Assembly: GCF_021191705.1 (NCBI RefSeq)
Contig: NZ_JAIWPU010000004.1
Span: 58,587 to 122,586 of the forward strand
DNA length: 64,000 nt
Origin: Proluteimonas flavola
GTDB taxonomy: Bacteria > Pseudomonadota > Gammaproteobacteria > Xanthomonadales > Xanthomonadaceae
Direction of reading: 5' to 3'
In this document: positions 1 through 64,000 of the stretch, piece by piece
Numbering within the stretch: position 1 is the first letter of the stretch
How the letters are laid out: the number at the start of each line of letters is the position of its first letter
Notes under the pieces: model-generated
Told to the model about the DNA's origin: nothing
What the model saw: only the letters and a program-made list of their open reading frames with translations
The model's database searches: none
Translations under genes and position numbers: made by a program

Positions 1-1173
1 CACCGCGACGTCGCGCGGCTGCAGCGGCGGATCGAAGCGCGGATCCTCGAACAGGGCGCGCAGCTGGTCGTGCAGTACCTGCAGTTCGCGCAGACGCGTG
101 TGGCAGGCATGCACCTGCAGGCTGGGATCGTCGCGTCGCAGTGCGGGCAGACGCGTGCGCGGATCAAACGTGGTCGGCGTCAGCGGCGGTGACGGCAGCC
201 GCTGGAACAGGTCCGACTGCAAGCGCCGCAGCAGGCTGCCGTGCAGCGCGCCGCCGCCTTCACCGGGATCGGCATCGCTGCGCAGTTCGACATCGGGATG
301 CACGACTTCGTAGCTGCCGAGCACGGCCATGAAATCGCGGCCGGCGTGGCCCCAGGCCTGCAGCAACGGATTCTCGGTGCGTGCGGCCTCGGCGCCGCCG
401 GCGCGCACGCGCTGCAGATCGCCCCAGTAGTCGCGGCTGGGCGAGGGCACGTAGACATGCAGCGTGCCGACGCGCGCCTGCGTGGCGAGCACGCGCAGCA
501 CGTCGGGCGAGACGTTGAGCGTGGCGAACGCGAACAGCCGCGGCGGCAGGCCGACGGGCAACGGCGCGCCGGCGCTTTCGAAGCGGTCGAGATACTGCTG
601 GATGCGCCGCGCGCGATGCTGGCGGCCGCGCGCGATGCGCCGCCACAGGATGGCCTGCGGATCGTCGGCATCCGCGCCCGCTTCCCAGCGCAGCAGCCAG
701 TCGCGGCGCCAGGCCTGGTACTTCTCGAACACCGAGGCGAGTTCGCCGGCCAGCGCCCATGGCCGCAGCGGATCGTTGCCGTCGACGTGCGCGCGCAGCG
801 CGGCGAGCGCGGGCTGGGCGAGGAATGACGGATCGGTCAGCGCGGCATACAGATGCCAGCGCAGCGCGGCGGCATCGAGTTCATCGTCGGCGGGACCGGG
901 AACCTGCCCCGGACTTGATCCGGGGTTCGCCGCCAGCGCACGGCCGACGAATTCGCCGGGCGTCACGAACTCCAGATTCGCGGCGACGCCGTGTTCGGCG
1001 GCGAGCGTGGCCTGCAGCCAGCGCCGCATCGCGACCTGCGGGATCAGCACCACGTCCGGCGTCAGCAGCGACTGCCCGGGCGCCGGCGTGCGCAGCGCAT
1101 GCGCCATCAGGCCCGCCAGCACCTCCAACGCGTTGGAGTGGTAGAGGCGGAAGTCGGCTGCGGCATCGGGCAT
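1..1173 (-). CDS. recC: RecC, exodeoxyribonuclease V gamma subunit (N-terminal part, runs off the window)
   Basis: The minus-strand frame from ATG at 1173 is open to the window edge (391 codons), so only the N-terminal third of a roughly 1,100-residue protein is present. It starts MPDAAADFRLYHSNALEVL and continues with VVLIPQVAMRRWLQATLA and GVAANLEFVTPGEFV. These match the RecC start (YHSN near residue 10, the MAxWLQ segment, the G-I/V-AAN segment). RecC belongs to the RecBCD helicase-nuclease, which loads at double-strand ends and recognises Chi. The recB and recD partners would lie beyond the left edge. A GC-rich palindrome inside the gene adds about a dozen Pro/Gly-rich residues near residue 85. 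Family is secure; the 3' end is not visible. Confidence 0.85.
   Translation of the reverse strand, partial: MPDAAADFRLYHSNALEVLAGLMAHALRTPAPGQSLLTPDVVLIPQVAMRRWLQATLAAEHGVAANLEFVTPGEFVGRALAANPGSSPGQVPGPADDELDAAALRWHLYAALTDPSFLAQPALAALRAHVDGNDPLRPWALAGELASVFEKYQAWRRDWLLRWEAGADADDPQAILWRRIARGRQHRARRIQQYLDRFESAGAPLPVGLPPRLFAFATLNVSPDVLRVLATQARVGTLHVYVPSPSRDYWGDLQRVRAGGAEAARTENPLLQAWGHAGRDFMAVLGSYEVVHPDVELRSDADPGEGGGALHGSLLRRLQSDLFQRLPSPPLTPTTFDPRTRLPALRRDDPSLQVHACHTRLRELQVLHDQLRALFEDPRFDPPLQPRDVAV
907..925. repeat. GC-rich palindrome inside recC
   Basis: Seven-base arms CCCCGGA and TCCGGGG flank CTTGA. The element sits in frame in recC and encodes part of a Pro/Gly/Ser-rich stretch between two recognisable RecC segments. 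It looks like an intergenic palindromic repeat that landed in a coding region. Confidence 0.5.
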
Positions 1174-1355
1174 CCGGCCATGATGCCGGAGCGGGATCGC
1201 AGGAGGCGATACGGGGTGCGCGCCCGCATGTCGGGGGCGGTGCGGCCTGCCTTCGACCGCGATCGCGCGAAGTCGCTGGGCCCCGGCCTTCGCCGGGGCG
1301 ACGGCATGCATACGCGTGGATCCTTATCCCGGCCCATCGAGCTTCAGACTTTTCT

Positions 1356-1478
1356 CGTCATCCCAGCGCACGCTGGGATCCATTTTGATCTGTGGGCTTT
1401 TGCTCGCTTACTTCAGAACAGCAATGGACCGCAGCTTGATCGGACATGCGTCTGTTGGAGCTGCTGGGGCGACGGAGC
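1356..1478. repeat. Composite intergenic repeat, copy 1 of 3
   Basis: It begins with a palindromic block (CCCAGCGCACGCTGGG followed by ATCCATTTTGATC). It ends with a block containing GACATGCGTCTGTTGGA and GCTGGGGCGACG. The same two blocks in the same order and spacing occur at 58053-58174, and in a more diverged form at 61122-61247. Confidence 0.6.
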
Positions 1479-1622
1479 ACTGATTGCCTGACTCGCCCGG
1501 CATCTCCCAGCGGCATTCGACAGACAGGTGCCTTTCCGATGCCGTCGCGATGTCGGGTTCGCGGTCGGAACGGCGCGCAGTCGTGCCGGCCGGGACACTC
1601 CGCCCCGCCGCCGGGACAATTC

Positions 1623-1640
1623 CTGTACTCGCCAGTACAG
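1623..1640. promoter_or_regulatory. Inverted repeat upstream of mlaF
   Basis: CTGTACT-CGCC-AGTACAG is a perfect seven-base inverted repeat about 90 bp before the mlaF start, next to AT-richer sequence with a weak TAAGAT hexamer. It could be an operator for a dimeric regulator. The outer CTGT/ACAG arms recall a LexA box but the spacing is two bases too long for the enterobacterial consensus. Confidence 0.3.
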
Positions 1641-1732
1641 CGACTGGGTTAAGATTCAGTGTGTGCCCGCCATCCTCTGCGGGTTTCGCGCGCCAACCGC
1701 CGCGCGCCTTCCCCCGTTTCCCTGCGAACCGA

Positions 1733-2527
1733 ATGCCCGACGCCACCGCCCCCGCCGTGCTGCTGCGCGATGTCCGCCTCGACCGCGGCGGGCGCACGAT
1801 CCTGTCCGGCATCGACCTCACGGTGCCGCGCGGCAGCGTGACCGCGGTGCTGGGCCCGTCGGGCAGCGGCAAGTCGACGCTGCTCTCGGCGCTGACCGGC
1901 GAACTGGTACCGGCTGCCGGCACGGTCGAAGTCTTCGGCCAGCGCGTGCCCACCCGCACGCGCGAACTGCTGGACCTGCGCAAGGGCATCGGCGTGCTGC
2001 TGCAGGGCAACGGCCTGCTGACCGATCTGACCGCAGGCGAGAACATCGCGCTGCCGCTGCGGCTGCACACCAAGCTGCCGAAACCGGTGATCGCGCGTCT
2101 GGTCGCGATGAAGCTGCAGGCGGTCGGCCTGCGGACCGCCGTCGACCTGTATCCGCGCGAGCTGTCGGGCGGCATGGCGCGTCGCGTCGCCCTGGCGCGC
2201 GCGCTGGCGCTCGATCCGCCGTTGATGATCTACGACGAGCCGCTGACCGGGCTGGACCCGATCGCCTCGGGTGTGATCATGAGCCTGATCGGCCGCCTCA
2301 ACGCCTCGCTCGGGCTGACCAGCATCATCGTCACCCACCATGTGCACGAAACGCTGCCGGTGGCCGACCACGCCATCGTGATCGCCAACGGCCGCATCGT
2401 CTTCCAGGGCACGCCGGCGCAGCTCGAGGCCAGCACCGATCCGCTGGTGCGCCAGTTCCTGCGCGGCGAGCCGGACGGCCCGATCGCATTCGACCGCGGC
2501 GATCTCGCCCGCCAGAAGGTGGCGTGA
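1733..2527 (+). CDS. mlaF: MlaF, ATPase of the Mla phospholipid transporter
   Basis: 264 residues. The Walker A motif GPSGSGKST is near residue 40, the ABC signature LSGGMARR near 145, Walker B LMIYDEPLTGLDP just after it, and the switch histidine is in IIVTHH. MlaF powers the inner-membrane MlaFEDB complex that moves phospholipids between the inner membrane and periplasmic MlaC to keep outer-membrane asymmetry. The start at MPDATAPAV is chosen because ABC homology begins a few residues later; upstream in-frame sequence is unlike the family. It is the first gene of a complete mlaFEDCBA set on the plus strand. A REP-like element separates it from mlaE. Confidence 0.92.
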   Translation: MPDATAPAVLLRDVRLDRGGRTILSGIDLTVPRGSVTAVLGPSGSGKSTLLSALTGELVPAAGTVEVFGQRVPTRTRELLDLRKGIGVLLQGNGLLTDLTAGENIALPLRLHTKLPKPVIARLVAMKLQAVGLRTAVDLYPRELSGGMARRVALARALALDPPLMIYDEPLTGLDPIASGVIMSLIGRLNASLGLTSIIVTHHVHETLPVADHAIVIANGRIVFQGTPAQLEASTDPLVRQFLRGEPDGPIAFDRGDLARQKVA

Positions 2528-2543
2528 TGGATACCCGTTTCGT

Positions 2544-2659
2544 GGGAGCGGCCTCGGCCGCGATGGGCGTTGCCGGGCAAGCCTGTGGCAGCGGCCCTGG
2601 TCGCGATGCGGACCTGGCGGGCGGCCTGTCGCGCGCAAGCGCGCTCCCACGAGTGCCCC
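2544..2659. repeat. REP-like inverted element between mlaF and mlaE
   Basis: The left arm GTGGGAGCGGCCTCGGCCGCG and the right arm TCGCGCGCAAGCGCGCTCCCAC are the two orientations of a repeat seen at several other intergenic sites in the window (about 7.0, 10.2, 14.4 and 30.2 kb). Here it fills the 160-bp gap between two genes of one operon. Such paired REP sequences often form mRNA hairpins that stabilise upstream message; that effect here is inference. Confidence 0.55.
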
Positions 2660-2687
2660 CTATGCGCTCCCACCGGAGAACTGCACG

Positions 2688-3431
2688 ATGACCGCCGCGA
2701 TCCGCTCGCTCGGCCGCGCCGGGATGTTCTCGCTGTCGGTGCTGCGCGCGTCGAAGCCCACGGCCGATTTCTTCGCCGAGCTGGTCCGCGAGATCTACAA
2801 GATCGGCGGCCGCTCCCTGCCGATCATCGCGGTCGGCGGCGCCTTCGTCGGCCTGTCGCTGACCCTGCTGGGCTACCGCGCGCTGGAGACCTACGGCGCC
2901 AGCAACCAGGTCAGCGTGCTGATCGGTCTGGGCCTGTACCGCGAACTGGCCCCGGTGCTGACCGCGCTGCTGTTCGTCGGTCGCGCCGGCAGTTCGATCT
3001 CCGCCGAACTGGGCCTGATGCGCGCCACCGACCAGATCACCGCGCTCGGCCTGATGGCGATCGATCCGGTAGCCAAGGTCGTCGCGCCGCGCTTCTGGGC
3101 GGCGGTGATCTGCGTGCCGCTGCTGACCGCGTTCTTCTGCAGCCTGGCGCTGTCGGCGAGCTGGTTCCAGGCGGTGCAGGTGCTGGGCATCGACAACGGC
3201 ATGTTCTGGCAGTCGATGCAGGATGCGGTCGATTTCCGCCACGACTTCCTCACCGCGTTCGTGAAGTCGGCGGTGTTCGGCGGCACAGCGGCGCTGGTCG
3301 CGTCCTACGTCGGCTTCCACGCCGAGCCGACGATCGAGGGCACCTCGGTCGCGACGACGCGCGCGGTGGTCAACGCCTCGCTGCTGGTGCTGATGTTCAA
3401 TTTCGTGATGTCCGCCTTCCTGTTCCGCTGA
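2688..3431 (+). CDS. mlaE: MlaE, permease of the Mla phospholipid transporter
   Basis: 247 residues, the usual MlaE/YrbE length, with about five to six hydrophobic segments. Typical family stretches are visible: GLGLYRELAPVLTALLFVGR and GSSISAELGLMRATDQ, followed by IDPVAKVVAPRFWA. MlaE forms the inner-membrane dimer that couples MlaF ATPase activity to lipid passage through the MlaD hexamer. The start follows a GGAGAA ribosome site. The gene is separated from mlaF only by a repeat element and is followed by mlaD after about 70 bp. Confidence 0.92.
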   Translation: MTAAIRSLGRAGMFSLSVLRASKPTADFFAELVREIYKIGGRSLPIIAVGGAFVGLSLTLLGYRALETYGASNQVSVLIGLGLYRELAPVLTALLFVGRAGSSISAELGLMRATDQITALGLMAIDPVAKVVAPRFWAAVICVPLLTAFFCSLALSASWFQAVQVLGIDNGMFWQSMQDAVDFRHDFLTAFVKSAVFGGTAALVASYVGFHAEPTIEGTSVATTRAVVNASLLVLMFNFVMSAFLFR

Positions 3432-3501
3432 TGTCGGCGGCCTGAACGCCGATTCCTTCTTTCACCGCCACGCCCGGCGGTCCGCTGCAAAGGTGACACC
3501 C

Positions 3502-4056
3502 ATGACAAGCGCCCGTGGTCCCCGTCTCGAACTCGCCGTCGGTGCATTCCTGCTGCTCGCGCTCGCCTCGCTGCTGGTGCTGGCGATCGCCTCGACCAAC
3601 GGCCAGTTCGGCTTCAGCCGCGGCGGCACCTACGCGCTCACCGCCCGCTTCAGCAATCTCGGCCAGCTGCGTCCCAACGCGCCGGTCAAGGTGGGCGGCG
3701 TGACCATCGGCCGCGTGACCGGCATCGATCTGGATCCGGTGCGCTTCGATTCGATCGTCTCGATGAAGATCGAGGACCGTTTCAACGAGATCCCGGCCGA
3801 CACCTCGGCGGCGATCCTCACCGGCGGCCTGCTCGGCGAGAGCTACATCGGCCTGTCGGTCGGTGGCGATCTCGAAGTGCTGCAGCCGGGCGAGGAGATC
3901 GCGTTCACCTCGCCGGCGGTGGATCTGATGCAGATGGTCGGCAAGTACATGTTCGGTGGCGGCGGCGAAGGTGCCGACGCCGCCCAGCCAGCCGCGCCCG
4001 AAGCCGGCATCGCGTCGCCCGACGCGCCCCACAGTGACGAAGGAGTCCTTCCATGA
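3502..4056 (+). CDS. mlaD: MlaD, periplasmic MCE-domain subunit of the Mla transporter
   Basis: 184 residues. One N-terminal transmembrane helix (about residues 9-29) is followed by a single MCE domain: YALTARFSNLGQLRPNAPVKVGG, then VTIGRVTGIDLDP and the GLLGESYIGLSVGG turn. The C-terminal tail is low-complexity. MlaD hexamers form the lipid channel above MlaE. The ATG at 3502 is preferred to a GTG nine bases upstream because it leads straight into the membrane anchor. The stop codon overlaps the mlaC start (ATGA), indicating translational coupling. Confidence 0.92.
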   Translation: MTSARGPRLELAVGAFLLLALASLLVLAIASTNGQFGFSRGGTYALTARFSNLGQLRPNAPVKVGGVTIGRVTGIDLDPVRFDSIVSMKIEDRFNEIPADTSAAILTGGLLGESYIGLSVGGDLEVLQPGEEIAFTSPAVDLMQMVGKYMFGGGGEGADAAQPAAPEAGIASPDAPHSDEGVLP

Positions 4057-4724
4057 TCCGTATGCCCCTGATCCGTCGCGCCCTGCCGCTCGCCCTCGCT
4101 GCCGCGCTGGTGCTGCCCGCCGCCGCGTTCGCGCAGGCCCGCCCGGCCGCCGCGCCCGCCGCCAGCACCGCGCAGGCCGGCTCGCCGAGCCAACTGGTGC
4201 TCGGCAACACCGAGCGCGTGCTCACGACGCTGGAATCGCGTCGCGCCGAGTTCACCCGCGACCGCGCCGCGCTGCAGACCTTCATCGATGGCGAATTCAA
4301 CACCATGTTCGACCGCGATTATGCGGCGCGGCAGGTGCTGGGCCGCCACGGCCGCGGCGCGTCGGATGCCGACGTCAAGGCCTTCGGCGATGCGCTGGCC
4401 GAGAACCTGATGCGCAGGTACGGCTCGTCGCTGCTGGACTTCAACACCCAGCTGCGCGTGCGCATCAAGTCCGAGGCCCCGCTGCCGCGTGGCCTCGGCG
4501 TGCGCGTGTCGAGCGAACTGCTGCGCAGCGGCGGCGAGCCGATTCCGGTCGACTACCTGATGCGCCAGAGCGGCGGCACCTGGAAGGTGTTCGACGTGAT
4601 GGTCGAAGGCGTGTCGTTCGTGCGCACGTTCCGCGAGCAGTTCGATACGCCGCTGCAGCGCACGTCCATCCAGCAGGTCGCGCGCGAACTGCGCAGCGGC
4701 CAGATCCAGGCGACCGCCGAGTGA
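4053..4724 (+). CDS. mlaC: MlaC, periplasmic phospholipid shuttle
   Basis: 223 residues with a Sec signal peptide (hydrophobic core ALPLALAAALVLPAAAFA, cleavage after about residue 28). The Tol-Tol_Ttg2 fold is recognisable from RRAEFTRDRAALQTFIDGEFNTMFDRDYAARQVLGRH-type sequence and the C-terminal VEGVSFVRTFREQF segment. MlaC carries one phospholipid between MlaA at the outer membrane and MlaFEDB. It overlaps mlaD upstream and mlaB downstream by four and one bases, so the block is tightly coupled. Confidence 0.92.
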   Translation: MIRMPLIRRALPLALAAALVLPAAAFAQARPAAAPAASTAQAGSPSQLVLGNTERVLTTLESRRAEFTRDRAALQTFIDGEFNTMFDRDYAARQVLGRHGRGASDADVKAFGDALAENLMRRYGSSLLDFNTQLRVRIKSEAPLPRGLGVRVSSELLRSGGEPIPVDYLMRQSGGTWKVFDVMVEGVSFVRTFREQFDTPLQRTSIQQVARELRSGQIQATAE

Positions 4725-5011
4725 TGGGCACGGCCGCGGCTTCGGTCCGGCGCGACGGCGATGCGCTGGCGTTCGCCGGCGATGTCGTCGCCGCATCGGT
4801 GCCGGCGCTGTGGTCGCAGGCGCAGGCCGGTCGCGCCGGCACCGCGCGGCTGGACCTGTCCGCCGTCACCACGCTCGACAGCGCCGGTCTCGCCCTGCTG
4901 GCCGAACTCGCCGGCGGTGGCGCGTTGGCGGTCGCCGGCAACCCGCCAGGCCTGGCCGAACTGTGCCGGGCCTATCGTTTGACGCCGACGCTGGCCTACG
5001 TGTCCGCGTGA
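4724..5011 (+). CDS. mlaB: MlaB, STAS-domain subunit of the Mla transporter
   Basis: A 95-residue STAS-domain protein whose ATG shares one base with the mlaC stop. The key motif DLSAVTTLDSAGLALLAELA holds the conserved Ser/Asp region of STAS proteins. MlaB binds MlaF in the cytoplasm and is needed for assembly and activity of the transporter. Length and position between mlaC and mlaA support the call. Confidence 0.88.
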   Translation: MGTAAASVRRDGDALAFAGDVVAASVPALWSQAQAGRAGTARLDLSAVTTLDSAGLALLAELAGGGALAVAGNPPGLAELCRAYRLTPTLAYVSA

Positions 5012-5049
5012 GCCTCCCACCCACCCCGGCCCCCCACGGGATTCCGACG

Positions 5050-6132
5050 ATGTCGAGCCTTGCCCCGTTCCGTTTCCTGCTGCCGCTGATCGCGTCCGCA
5101 GCGCTCGTCGCCTGCGCCGGCACCGGCGCCCCCCGGGACCGCGTGCCTTCGCCGGTGGCGGAGACGGTCGGCGCGCCCGCGCCTGCGATCGCCGACGTGC
5201 CCACCGCCGCGGATGCCGACGCCGCCGACGTGCCGGCCGCGCCCGACACCGGCGTGGTCATCGAAGCCTTCGACGATGCCGCACGTGTGGCCGGCGACGC
5301 ATCGCCAGCCAGTGGCACGCCGACCGATGCCGAGCTCGACTACGCCGCGCTCTACGGCGAGCCGGTCTACGACCCGGTCTACGATCCCACCCTGCCCGAA
5401 GCCGCGCAGATGCCGCGCAGCTACGATCCGTGGGAGCCGCTCAACCGCAAGGTGTTCGCGTTCAACAGCGCGATCGACCGCGGTTTCGCCAAGCCGCTGG
5501 CGAAGGCCTACGCGAAGGTCGTGCCGCGTCCGGTGCGCTTGGGCGTGACCAACTTCTTCAGCAACCTCGGCCAGCCGGTCAGCGCGCTCAATGCCTTGCT
5601 GCAGGGCCGCCCGAAGGCGGCGGGCCAGTCGCTGGGCCGCTTCCTGGTCAACAGCACGCTGGGCATCGGCGGCATCTTCGATCCGGCGACGGACGCGGAA
5701 ATCCCCCACCAGAGCGCCGACTTCGGCCAGACGATGGGTGTGTGGGGCTGGCGCGACTCGCGTTACCTCGAACTGCCGCTGTTCGGCCCGCGCACCCTGC
5801 GCGATGGCTTCGGCCTGGTCGGCGACGCCCCGCTGTCGCCGCTGCGCCAGGTCAGCGACGACCCGGTGCGCTACGGCCTGCAGGGCCTGCAACTGGTCGA
5901 TCTGCGCACGCGCCTGTTCGCCGTCGACAGCATGCGCGAAGGCGCGACCGACGAGTACGCGCTGATCCGGGATGCGTGGATGCAGCGCCGTGCCTACCAG
6001 ATCGAATCGGTCCGCCGCGCCAACGGCGACGACGGAGAGACCGGCCTGCCGGACTATCTCTACGAGGACGATGCGATGCCGACGGTCCCGGTCGATGTGA
6101 TGCCGATGGTGCCGCTGTCGCCGACGCCTTGA
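5050..6132 (+). CDS. mlaA: MlaA/VacJ outer-membrane lipoprotein
   Basis: 360 residues with a lipoprotein signal (lipobox LVAC, cysteine at about residue 20). An Ala/Asp/Pro-rich linker precedes the VacJ domain: YDPWEPLNRKVFAFNSAID, RPVRLGVTNFFSNLGQP, LGRFLVNSTLGIGGIFDPA and FGQTMGVWGW. MlaA removes misplaced phospholipids from the outer leaflet and hands them to MlaC. Its inclusion in the operon fits pseudomonad/xanthomonad arrangements; in E. coli vacJ is separate. An in-frame GTG at 5008 is a possible but less likely start. A terminator follows directly. Confidence 0.9.
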   Translation: MSSLAPFRFLLPLIASAALVACAGTGAPRDRVPSPVAETVGAPAPAIADVPTAADADAADVPAAPDTGVVIEAFDDAARVAGDASPASGTPTDAELDYAALYGEPVYDPVYDPTLPEAAQMPRSYDPWEPLNRKVFAFNSAIDRGFAKPLAKAYAKVVPRPVRLGVTNFFSNLGQPVSALNALLQGRPKAAGQSLGRFLVNSTLGIGGIFDPATDAEIPHQSADFGQTMGVWGWRDSRYLELPLFGPRTLRDGFGLVGDAPLSPLRQVSDDPVRYGLQGLQLVDLRTRLFAVDSMREGATDEYALIRDAWMQRRAYQIESVRRANGDDGETGLPDYLYEDDAMPTVPVDVMPMVPLSPTP

Positions 6133-6161
6133 TGGGTTGAGTGTGTTGTTGAAGTCATCAG

Positions 6162-6190
6162 AAAAGCCCCGCGAAAGCGGGGCTTTTTGT
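6162..6190 (+). terminator. Rho-independent terminator after mlaA
   Basis: An 11-bp stem AAAAGCCCCGC/GCGGGGCTTTT with a GAAA tetraloop is followed by further T-rich sequence. It closes the mla operon 30 bp after the stop. Confidence 0.92.
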
Positions 6191-6198
6191 TTTTTGCT

Positions 6199-6353
6199 CC
6201 TTCCCCCGCCTGCGGGGGAAGGTCGGGATGGGGCGAACGGCCAGGTCGCGAGTCATCCGGTCCAGGCGCTACACCATGCGTCGAGTCGGGATCCTTGGCG
6301 GGCGGACGCCTTGCCCCCACCCAACCCTCCCCCGCGGACGGGGGAGGGCTCGC
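6199..6353. repeat. Long inverted repeat element (CCTTCCCCCGC family)
   Basis: The left end has CTTCCCCCGCCTGCGGGGGAAG and GGGATGGGG. The right end has the complementary CCCCCACCC and CTCCCCCGCGGACGGGGGAG. A second, more eroded copy lies at about 26764-26928. Both copies sit at the 3' end of a gene pair. Confidence 0.55.
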
Positions 6354-6359
6354 AACAGA

Positions 6360-6905
6360 TCACTCTCCCGCCAACGCCGCCTCCACCGCTGCACGCACGC
6401 GCGGATCGTCCGCCGTCACGTCCGGCGCGAACCGGCCCACCACATGCCCATGCCGGTCGATCAGGAACTTCTCGAAGTTCCACAGCACGCCCGGCGCCGG
6501 ATTCGGCGGGCCGTAGGCGCGCAGCTTTTCGCGCATCGGGCCTTCGCCGGTCGCCTCCGGCTGCGCGTGCGTCAGCGCCGTGTACAGCGGATGGATCGAA
6601 TCGCCCGTCACCGCGATCTTCGAGAACAGCGGGAAGCTGACGTCGTAGCGCAGGCTGCAGAACTGCTGGATCTCGGCATCGCTGCCCGGTTCCTGCCCGG
6701 CGAAGTCGTTGGCCGGAAACCCCAGCACTTCCAGCCCCGCATCGCGCTTTTCGCGGTACAGCGCTTCCAGACCTGCGTACTGCGGCGTCAGGCCGCATTT
6801 CGATGCGACGTTGACCACCAGCAGCACCTTGCCGGCATACGCGCCGAGCGTGGTCGTGTCGCCGTCGATGGTCTTGAGCGGGATGTCGGTCAGCGGTGCG
6901 GTCAT
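6360..6905 (-). CDS. Glutathione peroxidase family protein (thiol peroxidase)
   Basis: 181 residues, the normal size for bacterial GPx. The peroxidatic cysteine lies in NVASKCGLTPQY and the family segments FPANDFAGQEPG and WNFEKFLID are present. The active site uses Cys, not selenocysteine. The usual FPCNQF is FPANDF here, but the downstream cysteine in EIQQFC is kept, so a thioredoxin-dependent Cys-Cys mechanism is plausible. Start at MTAPLTDIPL: the frame continues upstream but that part translates repeat DNA. It would reduce hydrogen peroxide or organic hydroperoxides in the cytoplasm. Confidence 0.88.
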   Translation of the reverse strand: MTAPLTDIPLKTIDGDTTTLGAYAGKVLLVVNVASKCGLTPQYAGLEALYREKRDAGLEVLGFPANDFAGQEPGSDAEIQQFCSLRYDVSFPLFSKIAVTGDSIHPLYTALTHAQPEATGEGPMREKLRAYGPPNPAPGVLWNFEKFLIDRHGHVVGRFAPDVTADDPRVRAAVEAALAGE

Positions 6906-7008
6906 GGCGGTGCGCTCGCGAAGAAGAAGGCGCCCGATGCTATCGCGCATCGCGTCCGGAAACTGTGGCCTGGACACCACCCGCAGGATGGGTAGAGCGC
7001 AGCGGAAC

Positions 7009-7081
7009 CCATCGCGCAGGCACGCGCTTGCACGCGACAGGAACCGCCAGCAACGCCACATCGCGCGCGAGCGCGCTCCCA
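7009..7081. repeat. REP-like intergenic element
   Basis: Paired inverted blocks (CGCGCAGGCACGCGC, and CGCGCGCGAGCGCGCTCCCAC) between the gpx start and the rmuC stop. It is another member of the GCGCGCTCCCAC family. Confidence 0.5.
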
Positions 7082-7109
7082 CAAAACTTATGAAGGCTTC
7101 CGCCGCGCT

Positions 7110-8561
7110 CTAGTCGTCCTGCCGATCGTCGTCGGCGTCATCATCCGCCACGTCGTCCAGCGCCTCGCCCGGCAACGCCTGCGCATCGGGCCCCGGCAGC
7201 GATTCCACGCCACGCAGGCGGCGCTCGATGGTCCGGGTCTTGCGGCTCGCCTCGCCGAGGCTCTTGCCGACGGTGCCGATCTGTTTCTCGGCCTTTTCGA
7301 GAATGCCGGCGAACTTGCCGAACTCGCTCTTCACCGCGCCCAGCACCTGCCAGACCTCGCTGGAGCGCTGCTCGATCGCCAGCGTGCGGAAGCCCATCTG
7401 CAGGCTGTTGAGCAGGGCGGTGACCGTGGTCGGGCCGGCCAGCACCACGCGATGCTCGCGCTGCAGCAGGTCGACGAGCCCGGCGCGGCGGATCACTTCG
7501 GCGTACAGGCCTTCGGTCGGCAGGAACATCACCGCGAAATCGGTCGTATGCGGCGGGCACACGTACTTGTCGCTGATCGACTTCGCCTGCACGCGGATCG
7601 CGCGTTCGAGCTGCGCGGCCGAACTCTTGACCGCGTCGGCGTCGCCCTTCTCCTGCGCATCGATCAGGCGTTCGTAGTCCTCGCGCGGGAACTTGGCATC
7701 CACCGGCAGCCACACCACGGTGTCGTCGCCGCGGCCGGGCAGGCGGATCGCGAAATCCACCGCTTCCGCGCTGTCGGGCTTCACCCGCACGGCGCGCGCG
7801 TACTGCTCCATCGTCAGCGTCTGCTCGAGGATGTTCTCCAGCTGCACTTCGCCCCAGCCGCCGCGGTCCTTGACGTTGGTCAGCACGCGCTTGAGATCGC
7901 CCACGCCGGTCGCCAGCTGCTGCATTTCGCCGAGGCCGCGCTGTACCTGCTCCAGGCGCTCGGAGACGATCTTGAACGACGCGTCGAGCCGCGTATTGAG
8001 CGTGGTCTGCAGTTTCTCGTCGACGGTCGCGCGCATCTGGTCGAGCTTGCTGGCGTTGTCGGCCTGCAGGCGCTGCAGCTGCTGTTCGAGCGTCGCGCGC
8101 ATCTCGCCGATGCGCTGCTCGTTGCGCTGGGTCAGTTCGTTCAGGCGTGCGCCGAGTGCATCGGCGAAGCGTTGCTGCTGCTCCGCGCCTTCGATACGCG
8201 TCTTGCGTGCATCCTCGGTCAGCGCCGCGCGCAACACGCCCAGGCGCTCGTCGGTGGTGCGGGTGAATGTGTCGAGCCGTGCGTCGATGCGCAGGGTGAG
8301 CTCGTCGAGGCGCTGGTCGGTCCGGGCGGCGACGGCCTGCAGCTGCGCGCCGAAGGCATCGATGCGCTGCGCCTGCGACGCCGCCGAGGCATCCAGCTGC
8401 TGGCGGAGTTCGCCGCGGCCGTCGCGCTGCTCCTCGCGCAGCACGCGTTCCAGGGTTTCGCCGCCCTGGCCGGGCCGGCGCAGCAGCAGGACGATGAGCA
8501 GGCCGGTCGCGATGGCGACGAGCAGCAGGATCAGGGCGAGCAGGACGAGCGTGGCATTCAT
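7110..8561 (-). CDS. rmuC: RmuC, DNA recombination/nuclease-like protein
   Basis: 483 residues. An N-terminal transmembrane helix (about residues 4-27) leads into a long coiled coil rich in Gln, Arg and Glu (to about residue 215). The RmuC domain follows, with LKRVLTNVKDRGGWGEVQLE, LPVDAKFPREDYERL and FLPTEGLYAEVIRRAGL. RmuC limits inversions at short inverted repeats. That is notable in a genome with many palindromic repeats, though a link is only inference. The C-terminus is an acidic Asp-rich tail. It stands alone. Confidence 0.9.
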   Translation of the reverse strand: MNATLVLLALILLLVAIATGLLIVLLLRRPGQGGETLERVLREEQRDGRGELRQQLDASAASQAQRIDAFGAQLQAVAARTDQRLDELTLRIDARLDTFTRTTDERLGVLRAALTEDARKTRIEGAEQQQRFADALGARLNELTQRNEQRIGEMRATLEQQLQRLQADNASKLDQMRATVDEKLQTTLNTRLDASFKIVSERLEQVQRGLGEMQQLATGVGDLKRVLTNVKDRGGWGEVQLENILEQTLTMEQYARAVRVKPDSAEAVDFAIRLPGRGDDTVVWLPVDAKFPREDYERLIDAQEKGDADAVKSSAAQLERAIRVQAKSISDKYVCPPHTTDFAVMFLPTEGLYAEVIRRAGLVDLLQREHRVVLAGPTTVTALLNSLQMGFRTLAIEQRSSEVWQVLGAVKSEFGKFAGILEKAEKQIGTVGKSLGEASRKTRTIERRLRGVESLPGPDAQALPGEALDDVADDDADDDRQDD

Positions 8562-8737
8562 GCGGTGATTCTAGCGGTCGCCATCTCAGCACCTGCGCCG
8601 GAGCGCGCGACGTACCGGTGGTCGTGCCCTGTACGTGGTCCTGTCGCGTTCTGTCCGGAACGCGACCATGCGGCGCCGGCGTCCCGCAACGCATTCGACG
8701 CTACGCTGCGCATACTGTTTCGAGTTGCAGACCCGCC

Positions 8738-8992
8738 ATGTCCGGCCACCCTTCCCTGCTCGACGTCGCGCCGGGCCGTTATCGCCACTACAAGGGGCGC
8801 GACTACGACGTCATCGGTGTGGCGCGCCACAGCGAGACGCTCGAGCCGGTGGTCGTCTACCGGCCGCTGTATGGAGACGGCGCGCTGTGGGTAAGGCCCC
8901 ATGCGATGTTCGTCGGAACCGTGACGATCGAGGGACGGGAAGTGCCGCGGTTCGCGCCCGTCGCTGCGCCGCCGCCGACGGATGGCCGCTGA
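8738..8992 (+). CDS. DUF1653 family small protein
   Basis: 84 residues. The pattern PGRYRHYKGRDYDVIGVARHSETLEPVVVY, continuing to YRPLYGDGALWVRPHAMF, is the DUF1653 signature (a small beta-barrel-like fold of unknown function). Upstream in-frame sequence is not conserved-looking, so the ATG at 8738 is used. Its role is unknown. Confidence 0.82.
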   Translation: MSGHPSLLDVAPGRYRHYKGRDYDVIGVARHSETLEPVVVYRPLYGDGALWVRPHAMFVGTVTIEGREVPRFAPVAAPPPTDGR

Positions 8993-9061
8993 GCCGGGCT
9001 GCGCCTGGCCAGACGTGATGGACTAGCGTACGGATTCACGCACCGCACGGAGCAGAGCCGC

Positions 9062-10207
9062 ATGACGGGGAACACGCTGCGAAACGCGACGCTGGCCGTT
9101 GCCCTTGGACTGCTCTGCGGCTGCGCCGGCAATGGCGGTGACCGGGCATCGCCGGCGGCATCCGTGCGCGATGCGACGCCCGGCGTCGATACCGGCACGC
9201 TCGACGGCGCGCCGTACCGCGTCCAGGTTCCCGCGGACTGGAACGGCGAGCTGGTCGTGCTGCTGCACGGCTACGAGCCGCGCGGCGTGCCGCGTGCCGA
9301 CCCGTGGCCGGCGAACGAGGCGACGCCGCTGTTCCTCGCGCGCGGCTATGCGGTGGCCGAAAGCGGCTACGCATCCCAGGGCTGGGCAGTCGCCGACGCG
9401 ATCGCGGACAGCGAGCGCCTGCGTGCGCGCGTCGTGGACCGTCACGCGCCGCGGCGCAGCTGGCTGGTCGGCTTCTCGATGGGCGGGCTGATCGCGCTCG
9501 CAAGCCTGGAGCGTCACGGTGCGGCGTACGACGGCGCACTGTCGCTGTGCGGTGCGAACGTGCCGGCCACGCAGGTGTTCGACGACGCGCTGCGCTCGCT
9601 GGTGGCGTTCGATTACTTCTTCCCCGACGCGGGCCTGCCCGGCGCCGGTCTGTCCGATCCCGAGGCGTCGCCGCTCGAAGACCTGCCGGCCGACCAGATC
9701 GCATTGATGCAGGCCGTCGGCACGGCACTGGCGACCGACCCCGCGGCCGCAGCCATGCTGGCGCAGGCGCTGGAAGTGCCTGCCGACGGCCTGGTCGGCG
9801 CACTCGGCCTGCACGCGCTGCTGTTGCGCGAGATGACCGCGCGCGCGGGCGGTCTGCCGGTCGACAATCGCGAGACCGTCTACAGCGGATTCGGCGACGA
9901 TGCGGCGTTCAACGCCGGCGTGCGCCGGTATCCCGCGGATGCGCAGGCGGTGACGTACCTCGCTGGTGTCGCAGATCTGCGCGGGACGATCGGCAAGCCG
10001 CTGGTCCTGCGCTACAACCACGACGATCCGACGATCCCGCCGCGCTATCACGCGGTCTATCCGGCGCTCGCAGCCCAAGCCGGGCACGGCGAGCGGATCA
10101 CCGTGCTGACGCCCGCCGGCGAGGGGCATTGCGCATTTTCGCCGGAACAGATCGGCGAGGCTTTCGATGCGCTGGTGGATGGCGCAGCGCGCGCTGCTCC
10201 GCCGTAG
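9062..10207 (+). CDS. Alpha/beta-hydrolase lipoprotein
   Basis: 381 residues with a lipoprotein signal peptide (lipobox LLCGC, cysteine at about residue 21). The hydrolase fold is indicated by ELVVLLHGYEPRG (oxyanion-side HG), the nucleophile elbow GFSMGG near residue 140, and a late histidine in GEGHCAF. Substrate unknown; esterase or lipase-like action in the periplasm or at the outer membrane is possible. It stands alone on the plus strand before a REP-like element. Confidence 0.72.
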   Translation: MTGNTLRNATLAVALGLLCGCAGNGGDRASPAASVRDATPGVDTGTLDGAPYRVQVPADWNGELVVLLHGYEPRGVPRADPWPANEATPLFLARGYAVAESGYASQGWAVADAIADSERLRARVVDRHAPRRSWLVGFSMGGLIALASLERHGAAYDGALSLCGANVPATQVFDDALRSLVAFDYFFPDAGLPGAGLSDPEASPLEDLPADQIALMQAVGTALATDPAAAAMLAQALEVPADGLVGALGLHALLLREMTARAGGLPVDNRETVYSGFGDDAAFNAGVRRYPADAQAVTYLAGVADLRGTIGKPLVLRYNHDDPTIPPRYHAVYPALAAQAGHGERITVLTPAGEGHCAFSPEQIGEAFDALVDGAARAAPP

Positions 10208-10227
10208 TGACGAAGGCCCGACGTCCT

Positions 10228-10297
10228 GTAGGAGCGCGCTTGCGCGCGATGGGGTTCTACCTGTGAAGCCTATCGCGCGCGCGCGCTCCTACGGAGC
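10228..10297. repeat. REP-like inverted element
   Basis: GTAGGAGCGCGCTTGCGCGCGATGG and its inverted partner ATCGCGCGCGCGCGCTCCTACGG flank a short loop between two convergent genes. The hairpin could also act as a two-way transcription block. Confidence 0.6.
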
Positions 10298-10305
10298 AGT
10301 TCGAC

Positions 10306-11454
10306 TCAACCCGCGCCGGGCACCGGCGCGTGTGCGGTGATGATCTCCGCGTCGCGCAGATCCGACCACACGCCGGCCGGAATCGCGACCGACATCGACT
10401 CGATGTTCGCGGCCACCTGTTCGGCATTGCGCGCGCCCGGCACGATCGCCGAGACGACTTCCGGCGCATTGGCGAACTGCAGCGCGACCGTGCGCAGGTC
10501 CACACCGTGCGCACGCACGATCGCTTCGGCCTGTGCGCGCTTGCGCTGCGAATCCGGCGGCACCGGCTGCGAGCCGTAGAGATAGCGGTCGCGACCGGCG
10601 AGGAAGCCGGCCAGCAGCGGCGAGCCGACGATCACCGAGATGCCGCGCGTGGCGAGGTGCGGGAAGGTGTGTTCGAGCGCGTGCGCGTGGTCGAGCAGCG
10701 AGTACTGGCAGGCGAGCAGGAAAATGTCGGGATCGGCGACTTCGATTGCGCGCATCGCCGGGTCCGGCGTGTTGACGCCCATGCCCCAGGCCTTGATCAG
10801 GCCTTCCTCGCGCATCTTCGTCAGTTCCGGGAATGCGCCGGTGCGCGCCTGCTCGAAGTATTCGAGCCAGCGCTCGCCCATGTCGCCGTTGTCGGGGGAG
10901 AGGTCGTGCACCAGCACGATGTCGAGCGAATCGATGCCTAGACGCTGCAGGCTGTCCTCGACCGAGCGGCGCGTGCCCGCGGCGCTGTAGTCGTAGCGAT
11001 AGGCGAACGGCGGCGGTTCCTTCCAGCTGACCTTCGGCGTCTCCGTCGTTGCGGTCAGCAGGCGGCCGACCTTGCTGGAGATGACGTACTCCTCGCGCGG
11101 CTTCTGGCCCAGCACATGGCCGAAGCGACGCTCGGAGCGGCCGAGGCCGTACCAGGGCGAGGTGTCGAACAGGCGCATGCCGCCGTCCCAGGCCGCTTCC
11201 AGCGTGGCCTGCGCGTCGTCTTCGGTGACGACCGCCCAGTTGTTGCCGAGCGGTGCGCCACCCAGACCGACGCGCGCGGTCGGGCGGTACTTGCGGCCGC
11301 CCGCGGGATTGGTCGGCAGCGGGCTGGCGCCGCGACGGCCCTGCGTGGGCAGGACATCGCCGGGCGTGGTCTGCGCGCTGGCGATCAGCGGCGCGGCGGC
11401 AAGGGTGGCGGCACCGAGCGCGGCGGCGGACAGAAAGGTGCGACGTGAATGCAT
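10306..11454 (-). CDS. Aldo/keto reductase with a twin-arginine signal
   Basis: 382 residues. The N-terminus MHSRRTFLSAAALGAATLAAAP is a Tat signal (SRRTFL), so the protein is probably exported folded. The AKR barrel follows: ARVGLGGAPLGNN, FDTSPWYGLGRSERR (catalytic Asp and Tyr), the lysine in VISSKVGR, LDIVLVHDL and FANAPEVVSAIVPGARN. The family resembles L-fucose/D-threo-aldose dehydrogenases. An NADP-dependent enzyme outside the cytoplasm is unusual; cofactor insertion before Tat export would explain it. Substrate not identifiable. Confidence 0.8.
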   Translation of the reverse strand: MHSRRTFLSAAALGAATLAAAPLIASAQTTPGDVLPTQGRRGASPLPTNPAGGRKYRPTARVGLGGAPLGNNWAVVTEDDAQATLEAAWDGGMRLFDTSPWYGLGRSERRFGHVLGQKPREEYVISSKVGRLLTATTETPKVSWKEPPPFAYRYDYSAAGTRRSVEDSLQRLGIDSLDIVLVHDLSPDNGDMGERWLEYFEQARTGAFPELTKMREEGLIKAWGMGVNTPDPAMRAIEVADPDIFLLACQYSLLDHAHALEHTFPHLATRGISVIVGSPLLAGFLAGRDRYLYGSQPVPPDSQRKRAQAEAIVRAHGVDLRTVALQFANAPEVVSAIVPGARNAEQVAANIESMSVAIPAGVWSDLRDAEIITAHAPVPGAG

Positions 11455-11659
11455 GGGGATCTCCTGCGGCAGGGAATTGCGACCATCGCCTCCCGGCCGT
11501 CCGGCCGCCCTGCGTCGATGCCCGCGACTGCATACCGTGCCAGCCGCGCCGCCGAGGCGCCGTGAACCGGTATCGAAACCGCCGCTGCACTGCGCATCGC
11601 GCGTGTGGGCGGGTGCGTCGTCTGCGTATCATTCGCGCTCGATCCGCGGCGGTGACGAC

Positions 11660-12277
11660 ATGGGCTGGATGGGCATTTCCGATGTGCCGACCTTCGTGGT
11701 CGCGGTGCTCGTATTCCTGGCGATCCCGGGGCCGGGCACCTTCGCACTGCTGACCGCGACCGCGCGGGGCGGCGTGCGCGGCGGCTATGCGGCGTTCTTC
11801 GGCCTGGCGCTCGGCGACCAGGTGCTGCTGTGGCTGGCCGCGGGCGGCATGGCCGCTTTGCTCGCCGCCAATCCGATGCTGTTCCGCGGCGTGCAGTGGC
11901 TGGGCGCGGCGTATCTGGTGTGGATCGGCGTGCAGCTGTTGCGCAGTCGCGGCGACGGCGCGGGCATGGTGACGATAGGCAGCGGCCACTGGTTCCGCCA
12001 GGGTCTGTTGATCACATTGCTCAATCCGAAGGCCGTGCTGTTCTACATGGCGTTCTTTCCCCTGTTCATCGATCCGGCGCAGCACCGCGGCCTCGCGACG
12101 TTCGTGGCGATGTCGGTGCTGATCTGCCTGCTCGGGCTGCTGTACTGCTCGCTGCTGATCCTCGCTGGGCACGTGGCGCGCGCACGCGTCGCCCGCGATC
12201 CGCGCATTGCGACGTGGCTGCGGCGGATCGCCGGTGCGTGCCTGGTCGGATTCGGCGTCAGGCTCGCGTCGACCTGA
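11660..12277 (+). CDS. LysE/RhtB family amino-acid exporter
   Basis: 205 residues with about six hydrophobic helices, the standard size. The N-terminal signature VFLAIPGPGTFALLTATARGG corresponds to the PGP motif of LysE/RhtB exporters, and LLITLLNPKAVLFYMAFFP is the second family hallmark. It exports an amino acid or derivative; which one cannot be told. The ATG at 11660 directly precedes the first helix. Confidence 0.85.
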   Translation: MGWMGISDVPTFVVAVLVFLAIPGPGTFALLTATARGGVRGGYAAFFGLALGDQVLLWLAAGGMAALLAANPMLFRGVQWLGAAYLVWIGVQLLRSRGDGAGMVTIGSGHWFRQGLLITLLNPKAVLFYMAFFPLFIDPAQHRGLATFVAMSVLICLLGLLYCSLLILAGHVARARVARDPRIATWLRRIAGACLVGFGVRLAST

Positions 12278-12289
12278 GCCCCCGCGGCT

Positions 12290-14398
12290 TCAGTACAGCC
12301 GGATCGGCAACTCGCGCGTTGCGGTGTTGCCGCTGGCATCGCGCACGAGGGCGCGCAGCACGTAGTCGCCGATCGGCAGGCCTGCCGGATCCCATCGCGT
12401 TGGCTCGAGGCGACCGTCACGCACGAGGTTGTTGACCGCGTAGCGGAAGCGCGTGCGCGAGGCGCCATGCACGGTGATGCCGCTGTCGGCGGAATAGGCG
12501 ACGCGCACCGCTTCGCGATGCGGCGGCATGCGGCCGAAATCGATCGTGAAGCGCGGCGTCTCGAAGCCGGGCATCGGGCTGCCGTCGGCGGCCAGCAACT
12601 GCCAGCCCAGCGTGTGCAGGCCGAGGCGCCGGCGCGGCAGGTTGCCGTCCACCTGGTCCCAGGCCTCGACGATGATCTGCAGGCCGCCGCCGTCGCCCGG
12701 CAGGATCACGCGGCCGTCTTCGCGCGAGGTCATCGGCATGTCGAGGGCATCGAGCAGCGCGAGATCGTCGATGCGCGGCGCGATGGTGTCGACGAAGTTG
12801 CGGAAGCCCAGCGCCACCGCATTGCGCTGGTAGCCCGACGGGCCGAGCGCGAGGTGCACATGCGCCTGCGCATTGATCGTGCCGATGGGTTCACCGGCGC
12901 GGACATGCGTGCCGCGCGGGATGCGCACGCGCATCGGCCGGCCGTCGTCGCCCGCGATCAGTTGGAAGCGCGGGTCGAGCGCTTCACCACGCGGCGTGCG
13001 GCCGACGCGCATGTGGATGTAGGTGAGGGTGTCGATCGCGAGGCGCTCGGCCTGGTCGCCGAATGCGGACGCGGCATAGGGACTCGCGACCTTGGCGTCG
13101 GCGATCGCCAGCACCGGGCTGCCGACATCGCCGCGCACGTCGAAACCGTCGTGCAGATGGCTGCGCGATTCGCCGCGGAAATTGCCGCGCACCTCGCCCA
13201 GCGTACCGACGACTTCGTGCCAGCCGTCCTGCGGCGCCAGCGGCCAGCGGCCGCGGGTCTCGGGCAGGGCGGCGTCGGGCGCGGGGCCGACCGCGACGTT
13301 GGCGAGGTTCTGCTTCGCGCCGGCGCGGCGCACCTGCACGATGCGATGCACGCGATAGGCTGCGGCATCGGCCACCCACAGCCGGCCGAAGCGATCGAAC
13401 GCGAGACCGGCCGGACGCGCGAGCCGTTGCGTCATGTCGCGACCGGTCAGCACGTGCGCGCGACCGTCGGGTTCGACCTGCAGCACGCGGCCGCGCGCGA
13501 GTTCGCCGACGTACAGCCGTTGCTGCGCATCGATGGCGATGGACACCGGCGACACCGCCGGCCCGGCATCGGGATCGTCGCCATGCAGGGCCAGCGTCGT
13601 CGTCGTGCCGTCCGGCGCGACCCGGCGCAGCGCATGGTTGCCGGTGTCGGCGACCCACAGCGCACCGGTCGCATCGAGCGCGAGTCCGCCCGGCGTATCG
13701 AAGCGCGCCTGCGCGCCGGGACCGTCGAGAAGCCCCGGTCGTCCGTCGCCGGCCAGCGTGCGCACGGCGCCGGCCTCGATCACCCGGATGCGGTCGTTGA
13801 AGCCATCGGCGACGAACACGCGCCCCGTTGCATCGACCGCCACAGCGGCCGGCGCATGGAAGCGCGCCTGCGTGGCCGGGCCATCGGCGAAACCGGCGTC
13901 TCCGGTGCCTGCGAGTGTCGTCACCGTGCCGTTGGGCGCGATGCGCCGGATCGCATGGTTGCCGGTGTCGGCGACATAGAGCGTGCCGCCCGCATCGATC
14001 GCAAGACCGGACGGTGTGTGAAAGCGCGCATCCGCGCCGCGCCCATCGACAAAGCCTTCGAGACTGCCGGCGAGCGTGTCGACGCGGCCATCGGGGTGCA
14101 CGCGCCGGATGCGGTTCGACGCGCCGCCATCGGCGACGAACGCGGTGCCGTCCGCCGCAACGGCGATGCCGAAGGGATCGTCGAACCGTGCCTCGGATCG
14201 CGCGCCATCGCGCACGCCGCGATGACCGTCGCCGGCCACACCTTCGATACGCGCCGGCAGGCCGGCGGGCGGCGGGCCGAGTGACACGCGCGCCGGCGTT
14301 TGCCATTCCCACAGGAAGCTGGCGACGAGCGCCGCGACGGTCAGCGCCGCGATGCCCCACAGTGCCCGGCGCGCGCCAGGTCGCAAGCGCCGAGTCAT
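12290..14398 (-). CDS. NHL-repeat propeller fused to an M23-like peptidase domain
   Basis: 702 residues. One N-terminal membrane anchor (about residues 11-30) precedes six or so NHL-type repeats to about residue 350, with units such as GLAIDAGGTLYVADTGNHAI and TLAGDG. An M23/LytM-like domain follows (about 395-530) with HDGFDVRGDVGSPVLAIADA (HxxxD) and HVHLAL (HxH), the zinc-ligand pattern of these peptidases. The last 160 residues form an Ig-like or beta-rich tail ending in DYVLRALVRDASGNTATREL. It is probably periplasmic and membrane-tethered; a peptidoglycan-related role is inferred from M23 only. Confidence 0.72.
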   Translation of the reverse strand: MTRRLRPGARRALWGIAALTVAALVASFLWEWQTPARVSLGPPPAGLPARIEGVAGDGHRGVRDGARSEARFDDPFGIAVAADGTAFVADGGASNRIRRVHPDGRVDTLAGSLEGFVDGRGADARFHTPSGLAIDAGGTLYVADTGNHAIRRIAPNGTVTTLAGTGDAGFADGPATQARFHAPAAVAVDATGRVFVADGFNDRIRVIEAGAVRTLAGDGRPGLLDGPGAQARFDTPGGLALDATGALWVADTGNHALRRVAPDGTTTTLALHGDDPDAGPAVSPVSIAIDAQQRLYVGELARGRVLQVEPDGRAHVLTGRDMTQRLARPAGLAFDRFGRLWVADAAAYRVHRIVQVRRAGAKQNLANVAVGPAPDAALPETRGRWPLAPQDGWHEVVGTLGEVRGNFRGESRSHLHDGFDVRGDVGSPVLAIADAKVASPYAASAFGDQAERLAIDTLTYIHMRVGRTPRGEALDPRFQLIAGDDGRPMRVRIPRGTHVRAGEPIGTINAQAHVHLALGPSGYQRNAVALGFRNFVDTIAPRIDDLALLDALDMPMTSREDGRVILPGDGGGLQIIVEAWDQVDGNLPRRRLGLHTLGWQLLAADGSPMPGFETPRFTIDFGRMPPHREAVRVAYSADSGITVHGASRTRFRYAVNNLVRDGRLEPTRWDPAGLPIGDYVLRALVRDASGNTATRELPIRLY

Positions 14399-14402
14399 AC
14401 CC

Positions 14403-14498
14403 TCGTAGGAGCGCGCTTGCGCGCGATGGCGCGTTCGCGGAGAGACCCGATCGCGCGTCCCCGAAAAGGGGGTGCGAGCACAAGCGCCGCTCCCACGA
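14403..14498. repeat. REP-like inverted element
   Basis: GTAGGAGCGCGCTTGCGCGCGATGG at the left and AAGCGCCGCTCCCAC at the right, in the short gap between two minus-strand genes. Same family as the elements near 2.6, 7.0, 10.2 and 30.2 kb. Confidence 0.55.
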
Positions 14499-14507
14499 GG
14501 TGCCGCA

Positions 14508-15677
14508 TCAGTCCACGACGCGGCAGAACACCGCCTTCAGATAACGCGATTCCTGCACGTGCGCCATGAACGGATGGTCCGCGCCAGCGCCCGAGACCTT
14601 GAGGATCTGGATCGTGCGGTTGGCGTAGAACGCCGCGCGCCGCAGCATGTCGAGGAACTGCTCCTCGCTGACCAGGCCCGTGCACGAGAAGGTCGCCAGC
14701 AGGCCGCCCGGCTTGACCACGCCCAGCGCGAGCTTGTTCATGTCCAGGTACTTCTTCAGCGCCGGAATCACCTGCTCGCGGTCGCGGGTCATCTTGGCCG
14801 GGTCGAGCACGACGACGTCGTAGGCATCCCCCGCGTTCGATGCATCGCGCAGCCACGGGAAGATGTCGGCCTGCACGAATTTGATGCGCGCATCGTTGAG
14901 CCTGGCGTTGCCCCTGGCGATCTCGATGACGTCCTCGTCGATGTCGATGCCGACGACTTCGCTGGCGCCGCGCGCCGCTGCGTACACACCGAAACCGCCG
15001 GTGTTGCAGCACAGGTCGAGCACGCGCTTGCCGGCGACGTGGCGGCTCAGCCACTCGCGGTTCTCGCGCTGGTCGGCGAAGAAACCGGTCTTGTGCGCGC
15101 CGGCCGGATCGGCGCAGAAGCGGATGCCGTACTCGGTGATGATCGCCGGATCGGCGGGCACGCTGCCGCGGTAGTCGAAGCTCTCCTGCTTCTGCACGTG
15201 TTCGTCGGCGAAGCTGTGGAAGCGGCAGCCGGGGAACTGTTCGGTCAGCGCTTCGTAGATCCATTCGCGATGGCGGAACATGCCGGCGCTGAAGAACTCG
15301 ACGACCAGCAGGTCGCCGTAGCGGTCGACGACCAGGCCCGACAGGCCGTCGCCTTCGCTGTGCACGACGCGCCAGGCATCGGACACCTCATCGAGCTTCA
15401 GCACCTCGCGGCGCAGCGACACCGCCTCGGCGATCCTGCGCGAGAACCAGCCGGCATCGACCGGCACATCGGGGTGCGTTTCGAGGATGCGCACGGCGAT
15501 GCGCGAATGGCCATTGTAGAAACCGCGGCCGATCCATTCGCCTTCGACGCCGACGACATCGACGATGCTGCCCGGCTTGGGGCGCTGCGCCGGCTTTTCG
15601 ACCAGGCGCTGGAAGATCCACGGATGGCTGGAGCGCCAGGCGTTCTTCAGCCGGACGACGGGATAGGAAGTCTGCAT
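14508..15677 (-). CDS. rlmI: RlmI-type 23S rRNA m5C methyltransferase
   Basis: 389 residues, as in E. coli RlmI (396). An N-terminal PUA domain (VRLKNAWRSSHPWIFQRLVEKP, GSIVDVVGVEGEWIGRGFYN) is followed by a central domain with GDGLSGLVVDRYGD. The SAM-binding methyltransferase has VLDLCCNTGGFGVYAAARGA, VVLDPAKM and the catalytic cysteine in TFSCTGLVS. RlmI methylates C1962 of 23S rRNA; orthology is inferred from architecture. It stands alone. Confidence 0.87.
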   Translation of the reverse strand: MQTSYPVVRLKNAWRSSHPWIFQRLVEKPAQRPKPGSIVDVVGVEGEWIGRGFYNGHSRIAVRILETHPDVPVDAGWFSRRIAEAVSLRREVLKLDEVSDAWRVVHSEGDGLSGLVVDRYGDLLVVEFFSAGMFRHREWIYEALTEQFPGCRFHSFADEHVQKQESFDYRGSVPADPAIITEYGIRFCADPAGAHKTGFFADQRENREWLSRHVAGKRVLDLCCNTGGFGVYAAARGASEVVGIDIDEDVIEIARGNARLNDARIKFVQADIFPWLRDASNAGDAYDVVVLDPAKMTRDREQVIPALKKYLDMNKLALGVVKPGGLLATFSCTGLVSEEQFLDMLRRAAFYANRTIQILKVSGAGADHPFMAHVQESRYLKAVFCRVVD

Positions 15678-15720
15678 GGCGGCATTCTACGCGGTGGCCG
15701 GTGGCGAAGCCCGTGGGCTG

Positions 15721-15755
15721 CCCGTCATTCCGGCTTCCGCCGGAATGACGACGTT
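15721..15755. repeat. Short palindromic repeat (CGTCATTCCGGC family)
   Basis: CGTCATTCCGGCTTCCGCCGGAATGACG is a near-perfect hairpin repeat. Two further copies in opposite orientations frame a segment at 58232-58345. Confidence 0.6.
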
Positions 15756-15830
15756 GAGGGTGCCAGTCCCGCCAAGGTTCGCATTCCGCTACGCGCTTGC
15801 TTTCCCCGCATTTGTCGCCATCCATCGGTG

Positions 15831-16658
15831 ATGCATCTCGACAGTCCCGACGCGCCCGCCGATCCCGACGCCCAGCGCCTGCACGACCGCCGGCGGCTGT
15901 CGAACGCGCTCAAGGCCAGCATCGCTTTCGTGCTGCTGCTGGTCATCATGTTCGGCCTGCAGGCCGCGTTCGACTGGCGGCCGCTGGCGGTGCGCCCTGG
16001 CGAATGGGCCGGGCTCGCGGGCCTGCTGACCGCGCCGCTGCTGCACGGCTCGCCCGGCCACCTGATCGCCAACGCCAGCGCGCTACTGCTGCTCGGCTCG
16101 CTGGCGCTGGCGGTCTACCCGCGCGCCACGCTGCGCGGCCTGCCGCTGATGTGGCTGGGCTCGGGCCTGGGCGCCTGGCTGATGGGCAACCCCGGCTCGC
16201 ATCATCTGGGCGCCAGCGGCGTGACCCACGGCCTGATGTTCCTGGTGTTCGTGCTGGGCCTGCTGCGCCGCGACCGGCCCTCGATCGCCGCCGGCATGAT
16301 CGCCTTCCTGTTCTACGGCGGCATGCTGCTGACGATCCTGCCGCAGGAGCCGGGTGTGTCCTGGCAGTCGCACATGGGCGGCGCGATCGGCGGCGTGCTG
16401 GCCGCGTTCTGGTTCCGCTACGCCGACCCGATCCCGCCGCGCCGGCGCTACAGCTGGGAGATCGAAGAGGAAGAGGCTGCGCGCGCCGAGCGAGAACGCA
16501 GCGACACCTTCGAACCGCCCGCGCCGCACGACGTGCCGGTGTTGTGGGAGCGCCCGACCGAGGAACCGCGGGGTGTGGTACTGCGGTTTCCCGGACGCCA
16601 CGTCGGCAGCGACGGGACGGCGGATACGCACGACACCCGCGACACGCGTCACGACTAA
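15831..16658 (+). CDS. Rhomboid family intramembrane serine protease
   Basis: 275 residues with about six membrane helices in the first 200. The active-site serine is in HHLGASGVTHGL (GASG) and the partner histidine in SWQSHMGGAIGG, the normal rhomboid dyad. The segment LLTAPLLHGSPGHLIANASALLLLG gives the usual HxxxN. A hydrophilic, charged C-terminal tail of about 75 residues follows, rich in Glu/Arg and then Asp/Thr. Substrate unknown. The ATG at 15831 is in frame with the fold; much longer upstream reading is out of family. Confidence 0.86.
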   Translation: MHLDSPDAPADPDAQRLHDRRRLSNALKASIAFVLLLVIMFGLQAAFDWRPLAVRPGEWAGLAGLLTAPLLHGSPGHLIANASALLLLGSLALAVYPRATLRGLPLMWLGSGLGAWLMGNPGSHHLGASGVTHGLMFLVFVLGLLRRDRPSIAAGMIAFLFYGGMLLTILPQEPGVSWQSHMGGAIGGVLAAFWFRYADPIPPRRRYSWEIEEEEAARAERERSDTFEPPAPHDVPVLWERPTEEPRGVVLRFPGRHVGSDGTADTHDTRDTRHD

Positions 16659-16769
16659 GCCGAACGGTTCGATGCGCGGCAGGTTCCTCGCCGCGTTCGC
16701 AATGACAGGCCGTCGGGTCCATGCTTGAGGACCAACGATCACCGCTTGTCCCGCGAATAATCAGGACGA

Positions 16770-17792
16770 TTATTTCCGAATGAAAACCGCGCCAATGGAG
16801 CCGGGAACGAACAACCCATTTACCCTGAATCCGCCAAGGCAAAACGATCTTTCCAGATCGAAGTGCGGCGAGAAAAGTTCCGAAACGCTGGCATGCGTAA
16901 AGAAGTTGACATGCGTCGATTCCAGTAAATGCCATGGCACGACATTTGCCGGAAAGCAGCTCGGAATGGAAGTTATATCAGGCGTTGTAATATAAACGCG
17001 ACCGCCGGGAGAAAGTATACGCGCAAACTCTGTTATATATTCCTGGATATTTGGAATATGCTCGATGACCTCCGTAGACACAATGGAGTCAAATGTCCGG
17101 TCATCAAAGGGCAGTTGCGTTCCGCCGCGGTATAGGGTCACGAAATTCGCAGATCCCGGTTTGAGATGGTTCCGGATTCTCGGTTCGTCCAGTTCAACAC
17201 CCTCAGCGTCGCATCCCCGTCGCCTGAGATGAAGCAAGAGGTCACCATTTCCGCAGCCGAAGTCCAGAATTCTGCCGGAAGCCAACGATGCAAACGACTT
17301 GAATTCGTCCGAAACATCGACTGGTGGGCCAGAGCCATATATCGATCCGCGGCCCAGAATTCTTTTTTCCTCGAGCAAATGGACGTAATGGGGGGTTACA
17401 AGTCCATATTCTTTCGATTCTTCACCGAACGTGAATACCTCGCTTTCGCCGCAGAGTATGGAAATCGGTTTCTCATCGCCTTCCAGAAGATAGTCAATGC
17501 GGAATCCGCAGAATTCGCTATTCCGTCGATCGGCGCCACTGACATCCAGTCTGCGACTCCTTAAAGAAAGATTTGGTGATGATTTTATGCCGCAGCTCGT
17601 TCGAAGGGCGAGTCTAGGCACTTCAATGCCGGAAAACCATCCTGAAAGTCTCACGATAGGAAGTGGTGATCCTTCCACCGAGTCCAGGAATCCCACTTCG
17701 CCCTCGAACGAGAAGGGAGCCGGAAGCCTCGCCCCTGCGGCCGAACTTCTCTTCGCCAATAGGCGGCGAATTACTTTTTTGATTATCGACAT
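16770..17792 (-). CDS. Class I SAM-dependent methyltransferase in a foreign-looking segment
   Basis: 340 residues. The C-terminal half is a methyltransferase: ILDFGCGNGDLLLHLRRRGC (motif I), PFDDRTFDSIVSTEVIEHI and ARILSPGGRVYITTPD. The N-terminal 150 residues (GFLDSVEGSPLPIVRLSGWF) resemble domains found in surface-polysaccharide proteins, so modification of a cell-surface glycan is plausible. Base composition is clearly more AT-rich than the flanks, which suggests transfer. It sits beside a decayed transposase and a beta-helix protein. Confidence 0.75.
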   Translation of the reverse strand: MSIIKKVIRRLLAKRSSAAGARLPAPFSFEGEVGFLDSVEGSPLPIVRLSGWFSGIEVPRLALRTSCGIKSSPNLSLRSRRLDVSGADRRNSEFCGFRIDYLLEGDEKPISILCGESEVFTFGEESKEYGLVTPHYVHLLEEKRILGRGSIYGSGPPVDVSDEFKSFASLASGRILDFGCGNGDLLLHLRRRGCDAEGVELDEPRIRNHLKPGSANFVTLYRGGTQLPFDDRTFDSIVSTEVIEHIPNIQEYITEFARILSPGGRVYITTPDITSIPSCFPANVVPWHLLESTHVNFFTHASVSELFSPHFDLERSFCLGGFRVNGLFVPGSIGAVFIRK

Positions 17793-17836
17793 TTTTTATC
17801 CGGCTGATGGAAATGTTGTGGACCTTCAAGGATGGA

Positions 17837-18240
17837 TTAGTCGTCCCTGAAGTATCGATATGATGCTACAGCCGCGATCCGCATCGACGGCTGACCTGAG
17901 TTGCTCGGCGCTGCCATCGCCAAGATCCAGGCCCACGAAAACACGATCCACCGCAGCAGCCAGCGGATGTTGTAGCCGGCCGCACAGGCGATCACGTGCA
18001 CCGCATCGCCGTCGGCTCCTTGAGATGGCGGCGTGCAACCTGCACTAGTCCTTCAGGTGCCCTATTACCGACTCTACGGCCTGCCTGCGCTTGACCCAAG
18101 CCCATTACCGTCACGTCAGCGACTTCGGGTTGCCCCGGTGCAGACGCAGCCTGCTGTCAGTCGGGCGGGCGGCCGCCTTCTCCCGCACCGTCGTATTCAC
18201 GATCATCCGCGACAGCTCCCGCCCGGGCATCGACGAAGCG
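17837..18240 (-). pseudogene. Decayed IS5-type transposase, C-terminal part
   Basis: Reading the minus strand in pieces gives PGRELSRMIVNTTVREKAAA, then QAVESVIGHLKD followed by a stop. In another frame come GADGDAVHVIACAAGYNIRW and LLRWIV, ending in YFRDD and a stop. These are the C-terminal blocks of IS5-type transposases, split by a nonsense codon and a one-base deletion. No complete IS or terminal inverted repeats are seen. A second fragment of the same C-terminus lies at 19532-19647 in the same orientation. Confidence 0.7.
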
Positions 18241-18248
18241 CCAAGAAA

Positions 18249-19427
18249 TCACGGCGCTGCCGCGCCCCAGCCATACACAATGTTTTGTGTACCCTGATTT
18301 AATAATCTGTTCGTACAGTTTGAAAATACGTTTTGAGCAGCAAAATTTCCAGATGATCCCGATTGCATCCAGATGCCCGTAGTGCACCCATCAAAGTGAT
18401 TTCCCGTTATCGATACACGCACCGGTCCCGCAGGAACCACCACTCCCGTGGTATTTCTTTCGCGTACTCCATAAAAAATGTTATCCCTAACCAAGACATC
18501 CTGAGAAAGCCCAAAAATTCTGATCCCGAATGCGTCATCCCCGTAATATATTAAATTGTTGGAGTATATGGCCTGTAACGCATTGGAATGAATTCCTGCT
18601 GAATATGCATTGATGTGAACGCCCCTTACAAACAACAAAGGTTCTGAAGATGTCGTATTAAAAATCACGCCACTCCCTACATTAATAAAGGCACCTTGAT
18701 TGACGTACACTCCTTCTGGCCCATTTCCAGAGCCAGTTCCTCCCCGCACCTCTAGTCCGATATTTGAAAAAACTACTGTTGTATTATCTATATAATATTC
18801 TGTCGAAGATCCATTGCTATTTATTCTTATCCCATATGACATTGCGCTGTAACTGGAATTTCGACCATATAAGGAAACATTCATTATCTTGGAGAATTTT
18901 GCCCCCTCCAGCTCTATTCCGCCGCTCCAGTTCTTCGTAAAATCGCTTCCTCTTATTTCTACGTCCTTTATATTAAAGGTGGAGGTGACTCGTCCAGAAG
19001 TTTCAGGCCACACAGCTCTTATGGCAACACCTCCCCCGGCAACAGCTGTTCTCATTGTTATATTTGATACTGAAAATTCTCGGCTGTTATCCGCCCCGGA
19101 TCCAGCTGCATCTATTGTTGGCTGATATAGTATTCCTCCTGAGGAAGTGGTCCATTCCAAGTTGGATATGCCAATCCCGTCTCCGGTTATGGAAATTCTC
19201 TTGTCAGGGAGATTAATTCTGCTTTGCAATAAGTAACGGCCGGATGGAAAGTATATAACTCCGCCTCGAGCCGGGATTGATGCTATTGCTGAATTTACGG
19301 CTGCTGTGTCGTTAGAAACTCCGTTTCCCAAAGCTCCAAAGTCTTTTACATTAATCCATTGGTTTTGAGCAAATGCGAGTTCGTTAAATGCCAAAAATAA
19401 TAAGGCCAGTAAGATTTTTTTAAACAT
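18249..19427 (-). CDS. Secreted right-handed beta-helix protein (pectate-lyase-3 type)
   Basis: 392 residues with a Sec signal peptide (MFKKILLALLFLAFNELAFA). The family start motif INVKDFGALGNGVSNDTAAV, then GGVIYFPSGRYLL, is that of Pectate_lyase_3/GH28-like beta-helices and phage tailspikes. Asn/Gly/Ser/Thr-rich coils follow to the end. Function could be polysaccharide cleavage or binding. AT-rich codons set it apart from the host genes. Its last residues (GWGAAAP) run up to the transposase remnant, so the native C-terminus may have been altered. Confidence 0.72.
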   Translation of the reverse strand: MFKKILLALLFLAFNELAFAQNQWINVKDFGALGNGVSNDTAAVNSAIASIPARGGVIYFPSGRYLLQSRINLPDKRISITGDGIGISNLEWTTSSGGILYQPTIDAAGSGADNSREFSVSNITMRTAVAGGGVAIRAVWPETSGRVTSTFNIKDVEIRGSDFTKNWSGGIELEGAKFSKIMNVSLYGRNSSYSAMSYGIRINSNGSSTEYYIDNTTVVFSNIGLEVRGGTGSGNGPEGVYVNQGAFINVGSGVIFNTTSSEPLLFVRGVHINAYSAGIHSNALQAIYSNNLIYYGDDAFGIRIFGLSQDVLVRDNIFYGVRERNTTGVVVPAGPVRVSITGNHFDGCTTGIWMQSGSSGNFAAQNVFSNCTNRLLNQGTQNIVYGWGAAAP

Positions 19428-19531
19428 GACTTCGCTCCGTCGTTGCCATTTTATATTGATTTAAATTCCGCGGCTTTGATTTATTGGCCGCCCATGAATA
19501 ATCCGTATCAGGCCGCCATGGCGATGTATTG

Positions 19532-19647
19532 CTATTGCAATACTAAAATGTGCTGGATTACCATTGCACGCACCCAGGCACGCAGAAAGGCGATCCACCG
19601 CAGCAGCCAGCGGATGTTATAACCCGCCGCGCAGGCGAGCACGTGTA
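19532..19647 (-). pseudogene. Second IS5-type transposase C-terminal fragment
   Basis: The minus strand encodes HVLACAAGYNIRWLLRWIAF followed by LRAWVRA and a stop. This is the same C-terminal block as the 17837-18240 remnant, about 1.6 kb away and in direct orientation. Nothing N-terminal to it survives. With the first remnant it brackets the beta-helix gene. Confidence 0.65.
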
Positions 19648-19722
19648 TACACGGGGGAGGGCTTAGTCAAAAAAGCCTGATCAGCCTGTCGGCCCCCCAC
19701 CCTGATGCACTACATTGGTGCA

Positions 19723-20804
19723 ATGGCCGACGAGACCCCACCGCCGCACCCCTTCGATGCGCTGACCACGCCGCTGGTCTGGGCCGACGCCGACGGGCGC
19801 ATCCGTGCCTGCAATGTGGCCTTCGCGCGCTGGCTCGGTGTCGGGCGCAAGCGTCTGATCGACCAGCCGCTGGCGGCACTGGAGGTCGACGGCGAAGTCC
19901 TGCGGCTGGCGCTGCGCGCGCCCGGCGATCCGGCTGACGGCCCGATGCGCGTGCGCCGTCTGGTGCTCGCCTTCCTCGGTGGCGAGCCGCGTTTCGCCGA
20001 TGCCTGGCTGTCGCGCGAGGCCGATGGCGGGCTGCTGCTCGAAGCGCATCCGGTCGACGAATTCCCGGGCGCCGATCCGACGCTCGCGATGCCGCTGGCG
20101 CTGTCGGCGGCGCTGCGCGGCCTCGCCCACGAACTGCGCAATCCGCTGGCCGGCCTCAAGGGCGCCGCGCAACTGCTGGCCCGGCGCGTCAGCGACGGCG
20201 AATCGCGCGAACTGGTCGCGCTGGTCGATACCGAAGTCGCGCGGCTCGGCACGCTGGTCGACCAGTTGCTGTCGCCGCGTTCGCCCACGCCGCACCGCGC
20301 GCTCAACATCCACGGCGTGCTCGAACAGGTGCTGCGCCTGGCCGAAGCCGACGCCGGCTGGGCGGTGCGCATGCTGCGCGATTACGACCCGAGCCTGCCC
20401 GAGCTCTCCGGCGATCCCGACCGCCTGACCCAGGCGATCTGGAATCTCGTGCGCAATGCGATCCAGGCCGGCGCCGCCAACATCACCCTGCGCACCCGCG
20501 CCGCGCTCGGCGTGCGCATCGGCGACGAGGTGCACGCGATGGTGCTGCGGCTGGAGGTCGTCGACGACGGCCGCGGCGTGCCGGACGACATGGTCGAGCA
20601 GATCTTCCTGCCGCTGGTGTCCGGGCGCCCCGACGGCAGCGGCCTGGGTCTGGCGATGGCGCAGCAGGTCGCGCGCGAACATCGCGGCGCGCTGGTCTAC
20701 CGCTCGCGTACCGGGCATACCGTGTTCACCCTGCAATTGCCGTTTCCTGTCGAGGACGACGTGCCCGACGCAGTCGCCGCCAATGCGCCGGAGGCGCCCG
20801 CCGC

Positions 20805-20808
<4 letters not shown>
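19723..20808 (+). CDS. ntrB: NtrB (GlnL), nitrogen-regulation sensor kinase
   Basis: About 361 residues from the ATG at 19723 (an ATG at 19705 is also possible). It is a soluble kinase: an N-terminal PAS-like region (PLVWADADGRIRACNVAFARWLG) precedes the phospho-histidine box GLAHELRNPLAGLKGAAQLL, N-box NLVRNAIQAG, G1 VVDDGRGVPDD and G2 GSGLGLAMAQQV. In response to PII/GlnK it controls phosphorylation of NtrC, whose gene overlaps it by four bases (ATGA). The nitrogen genes it should act on (glnA, glnK-amtB) lie about 33 kb away in this window. Confidence 0.9.
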
Positions 20809-22226
<1,418 letters not shown>

Positions 22227-22271
22227 ATCCCCTTCATCGACGCGCCATGTGCGCGGGCTAAGGTGGCCGCC

Positions 22272-22826
22272 ATGACACGCATGACCCGACTCCCGATCCT
22301 CGCGGCCGCTGCCGCGACCCTGCTCGCCGGCTGCGCCAGTGCGCCCCGTCCCGCCGCGCAGACCGCGCCGCCGCCCGCCGCCGCCACGATCGCCAGCACC
22401 GGCACCGCGCAGGGCGCCATCGCCAATCTCGCTTCCGCGTCGGGCTCCCTGGTCAGCGGACGCGTGGTGCTGTCGCCCGATGTCGGCGGCGTGCGCGTAC
22501 GCGGCGAGGTCGGCGGCCTGGTCCGCAACGGCACCCACAACCTGCGCCTGCACGCGCGCGGCGACTGCAGCGCGGTCGACGCGATCAGCGCCGGTCCCGA
22601 GTTCGATGCGCAGCAGGGCGCGCCGTCGCGGCAGTCCGATTCCGGCGAGCGCGGCCGCATCGTCGCCAACGGCAGCGGCGTGGCGACGCTGGATCTGCTG
22701 CTGCCCGGCGCGGTGCTTGGCGGCGGCGCGACCAACGACATCGTCGGCCGCGCGCTGCTGATCCTGGGCGCCACACCCGGCGCGATCAGCGCCCGCGTGG
22801 CCTGCGGCATCGTCCAGGTCCAATGA
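22272..22826 (+). CDS. SodC-like lipoprotein lacking metal ligands
   Basis: 184 residues with a lipobox (LLAGC). The overall Cu/Zn-SOD framework is present (LVSGRVVLSPDVGGVRVRGEVGGL, GDCSAVDA, NDIVGRALLIL, ARVACGIVQV). However, the metal-binding core is gone: GFHVHETGDCS of the neighbour is NLRLHARGDCS here, and the HFNP...DHG block is EFDAQQGAPSRQSDSGERG. It is probably a non-enzymatic paralogue of the next gene. The ATG at 22272 is preferred over a GTG nine bases upstream. Confidence 0.78.
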   Translation: MTRMTRLPILAAAAATLLAGCASAPRPAAQTAPPPAAATIASTGTAQGAIANLASASGSLVSGRVVLSPDVGGVRVRGEVGGLVRNGTHNLRLHARGDCSAVDAISAGPEFDAQQGAPSRQSDSGERGRIVANGSGVATLDLLLPGAVLGGGATNDIVGRALLILGATPGAISARVACGIVQVQ

Positions 22827-22927
22827 ATGCACGCGTCGCACTCACGTGGTTCCGACCCGGCCGCGGGGATGCTGGCGGCTGCGATACCGCGCGCCAGACG
22901 CGCCCCACCCGATTCGAGGAGAGCTCC

Positions 22928-23560
22928 ATGCGCACCCACACATTCCTGATGCCGATTCCCGCCGCGCTGGCCCTCGCGCTGGCCGCCTGCGGCGGCGGTG
23001 CCGACAACGCGAACTCCGGCGACAACGCAGCGGCCGAAGCCGACCGCGCCGCCGACACCGCCACTGCCACCCCGCCCGCGACGCCGCCGGCCCCCGCGAC
23101 CGCAGCCGCTGCGACCGCGATGGCCGCTTTGCAGCCGACCGCCGGCAACCAGACCGCAGGCGAACTGCGCTTCGCTCTGGTCGATGGCCGCATCGAGGTC
23201 ACCGGCACCGTGACCGGCCTGCCGGGCGGCGGCACCCATGGTTTCCACGTGCATGAAACCGGCGACTGCAGCGCACCCGACGCCAGCAGCGCCGGCGGCC
23301 ACTTCAATCCGGGCAGCACCGACCACGGCCGCGTCGGCCAGGGCGCCCACCACGCAGGCGACAGCGACAACATCACCGCCGGCACGGACGGCAGCGCGCA
23401 GGTCCGCGGCTGGCTCGAAGGCGCGACGATCGGCGACGGCGCCGCGACGGACATCGTCGGCAAGGGCGTCATCGTCCATACCGATGCCGACGACTATGCG
23501 ACGCAGCCGACCGGAAACGCCGGCGACCGTCTGGCGTGCGGTGTGATCCAGGCGGGATAA
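22928..23560 (+). CDS. sodC: Periplasmic Cu/Zn superoxide dismutase lipoprotein
   Basis: 210 residues with a lipoprotein signal (LAAC) and a long Ala/Thr/Pro linker. The catalytic domain keeps the metal ligands in GTHGFHVHETGDCS and GGHFNPGSTDHG, the second copper/zinc region around GAHHAGDSDNI, and the C-terminal VIVHTDADDYATQPTGNAG with GDRLACGVI. It removes superoxide at the envelope. It lies about 100 bp after the ligand-less paralogue on the same strand and is followed by a terminator. Confidence 0.9.
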   Translation: MRTHTFLMPIPAALALALAACGGGADNANSGDNAAAEADRAADTATATPPATPPAPATAAAATAMAALQPTAGNQTAGELRFALVDGRIEVTGTVTGLPGGGTHGFHVHETGDCSAPDASSAGGHFNPGSTDHGRVGQGAHHAGDSDNITAGTDGSAQVRGWLEGATIGDGAATDIVGKGVIVHTDADDYATQPTGNAGDRLACGVIQAG

Positions 23561-23594
23561 GCGCTACGCGCAATCGCGCAGCAGGAGAATACTG

Positions 23595-23626
23595 GCGCCC
23601 GTCTCCTGATGGAGGCGGGCGTTTTC
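23595..23626 (+). terminator. Rho-independent terminator after sodC
   Basis: Stem CGCCCGTCTCC/GGAGGCGGGCG (one wobble pair) with a TGAT loop, followed by TTTTCATTT. Confidence 0.85.
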
Positions 23627-23843
23627 ATTTGCGTGCAGGGGTGTCGTCGGGTGGAGCGGCCGTGGTTGCCGGCTCAAGAAAGCATGCGCAGCAGCACCGG
23701 AGTTCGATCCGAATGGGCGCATATGTTCCAGTTCGGGTGATTCAACGCCTGTCCCTACGGGAGGGATCGACCATCAACGTGCGTTGGGTGCGGGTCTTTT
23801 CGCCTTTCAGTCCAGCAAGAAGAACACCCGCGCCCGCGGCGCA

Positions 23844-24743
23844 TCAGTGCAATGCCGTCGCCGGATCCTGCCCCGGCGCCACGTGCACGAACACCACCGG
23901 CACGGCGTGCGCCTGCAGCACCGCGGAGAGCTGCCGCTGACGCGCTTCGTACATCGCGAACCCCTTCGCGAGCCGGTCGTCGTCCGACTCGCCTGCCGCA
24001 CATCGCCGACGCCAGTCATCGGGCGCGAGCATCGCGATCCGCACTTCGCCGTCCACATGCCGCAGCAGCGGCTCCGGCGGTGCGTCGAGCCAGGCTTCGG
24101 ACTCGGGTGCGAGCAGCGCGGTTTCCAGCATGTCCCACAACGGCTCCAGGCCCTGGTTGCGGTACTGCAGCGCGGTCATCGCCAGCAGGTCGTGCAGCGT
24201 GAGATAGCGCGCGTGTTCGATGCGCGCGCCGAAGGCTTCCTGCGCGCACAGGGCGGTGTCGGCCTGGGCCATGCCGAGGTCGAGCAGCATCGATTCCATG
24301 TGCGCCGACACCGCCCCGGTCGCCGCCGGTTCGCCGACGAACAGGTACGGCAGCACGCGCAGGCGGCCGCCGGCGAGCTGCGGATCGGACTGGAAGGGCA
24401 GCGGCACCGCGCCACCTGCATCGGCGCCGAACGCGATGATGCGCGGGCCCTGTCCGGCCTGCGGCGCGCGCACCCGCAACTCTTCGAGGCGCCGGTGCAC
24501 CGGCCAGCCCGGGCGCAGCAGTTCGGCGGGATCGAAGTGGGCGGCGGCGAACGACAGGTCCAGATCGCGCACGCCCGGCACCAGTGCGCCCAGGTCGCGG
24601 CCCAGCAGCCTGGCGAGTTCGCCCGCGGCCTCCTGTCCCAGCGCGCCGCGGGCGGGCGTCGAGTCGTCGCTCAGCTCGAGGGCGAGCACGCCGAGCACCT
24701 GTGGGGCGGGAATTTGTCGGGAAATGTCGGGATCTGCGGTCAT
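23844..24743 (-). CDS. Conserved hypothetical protein
   Basis: 299 residues; I do not recognise the family. It has no signal peptide or membrane segment, is rich in Ala, Leu, Asp and Pro, and contains regular segments such as VRDLDLSFAAAHFDPAELLR, GRLRVLPYLFVGEP and LAKGFAMYEARQRQLSAVL. The open frame on this strand with normal codon bias, against shuffled-looking frames elsewhere, supports a real gene. It is divergent from the thiolase gene with a 90-bp gap. Confidence 0.65.
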   Translation of the reverse strand: MTADPDISRQIPAPQVLGVLALELSDDSTPARGALGQEAAGELARLLGRDLGALVPGVRDLDLSFAAAHFDPAELLRPGWPVHRRLEELRVRAPQAGQGPRIIAFGADAGGAVPLPFQSDPQLAGGRLRVLPYLFVGEPAATGAVSAHMESMLLDLGMAQADTALCAQEAFGARIEHARYLTLHDLLAMTALQYRNQGLEPLWDMLETALLAPESEAWLDAPPEPLLRHVDGEVRIAMLAPDDWRRRCAAGESDDDRLAKGFAMYEARQRQLSAVLQAHAVPVVFVHVAPGQDPATALH

Positions 24744-24835
24744 TGGCCGTGCACATCGTCAGCGATACACTCGTTCACATTATGCCCGTCCCGTGTCAGG
24801 GACAGTCTCACGCAGGTCCTGTCGAGGTCATTCCG

Positions 24836-26113
24836 ATGCTGCTAGGTCGTCCCGTCGCCGTGCTCGGCGGTGTCCGTATTCCGTTCTGCCGCCAGAACAC
24901 CGCCTATGCGGACGTCGGAAATCTCGGGATGTCGGTACGCACGCTCGGGGCCCTGGTCGAGAAGTTCGGCCTGCACGGCCAGCAGCTCGGCGAAGTCGCG
25001 ATGGGCGCGGTGATCAAGCACTCCAGCGACTGGAACCTGGGCCGCGAGGCCGCGCTGTCCTCGGGCCTGTCGGCGTTGACGCCGGGCATCACCCTGCAGC
25101 GCGCCTGCGGCACGTCGCTGGATTCGATCATCACCATCGGCAACAAGATCGCCGCCGGCCAGATCGAGTCGGGCATCGGCGGCGGTTCGGACACCACGTC
25201 CGACGTGCCGATCGTCTACGGCCGCGCGCTGCGCCGCCGTCTGCTGGCCGCGAATGCGGCGAAGACGACCAAGGACAAGCTGGCCGCGTTCAAGGGCTTC
25301 CGCCTGCGCGAACTCAAGCCGGATTTCCCGGGCGTGGCCGAGCCGCGCACCGGCAAGTCGATGGGCGAGCACTGCGAGGACATGGCGAAAGAGTGGAACA
25401 TCGCGCGCGATTCGCAGGACGAACTCGCCGTCGCCTCGCACCACAAGCTGGCCGCTGCCTACGAGCGCGGCTTCTTCGACGATCTGGTGGTGAGTTTCCG
25501 CGGCGTCTCGCGCGACAACATCCTGCGTCCCGACACCTCGCTGGCGAAGCTGGCCACGCTCAAGCCCGCGTTCGACAAGGTCTCGGGCCGCGGCACGCTG
25601 ACCGCCGCCAACTCCACGCCGCTGACCGACGGCGCGTCCGCGTGCCTGCTGGCCAGCGACGAATGGGCCGCGACGCACGGGCACGAAGTGCTGTGCCACA
25701 TCCGCGACGCGCACGTGTCGGCGGTCGACTTCGTGCACGGCGAAGGCCTGCTGATGGCGCCGACCGTTGCAGTCGCCGAGATGCTCGCGCGCAACCACCT
25801 GACGCTGCAGGATTTCGACCTCTACGAAATCCACGAGGCCTTCGCCGCGCAGGTGCTGTGCACGCTGCGCGCGTGGGAGAGCGAGGACTACTGCCGCACG
25901 CGCCTCGGCCTCGACGCGCCGCTCGGCCGCATCGATCCGGCGAAGCTCAATCCGGTCGGCTCGTCGCTGGCCGCGGGTCACCCGTTCGCGGCGACCGGTG
26001 CGCGCGTCGTCGCCACGGCAGCGAAGCAGCTGAAGGAGCGCGGCGGTGGCCGCGCGTTGATCTCGATCTGCACCGCCGGCGGCATGGGCGTCGTCGCGAT
26101 CCTCGAACGCTGA
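24836..26113 (+). CDS. fadI: FadI-type acyl-CoA thiolase
   Basis: 425 residues, close to E. coli FadI (436). The acyl-accepting cysteine is in LQRACGTSLDS. The catalytic histidine is in LYEIHEAFAAQ, and the C-terminal His/Cys pair lies in SSLAAGHPFAATGARV and CTAGGMG. It would cleave 3-ketoacyl-CoA to acetyl-CoA in beta-oxidation (or catalyse acetoacetyl-CoA chemistry). The start at 24836 follows a GAGG ribosome site nine bases upstream; an ATG at 24782 lacks one. No fadJ partner is adjacent. Confidence 0.82.
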   Translation: MLLGRPVAVLGGVRIPFCRQNTAYADVGNLGMSVRTLGALVEKFGLHGQQLGEVAMGAVIKHSSDWNLGREAALSSGLSALTPGITLQRACGTSLDSIITIGNKIAAGQIESGIGGGSDTTSDVPIVYGRALRRRLLAANAAKTTKDKLAAFKGFRLRELKPDFPGVAEPRTGKSMGEHCEDMAKEWNIARDSQDELAVASHHKLAAAYERGFFDDLVVSFRGVSRDNILRPDTSLAKLATLKPAFDKVSGRGTLTAANSTPLTDGASACLLASDEWAATHGHEVLCHIRDAHVSAVDFVHGEGLLMAPTVAVAEMLARNHLTLQDFDLYEIHEAFAAQVLCTLRAWESEDYCRTRLGLDAPLGRIDPAKLNPVGSSLAAGHPFAATGARVVATAAKQLKERGGGRALISICTAGGMGVVAILER

Positions 26114-26130
26114 TCGCAGGGCGCGTCCTC

Positions 26131-26703
26131 ATGTCCGTGTTCCGTATTCCGGGCCGTCTCGGCCTGCTCGCCGTCGCCGTGTGTGCGTTCGCCGCGTGCG
26201 GCACGGAAGACGCCCAAGCACCGCAGCAGACCGCTTCAGGTCCGCAGCTGGTTTCGGCGCCGCCGCCGCGCGATGCCTTGCCGGACTGTCCGCGTCTGGC
26301 ATCGACGCTCGGCGGCATGGTGGCCGGGCTCGATGCGGTCGACGACGCCGGCACCCGGCAGGACAGCCCCGAAAGCTATGGCATCAGTTGCGCCTGGCGT
26401 TCGCCCGACGACGGCGCGGCGGTCGGCGCGATCGTCATCGTCGACAACGAACCGCTGACCGCACACGACATGCAGCGTGCCGGCATGTATGTCGAGGATC
26501 CGCGCGTGGCTGCGCTGGGCGGATTCGTCGCGATTCCGGATGCGCTGCTCGACGGCAATGCGCCGCTCGGTCCCGTCGGCCCGCAGGTCATCGTCGGGCC
26601 GGTCACGGTCACGCTGGCGAGCAACGGGCGTGGCCGTGCGGCGGACATCACGCTGGATCAGGCGGTCGATGGCGCGGTGGCGGTGCACCGGTCGATGCGT
26701 TGA
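26131..26703 (+). CDS. Hypothetical lipoprotein
   Basis: 190 residues with a lipoprotein signal (LGLLAVAVCAFAAC, cysteine at about residue 23). The mature part has two further cysteines (DALPDCPRL, YGISCAWRS) that could form a disulfide. It follows the thiolase stop by 17 bp and may be co-transcribed. No family is recognised. Confidence 0.65.
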   Translation: MSVFRIPGRLGLLAVAVCAFAACGTEDAQAPQQTASGPQLVSAPPPRDALPDCPRLASTLGGMVAGLDAVDDAGTRQDSPESYGISCAWRSPDDGAAVGAIVIVDNEPLTAHDMQRAGMYVEDPRVAALGGFVAIPDALLDGNAPLGPVGPQVIVGPVTVTLASNGRGRAADITLDQAVDGAVAVHRSMR

Positions 26704-26763
26704 TCAGCGCGACACGATGCGACATGACGCAGATCGCGGCTGCGCAACGGAATCGTGAAGCCA

Positions 26764-26928
26764 GTCTCCTTCCTCCGCGTGCGGGGGAAGGGTGGGATGG
26801 GGGCGAAACATCAGACCGTGACCGTGTCGAGACCCGCACTCACTACACGGGTCGTCAAATCATCCTGGGGGTCCGACGGTCTATCTCCACCGAACCCTCT
26901 ACCCGTAACGGGCGCACAGGGGAGGGCT
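26764..26928. repeat. Long inverted repeat element, second copy
   Basis: TCCTTCCTCCGCGTGCGGGGGAAGG plus GGGATGGGGGCG at the left, and degraded CCGAACCCTCTACCCG and GGGGAGGGCTG at the right. It is the eroded counterpart of the element at 6199-6353. Confidence 0.5.
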
Positions 26929-26944
26929 GAATCCCGCTTCGTCG

Positions 26945-28228
26945 TCAGAACCGGTCCGTCGAATGCGGCGGCGCATCGCCGTGCACATACGGCAGACCCT
27001 GCGCATCGCGCGTCCCGGGTTCGATCAGATCGTCGCGCGGTGCGAGCGGTGGCGGCGGAAGCGCCCCCACCGGCTCGTTGCGTGCGGCGCGGATCGCGTT
27101 GGCATAGCACAGGCGTGCGTTGCGATCGTCGCCGTCCGCGGCGTAGCCGTCGCCCAGCTGCACCCAGGCATCGCTGCCGGCGCCCTGGTCGATCGCGCGC
27201 TGCAGATAGTCGCGCGCGTTCGGCCAGTCGCGCTGCATATGGTGCAGCCGCGCCAGTCCGAGCATCACGCCGGGGCTCGACGGATGTGCGTTGAGCCAGC
27301 GTTCCAGGCGCGACTGGCGGTGCGCGGGATCGCCGACTTCCAGCGATGCGTAGCGCGCGGCGACGCGCTCGTCCCAGCGCGCATCGAGCGCGTTTTCCAG
27401 GCTCTTGAGCGCGGCGTCGTTCCAGCCCAGCGCGACGGCGCGATCGGCGTACGCCAGCACCACCGGCGTTTCGGTGCGGATGTGCTTGGGCAGCGCTTCC
27501 CAGCGCTCGGCGAGCACATTGGCATCGGCCGCTTCGTGCAGCGATGCCGCGGCCCAGCGGATCTCGCGGCGTTCGAGCTGCGCATCGGGCAACGCATTCT
27601 GGCGACGCAGCGCACCGAGCAGGCCATAGGCTTCGGCGGCGTGGCCGGTCATCGCCCAGGCATCGGCGCGCAACGCGAGACCGCGCGGCGGCAACGGCTG
27701 CGCGGCCGGGGTGTCGAGTGCGGTCAGGGCATCGATCGGGCGTTCGTCGAGCAGCGCCAGTTCGGCCAATGCGATCGCGCGCGTCGCCGGATGACGATCG
27801 CCGAACCTGTCGAGATGCGCACGCGCACCGGCGGCGTCGCCGCGTCCGATCGCCGCCTGGGTCGCGGCGATGCGCGCGGCGGGCTCGTAATGCGGGTTCT
27901 CGTCGGCCGACTGCGCCAGCAGCTTTTCGGCGCGGGCGTAATTGCCCTGGTGCAGCGCATCGAGGCCTTCGCCGACGCGGCTCTGCGCCTTGGTTTCGCG
28001 GTATCGGCCCCAGCTGCGGAATGGCAGCAGGAGCAGCGTGACCAGCAGCCAGACCACGACCATCGCGCCGAGCAGCATCGCGATCGCATTGATGACCGTC
28101 GTCGTGTAGTCGATGCCACCGCGGCGGACCAGCACATGGCCGGGATCGCCCGACAGCAGCAGTTGCGCGGCCAGCGCGCCGAGGAGGGCGATGACGATCC
28201 AGACCAGCAGGGCACGGAGCAGGGACAT
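26945..28228 (-). CDS. hemY: HemY-like inner-membrane TPR protein
   Basis: 427 residues. Two N-terminal membrane helices (about residues 4-25 and 42-65) flank DPGHVLVRRGGIDYTTTV, the HemY_N signature. TPR-type helices fill the rest (GLDALHQGNYARAEKLLAQS, PGVMLGLARLHHMQRDWPNA, AWVQLGDGYAADGDDRNARL). Gammaproteobacterial HemY is linked to haem synthesis genes but its exact role is unsettled. It lies downstream of hemD on the same strand with an 86-bp gap. The hemX gene often found between them is not here. Confidence 0.85.
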   Translation of the reverse strand: MSLLRALLVWIVIALLGALAAQLLLSGDPGHVLVRRGGIDYTTTVINAIAMLLGAMVVVWLLVTLLLLPFRSWGRYRETKAQSRVGEGLDALHQGNYARAEKLLAQSADENPHYEPAARIAATQAAIGRGDAAGARAHLDRFGDRHPATRAIALAELALLDERPIDALTALDTPAAQPLPPRGLALRADAWAMTGHAAEAYGLLGALRRQNALPDAQLERREIRWAAASLHEAADANVLAERWEALPKHIRTETPVVLAYADRAVALGWNDAALKSLENALDARWDERVAARYASLEVGDPAHRQSRLERWLNAHPSSPGVMLGLARLHHMQRDWPNARDYLQRAIDQGAGSDAWVQLGDGYAADGDDRNARLCYANAIRAARNEPVGALPPPPLAPRDDLIEPGTRDAQGLPYVHGDAPPHSTDRF

Positions 28229-28314
28229 GGCGGAATTTCCGGATGGCGCGGGAGGCTGGCAGATACGGTGCCAGAGGCCGTCGTGACGGGTCCGTCGCGG
28301 GCCCGGGTATCCAT

Positions 28315-29091
28315 TCAGTCTGACATGCGCGGTGGAACGGCCGCGGCCAGCAGCGCGGCCGGACGCGCATCCGTCGCTTGCTCGATCTGCGCGAATCCTG
28401 CATCCCGTGCAAGCCCGGCGAGTCGCGTGCTGGCGGCGAGCACGCACGCGTCGCGCAGGCGCGCAGCGGCATCCGGCGGCAACGCCGCGAGCGTGCGCGA
28501 CAAGGCCTCGCCGCTGCTCAACGGCAGCAGCCAGGGCGCAGGCAGCGTCATCAATCGCGCGATGCGCAAGGGGGAGGGTGGGGTCGGCACGCGGACGTAG
28601 ACATCGGCGCGGCGCAGGTCCGCGCCGGCCTCGCAAAGCGCCCGTGCGATCACGCCACGCCCGCCCGGGGCGGTGACCAGGCCGACGCTGCGGCCTGCCA
28701 CTGCCGACAGCGCGGGCAGTGCCAGCAGGCCCTCGCTGTCCATGCGGCCGGGCGCCTGGATGTCGCCGACGCCGGCGCGCTGGAGTGCGGTCGCGGTGCC
28801 GGCCCCCACCGCGAGCCAGGTCTGTGCTTGGCGTGCAACGAGGGGTTGCAGCGCCTGCGCCGCGGCGACGGCCCGCGGGCTGGTGAAGACCACGAGATCG
28901 GCATCAAGCGCGTGTCGCAACGCCTCGTGCGTGGCCGCATCGGCGCGATGCGCGATGCGCCAGGGCGACAGGGCGAACGTGCGCGCGCCCAGGCGCGCAG
29001 CCTCACGCCGCAGGCCTCCGTGCGCACCGGCTGGCCGCAACGAGATGACGTAACATCCCGCCAGATGCGGGAAAGCCGGCGCGGCATGCAT
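28315..29091 (-). CDS. hemD: HemD, uroporphyrinogen-III synthase
   Basis: About 258 residues from the ATG at 29091. An ATG at 29160 would overlap the divergent thioesterase start and adds a non-conserved leader. The HemD fold is indicated by CYVISLRPAGAHGGLRREAA, LVVFTSPRAVAAA, WLAVGAGTATALQRAGV and LLPLSSGEALSRTLAALP, the two-lobed substrate-binding pattern. It closes hydroxymethylbilane to uroporphyrinogen III in haem synthesis. The sequence is variable across the family, so the call leans partly on the hemY neighbour. Confidence 0.82.
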   Translation of the reverse strand: MHAAPAFPHLAGCYVISLRPAGAHGGLRREAARLGARTFALSPWRIAHRADAATHEALRHALDADLVVFTSPRAVAAAQALQPLVARQAQTWLAVGAGTATALQRAGVGDIQAPGRMDSEGLLALPALSAVAGRSVGLVTAPGGRGVIARALCEAGADLRRADVYVRVPTPPSPLRIARLMTLPAPWLLPLSSGEALSRTLAALPPDAAARLRDACVLAASTRLAGLARDAGFAQIEQATDARPAALLAAAVPPRMSD

Positions 29092-29158
29092 GCGCCAAGC
29101 TTGGTGGCTGCGGCACAGCGGCGCAAGCCGGACTGACCGTACCCCCACAGGACTCCGC

Positions 29159-29629
29159 ATGACGCTCGACGATTCGCTCCGCGCCCTCGAGGCTTACTAC
29201 GGTTCGATGCCGCCGGTCGCGGTGATGGACGTGTCCGTTGCCGGTTACGACGGCGATTCGCTACGCCTGCACGCGCCCCTGTCCTCGCACGTCAACGACA
29301 AGGGCTCGGCCTTCGGCGGCAGCCTGGTCTCGGTGATGACGCTCGCGGCCTGGGGTCTGGTGACCCTGCGCGTGGAACAGGCGGGCCTCGATGCCGAGGT
29401 GTATGTGGCCGATTCGACGGTCCGCTATCGCGCGCCGCTGCTCGCCGATCTCCAAGCCGAAGCCACGCTCGACGCGGCCGGCGACTGGTCGACGTTCGCG
29501 CGCACGCTGCGCGAGCGTGGACGTGCGCGGGTCGCGCTGACCGCGCGTATCGCATTGCCCGATGGCAGCACGGCGACCGAAATGCAGGCGCGTTATGTGG
29601 CGATCCGGCGGCCGACTGCGAACGTCTGA
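29159..29629 (+). CDS. YiiD C-terminal-type thioesterase
   Basis: 156 residues with a single hotdog-fold domain. LRLHAPLSSHVNDKGSAFGG, then SLVSVMTLAAWGL, is typical of the YiiD_C thioesterases. VADSTVRYRAPLLADLQAEA follows. It probably hydrolyses an acyl-CoA or similar thioester. Divergent from hemD, with the start codons about 70 bp apart. Confidence 0.8.
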   Translation: MTLDDSLRALEAYYGSMPPVAVMDVSVAGYDGDSLRLHAPLSSHVNDKGSAFGGSLVSVMTLAAWGLVTLRVEQAGLDAEVYVADSTVRYRAPLLADLQAEATLDAAGDWSTFARTLRERGRARVALTARIALPDGSTATEMQARYVAIRRPTANV

Positions 29630-29788
29630 GGCTGCAAGCAGGTCCGGTGGGGCAGGCGTCCGCTGCGGCATGCCTGCCGTGACGACGCCCGGTTGCTGAA
29701 GGGACGCGTGGCGGCACTTGCGCGCGGCATCGCCGTTGCCAAGAATCCGCGCTCCTTTCCAGTGTTCGCGATCCCCGGGGTCGTCCCA

Positions 29789-30217
29789 ATGCGCCATCCG
29801 TGTATGACCTGTGGGGCCTGCTGCAGCCAGTACCGGGTGTCCATGCACTGGATGGAGACGGACGCGTCCGGCGGCGACGTGCCGCATGCGCTGACCGAGG
29901 CATTCGGCCCGCACCAGGTCGTGATGCGCGGCACCTGGGAGTCGCAACCGCGCTGCATCGCGCTCGAGGCCGAGATCGGCACCTGTTCGCGTTGCACGAT
30001 CCATGCGGTCCGGCCACAGGCCTGCCGCGACGTGCAGGCGTCCTGGGAATCCGGCGAGGCGAGTCCGCAATGCGATCGAGCGCGCGCCGCACACGGGTTG
30101 CCGGCGCTGCGCGCGGAGGATTGGGCGCCTGGGATCGAAGTCGTCCTGGTCGATGCGCTGACGGCGTCGTTCGATGGCGGGGCGAGGACGCCGGCAAACA
30201 GTGCAGTGCCCGCCTGA
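29789..30217 (+). CDS. YkgJ family cysteine-cluster protein
   Basis: 142 residues. The N-terminal CMTCGACCSQYRV and later CSRCTIHAVRPQACRDVQ form the CxxCxxCC...C...C pattern of YkgJ-type proteins, which likely bind zinc or an iron-sulfur centre. The ATG at 29789 begins MRHPCMTCG; the longer upstream frame is not conserved-looking. Function unknown. Confidence 0.8.
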   Translation: MRHPCMTCGACCSQYRVSMHWMETDASGGDVPHALTEAFGPHQVVMRGTWESQPRCIALEAEIGTCSRCTIHAVRPQACRDVQASWESGEASPQCDRARAAHGLPALRAEDWAPGIEVVLVDALTASFDGGARTPANSAVPA

Positions 30218-30229
30218 GTCGACTTCGGA

Positions 30230-30299
30230 TCTGGGAGCACGCTTGCGCGCGATCGAGCGTTGCCGGGCAGGCAACATCGCGCGCAAGCGCGCTCCCACA
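30230..30299. repeat. REP-like inverted element
   Basis: GGGAGCACGCTTGCGCGCGATCG and ATCGCGCGCAAGCGCGCTCCCAC in inverted orientation around GAGCGTTGCCGGGCAGGCAAC. It is the clearest intact pair of the family. Confidence 0.6.
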
Positions 30300-30364
30300 G
30301 TCCTGTGGTGCTGCATGCCTTCCGATCCACTAGCATCGACCGGTCTCCCGTCGAGGATCCGCCG

Positions 30365-31678
30365 ATGCATCGTCTCGCCACCGCGCTGCTCTGCGCCTGC
30401 GCCGCCCTGCCCGCCCTGTCGCATGCGCAAGGTCCGCAACGTCCCGAAGTCGCCAGCGCCGCGACCGCGCTGCAGGCCAGGGTCGTCGACTGGCGCCGCG
30501 ACATCCACCAGCATCCCGAGCTCGGCAACCGCGAGACGCGCACCGCGGCGCTGGTCGCCGAGCACCTGCGCAGCCTCGGCCTCGAACCGAAGACCGGCAT
30601 CGCGCATACCGGCGTGACCGCCGTGCTCAAGGGCGGCCGCCCCGGCCCGAGGATCGCGCTGCGCGCCGACATGGACGCGTTGCCGGTCACCGAACAGACC
30701 GGCCTGCCCTTCGCCTCGACCGCGACGACCACTTACCGCGGCGAAACCACCGGCGTCATGCACGCCTGCGGCCATGACGCGCACGTCGCGATCCTGATGG
30801 GCGTCGCCGAAGCGCTGGTCGGCATGCGCGAGCAACTGGCCGGCGAAGTGCTGTTCGTGTTCCAGCCCGCCGAGGAAGGTCCGCCCGACGACGAGGACGG
30901 CGGCGCCTCGATGATGCTGTCCGAAGGCATCTTCCGCGACTTCAAGCCGGACGCGATCTTCGGCCTGCACGTGTTCTCGACCCTGCAGGCCGGCCAGCTC
31001 GGCGTGCGCGGCGGCCCGCTGATGGCCGCGTCGGACCGCTTCAACATCAAGGTGATCGGCCGGCAGACGCACGGCTCGCGGCCCTGGGGCGGCATCGACC
31101 CGATCGTCGCCGCGGCCGACCTGATCGGCACCGCGCAGACCATCGTCAGCCGCCGCACCAACATCTCCACGCTGCCGGCCGTGGTGACCTTCGGCGCGAT
31201 CAAGGGCGGCATCCGCTACAACATCATTCCGGACAGCGTCGAACTGGTCGGCACGATCCGCACCTTCGACGAAGACGTGCGCAGCGACATCTTCGCCGAC
31301 CTCAAGAACGTCGCCGAACACGTCGCCGCCGCGCATGGCGCCACCGTCGAGGCCCACGTGCCCGACGCCACGGGCAACCCGGTCACCGTCAACGATCCCG
31401 CCCTGACCGCGCGCCTGCTGCCGAGCCTGCAGGCCGTCGCCGGCGCGGGGAACGTCGTCGAAACCCCGCTCAACATGGGCGCCGAGGATTTCGCTTACTA
31501 CGCCAAGGACGTCCCCGCGATGTTCTTCTTCGTCGGCGCGACGGCGGCGGGCAAGGACCCGGCGACCGCGCCGAGCAACCATTCCCCGCAGTTCGACCTC
31601 GACGAGTCCGCGCTGGATCTCGGACTGCGCGCGATGTTGCAGGTGAGCCTGGATTATCTGGATGAGGGGGAGGGCTGA
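30365..31678 (+). CDS. M20 family amidohydrolase/peptidase, exported
   Basis: 437 residues with a Sec signal peptide (LATALLCACAALPALSHAQ). The metal-binding motifs of the M20D aminoacylase/amidohydrolase group are present: WRRDIHQHPELGNRE, IALRADMDALPV, MHACGHDAHVAILMG, FQPAEEGPPDD and the late NHSPQFDLDE. It probably removes an N-acyl group from amino acids or hydrolyses a dipeptide in the periplasm. It stands alone. Confidence 0.86.
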   Translation: MHRLATALLCACAALPALSHAQGPQRPEVASAATALQARVVDWRRDIHQHPELGNRETRTAALVAEHLRSLGLEPKTGIAHTGVTAVLKGGRPGPRIALRADMDALPVTEQTGLPFASTATTTYRGETTGVMHACGHDAHVAILMGVAEALVGMREQLAGEVLFVFQPAEEGPPDDEDGGASMMLSEGIFRDFKPDAIFGLHVFSTLQAGQLGVRGGPLMAASDRFNIKVIGRQTHGSRPWGGIDPIVAAADLIGTAQTIVSRRTNISTLPAVVTFGAIKGGIRYNIIPDSVELVGTIRTFDEDVRSDIFADLKNVAEHVAAAHGATVEAHVPDATGNPVTVNDPALTARLLPSLQAVAGAGNVVETPLNMGAEDFAYYAKDVPAMFFFVGATAAGKDPATAPSNHSPQFDLDESALDLGLRAMLQVSLDYLDEGEG

Positions 31679-31698
31679 GGGCTGCGCGTGAGTCACTG

Positions 31699-31905
31699 GG
31701 CCCCGGCCTGCGCCGGGGCGACGGGCGGGCGCAGGCCGGCAACGAGTACAGGGTGCTGGCCACCCAGCGGCTTGGGCGCATTGGCGACAGGTCTCTGAAT
31801 CTCTCCGCCGTCATCCCAGCGCACGCTGGGATCCATTTTCGCTGTCGCCCTCACAGCGCGCGATCCAGATCAAAATGGACCCCAGCGTGCGCTGGGGCGA
31901 CGGGC
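31699..31905. repeat. Repeat cluster in the M20-queF gap
   Basis: The 320-bp gap has no gene. It holds a GGGCCCCGGCCTGCGCCGGGGCGACGG hairpin at the left and two inverted copies of the CCCAGCGCACGCTGGG...CCATTTT block (31809-31840 and about 31868-31902) that face each other. A run of short tandem GACGGACT units follows at about 31924-31943. Confidence 0.55.
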
Positions 31906-32001
31906 TGATGATTGATGGGCCGACTGACGGACTGACGGACTGATGACGACGCCAGAATCCTCATTCCACGCCATTCGCCGCCCCAACGCTAAAATTCCTC
32001 C

Positions 32002-32835
32002 ATGTCATCCCATCCTCCCGCCGCGGCCGCGCCGCCCATTCCGCTCGGCCGCGAGGTCGCCTATCCGCGCCACTACGCCCCCGGTCTGCTGTTCCCGGTC
32101 GCGCGCACGCTCGGTCGCGCCGAGATCGGCATTGGCGAGACGCTGCCCTTCATCGGCCACGACCGCTGGCATGCCTACGAACTGAGCTGGCTGGACACAC
32201 GCGGCAAGCCGGTCGTGGCGACGGCGACGATCACCGTGCCGGGCGATTCGCCGCACCTGGTCGAGTCGAAGTCGCTGAAGCTCTATCTCAACTCGCTCAA
32301 CCACACGCGCTTCGACGGTGCCGACGCCGTGCGAGCGCGCGTCGTCGAAGATCTGTCCAAGGCCGCCGGTGCAGACGTCGATGTCGTGTTCGGCCTGCCC
32401 GCCATGTCCGGCATTGCAGACGACAGTGCGTCAATCGACGGCCTCGATGTCGAGATCGCCAGCTACGGCCCGCCGGATGCCTCGCTGCTCGCAGCCGACG
32501 CTGACGAGATCGTCGAAGAACCGCTGAGCTCGGCACTGCTGAAATCGAACTGTCCGGTCACCGGTCAGCCCGACTGGGCCAGCCTGCACATCGCCTACCG
32601 CGGGCCGCGCATCGATCGCGCCGCGCTGCTGCGGTATCTGGTGTCGTTCCGCGATCACGCCGAGTTCCACGAGCAGTGCGTCGAGCGCGTGTTCGTCGAT
32701 CTGCTGGCGCGCTGCCGGCCGCAGACGCTGTCGGTCGAAGCGCGCTATACGCGCCGCGGCGGGCTGGACATCAACCCGTGGCGCGCGACGCCCGGCCATG
32801 CGATGCCCGCGCCCCTGCGCGACGAACGGCAGTAG
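32002..32835 (+). CDS. queF: QueF, 7-cyano-7-deazaguanine reductase
   Basis: 277 residues, the long (YqcD-type) two-domain QueF of proteobacteria. The substrate motif [17 protein letters not shown], the catalytic cysteine in [16 protein letters not shown] and the C-terminal [13 protein letters not shown] are present. It reduces preQ0 to preQ1 with NADPH in queuosine synthesis. No preQ1 riboswitch is apparent upstream. It stands alone on the plus strand. Confidence 0.93.
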
Positions 32836-32913
32836 TCGATTGCACGCCCCGCGCGATGGATTCTTAACGCGGAGCGTGGGAGCCTGCGCCGTCGCCTCCA
32901 CGCACGTCCGGCC

Positions 32914-33111
32914 ATGACGCCTTCCCGCATTCCCGACGCACAGCCGATGCGCACCTATGTCGTGCGCAAGGGCGACAGCCTGTCCGGGATCGCCGAGTCC
33001 GAACTCGGCGCGCAGGACCGCTGGCGCGACCTGTTCGAGGCCAACCGCGATGTGCTCGACGATCCCGATGCCCTCCATGCCGGCCAGGTGCTGCAGCTGC
33101 CTGCCGCGTGA
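32914..33111 (+). CDS. Small LysM-domain protein
   Basis: 65 residues, almost entirely one LysM domain (YVVRKGDSLSGIAESELGAQ followed by DRWRDLFEANRD and HAGQVLQLPA). LysM domains bind peptidoglycan or chitin-type glycans. There is no signal peptide, so it may act in the cytoplasm like the YgaU group or be exported in another way. The following lipoprotein gene starts 26 bp downstream and may form an operon with it. Confidence 0.75.
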   Translation: MTPSRIPDAQPMRTYVVRKGDSLSGIAESELGAQDRWRDLFEANRDVLDDPDALHAGQVLQLPAA

Positions 33112-33136
33112 CCGATTCCCGACTCCAGGAGTTTCC

Positions 33137-33601
33137 ATGACCCGACCCGTCGTCCTGACCCTGGCTGCCGCATTCGGCGGCGTGCTGCTGCTCGCCGGCT
33201 GCAACCGCGATGCGCCCACCACCACGCCGCCGCCAGCACCGACCGCGCCCGAACCGCCGCCGGCGCCCACGCCGCCTGCACCGGCCACGGTCACCAGCGT
33301 CGAACTCGGCAACGCCGTCGACGACCAGAACCGCGTGTCGACGCCGGCCTCGGCGTTCGCGACCACCGACACCATCTACGCGTCGGTCGGCACCGAGGGC
33401 GAAAGCGCGGCCAAGCTCGCGGCGCGCTGGACGTTCGGCGAAGGCCAGCTCGTCCGCAACACCGAGGCCGATGTCGCCGCCGGCCCGCAGGTCATCGCCT
33501 TCGACATCCACCATCCCGAAGGCTGGCCGGTCGGCACGTACAAGCTCGAGGTCTCGCTCGACGGCACGGTGGTGGAAACGCGTGAGTTCTCGGTGCGGTA
33601 G
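33137..33601 (+). CDS. Hypothetical lipoprotein with a Pro-rich linker
   Basis: 154 residues. The lipobox LLLAGC puts the lipidated cysteine at about residue 22. A Pro/Thr/Ala linker (about 25-55) leads to a compact C-terminal domain (TPASAFATTDTIYASVGTEG, VGTYKLEVSLDG) of probable immunoglobulin-like beta structure. Family not identified. Its stop is 22 bp from the truncated terminal repeat of the CRISPR array. Confidence 0.65.
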   Translation: MTRPVVLTLAAAFGGVLLLAGCNRDAPTTTPPPAPTAPEPPPAPTPPAPATVTSVELGNAVDDQNRVSTPASAFATTDTIYASVGTEGESAAKLAARWTFGEGQLVRNTEADVAAGPQVIAFDIHHPEGWPVGTYKLEVSLDGTVVETREFSVR

Positions 33602-33622
33602 GACACGCTGTGCGTGCTTCGT

Positions 33623-33631
33623 GCAGCGAAC
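33623..33631 (-). repeat. Truncated terminal CRISPR repeat
   Basis: GCAGCGAAC matches the last nine bases of the array repeat and lies exactly one 60-bp period before the first full repeat, leaving a 32-bp spacer-sized segment at 33632-33663. The rest of the repeat is replaced by unrelated sequence. It marks where the old end of the array was lost. Confidence 0.6.
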
Positions 33632-33663
33632 CAGCTTCGGCAGAAGCTTCGCCGGGATCTCCA

Positions 33664-36600
33664 TTTCTGAGCTGCCTGCGCGGCAGCGAACGTAGCTGCG
33701 CTCGCTCATGCCGCGGCCGAGACTTTCTGAGCTGCCTGCGCGGCAGCGAACGAAGCCCGCCACGCAGCAGTGGCGCGCATGTTTTTCTGAGCTGCCTGCG
33801 CGGCAGCGAACCCAAAACGCATCCGGCAGACCACCGTCGAACATTTCTGAGCTGCCTGCGCGACAGCGAACCGTGGCTTCGCCTACGGCAAGACCGGCGT
33901 TCTTTTCTGAGCTGCCTGCGCGGCAGCGAACGATCGCGCGGTCGACGGCACCTTCCTCGCGGCTTTCTGAGCTGCCTGCGCGGCAGCGAACGACTGGGCC
34001 TACGTGTCGGCCAAGGCCGTCGATTTCTGAGCTGCCTGCGCGGCAGCTAACGCGGTCGGGTCTTCCGCTTCGCTCGGCCGTACTTTCTGAGCTGCCTGCG
34101 CGGCAGCGAACCAGGCGCGGCTTGAGCATCGACCACAGGGTGGTTTCTGAGCTGCCTGCGCGGCAGCGAACGCCATGACCCACGGGTTATCGCGGCCATA
34201 GGTTTTCTGAGCTGCCTGCGCGGCAGCGAACATCGAACCGCTGGATGGCGAGATCTGCATCAATTTCTGAGCTGCCTGCGCGGCAGCGAACTCGGCCGTT
34301 GCGATGCGCCTGCACCGCTGGCATTTCTGAGCTGCCTGCGCGGCAGCGAACGCGCTGCTACGGCGAGGGTCGCGCGCCGGAGTTTTCTGAGCTGCCTGCG
34401 CGGCAGCGAACTCCCAAACCCGCTCGGTCGTCGCCTTCGTCTTTTTCTGAGCTGCCTGCGCGGCAGCGAACAGCAAGCCGGCACGTCCGCTGATCACCCA
34501 CAATTTCTGAGCTGCCTGCGCGGCAGCGAACGATCATGCGTCACTCCGATGCCGCATGATAGCTTTCTGAGCTGCCTGCGCGGCAGCGAACTAGTGGGGT
34601 TGTGGCGAGGGGGGATGGTTCATTTTCTGAGCTGCCTGCGCGGCAGCGAACGGCGAAGAACTGCGACGACAGGTTCCCGATCGTTTCTGAGCTGCCTGCG
34701 CGGCAGCGAACTCGCCGCCGGTGCCACTGCGCTTGTCGCGTCGGTTTCTGAGCTGCCTGCGCGGCAGCGAACACCAACGCCGGCTCGAGGAATCAGGGTG
34801 AGAATTTCTGAGCTGCCTGCGCGGCAGCGAACGGCGAGGCCGGCGTCAAGATCATCGCCGCGATTTTCTGAGCTGCCTGCGCGGCAGCGAACGTGGCGAG
34901 TTGCGCATCCTGGAGTCGCTGACCTTTCTGAGCTGCCTGCGCGGCAGCGAACGCCGCCTCCGGCGGCATACAGGCCGGTCGTCATTTCTGAGCTGCCTGC
35001 GCGGCAGCGAACTTCATGCGTGATCACTACGCCGCCCGTTCCAATTTCTGAGCTGCCTGCGCGGCAGCGAACGCTGTCGATGAACGCGGCGCGGCGCTTC
35101 CACATTTCTGAGCTGCCTGCGCGGCAGCGAACGCACGTCCAGCGTTATCTGCGGCGTCTATTCCTTTCTGAGCTGCCTGCGCGGCAGCGAACTCGAACGC
35201 ACCGGCTCCAATGGCTCCATGCATTTTCTGAGCTGCCTGCGCGGCAGCGAACTGAAGAAAATTGCCCCCGCGGCGTCGGAGATATTTCTGAGCTGCCTGC
35301 GCGGCAGCGAACATCACCGTTCGGCAGCTGACCGGTTGCCAGATTTTCTGAGCTGCCTGCGCGGCAGCGAACGCCGACCCACAGCACCGGCGTAGCGTCG
35401 TTGATTTCTGAGCTGCCTGCGCGGCAGCGAACCACGACCTCGAGGCCGAGCGGCACGCCATCCATTTCTGAGCTGCCTGCGCGGCAGCGAACCAGAAGAA
35501 GGAACTGCAGGCGGTGGCCCTGCATTTCTGAGCTGCCTGCGCGGCAGCGAACGCAACGTGTCGCCGCTGGGGAGATTGAGCGCATTTCTGAGCTGCCTGC
35601 GCGGCAGCGAACGCTGAAACCGATCCGCCGCGCGTCTCGATTTCTTTCTGAGCTGCCTGCGCGGCAGCGAACGAGGACTGACCATCAGCAGCTGCTGACG
35701 ATCGTTTCTGAGCTGCCTGCGCGGCAGCGAACGACCTGGTCCAGAAGGCCGGCAAACTCTACAATTTCTGAGCTGCCTGCGCGGCAGCGAACGACCTGCC
35801 CGAGCTCCGGGTGCATCGCGTGGATTTCTGAGCTGCCTGCGCGGCAGCGAACCTGACGGCTCGCACGTCGGCTTGATCGAAATGTTTCTGAGCTGCCTGC
35901 GCGGCAGCGAACGTGTTCGTCAACCCGAGGACCGCCGATCGACTTTTCTGAGCTGCCTGCGCGGCAGCGAACCAGTGCACTGGCGGTTGCCCCGTCACTT
36001 TCCATTTCTGAGCTGCCTGCGCGGCAGCGAACTTCGTGGCGCGCACGGTGGCGCCCTGGTCACTTTTCTGAGCTGCCTGCGCGGCAGCGAACTCGAACCA
36101 GACCACCACGCGCGCGCCCTCGTATTTCTGAGCTGCCTGCGCGGCAGCGAACGGCTTCATGCGCTCGCCGTTGGAGCGGGCAGTTTTCTGAGCTGCCTGC
36201 GCGGCAGCGAACCCGAACATGCTGACGAACATCGATCAGCTGATTTTCTGAGCTGCCTGCGCGGCAGCGAACCCTGAATGCTGTTCTTGCCGCCGCTGTC
36301 GTCGTTTCTGAGCTGCCTGCGCGGCAGCGAACGTCGCGATCATCACCGCGTTGGCCGGGAAGGATTTCTGAGCTGCCTGCGCGGCAGCGAACCTGGTGAA
36401 GGTGTTCCCGGGCGAAGACCCCGATTTCTGAGCTGCCTGCGCGGCAGCGAACCGCAGCTGTGGACCATCGGCGGCATCGTCGTTTTTCTGAGCTGCCTGC
36501 GCGGCAGCGAACGCTGCGATTGCGGTGGGCTTCAAGTGGGCCAATTTCTGAGCTGCCTGCGCGGCAGCGAACGAGCATCAGATGTTGCCCAAGCGTCCGC

Positions 36601-38916
36601 CTTCTTTCTGAGCTGCCTGCGCGGCAGCGAACAGGGCCGGTCGCGAACTCAGCGCCCTGCACTTTTTCTGAGCTGCCTGCGCGGCAGCGAACGACTTGGC
36701 ACCGAATCGCGGCGTCGAGCATGCATTTCTGAGCTGCCTGCGCGGCAGCGAACTCTGCGCAAGGATCGGGTCGCCGCTGGACACATTTCTGAGCTGCCTG
36801 CGCGGCAGCGAACGAAGCGGGCGCGGCAGGGGCGGCGGACAGGGCTTTCTGAGCTGCCTGCGCGGCAGCGAACGTTCCGCCCAGTAAGGCAGATCATGTC
36901 CGGGTTTTCTGAGCTGCCTGCGCGGCAGCGAACCGCCGGCGTTCGGCTTCGGTGTTTCCGGTTTCTTTCTGAGCTGCCTGCGCGGCAGCGAACGCTCAAC
37001 ATCAGCCGGTCGGCCGTGTCGGCATTTTCTGAGCTGCCTGCGCGGCAGCGAACACCGAAATGCTTCCAACCGTCGAACAGGCTCATTTCTGAGCTGCCTG
37101 CGCGGCAGCGAACGAGCGCGGCGCGGCGTTCGGCAGCAACCACCGTTTCTGAGCTGCCTGCGCGGCAGCGAACACATGATGGTTCCTCGGGTGATGCCGC
37201 TGGGCTTTCTGAGCTGCCTGCGCGGCAGCGAACCAGCGGCCGCATTGAGCGACGCCATGACGATATTTCTGAGCTGCCTGCGCGGCAGCGAACGAGGTCC
37301 TCGCGGCGAACTGGAACGTCGTCCATTTCTGAGCTGCCTGCGCGGCAGCGAACATCTCCGAGGCCGACTTCCTCGCCGCCAAGAATTTCTGAGCTGCCTG
37401 CGCGGCAGCGAACAGTTCATCGTGCATCGTCCGCGCCTGCGCACCTTTCTGAGCTGCCTGCGCGGCAGCGAACGATCCCCCACCGCCTCCACCGAAGTTG
37501 AGCGCTTTCTGAGCTGCCTGCGCGGCAGCGAACTCAGGTTCACCGGGTTGTTCCCGAAGGCTCCCTTTCTGAGCTGCCTGCGCGGCAGCGAACCGCCGGA
37601 TGCGGCAGCAGCCTCGGACGACGTTTTTCTGAGCTGCCTGCGCGGCAGCGAACAGGGTAACGCGGTGGTTTGGCCTTTCGCCGTTTTTCTGAGCTGCCTG
37701 CGCGGCAGCGAACGCAATCGCCTTGAACGCGAACTCGCTCGACACTTTCTGAGCTGCCTGCGCGGCAGCGAACGAGCCTGCCAGCAGCCAGGCCGTGCGC
37801 GCGGCTTTCTGAGCTGCCTGCGCGGCAGCGAACGATCCGTGCGACGAGAGCGTGCCCTCGGCCGATTTCTGAGCTGCCTGCGCGGCAGCGAACACCGATG
37901 CGACCGAGACAACCTGGCATTTTCGTTTCTGAGCTGCCTGCGCGGCAGCGAACACCAGGTTGTCGGGGCCGAACGGAAGGGCGGATTTCTGAGCTGCCTG
38001 CGCGGCAGCGAACGTGGTGTGGCGCGAGAACGTGCCCGCCGTGCATTTCTGAGCTGCCTGCGCGGCAGCGAACACGTACGACACGAAGTCCGGGATGCTG
38101 TCGGTTTTCTGAGCTGCCTGCGCGGCAGCGAACCAGTGCGGGGCCAGCCGCCTGCCACTGGTGCCTTTCTGAGCTGCCTGCGCGGCAGCGAACCAACCAA
38201 CCAGTGCGAACAGCCGCAGTGTCCCTTTCTGAGCTGCCTGCGCGGCAGCGAACTCCATATCCACGGCGACATCGCTGCGTACCGCTTTTCTGAGCTGCCT
38301 GCGCGGCAGCGAACCGGTGCTGGGCCCATACGTCGTCCACGGTCCATTTCTGAGCTGCCTGCGCGGCAGCGAACTGGCGAAGAACTGCGACGACAGGTTG
38401 CCGATATTTCTGAGCTGCCTGCGCGGCAGCGAACTCGCTGATTTTCAAGCTGCTCTCGCGCGGACTTTTCTGAGCTGCCTGCGCGGCAGCGAACCCGCCC
38501 GGCGTCGAGACGGCGGTGCTGCTGATTTTCTGAGCTGCCTGCGCGGCAGCGAACCGCATAATGTACATAGCGGCTGACCGTTCGTCTTTCTGAGCTGCCT
38601 GCGCGGCAGCGAACGTTTGGTGAGGCCCGAGGCATCCGAGCCGCCCTTTCTGAGCTGCCTGCGCGGCAGCGAACTATGTGCGGTGCCTTGGGCATGGCGT
38701 TCTCCTTTTTCTGAGCTGCCTGCGCGGCAGCGAACGCGTCAGGGGCGGCAACACTGGCTGGTGGTAATTTCTGAGCTGCCTGCGCGGCAGCGAACATCTA
38801 CGTGTTCATGGGCCTCGGTGATCGGCTTTTTCTGAGCTGCCTGCGCGGCAGCGAACGGCACGACGGCGCTGGCGAGCGACACGGTCAGTTTCTGAGCTGC
38901 CTGCGCGGCAGCGAAC
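33664..38916 (-). CRISPR. Type I-F CRISPR array, 88 repeats and 87 spacers
   Basis: 28-bp repeats recur every 60 bp. On the plus strand they begin TTTCTGAGC and end CAGCGAAC; the crRNA strand is the minus strand, where they begin GTTCGCTGCC and end GCTCAGAAA, with a CTGCC/GGCAG stem as in I-F repeats cut by Cas6f. Counting the periods gives 88 repeats; 82 spacers are 32 bp and five are 33 bp (34712, 36693, 38254, 38675 and 38796 onward). Repeat variants occur only near 33.8-34.05 kb (one G to A, one G to T), marking the old end. The leader end is at 38.9 kb beside cas6f. Two spacers (34652-34683 and 38375-38406) are near-identical. Confidence 0.98.
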
Positions 38917-39045
38917 TAGACGCTTTTGGCGCCAAGCGATTGGCAATACTAATGAAATTTCCAAACAAAGCCCGCCCCCCAAATTTTGGGAGCACTCGCA
39001 AGCGATTGATTTTCAAAGAACCATGAACGCCACTTCGAAAAAGGG
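38917..39045 (-). promoter_or_regulatory. CRISPR leader with two IHF-like sites
   Basis: This AT-richer gap of about 130 bp separates the newest repeat from the cas6f stop. On the minus strand AATCAATCGCTTG (38999-39011) is a full match to the IHF consensus WATCAANNNNTTR. A second copy of its core, CAATCGCTTG, lies at 38933-38942, 17 bp before the first repeat and 66 bp from the first site. A CCCAAATTTTGGG palindrome (38978-38990) lies between them. In I-F systems IHF bends the leader for Cas1-Cas2/3 integration. Confidence 0.7.
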
Positions 39046-39612
39046 TCAGAACCAGGGAACGGTGGCTGTCCCGCTCAATCCATAACTATTGAACTGCCTC
39101 GCGATGGCCTCCTCTACCGGTGGACCCAATGCGATGAACAGGCAGAACGGCTGCCCCGTACTGCGACTACGCAGATGCACGTAGGGCAGGTTCGGGCGTC
39201 GTTCCACAGTGCCGGGGATGGCGTCGGCTGCCTGCTGTTCGGTTTCTCCCTTGCGTCGCATGCGACGCCTGCGCAGGCGGTCGGCATTCGTCTTGAACTG
39301 GCGACGCTGTACCGTCCGGTGCAGTGTATCCGCGGGAGCTGGTGCGATTTCCGACAGGCGGGTATGGTCTCGCATCCCCTTGAGCCAGTCTGTCCGCAGG
39401 AAGTCCTGCAAGATTTCGCCGCCCCCATGCAAGCGCAACACATTGCCCAACGCGCGCGGATTGAGACTGTAGCCGGGGAAGCTGACGCCGATGTTGCCCA
39501 GCCGCTGCTGCACCAGAGCCAAGTGCAGGCGATCGTACAAGGCGCCGAGCAACTGCGCTGTACTGAATTCGGGATCGGGGACGACACGCAGGTCGACATA
39601 GTGGGTCGTCAT
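39046..39612 (-). CDS. cas6f: Cas6f (Csy4), crRNA endoribonuclease
   Basis: 188 residues, as in the family (187 in Pseudomonas). The general-base histidine sits at residue 30 in LYDRLHLALVQQ. The Arg-rich helix that reads the repeat hairpin is obvious (QFKTNADRLRRRRMRRKGET), and the C-terminus ends YGLSGTATVPWF. It cuts the array transcript at the base of each CTGCC/GGCAG hairpin and stays bound to the crRNA. It is last in the csy operon, five bases after cas7f, and its stop borders the leader. Confidence 0.95.
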   Translation of the reverse strand: MTTHYVDLRVVPDPEFSTAQLLGALYDRLHLALVQQRLGNIGVSFPGYSLNPRALGNVLRLHGGGEILQDFLRTDWLKGMRDHTRLSEIAPAPADTLHRTVQRRQFKTNADRLRRRRMRRKGETEQQAADAIPGTVERRPNLPYVHLRSRSTGQPFCLFIALGPPVEEAIARQFNSYGLSGTATVPWF

Positions 39613-39617
39613 GGCGA

Positions 39618-40682
39618 TCAGCCCGCATCGCCGAACACGCCGCCACGGATCAGGGTGGCGATGACGAAATGCTGCTGCTCCACCTCGGGCGCCTTGTCCT
39701 TGATGACCCAGCCATCGAGCAGGCTGTAGAAATCCAGCTTCGCCTTGGGCTGGCGATACGCCTTGCCTTGCGTGGTGACCGAGCCATAGGGCTCGATGGC
39801 GATCGGGCCGTTCTCGTCGGCTTCCGGGTACCAGGTGTCGATGGTGCGCAGGGCGTTGCCAATTTTTTGAGTGTGTATGCCCGCCACTGTTTCACCACCA
39901 AAAGCAACGGAGTACAGCGTCTTGCTTTTCTTAACTGCCTTTCCGTTGACAGTTCTTGTTTGACTTTGATCGAGGATCAGTTCCTGCGAGGGAAACACTT
40001 CCTGCCCCGCGCCCACGCGCACGAAGGCGGTGATCTGCAGCAATACATGCGAAGTGCCCGCCAACCCGGCTTCGATCAGCGACGCGAGCGCGGCAAGGTC
40101 GGCAGACTCCCCCTCCGGTGCGGACAGCGTGCGCAAGGAATGATCGTGTGCCTGGAAGGTCCACTGCGAGACCGGCTTGCCATCCTTCAAGTGCGCGACC
40201 TGCACTTCGACCTGCTCGGCGCCGATGCGGTTGCGCCACAGGAAGCGGCCGTTGGCCAGGTTGGCGGCATAGCGCCGCGCCAGTTCGCCGAAGCCGTGCT
40301 GCTGCGCGTAGCCGCCAACGGTGGCGATCAGCTTCTTGCGGTAGTCGGCATCGTTGCAGGCGGAAGGCTCACCCGTTCCGCCCAACACGCGCAGGGTGAA
40401 CTGCACCTTGAGTGTGTCGGCCTCCAGCGGCAAGGCCGCCACGTCCACGGCCTGAAGGTTGGGATTCTCGATGGCGGCATCGAGCTTGGCCGGGTCCTGG
40501 TCCTTGGTCTTGAGCCGGTTGGAAATGGTGCCGCGCACCGATTTCTCGCGGATCTTCACCGGTTGCCAGCCGGCCGAGGCGGCGCGAGCGTCCCAGTCGC
40601 CGGAGAAGAACAGCGCATCGGAAGGATCGAGCTTGCGCTCGAAGGCGAGGACGGAGGCGGTCTTGAGCGTTTCGTTTGCCAT
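39618..40682 (-). CDS. cas7f: Cas7f (Csy3), backbone of the I-F Cascade
   Basis: 354 residues. The N-terminus [23 protein letters not shown], then LFFSGDW, is the Csy3 start. [20 protein letters not shown] and [18 protein letters not shown] are further family blocks. Six copies coat the crRNA; their thumbs flip out every sixth spacer base. It lies between cas5f (26 bp upstream) and cas6f. Confidence 0.95.
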
Positions 40683-40708
40683 GATGAGTTCCTTGTCTTG
40701 ATGGACGG

Positions 40709-41707
40709 TCAGTCGAAGTCGTAGAGCTGCTCGAACGGGTCGGCAGCGGGACGGTAGTGGTTGCGGCAGCGGTACAGACGGTCATCTGGCCGGCTATCGG
40801 CGTACCAAAGCAGTTGTTGCGGCGAAGCCAGGCGATGCGGGCTGATCCATTCGCCAATGGAGTACAGGCTTTCGACGAAGCGGAACGGGGTGGTCGCATC
40901 GCGCGCGTTGGCGACGCTGCCCGGTGGATGAAGCTCGCCGAGCGCGCCATAGCCCACCGGGATCGGCACGATCCAGCCCTGGCCCTTGCGATCGTTGAGC
41001 CATTCGCCCTTGCCGTCCTTTCCGTTCGGCTGGTAACGCCAGTTGATGCGCGACAGCGACAGCCAGGCGTCCAGACGGTTGGCCGCAGGTTCCGTCGTTT
41101 GCAGTTCAGCCAGGCGGGTGTCCAGCAGGTCGTCGCGCGACACCAGTGCAAAACCCGGCAGCAGGCGCATGCGGGCCTTGCGGAATTCCGCAGCGCAGTC
41201 GTCTTCGGTCCCGGTCAGTTCGACGCTCCAGGAGCGGTCGCGGAATCGCCCCGGCTGCTCGGGAGGCAGCACGCTTCCTCCAGCGATGCGCATGCCGGCC
41301 AGCAGCTCGGCCACGGTCGCGATGTCGCCGTCCCGGCTTTCCGGTTCGCGCTTCCAGCGTTCGCTGCTGACCGCGAACACCAGACTCAGCTGCAGGTGGA
41401 TGCGGCCTTCCTCGACGATGGCGGCGGTACCACCGTCCTTGCCCACCGGGTTGCGGGTCAGGCGGAAGGACTTCACGAAGCCGCCCTCGGTGACCTGTTC
41501 CTGATGGTCGTGGCAGACCGTGCCGACGGCCTTGAAGGCAAGGTCCAGCCCGGCGTGTTCGGTCTTGCGCTGGAGCGCCCACATCAGGCCCATGAAGGCG
41601 GTCATCGACGGGAAGCCGTGGGTCAGCGGGCTGGAGACCGCATTGGCGTTCTGGACCCGCAGGCGCGGCAGCACCAGCAGGTAGTCGAAACGGAGACTGC
41701 CGCTCAT
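40709..41707 (-). CDS. cas5f: Cas5f (Csy2)
   Basis: 332 residues from the ATG at 41707, which overlaps the cas8f stop (ATGA). The start [20 protein letters not shown] followed by [20 protein letters not shown] is typical of Csy2. It caps the 5' handle of the crRNA with Cas8f. Longer in-frame sequence upstream is the shadow of cas8f. Confidence 0.94.
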
Positions 41708-43044
41708 GACTGGCCTCCGACCGGCGCGCGTCGCTGCATCGGTACCGGCCAGGCCGCATCGACGATGGCCTGCCTTGCCCAGTGCTTGTATTCCGCATCG
41801 CCAACAGCGGTCATCCCGGCTTCGCGCAACTGTGAGTTGACCCAGTTGACGAAGCGGCCGGCAACCTCGTCCAACCAGTCGCCACGGTCGTAGGCGGCCT
41901 TGAAGTCTTGGTCTTCCTGTTCGTGTGCTTCTCGCGGTGGGAGTTCGATGCGCTCGGGATCGAGCCAGAGCTGTTCGCACAGCGGCAGGTGGCAATCGGG
42001 ATCGCGGGTCCAGCCTGGCTCGAGGCGGGCGTGGATGCTGGCGGCGAACACCGGCAGTTGGGAACCCAGCGCCTGTTCGATGGCTTCGCGCCTGTCCCGC
42101 GTCTCCTTGTTCCTGTCCGGATCGGACTGCAGGAAATCGGCCAGCGTCCTCACCAGCGGGCGCACGCCTTCGAAGTAGGTGAACTTTTCCAGCACCGATT
42201 CCAGGTGGAGCAGGTTCTGTGGCGACTCGCCGGTCCACGTCGGCGGCAGCGAGGCCAGCAGGTAGTTCACGCCGCCACGTTCGCTGTTGAGCTGGGAGAT
42301 GTTTTGCGGCTTGGTCCCGCCCAGCTTGCGTGCGACCAGATTGCGGTAGTCGCGATAGGGGACTTCGTGCGTCTCCTTCACCCTGAACGCCTGCCGCGCC
42401 AGCTTGTTGGCCTCGCCGAACCGGGCATCCTGGATATCGGCATGCACTGCATGAGCCAGACTGCTGGAGAACAGCGGCTGCAGCAGGTGGTAGTCGGTAT
42501 CGTTCGATGGTCGATCGCTGACCAGCCAGTAGACCTGCTTGGCAGCTTCGTGCGAGCTGGGTGCCGGGTCGCTGCGTACCAGATTGCCGAATGCCTCCAT
42601 CCAGCCGGTGGCGATATCGGCATCCGGGTGCAGGACGCTGCGCAGGTCGGCATCGCCGGCCTGCATCCAGTCCAGCAGCCGGCGACCCTCCACCTCGATC
42701 TTGAGGAACTTGAACACGTCCAGCGCCGCGGCGTTGCCGACCACGTCCTCGGCATAGTCTTCGCCCAGCAGGTGGCTGCCGATTTCCACATGTGGCGGCA
42801 GGCTGCGGGGCGCGACGTGCAGGCTGCTGCCGCGCGCGTCGGGATGGGTGGCCTTGAGCACGTGGGTCACGGCCTGGATCTGGCCGACCCGGCGCGCCGC
42901 ATCGGCCAACCACGTCGCATAGTCGTACCTCGATGTCGTGCCGGCATCGTCCTCCTTGCCCTTCAGCTTGGCCTCACGCCGCGCTTCGATGAAGGCGGCG
43001 ATGGCATTGCGGAAGGCTCTTCCTCTTTCCGTCAGATCAGACAT
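41704..43044 (-). CDS. cas8f: Cas8f (Csy1), large subunit of the I-F Cascade
   Basis: 446 residues, near the usual 430-440. Csy1-type segments include AFRNAIAAFIEARREAKLKG, YDYATWLADAARRVGQIQAV and GGTKPQNISQLNSERGGVNY. Cas8f reads the CC PAM and holds the crRNA 5' end. It is first in the csy1-4 operon, so the operon promoter must lie in the 43045-43190 region. That region also contains a 21-bp palindrome and the CC-flanked match to the adjacent pseudo-spacer. Confidence 0.95.
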   Translation of the reverse strand: MSDLTERGRAFRNAIAAFIEARREAKLKGKEDDAGTTSRYDYATWLADAARRVGQIQAVTHVLKATHPDARGSSLHVAPRSLPPHVEIGSHLLGEDYAEDVVGNAAALDVFKFLKIEVEGRRLLDWMQAGDADLRSVLHPDADIATGWMEAFGNLVRSDPAPSSHEAAKQVYWLVSDRPSNDTDYHLLQPLFSSSLAHAVHADIQDARFGEANKLARQAFRVKETHEVPYRDYRNLVARKLGGTKPQNISQLNSERGGVNYLLASLPPTWTGESPQNLLHLESVLEKFTYFEGVRPLVRTLADFLQSDPDRNKETRDRREAIEQALGSQLPVFAASIHARLEPGWTRDPDCHLPLCEQLWLDPERIELPPREAHEQEDQDFKAAYDRGDWLDEVAGRFVNWVNSQLREAGMTAVGDAEYKHWARQAIVDAAWPVPMQRRAPVGGQS

Positions 43045-43089
43045 TCCTTGGATCCCCGTTCATTCAGCAAAAGCCGTGATAGCAGGTGG

Positions 43090-43110
43090 TCATCTCATCA
43101 AATGAGATGA
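43090..43110. promoter_or_regulatory. Palindrome in the cas8f leader
   Basis: TCATCTCAT-CAA-ATGAGATGA, a perfect nine-base inverted repeat 46 bp before the cas8f start. It could be an operator or an mRNA hairpin. It shares CTCATCA with the outer arm of the vapB operator 170 bp away. Confidence 0.5.
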
Positions 43111-43154
43111 GCAATCGGGCATTCCCGTCGCCCGTACAAGACAGCGCCAGGTCA

Positions 43155-43186
43155 ATATTATCCAATCTTGTGTTTGTGTTAAAAAT
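43155..43186. promoter_or_regulatory. Putative divergent promoter region for cas8f and the mini-CRISPR RNA, with Cascade target
   Basis: This is the only AT-rich stretch between cas8f and the mini-CRISPR. On the minus strand GATAAT (43157-43162) is a good -10, with TTTTTA 17 bp upstream as a weak -35, pointing at cas8f. On the plus strand TATTAT (43156-43161) could start an RNA just before the pseudo-repeat. CC at 43162-43163 followed by AATCTTGTGTTTGTGT (43164-43179) is the CC-flanked protospacer matching the pseudo-spacer. Cascade bound here would cover both start regions. Hexamer calls are by eye. Confidence 0.55.
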
Positions 43187-43189
43187 CCA

Positions 43190-43271
43190 ATCCACTGCCG
43201 GACAGGCAGCTCAGGAAAATCTCGTGTTCGTGTGATACCTCGATTCAACTGCCGCGCAGGCAGCGCTCATC
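43190..43271 (+). ncRNA. Degenerate two-repeat mini-CRISPR (CreR/CreA-like regulatory RNA candidate)
   Basis: Two repeat-like units lie on the plus strand. Unit 1 (43190-43217) matches the array repeat at 22 of 28 positions, with the CTGCC/GGCAG stem intact and a CTCAGGAA handle. Unit 2 (43244-43271) keeps the stem and loop exactly (CTGCCGCGCAGGCAGC) but has lost its 3' end. The pseudo-spacer between them is about 26 bp, shorter than the 32 of the array. Its first 16 bases, AATCTCGTGTTCGTGT, match the CC-flanked site at 43164-43179 except at positions 6 and 12. Cas6f should still cut both stems and yield a short crRNA. Transcription is not shown. Confidence 0.75.
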
Positions 43272-43306
43272 AGTCAATGACTACAATGCAGTCATTGACT
43301 GATGAG
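43266..43306. promoter_or_regulatory. Operator of the toxin-antitoxin operon (17-bp inverted repeat)
   Basis: CTCATCAGTCAATGACT and AGTCATTGACTGATGAG are perfect inverted arms around ACAATGC, ending ten bases before the antitoxin start. A TACAAT hexamer (43282-43287) in the middle is a likely -10. This is what is expected for autorepression by a ribbon-helix-helix antitoxin. The TGAGG at its right end is the ribosome site. Confidence 0.75.
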
Positions 43307-43315
43307 GTTCCGGAC

Positions 43316-43585
43316 ATGGCGACCATGACGATTCGCAACATCGATGACGACGTGAAGGCGCGCCTTCGGGTACGGGCGGCGCAGCATGGGCGCTCGATGG
43401 AGGAGGAAGCCCGCAGCATCCTGCGAACGGCGCTTGCCACGGACCCCAGGCCGGGAACCGGAGCCACCCTGGTCGCCGATATCCGGGCGCTGGTGGAACC
43501 GTTCGGCGGTGTCGAACTGGAACTGCCGCCGCGCACGCCCATGCCTGCCCCTCCCGATTTCAGCGAGGGCAGGTCTGGCGAATGA
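43316..43585 (+). CDS. FitA/VapB-type ribbon-helix-helix antitoxin
   Basis: 89 residues from ATG 43316, chosen because TGAGG lies eight bases upstream and the protein then begins MATMTIRNIDDDVKARLRVR, the FitA-like ribbon-helix-helix start. AAQHGRSMEEEARSILRTAL completes the DNA-binding fold. The Pro/acidic C-terminus (PPRTPMPAPPDFSEG) is the usual toxin-wrapping tail. Its stop overlaps the toxin start. The palindrome just upstream is its probable operator. A longer GTG start at 43232 would run through the mini-CRISPR and is rejected. Confidence 0.88.
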   Translation: MATMTIRNIDDDVKARLRVRAAQHGRSMEEEARSILRTALATDPRPGTGATLVADIRALVEPFGGVELELPPRTPMPAPPDFSEGRSGE

Positions 43586-44001
43586 TCCTCCTCGACACCA
43601 ATGTCATCTCCGAACTATTCAATCCGGTGCCCAGCGCGAAGGTGGTGGATTGGCTGCAGCGACAGGCCGATGGCGAGGTGTTCACGACCGCCATCACGCG
43701 TGGCGAACTGCTGTTCGGTGTCCATATCCTCCGGCAAGGCCGGCGGCGGGATACCTTGCTTGCCGGCCTGTCGCGGATATTCCAGGTGCGTTTCCCGGAA
43801 CGCGTGCTGCCCTATGACGAGGCCGCCGCCGATGCGCATGCGGAAATCGCCGCCCAGCGCCGTGCGAGAGGACGGACGAGCAGCCAATCCGACCTGATGA
43901 TCGCCGGCATCGCCCGCTCCCGTGGCGCGGAACTGGCGACACGCAATGTCAGGGATTTCGAGGATTGCGGGATCAGCGTGATCGATCCATGGAATATCTG
44001 A
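43582..44001 (+). CDS. FitB/VapC-type PIN-domain toxin
   Basis: 139 residues. The PIN acidic residues are in place: D5 (ILLDTNVISELF), E42 (TRGELLFGV), D104 (SQSDLMIAGIA) and D125 (NVRDFED). It should be an RNA-cleaving toxin held in check by the overlapping antitoxin gene. The pair sits between cas8f (divergent) and cas2/3 (convergent, 21 bp from its stop), splitting the normally continuous I-F cas operon. Confidence 0.92.
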   Translation: MILLDTNVISELFNPVPSAKVVDWLQRQADGEVFTTAITRGELLFGVHILRQGRRRDTLLAGLSRIFQVRFPERVLPYDEAAADAHAEIAAQRRARGRTSSQSDLMIAGIARSRGAELATRNVRDFEDCGISVIDPWNI

Positions 44002-44022
44002 TCCCCTTTCGCATGCAAGCTC

Positions 44023-47000
44023 TCAGGCGCTGCTGAAGCCCAGCCACGGGTGCCAGTTCCAGCCTTGGGTGCTCTCCGGCACTTCCACGACGGCGAACTT
44101 CTTCGCGGCGTCTTCCAGCGACAGCTCCAGCGGTCGGATCTGTTCGGCAAGCAGTGCGACAAGATCGAACTCGCCCCAGGCGCCGATGCGCTCGCCCGCT
44201 CCCAGCGTCACCGCGTGCAGTAGGCTGCGCTCGATGGGGACGTAGAGATTGCGGCCGCGTCGCGCCGGGTCGTCCTCGACGCGATGCAGGACCAGGCGAT
44301 CCTCGTCCTCATCCGGCAGGAACACCAGCGTCGCGGTCGGCATGGCATCGTCACGGAAGGGCTGTTGCTGCGGCAGCACGCCGGTCAAGGCCGCCTGCGG
44401 ATGCTGCCAGCCGCTGGCGGCGTTCAATCCGTGAACCTGTCCACTCGTGTCGCCCGCATACGGCAGCATGCAGTCGGCCATGCGCGCCTGCTCCAGATCG
44501 ACGATGCGCTGCTTGGGCAGGCAATCCCCGGCAACGCGCGGACGAATGCGCGGCAACGCGGTGAGTACCCGGTACTCCTCCGGCGACATCAGCTTGCCCA
44601 GGCGATGGGCCGTCAGGCGGAAGGGATGGCTAGCCGGTGCATGGTCTTTCTCGAAGCCTGGTCGCACGAAGACCGCAGGCGGCCTGCCATCGGGCCCGGT
44701 GCCGGGCCGGAAATGGCGCATGTTGGTGTCGAACACCAACATGTTCGCTGTGTCGCCGCGCTTGTGCCGATGCCGCTGCACGCGCCCGGCAAGCTGGATC
44801 AGCGATCGCATCGAGGACGGTTCGGCCACGGCCCAGTCCGCATCCCAGTCGCGGCCGACCTCGCAGACCGGGGACGCGAGGACGACGAACAGATGGTCGT
44901 GTTCGGGATGGACATCGAGCGCATTGCGGATGACCGGCAGGCCATAGACGCCCTGCCCATCGCCACGCCGGTTGAACGCGGCATCGAGCTGGTGCTCGAT
45001 GGCCGAGCGTTGCAGCAAGGGGAAGCGGGCGTGGTAGACGCACAGGTGGATGCGGGTGTTTTCCGGTGCGCCCAGCGCGAACAGCGCCTGCGCCACGTCG
45101 AACAGCGGATCGATGTTGGCCATGCGCACGATGCCGAAGCTGACGCGCTTGCCGCCGATCGGATCGATTTCGGCATGGCTGCGATGCAGCCGCAGGCAGG
45201 CGTCGAGGACGTAGCGGGCGAATTCGGCGCGGACCTTCGCCTCCGGCAGGTTCCTGGCGATGTCCAGCGCAACCAGCTCGGCCCGTCGCAGCGGCTCGGC
45301 CTTTTCCAGCTTCGCTGCGCGCTTGCCGACGAATTGTGCGTGCCTGCCGGCAAAATCCGCCGCGTCGGGACAGGTCGCAACCTGCACGCCGAATTCATCG
45401 GTCCACAGGCAGGGAACGTCCACCCGATCCGTGTTTTGTCCGCCGTGATTGCCGCGGTTGCGCCGGTACTGGATGCGCCCGGCGCGATAGGCCTGGAACA
45501 TGCCCTCGACCAGCGCCGGCGGCAGTGTGGCCGAGGACAGCAGCACGCGCGTGCCGAGCATGCCGGCCCAATGCACGAGCCGGGTCAGTGCGGGCAGGTC
45601 GCCGAGGTCGTAGTCGTCCAGTTCGTCCAGCACCAGGTCGGCGCTCATCAACCGCAGCATCGGCGCGATCTGGCGACCGGCGCGCAATGCCTCGGTGGCG
45701 GGCACCAGGTGGTCCACGGTGCAAACCAGCATCGGCGCCGACAGCAGCGCGCGGATGTCGGGATCGTGCAGGGCGCGCGACAGCAGCGGATGGTCGGCGG
45801 TCACGCCTTCGTACAGGACGTGGCTGTCCTCCTCGATCAGGTCCTGCACCGATGCGGAGCCATGCCGCTCGGCCTTGTCCTCGTAGAACTCGAACAGGGC
45901 GCGGCTGGCCGAACCGCCGACGCGGATCGCCAGTTCGTCCTCGCCCAGGTGCAGGTCGCTGCGGTAGCTGCGCCCGGTCTGCAGGGTCAGGGTGCGTAGG
46001 CCCAGGGCGTAGGTGGCACGCAGCCCCTGCTGCGGGTCGGCCAGCGCGTAGAGGATGCGGGCATTGGCCAGGGTCTTGCCGCAACCGGTGGAGGCCATGT
46101 TGACGATGAAGCCGCCGTGTTCGCGGGCCACCTCGCGCAACCCGGCAGCCGCGTCGAAAGCCTTGTCCTGCCAAGAGAACCTGGGATCGGCGCTGCGCTT
46201 GCGCAGGCCGCGATGGTTGGCCAGCCGCGGCAGATGGCGCTCGAAGCCGGGCAGCGCGTGGGCGATCAGGCCGGCATCGCGGGCCACGCCCAGCAGGTGC
46301 TCGTCCAGCGGCTGCTTGAGGCCGCCGTCGCGATCGGTATTGGCGTACAGGCGGGTGTTGCCGTCGCCGCGCAGGCGCTGGGTGGAATCCTTCGCCAGGC
46401 CGGAATAGTGGTGATCGGCCAGCATCAGGCTGAGCCGGGCCAGGTGCATGACGTAGGGATTGCCGAGCCAGTCGCCGCCACGGCGCTGGCGCAGGTCCAG
46501 CAGCCGCCGCGCCAGGCGTGCGGCTTGCGCACGCCACTTCGGTTCGGTCACCGGCAGCGGCCCGGCGGGTTGCCAGTAGGGTTCGATGCGTGCGCGCTCT
46601 GCGGGCTGGCGGATTTCATTCCAGTCGTGCGCCACCTGCGATAGCGGGTCTTGCAGCCAGAGCGGGTTGTGGCCGCGCCTGCGTCTTCCCAGCCGCGCCT
46701 GGGTGCCGTCGTCGTTCTCCACCGGCACCACCGGCAGGCGATGATGCGTGGCCACCAGCCAGGCGATGGCCGATGCCAGCGGCGGCAGGCCGCGAAACGG
46801 GGGTGAGGCCGCGCTATCCAACCCGTCGCGTCGATAACGGCCCGGCGCAATCCATGCCGATTCATCGGCAACGTCCGGGTCTGCCAGCCGCCGCAGCCAG
46901 GCTTCGTCGTCGTCCTGGCCGACGAAGGCCAGGAACAGGCGCAGCGAGACCCATTCGTGGCGATACAGGTTCCTCTCCTGCAAGCGGCCTTGCAGCCGTG

Positions 47001-47400
47001 CCTGGAAAGCGACGCTGGCCTTGCCCAGGTCGTGCATCAGCGCGGCCAGTTGCGCGAGCAGGCGGATGTCCTCGGCCGTGTGCCAGTCGTTCTCGTCGCC
47101 GCGCCGCAGCACGTTGCGCACGGTCGTGTCGGTCGGCACCGCGCCCTCGGCATTGAAACGACGGGCATCGCCGACGATCCACAGCAGTTCGCTGTGGTCG
47201 CGGCCGCGGATCCAGTGGCAGGCCACGGCGGTGTTCTTGCGCGCGGTCCTGCGCAGCAGCTTGCGCAGGGTATCCAGGCCCGCCTCGGTGATCGGAGTCT
47301 GCCAAGTGCGGTCGCCACGGCGTTCGGCGAACTGGTCGAGGATGCGGCGGGTCTCGGTCAGCGCGCGTTTGCCGCACTGGGAGATCAGCAGGATGTTCAC
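44023..47400 (-). CDS. cas3: Cas2/3 fusion, nuclease-helicase and adaptation subunit
   Basis: 1,125 residues. The N-terminal 90 or so residues form the fused Cas2 domain (MNILLISQCGKRALTETRRI). The HD nuclease has HD at 123-124 in AALMHDLGKAS. The helicase has Walker A ASTGCGKT near residue 440, the DExD-type box VLDELDDYDLGD and SSATLPPALVEG, and VGRDWDADWAVAEP with QLAGRVQRHRHK late in the protein. I-F Cas2/3 works with Cas1 in spacer integration and is recruited by Cascade to destroy targets. It overlaps the cas1 stop by four bases. Confidence 0.96.
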   Translation of the reverse strand: MNILLISQCGKRALTETRRILDQFAERRGDRTWQTPITEAGLDTLRKLLRRTARKNTAVACHWIRGRDHSELLWIVGDARRFNAEGAVPTDTTVRNVLRRGDENDWHTAEDIRLLAQLAALMHDLGKASVAFQARLQGRLQERNLYRHEWVSLRLFLAFVGQDDDEAWLRRLADPDVADESAWIAPGRYRRDGLDSAASPPFRGLPPLASAIAWLVATHHRLPVVPVENDDGTQARLGRRRRGHNPLWLQDPLSQVAHDWNEIRQPAERARIEPYWQPAGPLPVTEPKWRAQAARLARRLLDLRQRRGGDWLGNPYVMHLARLSLMLADHHYSGLAKDSTQRLRGDGNTRLYANTDRDGGLKQPLDEHLLGVARDAGLIAHALPGFERHLPRLANHRGLRKRSADPRFSWQDKAFDAAAGLREVAREHGGFIVNMASTGCGKTLANARILYALADPQQGLRATYALGLRTLTLQTGRSYRSDLHLGEDELAIRVGGSASRALFEFYEDKAERHGSASVQDLIEEDSHVLYEGVTADHPLLSRALHDPDIRALLSAPMLVCTVDHLVPATEALRAGRQIAPMLRLMSADLVLDELDDYDLGDLPALTRLVHWAGMLGTRVLLSSATLPPALVEGMFQAYRAGRIQYRRNRGNHGGQNTDRVDVPCLWTDEFGVQVATCPDAADFAGRHAQFVGKRAAKLEKAEPLRRAELVALDIARNLPEAKVRAEFARYVLDACLRLHRSHAEIDPIGGKRVSFGIVRMANIDPLFDVAQALFALGAPENTRIHLCVYHARFPLLQRSAIEHQLDAAFNRRGDGQGVYGLPVIRNALDVHPEHDHLFVVLASPVCEVGRDWDADWAVAEPSSMRSLIQLAGRVQRHRHKRGDTANMLVFDTNMRHFRPGTGPDGRPPAVFVRPGFEKDHAPASHPFRLTAHRLGKLMSPEEYRVLTALPRIRPRVAGDCLPKQRIVDLEQARMADCMLPYAGDTSGQVHGLNAASGWQHPQAALTGVLPQQQPFRDDAMPTATLVFLPDEDEDRLVLHRVEDDPARRGRNLYVPIERSLLHAVTLGAGERIGAWGEFDLVALLAEQIRPLELSLEDAAKKFAVVEVPESTQGWNWHPWLGFSSA

Positions 47401-48374
47401 GCGCCCACCTGCGCGGCAGTCTCCAGGGCCACGGCCTTGAGGGTGTCGATCATGAAATCCAGCGATTCGTTGCGGGTCAGCGCCTCGATGCAGTTGCGGC
47501 GGAACTGCTGCTCGTCGTCTCCGCGCATCGCCGACAGGAAGGCCTGCGGCAGGATGCTGGCGTCCTTGACCAGGTCGGCCGCGTCGAACACCAGCCCGCC
47601 GCGGCGGGTCTTGCCGTGGAGCACCGCCAGCCCGTGCGGCAGGCCCAACACCCAGGTAGCGGTGGCGCCCAGCCCATAGGCCAGGTAGTTGCCGTGATCG
47701 AGGAAGCGGTTGGCCGGGTCGCTGCCGCTGCCGCGCTTGGCGCGGGTGAAATCGCCATAGCCGACGGTGTCGACCGCCAGCTTGAACAGCGCCTTGGTCA
47801 GGCGCGCCTCCTCAGTCAGCAGGGCGGTGTTGTCCTGGGCCAGCTCGATGTTGCGCGCCGTGCGCGCCAGCAGTTCGTCCAGACGGCCGGCATCGGCCTG
47901 AAAGCCAGCGTCGCGCAGATGCCGATGCGTCCACTGTCTGCGCAGGCGGTCGACACGGGCGCGCTGGAAGGCCTTGGCCGCGTGCAGCCGCAGATCGTCG
48001 TCGAACCAGAAGCGCACCCAGGCCTGCAGGTACTCGGTGGGGCGGTACTCGCTCTGCGGCGAGAACCAGGCCACTTCCACGTCCATCTCGTTGGCCGAGA
48101 ACAGCGGCGTGCCACCGCCGCCGCAGAAGCCGACCAGCACCCCGGCCTTGGCCAGTTCGCGCATCGCCGCCTGGGTGATGGAGGTGCCGGTGCCGAGCAA
48201 CACCGTCGTGGTGTTGGCGATCGGGATGTTCCAGTACAGCGAGCGCTTGCCGGCATCGGTGACGTACTCGACGCGACCGCCGTTGACCAGTACCCGGCAG
48301 TGCTGCAGGTAATAGAGGTTGGCCCGCTTGGAATGCAGGATGGTCTTCAGATCCGACGGCGCGATATCGTCCAT
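47397..48374 (-). CDS. cas1: Cas1, integrase of the I-F system
   Basis: 325 residues, the normal I-F length. It opens SDLKTILHSKRANLYYLQHC and VLVNGGRVEYV. The metal ligands are in ALLTEEARLTKALFKLA (Glu), LGLPHGLAVLHGKTRR (His) and LVFDAADLVKD (Asp). With Cas2/3 it integrates spacers at the leader. It heads the cas1-cas2/3 operon; the 5' region contains no repeat-like sequence. Confidence 0.96.
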   Translation of the reverse strand: MDDIAPSDLKTILHSKRANLYYLQHCRVLVNGGRVEYVTDAGKRSLYWNIPIANTTTVLLGTGTSITQAAMRELAKAGVLVGFCGGGGTPLFSANEMDVEVAWFSPQSEYRPTEYLQAWVRFWFDDDLRLHAAKAFQRARVDRLRRQWTHRHLRDAGFQADAGRLDELLARTARNIELAQDNTALLTEEARLTKALFKLAVDTVGYGDFTRAKRGSGSDPANRFLDHGNYLAYGLGATATWVLGLPHGLAVLHGKTRRGGLVFDAADLVKDASILPQAFLSAMRGDDEQQFRRNCIEALTRNESLDFMIDTLKAVALETAAQVGA

Positions 48375-51123
<2,749 letters not shown>

Positions 51124-51144
51124 GCGTTCGCTTCATTGTGTGAT

Positions 51145-51174
51145 CGACAGGCCCGCATGTGCGGGCCTGTCGCT
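51145..51174 (+). terminator. Terminator hairpin after icd
   Basis: A 13-bp perfect stem CGACAGGCCCGCA/TGCGGGCCTGTCG around TG, followed by CTTT. The T-run is short, so termination may be partial. Confidence 0.7.
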
Positions 51175-51287
51175 TTGGGGGCTTCGCTTTGCTCAGCTTC
51201 GTCTCGGGCTGTTGCTGCTGCTTTTCATGACGCCCCTGCGCCGATTTTGAGGCGTTGAGACTCGGCAAGAGCGGAGCGACTGCGACG

Positions 51288-52043
51288 CTACGGCTGCGCC
51301 GCAGCATCCGCCGGAATCGTCCACCCCTGCACCAGCGCATGGAGGATCCGCTGATCCTCCACATCCAGCGTCCCCTCCGCCAAGCCCCGGAACCGCAACC
51401 GGAACGCCCGCGACGTCGCGTCGAGGTCGTCGACCGGATACCCCACGATCCGCAAGGCCTGCACCACATCGAAGTCCGCCGGCGCGGGCGGTGTGTCGTC
51501 GCGCGGCCAGACGCCGTAGCCATGCTGCGCGAGACGCTTCCACGGGAAATGCACGCCGGGGTCGACCTTGCGGCCAGGCGCGAGGTCCGAGTGGCCAATG
51601 AAGTTCTCGGCAGGAATGCGCCAGCGCGTCTTCAGGTCCCCGAGCAGCACCAGCAGGCTCTCGACCAGCGGTTCGGTGAAGGGCACGCGGCCGTTGTTGT
51701 CGAGTTCGATGCCGATCGATGCGGAGTTCACGTCCGACACCGCGCCCCAGCTGCCGGCGCCGGCATGCCAGGCGCGATCGAGGTCGGAGACGAGCTGGTA
51801 GCGCTCGCCGTTCTGGCCGATCAGGTAATGCGAACTCACGCGGCCGCCGCTGTTGGCGCTGCGCAGCGTGTCGAGGCTGCGCTGCACCGAATCCTGCTCG
51901 GTGTAATGCAGCACCACCAGCACCGGCCGGCGCGCATCGTGATTCGGCGACGGCACCCAGGTGGCGAGCGGATTGCGCGGCGCATGGTGGGCGCAGGCGG
52001 AGAGCAGCAGGGCGGCGAGCGCGGCAAGCAGAATTTTCGACAT
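51288..52043 (-). CDS. amiD: AmpD/AmiD-type N-acetylmuramoyl-L-alanine amidase lipoprotein
   Basis: 251 residues with a lipobox (LLLSAC) near residue 15. The Amidase_2 domain has the zinc histidine in VLVVLHYTEQDS and the C-terminal ligands in GHSDLAPGRKVDPGVHFPW, plus SHYLIGQNGERYQLV. The C-terminal region is a predicted peptidoglycan-binding-like helical domain (DVVQALRIVGYP). It would trim anhydromuropeptides at the outer membrane, as AmiD does. The start is MSKILLAALAAL; upstream residues are not signal-like. Confidence 0.85.
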   Translation of the reverse strand: MSKILLAALAALLLSACAHHAPRNPLATWVPSPNHDARRPVLVVLHYTEQDSVQRSLDTLRSANSGGRVSSHYLIGQNGERYQLVSDLDRAWHAGAGSWGAVSDVNSASIGIELDNNGRVPFTEPLVESLLVLLGDLKTRWRIPAENFIGHSDLAPGRKVDPGVHFPWKRLAQHGYGVWPRDDTPPAPADFDVVQALRIVGYPVDDLDATSRAFRLRFRGLAEGTLDVEDQRILHALVQGWTIPADAAAQP

Positions 52044-52087
52044 GGCCGCATTGCACCGCGCCGCGCCGGGCGACGCAAGCCGCACAC

Positions 52088-52125
52088 AAAAAAGCGGGCG
52101 CCGGCCTTCCCCGCCGTCGCCCGCT
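52088..52125 (-). terminator. Terminator after amtB
   Basis: On the minus strand AGCGGGCG and CGCCCGCT pair around a GC-rich loop and are followed by TTTTT. A 13-bp perfect hairpin (52142-52171) lies between it and the amtB stop. Confidence 0.72.
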
Positions 52126-52179
52126 CGCCCCGCTTTCGTTGCCGGCGTCCGCGCGGCTGCGCGGACGCCGGTGACCTGC

Positions 52180-53550
52180 TTACTTCTCGTAGGCCGATTC
52201 GCCGTGCGAGACGATGTCCAGACCTTCGCGCTCTTCGTCCTCGGTCACGCGCAGACCGACGACGAGCTTGACGATCAGCATCACCACCGCGGTCACCACG
52301 GCGCACCACAGCACGGTGAACGCGACGCTGACCAGCTGCACCCAGACCTGCGCGCCGATCGCGAGATCCGCTTCGGTGCCGCCCAGCGACTGCGCGCTGA
52401 AGACGCCGGTCAGCAACGCGCCGACGATGCCGCCGATGCCGTGCACGCCGAACACGTCGAGGCTGTCGTCGACGCGCAGCAGACGCTTCAGGCCGGTGAC
52501 GCCCCAGACGCACAGCGCGCCCGCTGCGAGGCCGATGACCAGTGCGCCCATCGGGCCCACGGTGCCGGCGGCCGGGGTGATGCCGACCAGGCCGGCGATC
52601 GCACCGGAGGCCGCGCCCAGGGCCGATGGACGGCCCTTGGTGAAGGCTTCGACGATGCTCCAGGCGACCACGCCGGCCGAGGTGGCGACCATGGTGTTGA
52701 GCATGGCCAGCGACGCGCTGGCATCGGCGGCGAGCGCCGAGCCCGCGTTGAAGCCGAACCAGCCCACCCACAGCAGCGCCGCGCCGATGAAGGTGAAGGG
52801 CACGCTGTGCGGCTTGATCGCCTCACGGCCATAGCCCAGGCGCTTGCCGAGGAAGTACGCACCCACCAGGCCCGCGACGCCGGCGTTGATGTGCACCACC
52901 GTACCGCCGGCGAAGTCGATCACGCCCTTGTGGGCGAGGAAGCCCGCGTCGCCGCTCCACACCATGTGCACCATCGGCAGGTAGGCGAACGTCATCCACA
53001 GGATCGAGAACAGCAGCACCGCCGAGAACTTGATGCGCTCGGCGAACGAGCCGACGACCAGCGCCGTGGTGATGCCGGCGAACGTCGACTGGAACACGAT
53101 GAACAGGAATTCCGGCAATCCGTCGGCATCGGTCTCGGCGGTGATGCCGCGCAGGAACGCCTTCTCGGTGAACGAGCCGAAGAACGCGTTGCCCTCGGTG
53201 AACGCCGCGCTGTAGCCGTAGGCGATCCACAGGATGACCACCACCGAGAACACCACCAGCACCTGCATGATCACCGACAGCACGTTCTTCGCCCGCACCA
53301 TGCCGCCGTAGAACAGGGCCAGGCCCGGCACCACCATCAGCAGCACCAGCAGCGTGGAGGTGAGCATCCACGCCACGTTGCCGCTGTCGAACGTCACGGC
53401 CTCGGCCGTCTCCACCACCGCCACCTCGGCCGGCGGCAGGTCCTGCGCGAACGCGCCACCTGCAACGCCCAGCAGTGCGAACGCGCACAGCAGCATCAGG
53501 CACAGCGCCTGCATCCGGGTCTTCCACCCGCGGATTTCGATCGTCTTCAT
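52180..53550 (-). CDS. amtB: AmtB ammonium channel
   Basis: 456 residues with a signal peptide (LCAFALLGVAGGAFA) and about eleven membrane helices. The pore histidines are in GGTVVHINAGVAGLVG and DVFGVHGIGGIVGALL, and FQSTFAGITTALVVGSFAER is the family signature. It conducts ammonia/ammonium and is blocked by GlnK when nitrogen is plentiful. It follows glnK by 15 bp on the same strand. Confidence 0.95.
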   Translation of the reverse strand: MKTIEIRGWKTRMQALCLMLLCAFALLGVAGGAFAQDLPPAEVAVVETAEAVTFDSGNVAWMLTSTLLVLLMVVPGLALFYGGMVRAKNVLSVIMQVLVVFSVVVILWIAYGYSAAFTEGNAFFGSFTEKAFLRGITAETDADGLPEFLFIVFQSTFAGITTALVVGSFAERIKFSAVLLFSILWMTFAYLPMVHMVWSGDAGFLAHKGVIDFAGGTVVHINAGVAGLVGAYFLGKRLGYGREAIKPHSVPFTFIGAALLWVGWFGFNAGSALAADASASLAMLNTMVATSAGVVAWSIVEAFTKGRPSALGAASGAIAGLVGITPAAGTVGPMGALVIGLAAGALCVWGVTGLKRLLRVDDSLDVFGVHGIGGIVGALLTGVFSAQSLGGTEADLAIGAQVWVQLVSVAFTVLWCAVVTAVVMLIVKLVVGLRVTEDEEREGLDIVSHGESAYEK

Positions 53551-53565
53551 AAAACCTCCGAGGGG

Positions 53566-54762
<1,197 letters not shown>

Positions 54763-54880
54763 CTATGGCGCCTGTGCGGCCGCTGTCCAATCCATCGATG
54801 AATCCCGGACTCCGGTGTGCCTGCCGGCAGTGCCGCCCACCGTGGGGGAGGGAGGCGCCGCCATCGGGCGGTGGAACGCA

Positions 54881-54907
54881 ACGGGGCCGGCCCGTGGCCG
54901 ACCCCGT
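54881..54907 (-). terminator. Hairpin downstream of glnA
   Basis: On the minus strand ACGGGGTCGGC and GCCGGCCCCGT pair around CACGG within 40 bp of the glnA stop. It lacks a T-run, so it may protect the 3' end and not terminate. Confidence 0.45.
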
Positions 54908-54916
54908 GAAGGTGCG

Positions 54917-56326
54917 TCAGATCGCGTAGTACATCTGGTATTCCAGCGGGTGGGTCGCGCCGCGGAACGCGGTGACTTCCTTCATCTTCAGCGCGATGTA
55001 GGCATCGATGAAGTCGTCGGTGAACACGCCGCCCGCCTTGAGAAACTCGCGGTCGTTGTCGAGCGCGTCGAGGGCCTGGTCCAGCGAGTGGCACACGGTC
55101 GGGAAGTTCTTCTCTTCCTCGGGCGGCAGGTCGTAGAGATCCTTGTCGCTCGGGCCGCCCGGATCGATCTGGTTCTTGATGCCGTCCAGGCCCGCCATCA
55201 TCAACGCGGCGAAGGTCAGGTAGCCGGACTGCATCGGGTCGGGGAAGCGCATCTCGATGCGGCGCGCCTTCGGGTTGGCGACGTACGGGATGCGGCACGA
55301 AGCCGAGCGGTTGGACGCCGAGTAGGCCAGCATCACCGGCGCTTCGTAACCAGGCACCAGGCGCTTGTAGGAGTTGGTCGACGCGTTGGAGAACGCGTTG
55401 ATCGCGCGGGCGTGCTTGAACACGCCGCCGATGTACCACAGCGCGGTCTGGGAGAGGCCGCCGTAGCCGTCGCCGGTGAACAGGTTGGTGCCGCCCTTGG
55501 CCAGCGACTGGTGCACGTGCATGCCGCTGCCGTTGTCGCCGACGATCGGCTTGGGCATGAAGGTCGCGGTCTTGCCATTGCGGAAGGCGACGTTCTTGAC
55601 GATGTACTTCAGCGTCTGCAGTTCGTCGGACTTGGCGACCAGCGAATTGAAGCGGGTGCCGATCTCGCACTGGCCCGCGTTCGCGACTTCGTGGTGGTGC
55701 ACCTCGACCTCGATGCCGACCTGGGCCAGCGTCTTGCACATCTCGGCGCGGATGTCGTGCAGCGAGTCGAGCGGCGCGACCGGGAAGTAGCCGCCCTTGA
55801 TGCCCGGGCGATAGCCGCTGTTCCCGCCTTCGTATTCCTTGGCCGAGTTCCAGTGCGCCTCTTCGGAATCGATGTGGAAGAAGGTATGGCCCATGTCGTT
55901 GCCGTAGCGCACCGAATCGAAGACGAAGAACTCGGGCTCGGGGCCGAAGAACGCCTGGTCGGCGATGCCGCTGGACTTGAGGAAGGACTCGGCCTTTTTC
56001 GCGATGCCGCGCGGGTCGCGCTCGTAGGACTGCATCGTGGTCGGGTCGAGGATGTCGCAGGTGATCACCAGCGTCGGGTCGGCGGTGAAGGGATCGACGA
56101 ACGCGGTCGAGGCATCCGGCAGCAGCACCATGTCGGAGTTCTGGATGCCCTTCCAGCCGCTGATCGACGAGCCGTCGAACATCTTGCCGTCCTCGAACAG
56201 GCCGGGCTCGATGATCGACTTCGGGAACGAGACGTGATGCTGCACGCCGCGCATGTCGGTGAACCGCAGATCGATGAACTCGATCTTGTGGTCCTTGATC
56301 AGCTTCTCGAGATTTTCGGTGGACAT
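54917..56326 (-). CDS. glnA: Type I glutamine synthetase
   Basis: 469 residues (E. coli 469). Signature segments include [20 protein letters not shown] and [35 protein letters not shown] is in the metal site, and the adenylylation tyrosine is in [13 protein letters not shown]. It makes glutamine from glutamate, ammonia and ATP. The start [10 protein letters not shown] is used; the longer frame runs into the promoter region. A sigma-54 promoter lies about 40-55 bp upstream. Confidence 0.96.
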
Positions 56327-56366
56327 CGGAACGACCGCCTTGCGTGTTGAATGTGTCCTGACCCAC

Positions 56367-56381
56367 GCAATCGCCGTGCCA
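56367..56381 (-). promoter_or_regulatory. Sigma-54 promoter of glnA
   Basis: The minus strand reads TGGCAC-GGCGA-TTGC, an exact -24/-12 element (TGGCAC-N5-TTGC), ending 40 bp before the glnA start codon. Confidence 0.85.
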
Positions 56382-56450
56382 ACTCCCTTGCTCAGTCCAA
56401 TCAATCGTTTACACATTTCGCCGCGTCAAACACCCCCTGTTCACTTACAT

Positions 56451-56489
56451 GATTGGTGCGTTATTTCCAGAAACGCACCAATCGAGTGC
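56451..56489. promoter_or_regulatory. NtrC-like enhancer site upstream of glnA
   Basis: GCACCAATCGAGTGC (56475-56489) fits the NtrC dyad GCACC-N5-GGTGC with one mismatch. Its left half is also part of a 12-bp inverted repeat, GATTGGTGCGTT/AACGCACCAATC (56451-56483). It lies about 95 bp upstream of the sigma-54 promoter, a normal enhancer distance, and touches the lrp stop region. Confidence 0.6.
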
Positions 56490-56490
56490 T

Positions 56491-56964
56491 TCAGCGCGGC
56501 AAGGGGAGGCCGCAGTCCGCCTTGACCGTGCGCAGCACGAAACTGGAATTCACGTCGTCGACCGCAGGCTGGTTGAGCAGGCGGTCGAGCAGGAAGCGCG
56601 AGAAGTGTTCAAGGTCGCGCACGACCACCTGCAGCAGATAGTCCATGTCGCCGGTCAGGGCGTGGCAGGCGACGACCTCCTCCCATCCGTTGACGATCGA
56701 TGCGAAGCCGGCGACCGCGGCGCTGTCGTGGTGCTTGAGCTGGACGCGCACAAAGGCCTGCAGGCCCAGGCCCAGGCGCTCGGCGCTCACCTCGGCGCGG
56801 TAGCCGGCGATGACGCCATCGCGTTCCAGCCGCTGCACCCGGCGCAGGCAGGCCGAGGGCGACAGGTGCACGCGCTCCGCGAGGTCGGCATTGGTCAGCC
56901 GGCCGTTGCGCTGCAGTTCGGCCAGCAACAGCAGGTCGGTGCGGTCGAGTTCTGCGGCAGCCAT
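56491..56964 (-). CDS. Lrp/AsnC family regulator, probably of phhA
   Basis: 157 residues. An N-terminal helix-turn-helix (LDRTDLLLLAELQRNGRLTN, LAERVHLSPSACLRRVQRLE) is followed by the RAM ligand-binding domain (VVACHALTGDMDYLLQVVVRDL). It is divergent from the phenylalanine hydroxylase gene with a 130-bp shared promoter region, which suggests control of phenylalanine breakdown by an aromatic amino acid. The direct target is inferred from position. Confidence 0.86.
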   Translation of the reverse strand: MAAAELDRTDLLLLAELQRNGRLTNADLAERVHLSPSACLRRVQRLERDGVIAGYRAEVSAERLGLGLQAFVRVQLKHHDSAAVAGFASIVNGWEEVVACHALTGDMDYLLQVVVRDLEHFSRFLLDRLLNQPAVDDVNSSFVLRTVKADCGLPLPR

Positions 56965-56979
56965 GATCGTTGTCCTGGA

Positions 56980-57027
56980 TTGCGTATCTACGCACGATTA
57001 TTGCGCGATGAGGCCATGAGTACGCAA
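56980..57027. promoter_or_regulatory. Possible operator between lrp-type gene and phhA
   Basis: TTGCGTA (56980-56986) and TACGCAA (57021-57027) form an inverted pair 34 bp apart. ACGCAC, TTGCGCG and ACGCAA motifs lie in and beside it, as expected for multi-site Lrp-type binding. Confidence 0.4.
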
Positions 57028-57097
57028 TGACGCAAGCCTGTTGCGGGGAATCGGCGCTATTGTCTTCGATCACACGGAAGCCATGCCCGGAGTCGCC

Positions 57098-58000
57098 ATG
57101 TCCGCCCAGCCGTCGAATGCCCCGCGCCGCGTCGAGAACCTGCAGACCGACAAGGGCAAGGTGCCGGTCTATGCCACCGGCATCGTCGAGCAGCCGTGGG
57201 AGGGCTACAACGCCGACGACCATGCGACCTGGGCCACGCTCTACGCGCGCCAGCGCGAACTTCTGGTCGGTCGCGCCTGCGACGAATTCCTGCAGGCGCA
57301 GGACGCGATGGGCATGACCCCGGATGCGATTCCGAAATTCTCCGAACTCAACGAAGTGCTGGAAGCCGCGACCGGCTGGACGCTGCTCGGCGTCGAAGGC
57401 CTGCTGCCGGAACTCGACTTCTTCGACCACCTCGCCAATCGCCGCTTTCCGGTGACGTGGTGGATCCGCCGCCCGGACCAGATCGACTACATCGAAGAGC
57501 CCGATCTCTTCCACGACCTGTTCGGCCACGTGCCGCTGCTGATGAATCCGGTGTTCGCGGACTACATGGAGGCCTACGGCAAGGGCGGCGTCAAAGCGCA
57601 CGGCATCGGCCCGGACGCGCTGCAGAACCTGACACGGCTGTACTGGTACACGGTCGAGTTCGGCCTGATCCAGCAGGCCGATGGTCTGCGCATCTTCGGC
57701 GCCGGCATCGTCTCGTCGAAGGGCGAATCGATCTACTCGCTGGAAGCCGACGCGCCCAACCGCATCGGCTTCGACCTGGAACGCATCATGCGCACGCGCT
57801 ACCGCATCGACACCTACCAGAAGACCTACTTCGTCATCGACAGCTTCGAACAGCTGATGGACGCGACCGGGCCCGACTTCACCCCGATCTATGCGCGTCT
57901 GGCGACGCAGGACACGGTGGGCGCGGGCACGGTGCGCGACGCCGATCGCGTGTTCCATCGCGGCACGGGCGAGGGCTGGACGGCGGGTGGGGATGTTTGA
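57098..58000 (+). CDS. phhA: Phenylalanine 4-hydroxylase
   Basis: 300 residues. The iron ligands are in LFHDLFGHVPLLMNP (two His) and WYTVEFGLI (Glu), and ADDHATWATLYARQ is the family N-terminal block. It converts phenylalanine to tyrosine with tetrahydropterin and oxygen. The ATG at 57098 has GGAG seven bases upstream; an ATG at 57083 is the alternative. The pterin dehydratase gene phhB is not adjacent. Confidence 0.93.
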   Translation: MSAQPSNAPRRVENLQTDKGKVPVYATGIVEQPWEGYNADDHATWATLYARQRELLVGRACDEFLQAQDAMGMTPDAIPKFSELNEVLEAATGWTLLGVEGLLPELDFFDHLANRRFPVTWWIRRPDQIDYIEEPDLFHDLFGHVPLLMNPVFADYMEAYGKGGVKAHGIGPDALQNLTRLYWYTVEFGLIQQADGLRIFGAGIVSSKGESIYSLEADAPNRIGFDLERIMRTRYRIDTYQKTYFVIDSFEQLMDATGPDFTPIYARLATQDTVGAGTVRDADRVFHRGTGEGWTAGGDV

Positions 58001-58052
58001 GGTTAGGGGTTGGCGAAAGCGCTGACCTTCGAGATCGCTTGCCTGTGTGACC

Positions 58053-58174
58053 CGTCGCCCCAGCGCACGCTGGGGCCCATTTTGATCTTGGCTCAACGAG
58101 ATCTGTTGGAGCACTGCGAACATGGGTCCCAGCTTGACCAGACATGCGTCTGTTGAAAGCCGCTGGGACGACGA
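58053..58174. repeat. Composite intergenic repeat, copy 2 of 3
   Basis: GCCCCAGCGCACGCTGGGGC with CCATTTTGATC at the left, and CAGACATGCGTCTGTTGA with CGCTGGGACGACG at the right, in the same order as at 1356-1478. The 378-bp gap between phhA and the receptor gene is made mostly of this and the next element; no gene is seen in it. Confidence 0.6.
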
Positions 58175-58231
58175 TCGCTTTTCACTGAGACGGCGCACGA
58201 TCAATCCCGCGGTCCGATGAACTTGGAACAC

Positions 58232-58345
58232 CGTCATTCCGGCGAAAGCCGGAATCCAGCGCCTCCGCGCTCACTCGTCAGAAATCGTGAGATCTCCCGT
58301 CTTGGTGTAAGACACTGGATTCCGGCTTTCGCCGGAATGACGAGT
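58232..58345. repeat. Inverted pair of CGTCATTCCGGC repeats
   Basis: CGTCATTCCGGCGAAAGCCGGAATCCAGCG and, about 75 bp later, CTGGATTCCGGCTTTCGCCGGAATGACG. Each is a hairpin and the two copies are inverted to each other, so the whole 110 bp could form a large stem. It resembles a small MITE. Confidence 0.6.
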
Positions 58346-58378
58346 CAGAGTGACTAGACAAGGTTCGAGCCGCTCAGC

Positions 58379-60511
58379 TCAGCGATTCCACGTCCACTGC
58401 GCCCCCACCATCACCCCACGCCCCGGGCCCGGTTCGAAGAACCGGCCATTGCCTTCGTTGACGATCACCGAGCCGATGTAGGCGTGGTCGAGCACGTTGT
58501 CGACGCGCACGAAGGTCCGCAACTCGCCGGCATCGAAGCGCCAGCGCCGCGCGCCTTCGAGATGCAGCAGCGCGTACCCCGCCGCGCGCCCCGTCGCGAG
58601 ATCGTTGACGACGACATCGCCGACGCCGACACCTTCGATCGCCGCGCTCCACGGCCCGCCGCTCCAGTCGAGCCGTGCGAACAGCTGCCGCGCCGGCACG
58701 CCCGGAATCCGCGCGCCTGCCGCGACCGGCGTCGCCGGCACGGTGCAGCCCGCACCGGTGCAGACGAGGTAGTCGTCGCGGAAGGTCGCATCGAGCCAGG
58801 TCGCGGCGACGCTCAGGTCGAACGATTCGCCCAGCGGCTGGCGCAGCGACAGTTCCGCGCCCTGGCGACGTGCGCGGCCAATGTTCTGGAAGCTGCTGCG
58901 GCCACCCACGTTGCGCGCGACCGCGAGCTCGTCGTCGGTGTCGGCGCGGAACAGCGCGGCATTGAGCGTCGCGCCCGAACGCGCACGCCATTTGGTGCCC
59001 AGCTCGAGGTTGTCGCTGATCGCGGGCGCGAGATCGAGCGCGAGCCCGGCGCCGCCGTCGGCGCGGTAGCCGAGTTCGTTGAAGGTCGGTGTCTCGAAAC
59101 CGCGGCCGGCCGAGACGTACACGCGCAGGTCGTCGTTCGGCGCGAACGTGAGACCGGCGACCGGCGAGGTCTGGCGGAACGCGATGCGGCCGCTGTCGTC
59201 GGGATTGGTCGCGGTGACGTAGGCATCGCGCGATTCGAACTCGACCTCGCTGTGGCGCACGCCGGCCAGCAGCGACCAGCGCGGCGCGAAGGTCCAGTAC
59301 GCCTGCGCGAACTGGTCGCGGTTCTCGACGGTGTTGCGCTCGTCGCGGCGCAGCCGGCCGCGCACGCCGAGCGTGTCGCCGACGAAGTTCTCGAAGCCCT
59401 GCCGGTCCTGGCGCTGGCGATCGGCGTTCGCGCCGACCGTCGCTTCGAGCGGACGTCCGGCGAACGTGCCTTCCCAGCTCCAGCGCAGATCGAGTCCGCC
59501 GTAGCGGTTGTCGAGATCGATGACGCCGCCGGAATTCAGCGGATTGGCCTGCGCGGCGACGGGCAGCGGCAGCACCTGCATCACCGCGCGCGTGCCGCCA
59601 TACGCCATCGCGCGCAGCGTGTGCGCATCGCCGATGCCGTGTTCGTAGACCGCGCCGGCCTGGGTTTGGCGCACGGTCTTGCGCGTGTCGAACTGCAGCG
59701 CGACGGGCGCGACCTGTCGCGGATTGTCGCGCACCTGCGCGGCGGTCAGGCCCAGCGGGTCCTGCGCGTCGATGTCGACGTGATTCGCGACCAGGTCGAG
59801 CCGGCGACGCTCGCCGAAATCGAAGCGCAGCTTGGCGTTCGCTGAGTCGCGGCGCGCGGCGCTGTGATCGCGCCAGCCATCGGTGTCGAACCGCGACAGC
59901 GCAAGGTTGTAGCCGACCGTCTCGGTGCCACCGCGCAGCTGTGTCGACAGGCTGGTCGTGTCGTCGCGTCCGTGGCTGGCCTTGAAGCGCCAGGGATCGC
60001 CGGGCGTGCCGTCGGCGCTCCACAGCTGCACGACGCCGCCCGAGGAATTGCCGTACAGCGCCGAGAACGGGCCGCGCATGATCTCGATGCGGTCGCCACC
60101 GACGAGACTGAAATGGGAAAGCTGGCCCTGGCCGTCGGGCATCGAGGCCGGAATGCCGTCGGCGAACAGACGCACGCCGCGCACGCCGAAGGTCGAGCGC
60201 GCACCGAAGCCGCGGATCGACAGCTGCGTGTCCTGCGCGTGGTTCTGGCGGTCGCGCGCCAGCAGGCCAGGGACGCCCGACAGCGGCTCGGAGGCGACGG
60301 TGCCGGCGCGGTTGCTGTTCGCCTCGTCGAGGCGGATCGCATCGACGGAGGCCGGCGTGTCGAAATCGCTGACGCCGCGCAGGCGCGTCGCATCGACGCG
60401 CACGCGTTCGAGCGTGGTGGAGACATCGCTGGCCGCCTGCGCATGTACGAAGCCGGGCGACAACAGGGCAAGCGACAGCGCGGACGCGAGCGCGGCGGGG
60501 GCCGCGCGCAT
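58379..60511 (-). CDS. pqqU: TonB-dependent receptor, PqqU/YncD-like
   Basis: 710 residues with a Sec signal (ALASALSLALLSPGFVHAQA). The plug domain has LLARDRQNHAQDTQLSIRGF, then GARSTFGVRGVRLF and DGIPASMPDGQGQLSHFSL. The barrel has YVSAGRGFETPTFNELGYRA and GSVIVNEGNGRFFEPGPGRG. These stretches closely follow my recollection of E. coli YncD (PqqU), the receptor for pyrroloquinoline quinone. PQQ uptake is thus the favoured function; other small ligands are possible. Its ATG overlaps the azurin stop, so the two are translated from one message. Confidence 0.78.
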   Translation of the reverse strand: MRAAPAALASALSLALLSPGFVHAQAASDVSTTLERVRVDATRLRGVSDFDTPASVDAIRLDEANSNRAGTVASEPLSGVPGLLARDRQNHAQDTQLSIRGFGARSTFGVRGVRLFADGIPASMPDGQGQLSHFSLVGGDRIEIMRGPFSALYGNSSGGVVQLWSADGTPGDPWRFKASHGRDDTTSLSTQLRGGTETVGYNLALSRFDTDGWRDHSAARRDSANAKLRFDFGERRRLDLVANHVDIDAQDPLGLTAAQVRDNPRQVAPVALQFDTRKTVRQTQAGAVYEHGIGDAHTLRAMAYGGTRAVMQVLPLPVAAQANPLNSGGVIDLDNRYGGLDLRWSWEGTFAGRPLEATVGANADRQRQDRQGFENFVGDTLGVRGRLRRDERNTVENRDQFAQAYWTFAPRWSLLAGVRHSEVEFESRDAYVTATNPDDSGRIAFRQTSPVAGLTFAPNDDLRVYVSAGRGFETPTFNELGYRADGGAGLALDLAPAISDNLELGTKWRARSGATLNAALFRADTDDELAVARNVGGRSSFQNIGRARRQGAELSLRQPLGESFDLSVAATWLDATFRDDYLVCTGAGCTVPATPVAAGARIPGVPARQLFARLDWSGGPWSAAIEGVGVGDVVVNDLATGRAAGYALLHLEGARRWRFDAGELRTFVRVDNVLDHAYIGSVIVNEGNGRFFEPGPGRGVMVGAQWTWNR

Positions 60512-60966
60512 CAGCCGAACACCAGCTTGCCGCGCATCACGTTCCAGTGGCCGGGGAAGGAACAGAAGAAGGTGTAGTCGCCGCCGCGCGTCAGGCCCGT
60601 GGTGGGAAAGGTGACCGTCGTCGTCTCGCCGCCGCCGATGACCTTCGTGTGCGCGATGACGCGTGTGTCGCCCGGCGGCAGATAGCTGTGGGCGAGGCTG
60701 CCGCGGCCACCCGCGATCGCGACCGGGCGGTAGTCGGCGGTGCGGGTCAGCACCCAGTTGTGGCCCATCGCCGCGGCCATCTGGCGGCCGGTGTGGCGCA
60801 GGGTGAGGCGCACCTGCGTGCAGTCGGCGGCGACGCGCAACTCGCTTTTGTCGAAGCGCATCGCATCGTTGCTGCCGATGGACAGATCGCAGGTACGCGC
60901 GAACGCGCCGGTGGCGGGCAACAACAGCAGCAGCGCAAGCGCGCCGCGCAGAGCGCGGTTCGGCAT
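60511..60966 (-). CDS. azu: Azurin, blue copper protein
   Basis: 151 residues with a Sec signal (LALLLLLPATGAFA). All copper ligands are visible: His in MGHNWVL, Cys and His in YTFFCSFPGHWNVM, and the axial Met in the same segment; DLSIGSNDAMRFDKSELRV is the azurin start. It carries electrons in the periplasm. It is upstream of, and overlaps, the PqqU-like receptor gene (ATGA). Azurins can accept electrons from quinoprotein dehydrogenases, which makes the pairing meaningful. Confidence 0.9.
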   Translation of the reverse strand: MPNRALRGALALLLLLPATGAFARTCDLSIGSNDAMRFDKSELRVAADCTQVRLTLRHTGRQMAAAMGHNWVLTRTADYRPVAIAGGRGSLAHSYLPPGDTRVIAHTKVIGGGETTTVTFPTTGLTRGGDYTFFCSFPGHWNVMRGKLVFG

Positions 60967-61282
60967 GACATCTCCGGAGGGAAGCGGGGGCGTGCGATGC
61001 GACGCATCGCGTCGCGCATTGTCGCAAAGGGCGGCGTGAACGGCCCGGGACGGAATGTCGCAGGCGAGCCTTGTGACAGCAGCTGTGCGGCTCCTCTCGA
61101 TACACCCACAGCACTGCATACCGTCGCCCCAGCGCACGCTGGGGTCCATTTTGACGTTGCCCGTTTCATGCGATCCGGACGGTTACCGCAAACATGGGTG
61201 ACCAGCCTGCAGCTGTTGTAGAGCGCCTCCAGCGTTCGCTGGAACGACGAAGAAGAGAATTTCGACTCTTGCGACGCCCGCC
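60967..61282. other. Gap between azurin and response-regulator genes
   Basis: About 316 bp with no gene. It holds the azurin ribosome site (GGAGG) at its left end and a third, diverged copy of the composite repeat at 61122-61247. Confidence 0.45.
61122..61247. repeat. Composite intergenic repeat, copy 3 of 3 (diverged)
   Basis: CGTCGCCCCAGCGCACGCTGGGG and TCCATTTTGACG at the left match the other copies. The right block (AACATGGGTGACCAGCCTGC, CAGCGTTCGCTGGAACGACG) is rearranged but recognisable. Confidence 0.5.
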
Positions 61283-61921
61283 TCAGATCACCTGCAACGT
61301 GATCGCCTTCAGCACCGCACGCGTGCGGTCGCGGGTGCCGAGCTTTTCGAGGATCGCCGACACGTAGTTCTTCACCGTGCCCTCGGCGAGGAACAGGCTG
61401 CGCGCGATCTCCTTGTTGGAATAGCCGCCGGCGAGCAGGCGCAGGATCGCGACCTCGCGCTCGGTGAAGGTTTCGCGCGGGGCGTTGTCGTCGTGGAAGC
61501 GGTAGCGCGCGCGGACGGGTTCGGTGCTGACCGGTTGCAGCAGGGTTTCACCCGCCGCCACGCGCGCGATCGCGTCGCGCAGCTCTTCGGGCGCCGCGTC
61601 CTTGAGCAGGAAACCCTGGGCGCCGGCATCGGCGGCGCGCAGCAGCAGGTCGCTGTCGTCGAAGGTGGTCAGCAGCAGCGCCGGTGTCGTGTCGCCGCGG
61701 GCGCGCAAGGTTGTCAGCGCTTCGATGCCGTCGAGGCCGGGCATGCGGATGTCGCTGAGGATCACGTCGACCGGATGCGAGGCGAGCTGTTCGAGCAGCG
61801 TCGCGCCCGAATCGGCCTCGAACACGATGGCGATGCCGTGGCGTTCGAGCAGCGCGCGCAGCCCGGCGCGCACCAGCGCCTGGTCGTCGGCGAGCGCGAC
61901 GCGGACCGGCGCCGCGCTCAT
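61283..61921 (-). CDS. NarL/LuxR-type response regulator (DesR-like)
   Basis: 212 residues. The receiver has ALADDQALVRAGL and the phospho-Asp in VILSDIRMPGLDG, with LLLTTFDD and the lysine in GFLLKDAAPEEL. The C-terminal LuxR helix-turn-helix is FTEREVAILRLLAGGYSNKE, then IARSLFLAEGTVKNYVSAIL. Its start overlaps the kinase stop by four bases. Target genes unknown. Confidence 0.9.
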   Translation of the reverse strand: MSAAPVRVALADDQALVRAGLRALLERHGIAIVFEADSGATLLEQLASHPVDVILSDIRMPGLDGIEALTTLRARGDTTPALLLTTFDDSDLLLRAADAGAQGFLLKDAAPEELRDAIARVAAGETLLQPVSTEPVRARYRFHDDNAPRETFTEREVAILRLLAGGYSNKEIARSLFLAEGTVKNYVSAILEKLGTRDRTRAVLKAITLQVI

Positions 61922-63024
61922 GCCGGCAGCTCCGCATCGATGCGCATCGCGCCGCTGCGATTGCGCGCCAGGCGCACGCGTCCCTGCAGCGCGGCAAGAC
62001 GTTCGCGCATGCCGGCGATGCCGTTGCCTTCGCGCCAGCCCTCGCGCACCCGGCCATCGTCTTCGATGGTCACGTGCAGCAGATCGCCATCGCGATGCAG
62101 GACGACATCGAGCGTGTCCGCGTCGGCGTGCCTGGCGGCATTGGTCAGCGCTTCCTGCACCAGCCGCAGCACGGCTTCGGCGATCGCGGGATCGGCCACG
62201 CGCACGTCGTCGGCGATGCTGAGCCGCAACCGCGGGCGCGGCATCGGCGCGGCAAGTGCACGCAATGCGGTGGCGAGGTCGAGCCCGCCGCTGTCGCGCA
62301 GCGCCTGCACCACGTTGCGGATGTCGCCGAGCAGTTCGCCCGACAGCTGTTCGGCGATGCGCAGTTGCGGGTTGCCGGCGAATGCCGGTTCGTCGACCAG
62401 CGCGCGCAGGTTGAGGCGCATCGCGGTGAGCTTGTGGCCGGCGACATCGTGCAGCTCCCGCGCCACGCGCAGGCGCTCGGCATCGCGTGCGCTGTCGGCG
62501 AGCAGTGCGCGGGTGGCGAGCAGGTCGGCATTGACCCGCGCCAGCGTGTCGCGTGCGTGTTCGGCGCTGCGTGCGTAATGCATGCACAGCGCGGCGAAGA
62601 TCTGGAAGCCGGCGAAGATCAGCACCGACATCAGCGGCGCGCCGAAGCCGGCGATGTGCTTGAGGATCAGATAGTAGATCGTGTCGACGAGCACCAGCGC
62701 CACGGTTGCCGCACGCGGCGACCAGTCCGAGAACGCCACGCCGACCCAGATCACCAGCAGCACCGGCGCGGTGCCGGGCTTGGGGTCGATTGCGATGAGT
62801 GCCAGCGCCACCACCGGCAACGCGCCGATCACCAGGTGTTCGACCCGCCGCAGTCGCGGCGGCCAGACCGACAGCGACAGGAATCCGAGCGAAAACAAGC
62901 CCAGCAGCATCCAGGCCGTCGCCTGGCGCGCAGGGTCGACGTAGCGCATCGAGAACGCCACCGCGCCCAGCGTCAGCAACGCGGCGAGATTCAGCGGTTC
63001 GAGCAGGCGATGGGGCTTGACCAT
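61918..63024 (-). CDS. DesK-like sensor histidine kinase
   Basis: 368 residues from the ATG at 63024. About five to six membrane helices fill residues 10-150. The HisKA_3 box is VARELHDVAGHKLTAMRLNL, and the ATPase domain has LRLVQEALTNAARHADA and GNGIAGMRERLAAL. The arrangement (polytopic sensor, HisKA_3, NarL-type partner) resembles DesK/DesR membrane-state sensors. The signal is not known. The ORF extends upstream but without conserved features. Confidence 0.87.
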   Translation of the reverse strand: MVKPHRLLEPLNLAALLTLGAVAFSMRYVDPARQATAWMLLGLFSLGFLSLSVWPPRLRRVEHLVIGALPVVALALIAIDPKPGTAPVLLVIWVGVAFSDWSPRAATVALVLVDTIYYLILKHIAGFGAPLMSVLIFAGFQIFAALCMHYARSAEHARDTLARVNADLLATRALLADSARDAERLRVARELHDVAGHKLTAMRLNLRALVDEPAFAGNPQLRIAEQLSGELLGDIRNVVQALRDSGGLDLATALRALAAPMPRPRLRLSIADDVRVADPAIAEAVLRLVQEALTNAARHADADTLDVVLHRDGDLLHVTIEDDGRVREGWREGNGIAGMRERLAALQGRVRLARNRSGAMRIDAELPA

Positions 63025-63267
63025 GGCGCCATGCTGCAAGCCGTCGCCGGCGGCGGCAATGGGCGCACGACAGAAAGTGACTTCCGGCAGGTCGGATCGA
63101 TGACCAACGGCAGCTGGCAGCGACGCGCCGCGCACCGAGGCTGATCCCCACCACTCCCCACGAAGCATCGCCATGTGCCGCATCTCCGTCGCCTTCGCTG
63201 CGCCCCTGGTCCGGCTGCCATACGCGTTTCCACCAGGCGTCCACGGCCATTTCGCCCAGGCCCCCGC

Positions 63268-63516
63268 ATGACGTCGCACCACCTACTGCGCTGGTGGCGC
63301 ATCGGCGCGCTGCTGGCGGCGCTAGTGATCTGCCTGTGGATCGGCTGGCGCGATTTCGACCTGTGGATCACACAGGACGCCATCCGCGAGGCGATCCGCG
63401 TCACGATCCGGCGCAGCGCGCAGGTTGCGGTGCAGTTCGTCGCACCCGCGGCCCTGGCCGCGCTGCTGACGCGCGAGCTGCGCGGATGGCTGCGCCCGAC
63501 ACGGCGCCACACCTGA
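63268..63516 (+). CDS. Small membrane protein
   Basis: 82 residues. Two hydrophobic segments (IGALLAALVICLWIGW at about 12-27 and VAVQFVAPAALAALL at about 53-67) are separated by a charged helix. It is divergent from the kinase gene across about 240 bp in which I see no other gene. Function unknown; weakly supported as a gene. Confidence 0.45.
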   Translation: MTSHHLLRWWRIGALLAALVICLWIGWRDFDLWITQDAIREAIRVTIRRSAQVAVQFVAPAALAALLTRELRGWLRPTRRHT

Positions 63517-63542
63517 TCCCTCTGCGTGGGAGCAACTGTCTT

Positions 63543-64000
63543 CTACGCGGGCAGCGTGATCCATTCAGTCCTGTCGCGCGCCATGGCGTTGAGCCTGACC
63601 AGCAGTACGCGCATGCACGCGGTCACGGCAAGCTTGGCGCACTTGCCTTGGCCGCGCAGCCGGTCGTACCGGGCCTTGAATTCGGGCTGCATGCGGATCA
63701 CCGACCAGCACGCCATGTAGAGCACGCGGCGGATCGCCCCGCGGCCGCCGCGAATGCGGCGCTTGCCGGCCCGTTGGCCGCTGTCGACGTTGTAGGGCGC
63801 CAGGCCAGCGAGCGCTGCGATCCGGCGGCGGTCCAGCTGGCCCAGTTCGGGCAGATAGGCCAGCAGACTTGCGGCCGTGACCTCGCCGATGCCCGCCACC
63901 GCCAGCAGGCGATCGCACAGATCCGAGTCCACATGCCGACGCGCCTGGACGATGTCCCGGCCCAGGGCCGCGATCTGCTGGCGCAGATACCCGATGTGCG
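63543..64000 (-). mobile_element. IS110-family transposase, C-terminal part (runs off the window)
   Basis: The open minus-strand frame gives RLLAVAGIGEVTAASLLAYL, PELGQLDRRRIAALAGLAPY, GKRRIRGGRGAIRRVLYMAC and FKARYDRLRGQGKCAKLAVT. This is the C-terminal Transposase_20 domain of IS110-type DEDD recombinases. The stop is at 63543; the N-terminal DEDD domain lies beyond the window. No terminal repeats are expected for this family. Confidence 0.88.

What the first reader, a model, noticed from the sequence alone, without database searches (positions are those of the whole stretch)
43162..43271. Mini-CRISPR whose pseudo-spacer targets the putative cas8f promoter with mismatches only at flipped-out positions 6 and 12
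Seen: two degenerate I-F repeats with intact Cas6f stems flank a ~26-bp pseudo-spacer. Its first 16 bases (AATCTCGTGTTCGTGT) match 43164-43179 (AATCTTGTGTTTGTGT), which is preceded by CC, the I-F PAM in the correct position. The mismatches are at 6 and 12, exactly the bases type I Cascade does not pair, so all 14 pairing positions match. Known: CreA/CreR RNAs with degenerate repeats and short seed matches guide Cascade to repress promoters without cleavage. Inferred: a Csy-guided autorepressor of the csy operon. It would release cas expression when crRNA or Cascade is sequestered (for example by anti-CRISPRs). Its position beside a protein toxin-antitoxin pair inside the cas locus is unusual.
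Basis: partly seen in the sequence, partly recalled or inferred. Interest (0 to 1): 0.95.

Follow-up and report, generated by a model that had tools for sequence, protein, structure and literature searches.

The report
CRISPR guide that throttles its operon
Beside its CRISPR genes this bacterium carries a tiny two-repeat CRISPR whose guide matches DNA at a predicted promoter of those same genes, and is therefore likely to hold the production of the CRISPR machinery in check; relatives keep guide and target matched even though both sequences change.

Summary
Confirmed. A two-repeat mini-CRISPR (psi-repeat 1 43190-43217, guide from 43218, psi-repeat 2 about 43244-43271) lies divergently beside cas8f. 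Guide bases 1-16 match 43164-43179, after a CC PAM, except at positions 6 and 12. That target lies between the hexamers of the only sigma-70-like site found in 42990-44100, which points into cas8f. Guide and target co-vary: 45 of 92 non-duplicate cas8f loci carry such a pair, with 42 different seeds; mismatches are 74 of 90 at positions 6 and 12 but 21 of 450 at 1-5 and 7-11. In 33 of the 45 the target lies 230-289 bp from cas8f, mostly before a creT-like module as in Acinetobacter I-F CreTA; in 11, the window included, it lies within 160 bp and that module is not detected. The window is best read as a type I-F CreR (cas autorepressor); review passages I read name I-B, I-E and V-A, or type I in general. 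All 19 cas3-cas8f gaps above 700 bp hold at least one recognised toxin-antitoxin component, of seven kinds, directed like the mini-CRISPR: a recurrent docking slot. Repression is inferred; there are no expression or binding data.

The parts
43164..43179 (+). guide target (protospacer) in the predicted cas8f promoter
   Evidence: matches guide positions 1-16 except 6 and 12
43162..43163 (+). CC, the I-F PAM, directly 5' of the target
   Evidence: sequence; CC as the I-F PAM in PMC10097628 section 6
43155..43182 (-). predicted sigma-70 promoter of cas8f: TTAACA (43182-43177), 16 bp, TAATAT (43160-43155)
   Evidence: only promoter-like site in 42990-44100 (two overlapping registers), shuffle mean 0.3; own matrix score 9.1
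43190..43217 (+). psi-repeat 1: stem 43195-43209, 5' handle CTCAGGAA 43210-43217
   Evidence: Rfam CRISPR-DR4 E 3.7e-5, below its gathering score; 5-bp stem
43218..43243 (+). pseudo-spacer (guide), 26 nt
43244..43271 (+). psi-repeat 2: array-identical stem-loop 43249-43263, degenerate handle
41704..43044 (-). cas8f/csy1, first gene of the presumed repressed operon
   Evidence: Pfam Cas_Csy1 6.3e-133; TIGR02564 5.7e-107
40709..41707 (-). csy2 (Csy complex)
   Evidence: Pfam Cas_Csy2 3.3e-113
39618..40682 (-). csy3/cas7f
   Evidence: Pfam Cas_Csy3 6e-149
39046..39612 (-). cas6f/csy4, expected to cut both psi-repeats
   Evidence: Pfam Cas_Csy4 6.2e-61
33664..38916 (-). CRISPR array, 88 repeats of 28 nt (one with a stem change), about 60-nt period
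   Evidence: outer bounds read from the first and last stem
43266..43306 (.). 17-bp perfect inverted repeat with 7-nt centre; TACAAT at 43282-43287: putative TA operator/promoter
   Evidence: sequence, by eye; not listed by the promoter scan
43316..43585 (+). FitA-like RHH antitoxin
   Evidence: Pfam FitA-like_RHH 7.3e-22
43582..44001 (+). PIN-domain (VapC/FitB-like) toxin
   Evidence: Pfam PIN 8.5e-14
44023..47400 (-). cas2-3 fusion, far side of the slot
   Evidence: TIGR02562, Cas3_I-F_Cas2
47397..48374 (-). cas1
   Evidence: TIGR03637 7.8e-154

Best explanation
The element is a two-repeat mini-CRISPR whose guide matches, at all 14 positions that a type I complex would pair, a CC-flanked site inside the predicted cas8f promoter, so a Csy complex carrying it likely binds there and represses its own operon (a type I-F CreR). 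Inferred steps: Cas6f cuts both psi-repeats, giving an RNA with the CUCAGGAA handle, a 26-nt guide and the psi-repeat 2 hairpin; Csy binds it; a match that stops at about position 16 would allow binding without full R-loop formation and so block RNA polymerase between the -35 and -10 hexamers rather than trigger cutting by Cas2-3; when array crRNAs or anti-CRISPRs draw Csy away, cas8f-csy expression would rise. Shown by sequence: the anatomy, the register, the PAM, the promoter-like hexamers around the target, the co-variation in relatives, and the lack of a detectable creT-like module between target and cas8f.
For: Anatomy and register. The only promoter-like site in 42990-44100 flanks the target and points into cas8f; no terminator-like site found. 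45 of 92 non-duplicate loci show handle plus CC-target; all 45 have a 5-bp stem although none was required, against 380 of 9000 random places. Controls for the same search: 1/92 opposite strand, 1/92 and 3/92 in cas8f coding DNA, 5/1840 shuffles. Mismatches at 6 and 12: 74/90; at 1-5 and 7-11: 21/450. Close relatives show coupled changes at paired positions: L077/L080 at 3, L106/L110 at 8, L025/L027 at 10. The creT profile hits 0 of the 11 short-distance loci. In 8 of those 11 a promoter-like site scoring 7.6-12.3 on my matrix abuts or flanks the target toward cas8f.
Against: No transcript, binding or reporter data. No null was computed for my promoter scores: on the same stretches the opposite strand's best site scores 2.1-10.5, so single scores of 7-9 mean little (L109: 7.6 toward cas8f, 8.3 on the other strand). 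In L006 (the window's nearest mini-CRISPR relative) and L028 the best sites (7.8, 6.4) have their -10 at the far edge of the target, and L114 has only 4.7. The mini-CRISPR's own predicted promoter is weak in the window (5.0). The roughly 104-nt leader holds a hairpin and short ORFs (by eye), so a compact toxin RNA unlike the modelled creT is not excluded. The Fisher p-value treats loci as independent, and some are close kin. In the swap control a guide met another locus's gap at 11 or more of 14 in 42 of 1406 trials; I did not check how many of these are kin.
Confidence: 0.8

Rival explanations
1. A compact CreTA: the target promoter drives a small toxic RNA hidden in the roughly 104-nt cas8f leader, and the guide is its antitoxin; cas8f control is a by-product.
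For: 33 of 45 relatives have the target 230-289 bp away, 30 of them with a creT-profile hit, 26 of those 30 being in the model by construction; I-F CreTA in the same cas3-csy1 gap is established in Acinetobacter (PMC10097628 section 6). The leader has a hairpin and short ORFs (by eye).
Against: The creT profile has no hit in the window nor in the other 10 short-distance loci. In L106, L110, L077 and L080 the predicted -10 ends about 40-47 nt before cas8f, leaving hardly any room. No terminator-like site between promoter and cas8f in the window.
Confidence: 0.12
2. A CrePA-like arrangement: the guide represses the neighbouring FitA/PIN toxin-antitoxin pair, which is released when Csy fails.
For: TA genes sit directly downstream of psi-repeat 2, in the same direction; TA components recur in 19 loci.
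Against: The best CC-flanked guide match on the TA side (220 nt scanned) is 8 of 14 in the window and 5-8 of 14 in all 13 TA loci that have a guide, the level of the shuffled null. The TA has its own TACAAT within an inverted repeat (by eye).
Confidence: 0.03
3. A silent relic of a CreTA or mini-CRISPR.
For: psi-repeats are degenerate; the mini-CRISPR promoter is weak; 6 of 19 TA-bearing loci have no qualifying mini-CRISPR, three of them with stem remnants by eye.
Against: In the window all 14 paired positions match and both stems are intact; a relic would drift at 1-5 as at 6 and 12.
Confidence: 0.04
4. A protein operator repeated twice, with no RNA guide involved.
For: Two similar 16-mers 54 bp apart in one promoter region.
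Against: Relatives have different pairs (42 seeds in 45 loci), CC-flanked and in crRNA register behind a Cas6f-type stem and handle, with mismatches concentrated at 6, 12 and 18.
Confidence: 0.01

Closest known systems
CreR, cas-regulating RNAs (types I-B, I-E and V-A according to a passage of PMC13131331; type I and V-A in general in passages of PMC12737573; original paper not held)
   Same: crRNA-like RNA from a mini-CRISPR; partial match to the promoter of the cognate cas genes; presumed autorepression
   Different: type I-F; target between the -35 and -10 of the predicted cas8f promoter; a type II TA pair beside it; repression untested here
CreTA of type I-F CRISPR-Cas in Acinetobacter (PMC10097628; section 6 and passages read)
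   Same: same cas3-csy1 gap; psi-repeat 1, psi-spacer, psi-repeat 2; CC PAM; divergent from the mini-ORF; position 6 unpaired
   Different: the window has no detectable creT and its target promoter leads into cas8f; Acinetobacter leaves positions 6, 11 and 18 unpaired
CrePA (CRISPR-repressed protein toxin; PMC12737573 section 3.3 read)
   Same: protein toxin gene beside a CreA-like guide
   Different: a full antitoxin-toxin pair with its own inverted repeat; no guide target found there
Haloarchaeal CreTA of H. hubeiense (PMC8501985, passages read)
   Same: positions 1-5 and 7-11 pair; 6 and 12 dispensable by mutation
   Different: type I-B, with an RNA toxin

Membership tests
CreR | mini-CRISPR with degenerate repeats outside the array | tested here: met
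CreR | guide partly complementary to a PAM-flanked site in the promoter of cognate cas genes | tested here: met
   match and PAM; the promoter is a prediction
CreR | no toxin gene under the same target promoter | tested here: inconclusive
   no creT-profile hit, but an unlike compact toxin RNA is not excluded
CreR | effector-dependent repression of cas transcription | not testable with these tools
   needs reporter or RNA-seq
CreTA | guide with PAM-flanked target near a cas gene | tested here: met
CreTA | creT toxin gene downstream of the target | tested here: not met
   window and the other 10 short-distance loci without creT-profile hit; profile built from 27 loci with the target 196-283 bp away
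CrePA | guide target in the promoter of a protein toxin | tested here: not met
   best TA-side match 8 of 14
Type II TA (FitAB-like) | RHH antitoxin followed by PIN toxin | tested here: met
   Pfam
Immune crRNA of the I-F array | 32-nt spacer between standard repeats | tested here: not met
   26-nt guide, degenerate repeats

The most novel reading that the evidence does not exclude
The cas3-cas8f gap of type I-F loci is an evolving CRISPR-guardian slot. A creA mini-CRISPR founds it, usually with an RNA toxin (creT). Protein toxin-antitoxin cassettes of at least seven kinds dock behind psi-repeat 2 and can take over the addiction role. In several lineages creT is absent and the guide is aimed at the cas8f promoter itself, turning an antitoxin into a type I-F autorepressor (CreR), as in this window; in others only the TA remains.
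Probability: 0.4. Interest if true: 0.78.

Novelty: new variant of a known kind. Interest (0 to 1): 0.66.

Why it matters
If right, some type I-F systems regulate themselves through their own RNA-guided complex, so anti-CRISPRs that disable Csy would raise cas expression. The 45 natural guide-target pairs are an evolutionary read-out of which positions a Csy complex needs (1-5 and 7-11 kept, 13-16 largely kept, 6, 12 and 18 free), useful for I-F CRISPR interference. The TA slot brings three known ideas (CreTA, CreR, type II TA) into one place and makes their exchange during evolution testable.

Tried and rejected
Rejected: a protein-operator reading (42 different seeds); TA regulation by the guide; the modelled creT in the window. 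Candidates rejected: L069 (best target 7 of 14) and a second L068 hairpin (8 of 14). The handle-plus-target search found nothing in the 47 other loci, 36 of which have gaps of 150 bp or less. TA loci without a qualifying mini-CRISPR: L046, L053, L060, L065, L103, L104; by eye L060, L065 and L103 hold stem remnants. L085 has a creT-profile hit (4.7e-21) but no qualifying mini-CRISPR.

Rows dropped and limits of the samples: one search kept the best 80 of 393 relatives. The creT profile left out the short-distance loci and L026, L027 and L082. Profile hits of loci inside the model are expected by construction; outside it L026, L027, L082, L085 and L107 hit at E below 1e-3, while L032, L081 and L083 did not. 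(88 rows) also left out L026, L027 and L034 and lost L025 (start mis-set); it is the quick tree, since the careful search did not finish, and it labelled L083 as short-distance although its target is 246 bp away. Only ORFs in the mini-CRISPR's direction, and only from gaps above 700 bp, were given to Pfam for the TA count. Rfam at gathering scores showed only CRISPR repeats in the five loci searched, no creT family.

Not found in print: an I-F CreR, or TA genes in this slot, in the searches and 58 of an open-access library. The original CreR and CrePA papers were not among the listings. Of PMC12948488, PMC9458426 and PMC10810201 I saw passages only; PMC9458426 reports that a haloarchaeal creTA gap carries a strong promoter for downstream cas genes, so target promoters in creTA-like loci may serve cas8f too.

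Full report
WHAT IS THERE. The window holds a type I-F locus on the - strand: an 88-repeat array, cas6f, csy3, csy2, cas8f, then a 978-bp gap, cas2-3 and cas1. In the gap, on the + strand, lie a two-repeat mini-CRISPR and a FitA-like antitoxin / PIN toxin pair. Psi-repeat 1 is 43190-43217 (Rfam CRISPR-DR4, E 3.7e-5, slightly below its gathering score), so guide position 1 is 43218 without any appeal to the target. Guide positions 1-16 equal 43164-43179 except at 6 and 12, and the target is preceded by CC. Psi-repeat 2 keeps the array's own stem-loop. No other match to the stem-plus-handle pattern lies outside the array in the 4.22 Mb genome, and no third guide match beyond control level.

THE TARGET IS IN A PROMOTER-LIKE SITE. 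In 42990-44100 the promoter scan finds one site in two overlapping registers: - strand TTAACA 43182-43177, 16 bp, TAATAT 43160-43155 (shuffle mean 0.3), and no terminator-like site. The target occupies the space between the two hexamers, overlapping the -35 by three bases. The predicted start is about 104 nt before the cas8f ATG. All promoter statements are predictions.

CO-VARIATION. cas8f relatives came from 30 of 395 family genomes, the window's own included, one more genome of the same genus (2 of 52 with the window's own), and named GTDB records (the best 80 of 393). After removal of 20 duplicates 92 loci remained. Requiring only a CTCAGAAA-like handle (6 of 8) and a CC-flanked match of at least 11 of 14 scored positions, 45 of 92 loci qualify; all 45 have a 5-bp hairpin (G-T pairs allowed) directly before the handle, against 380 of 9000 random places in the same gaps. 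The same search gives 1 of 92 on the other strand, 1 and 3 of 92 on the two strands of cas8f coding DNA, and 5 of 1840 shuffles. In an earlier set of 38 loci, guides set against other loci's gaps reached 11 or more in 42 of 1406 trials, and shuffled guides in 30 of 3800. Positions 6, 12 and 18 were not scored, yet mismatch there in 36, 38 and 40 of 45 loci; positions 1-5 mismatch in 0, 1, 0, 0, 3 and positions 7-11 in 1, 4, 4, 6, 2. Pooled: 74 of 90 at 6 and 12 against 21 of 450 (Fisher p 2.5e-55, loci treated as independent, which overstates it). There are 42 different seeds (positions 1-5 and 7-11) in 45 loci. A guide meets its own target at a mean of 12.9 of 14, a number raised by the criterion, and other loci's targets at 5.5 (41 of 1980 at 11 or more). 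Close relatives show coupled changes: L077 and L080 at position 3, the two Malikia loci L106 and L110 at 8, L025 and L027 at 10 (L027 also has a mismatch at 11). This is what an RNA guide under selection in a type I complex should look like; PMC8501985 (passage) reports that mutating positions 6 or 12 of a haloarchaeal CreA has no effect.

TWO ARCHITECTURES. In 33 of the 45 loci the target is 230-289 bp upstream of cas8f, often followed by the PAM complement GG and a TTGACA-type -35 (for instance L009, L012, L014, L021, L025, L067), then a conserved stretch with an AGGAGG-like motif and a hairpin ending GGGGATTCTA. 30 of the 33 hit the creT profile, 26 of them by construction; L032, L081 and L083 do not. 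L029 (196 bp, in the model) also fits. This resembles the Acinetobacter CreTA, whose creT has a Shine-Dalgarno motif and a mini-ORF, divergent from creA, in the same cas3-csy1 gap (PMC10097628 section 6). In 11 loci, the window included, the target is 72-159 bp from cas8f and the profile finds nothing (0 of 11). In Malikia (L106, L110) and the MS502 pair (L077, L080) the predicted -10 ends about 40-47 nt before cas8f, so if that promoter is real cas8f is what it drives. On the quick cas8f tree the short-distance loci appear in about seven separate places (labels included L083 in error).

HOW IT LIKELY WORKS. Inferred: Cas6f processing, Csy loading, binding at the cas8f promoter without cutting because pairing stops at about position 16, repression, and release when Csy is drawn away. 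Reviews describe the same logic as CreR: for types I-B, I-E and V-A (PMC13131331, passage) and for type I and V-A in general (PMC12737573, passages). An I-F case was not found in the searches; the primary CreR paper was not among their listings, so it may mention one.

THE TOXIN-ANTITOXIN SLOT. Gap size separates the loci: of 36 gaps of 150 bp or less none has a mini-CRISPR; 30 of 34 gaps of 150-700 bp have one; of 19 gaps above 700 bp, 13 have one and all 19 carry at least one Pfam-recognised TA component, read in the direction of the mini-CRISPR. Three loci had no measurable gap; two of them have a mini-CRISPR. Kinds: FitA/PIN (window, L006, L046, L053, L055, L061, L071 with both parts recognised; L058 antitoxin and L068 toxin only scanned), nucleotidyltransferase/HepT (L103, L104; in L005 only the nucleotidyltransferase scanned), Phd/PIN (L028; in L029 only the PIN scanned), PaaA2/ParE (L064; in L067 only the antitoxin scanned), BrnT/BrnA (L065), AbiE (L060: DUF6088 with AbiEi just under cut-off, and AbiEii), MqsR (L077; partner not scanned). 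L080 shows the state without TA: its psi-repeat 2 is followed, by eye, by an intrinsic-terminator-like hairpin, at which L077 has the MqsR cassette instead. No guide target was found on the TA side (best 5-8 of 14 in 13 loci). I infer that the TA is an independent addiction cassette; a hand-over from creT to protein TA is a hypothesis.

LIMITS. No expression data. The mini-CRISPR promoter of the window is weak by my matrix (5.0), whose weights are recalled and whose scores have no null. L006, L028 and L114 do not show the window's promoter layout at the target. The loci searched are those nearest to this cas8f, not a random sample of I-F systems.

Noticed in passing
L009, L025, L026 (upstream of cas8f): Two tandem CC-flanked copies of the target, about 24 bp apart, before the creT-like module: the guide may bind twice.
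   Followed up: partly
   Followed up: partly
L077 against L080: Near-identical mini-CRISPRs; L077 has an MqsR toxin cassette where L080 has an intrinsic-terminator-like hairpin (hairpin by eye).
   Followed up: yes
L035: Azotobacter chroococcum cas8f is 82% identical to the window's although it belongs to Pseudomonadaceae, suggesting horizontal transfer; its gap is 76 bp without mini-CRISPR.
   Followed up: no
L006 and L028, psi-repeat 1: Stem rewritten (CTATC/GATAG; CCGAA/TTCGG) with pairing kept, while the handle stays close to the standard (CTTAGAAG; CTTAGGAA).
   Followed up: yes
window 43266-43306: Perfect 17-bp inverted repeat with TACAAT at its centre, directly after psi-repeat 2; similar TACAAT-bearing repeats precede the FitA genes of L061 and L053 (by eye).
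   Followed up: partly
L085: creT-profile hit (E 4.7e-21) without a qualifying mini-CRISPR: possible decayed antitoxin guide.
   Followed up: no
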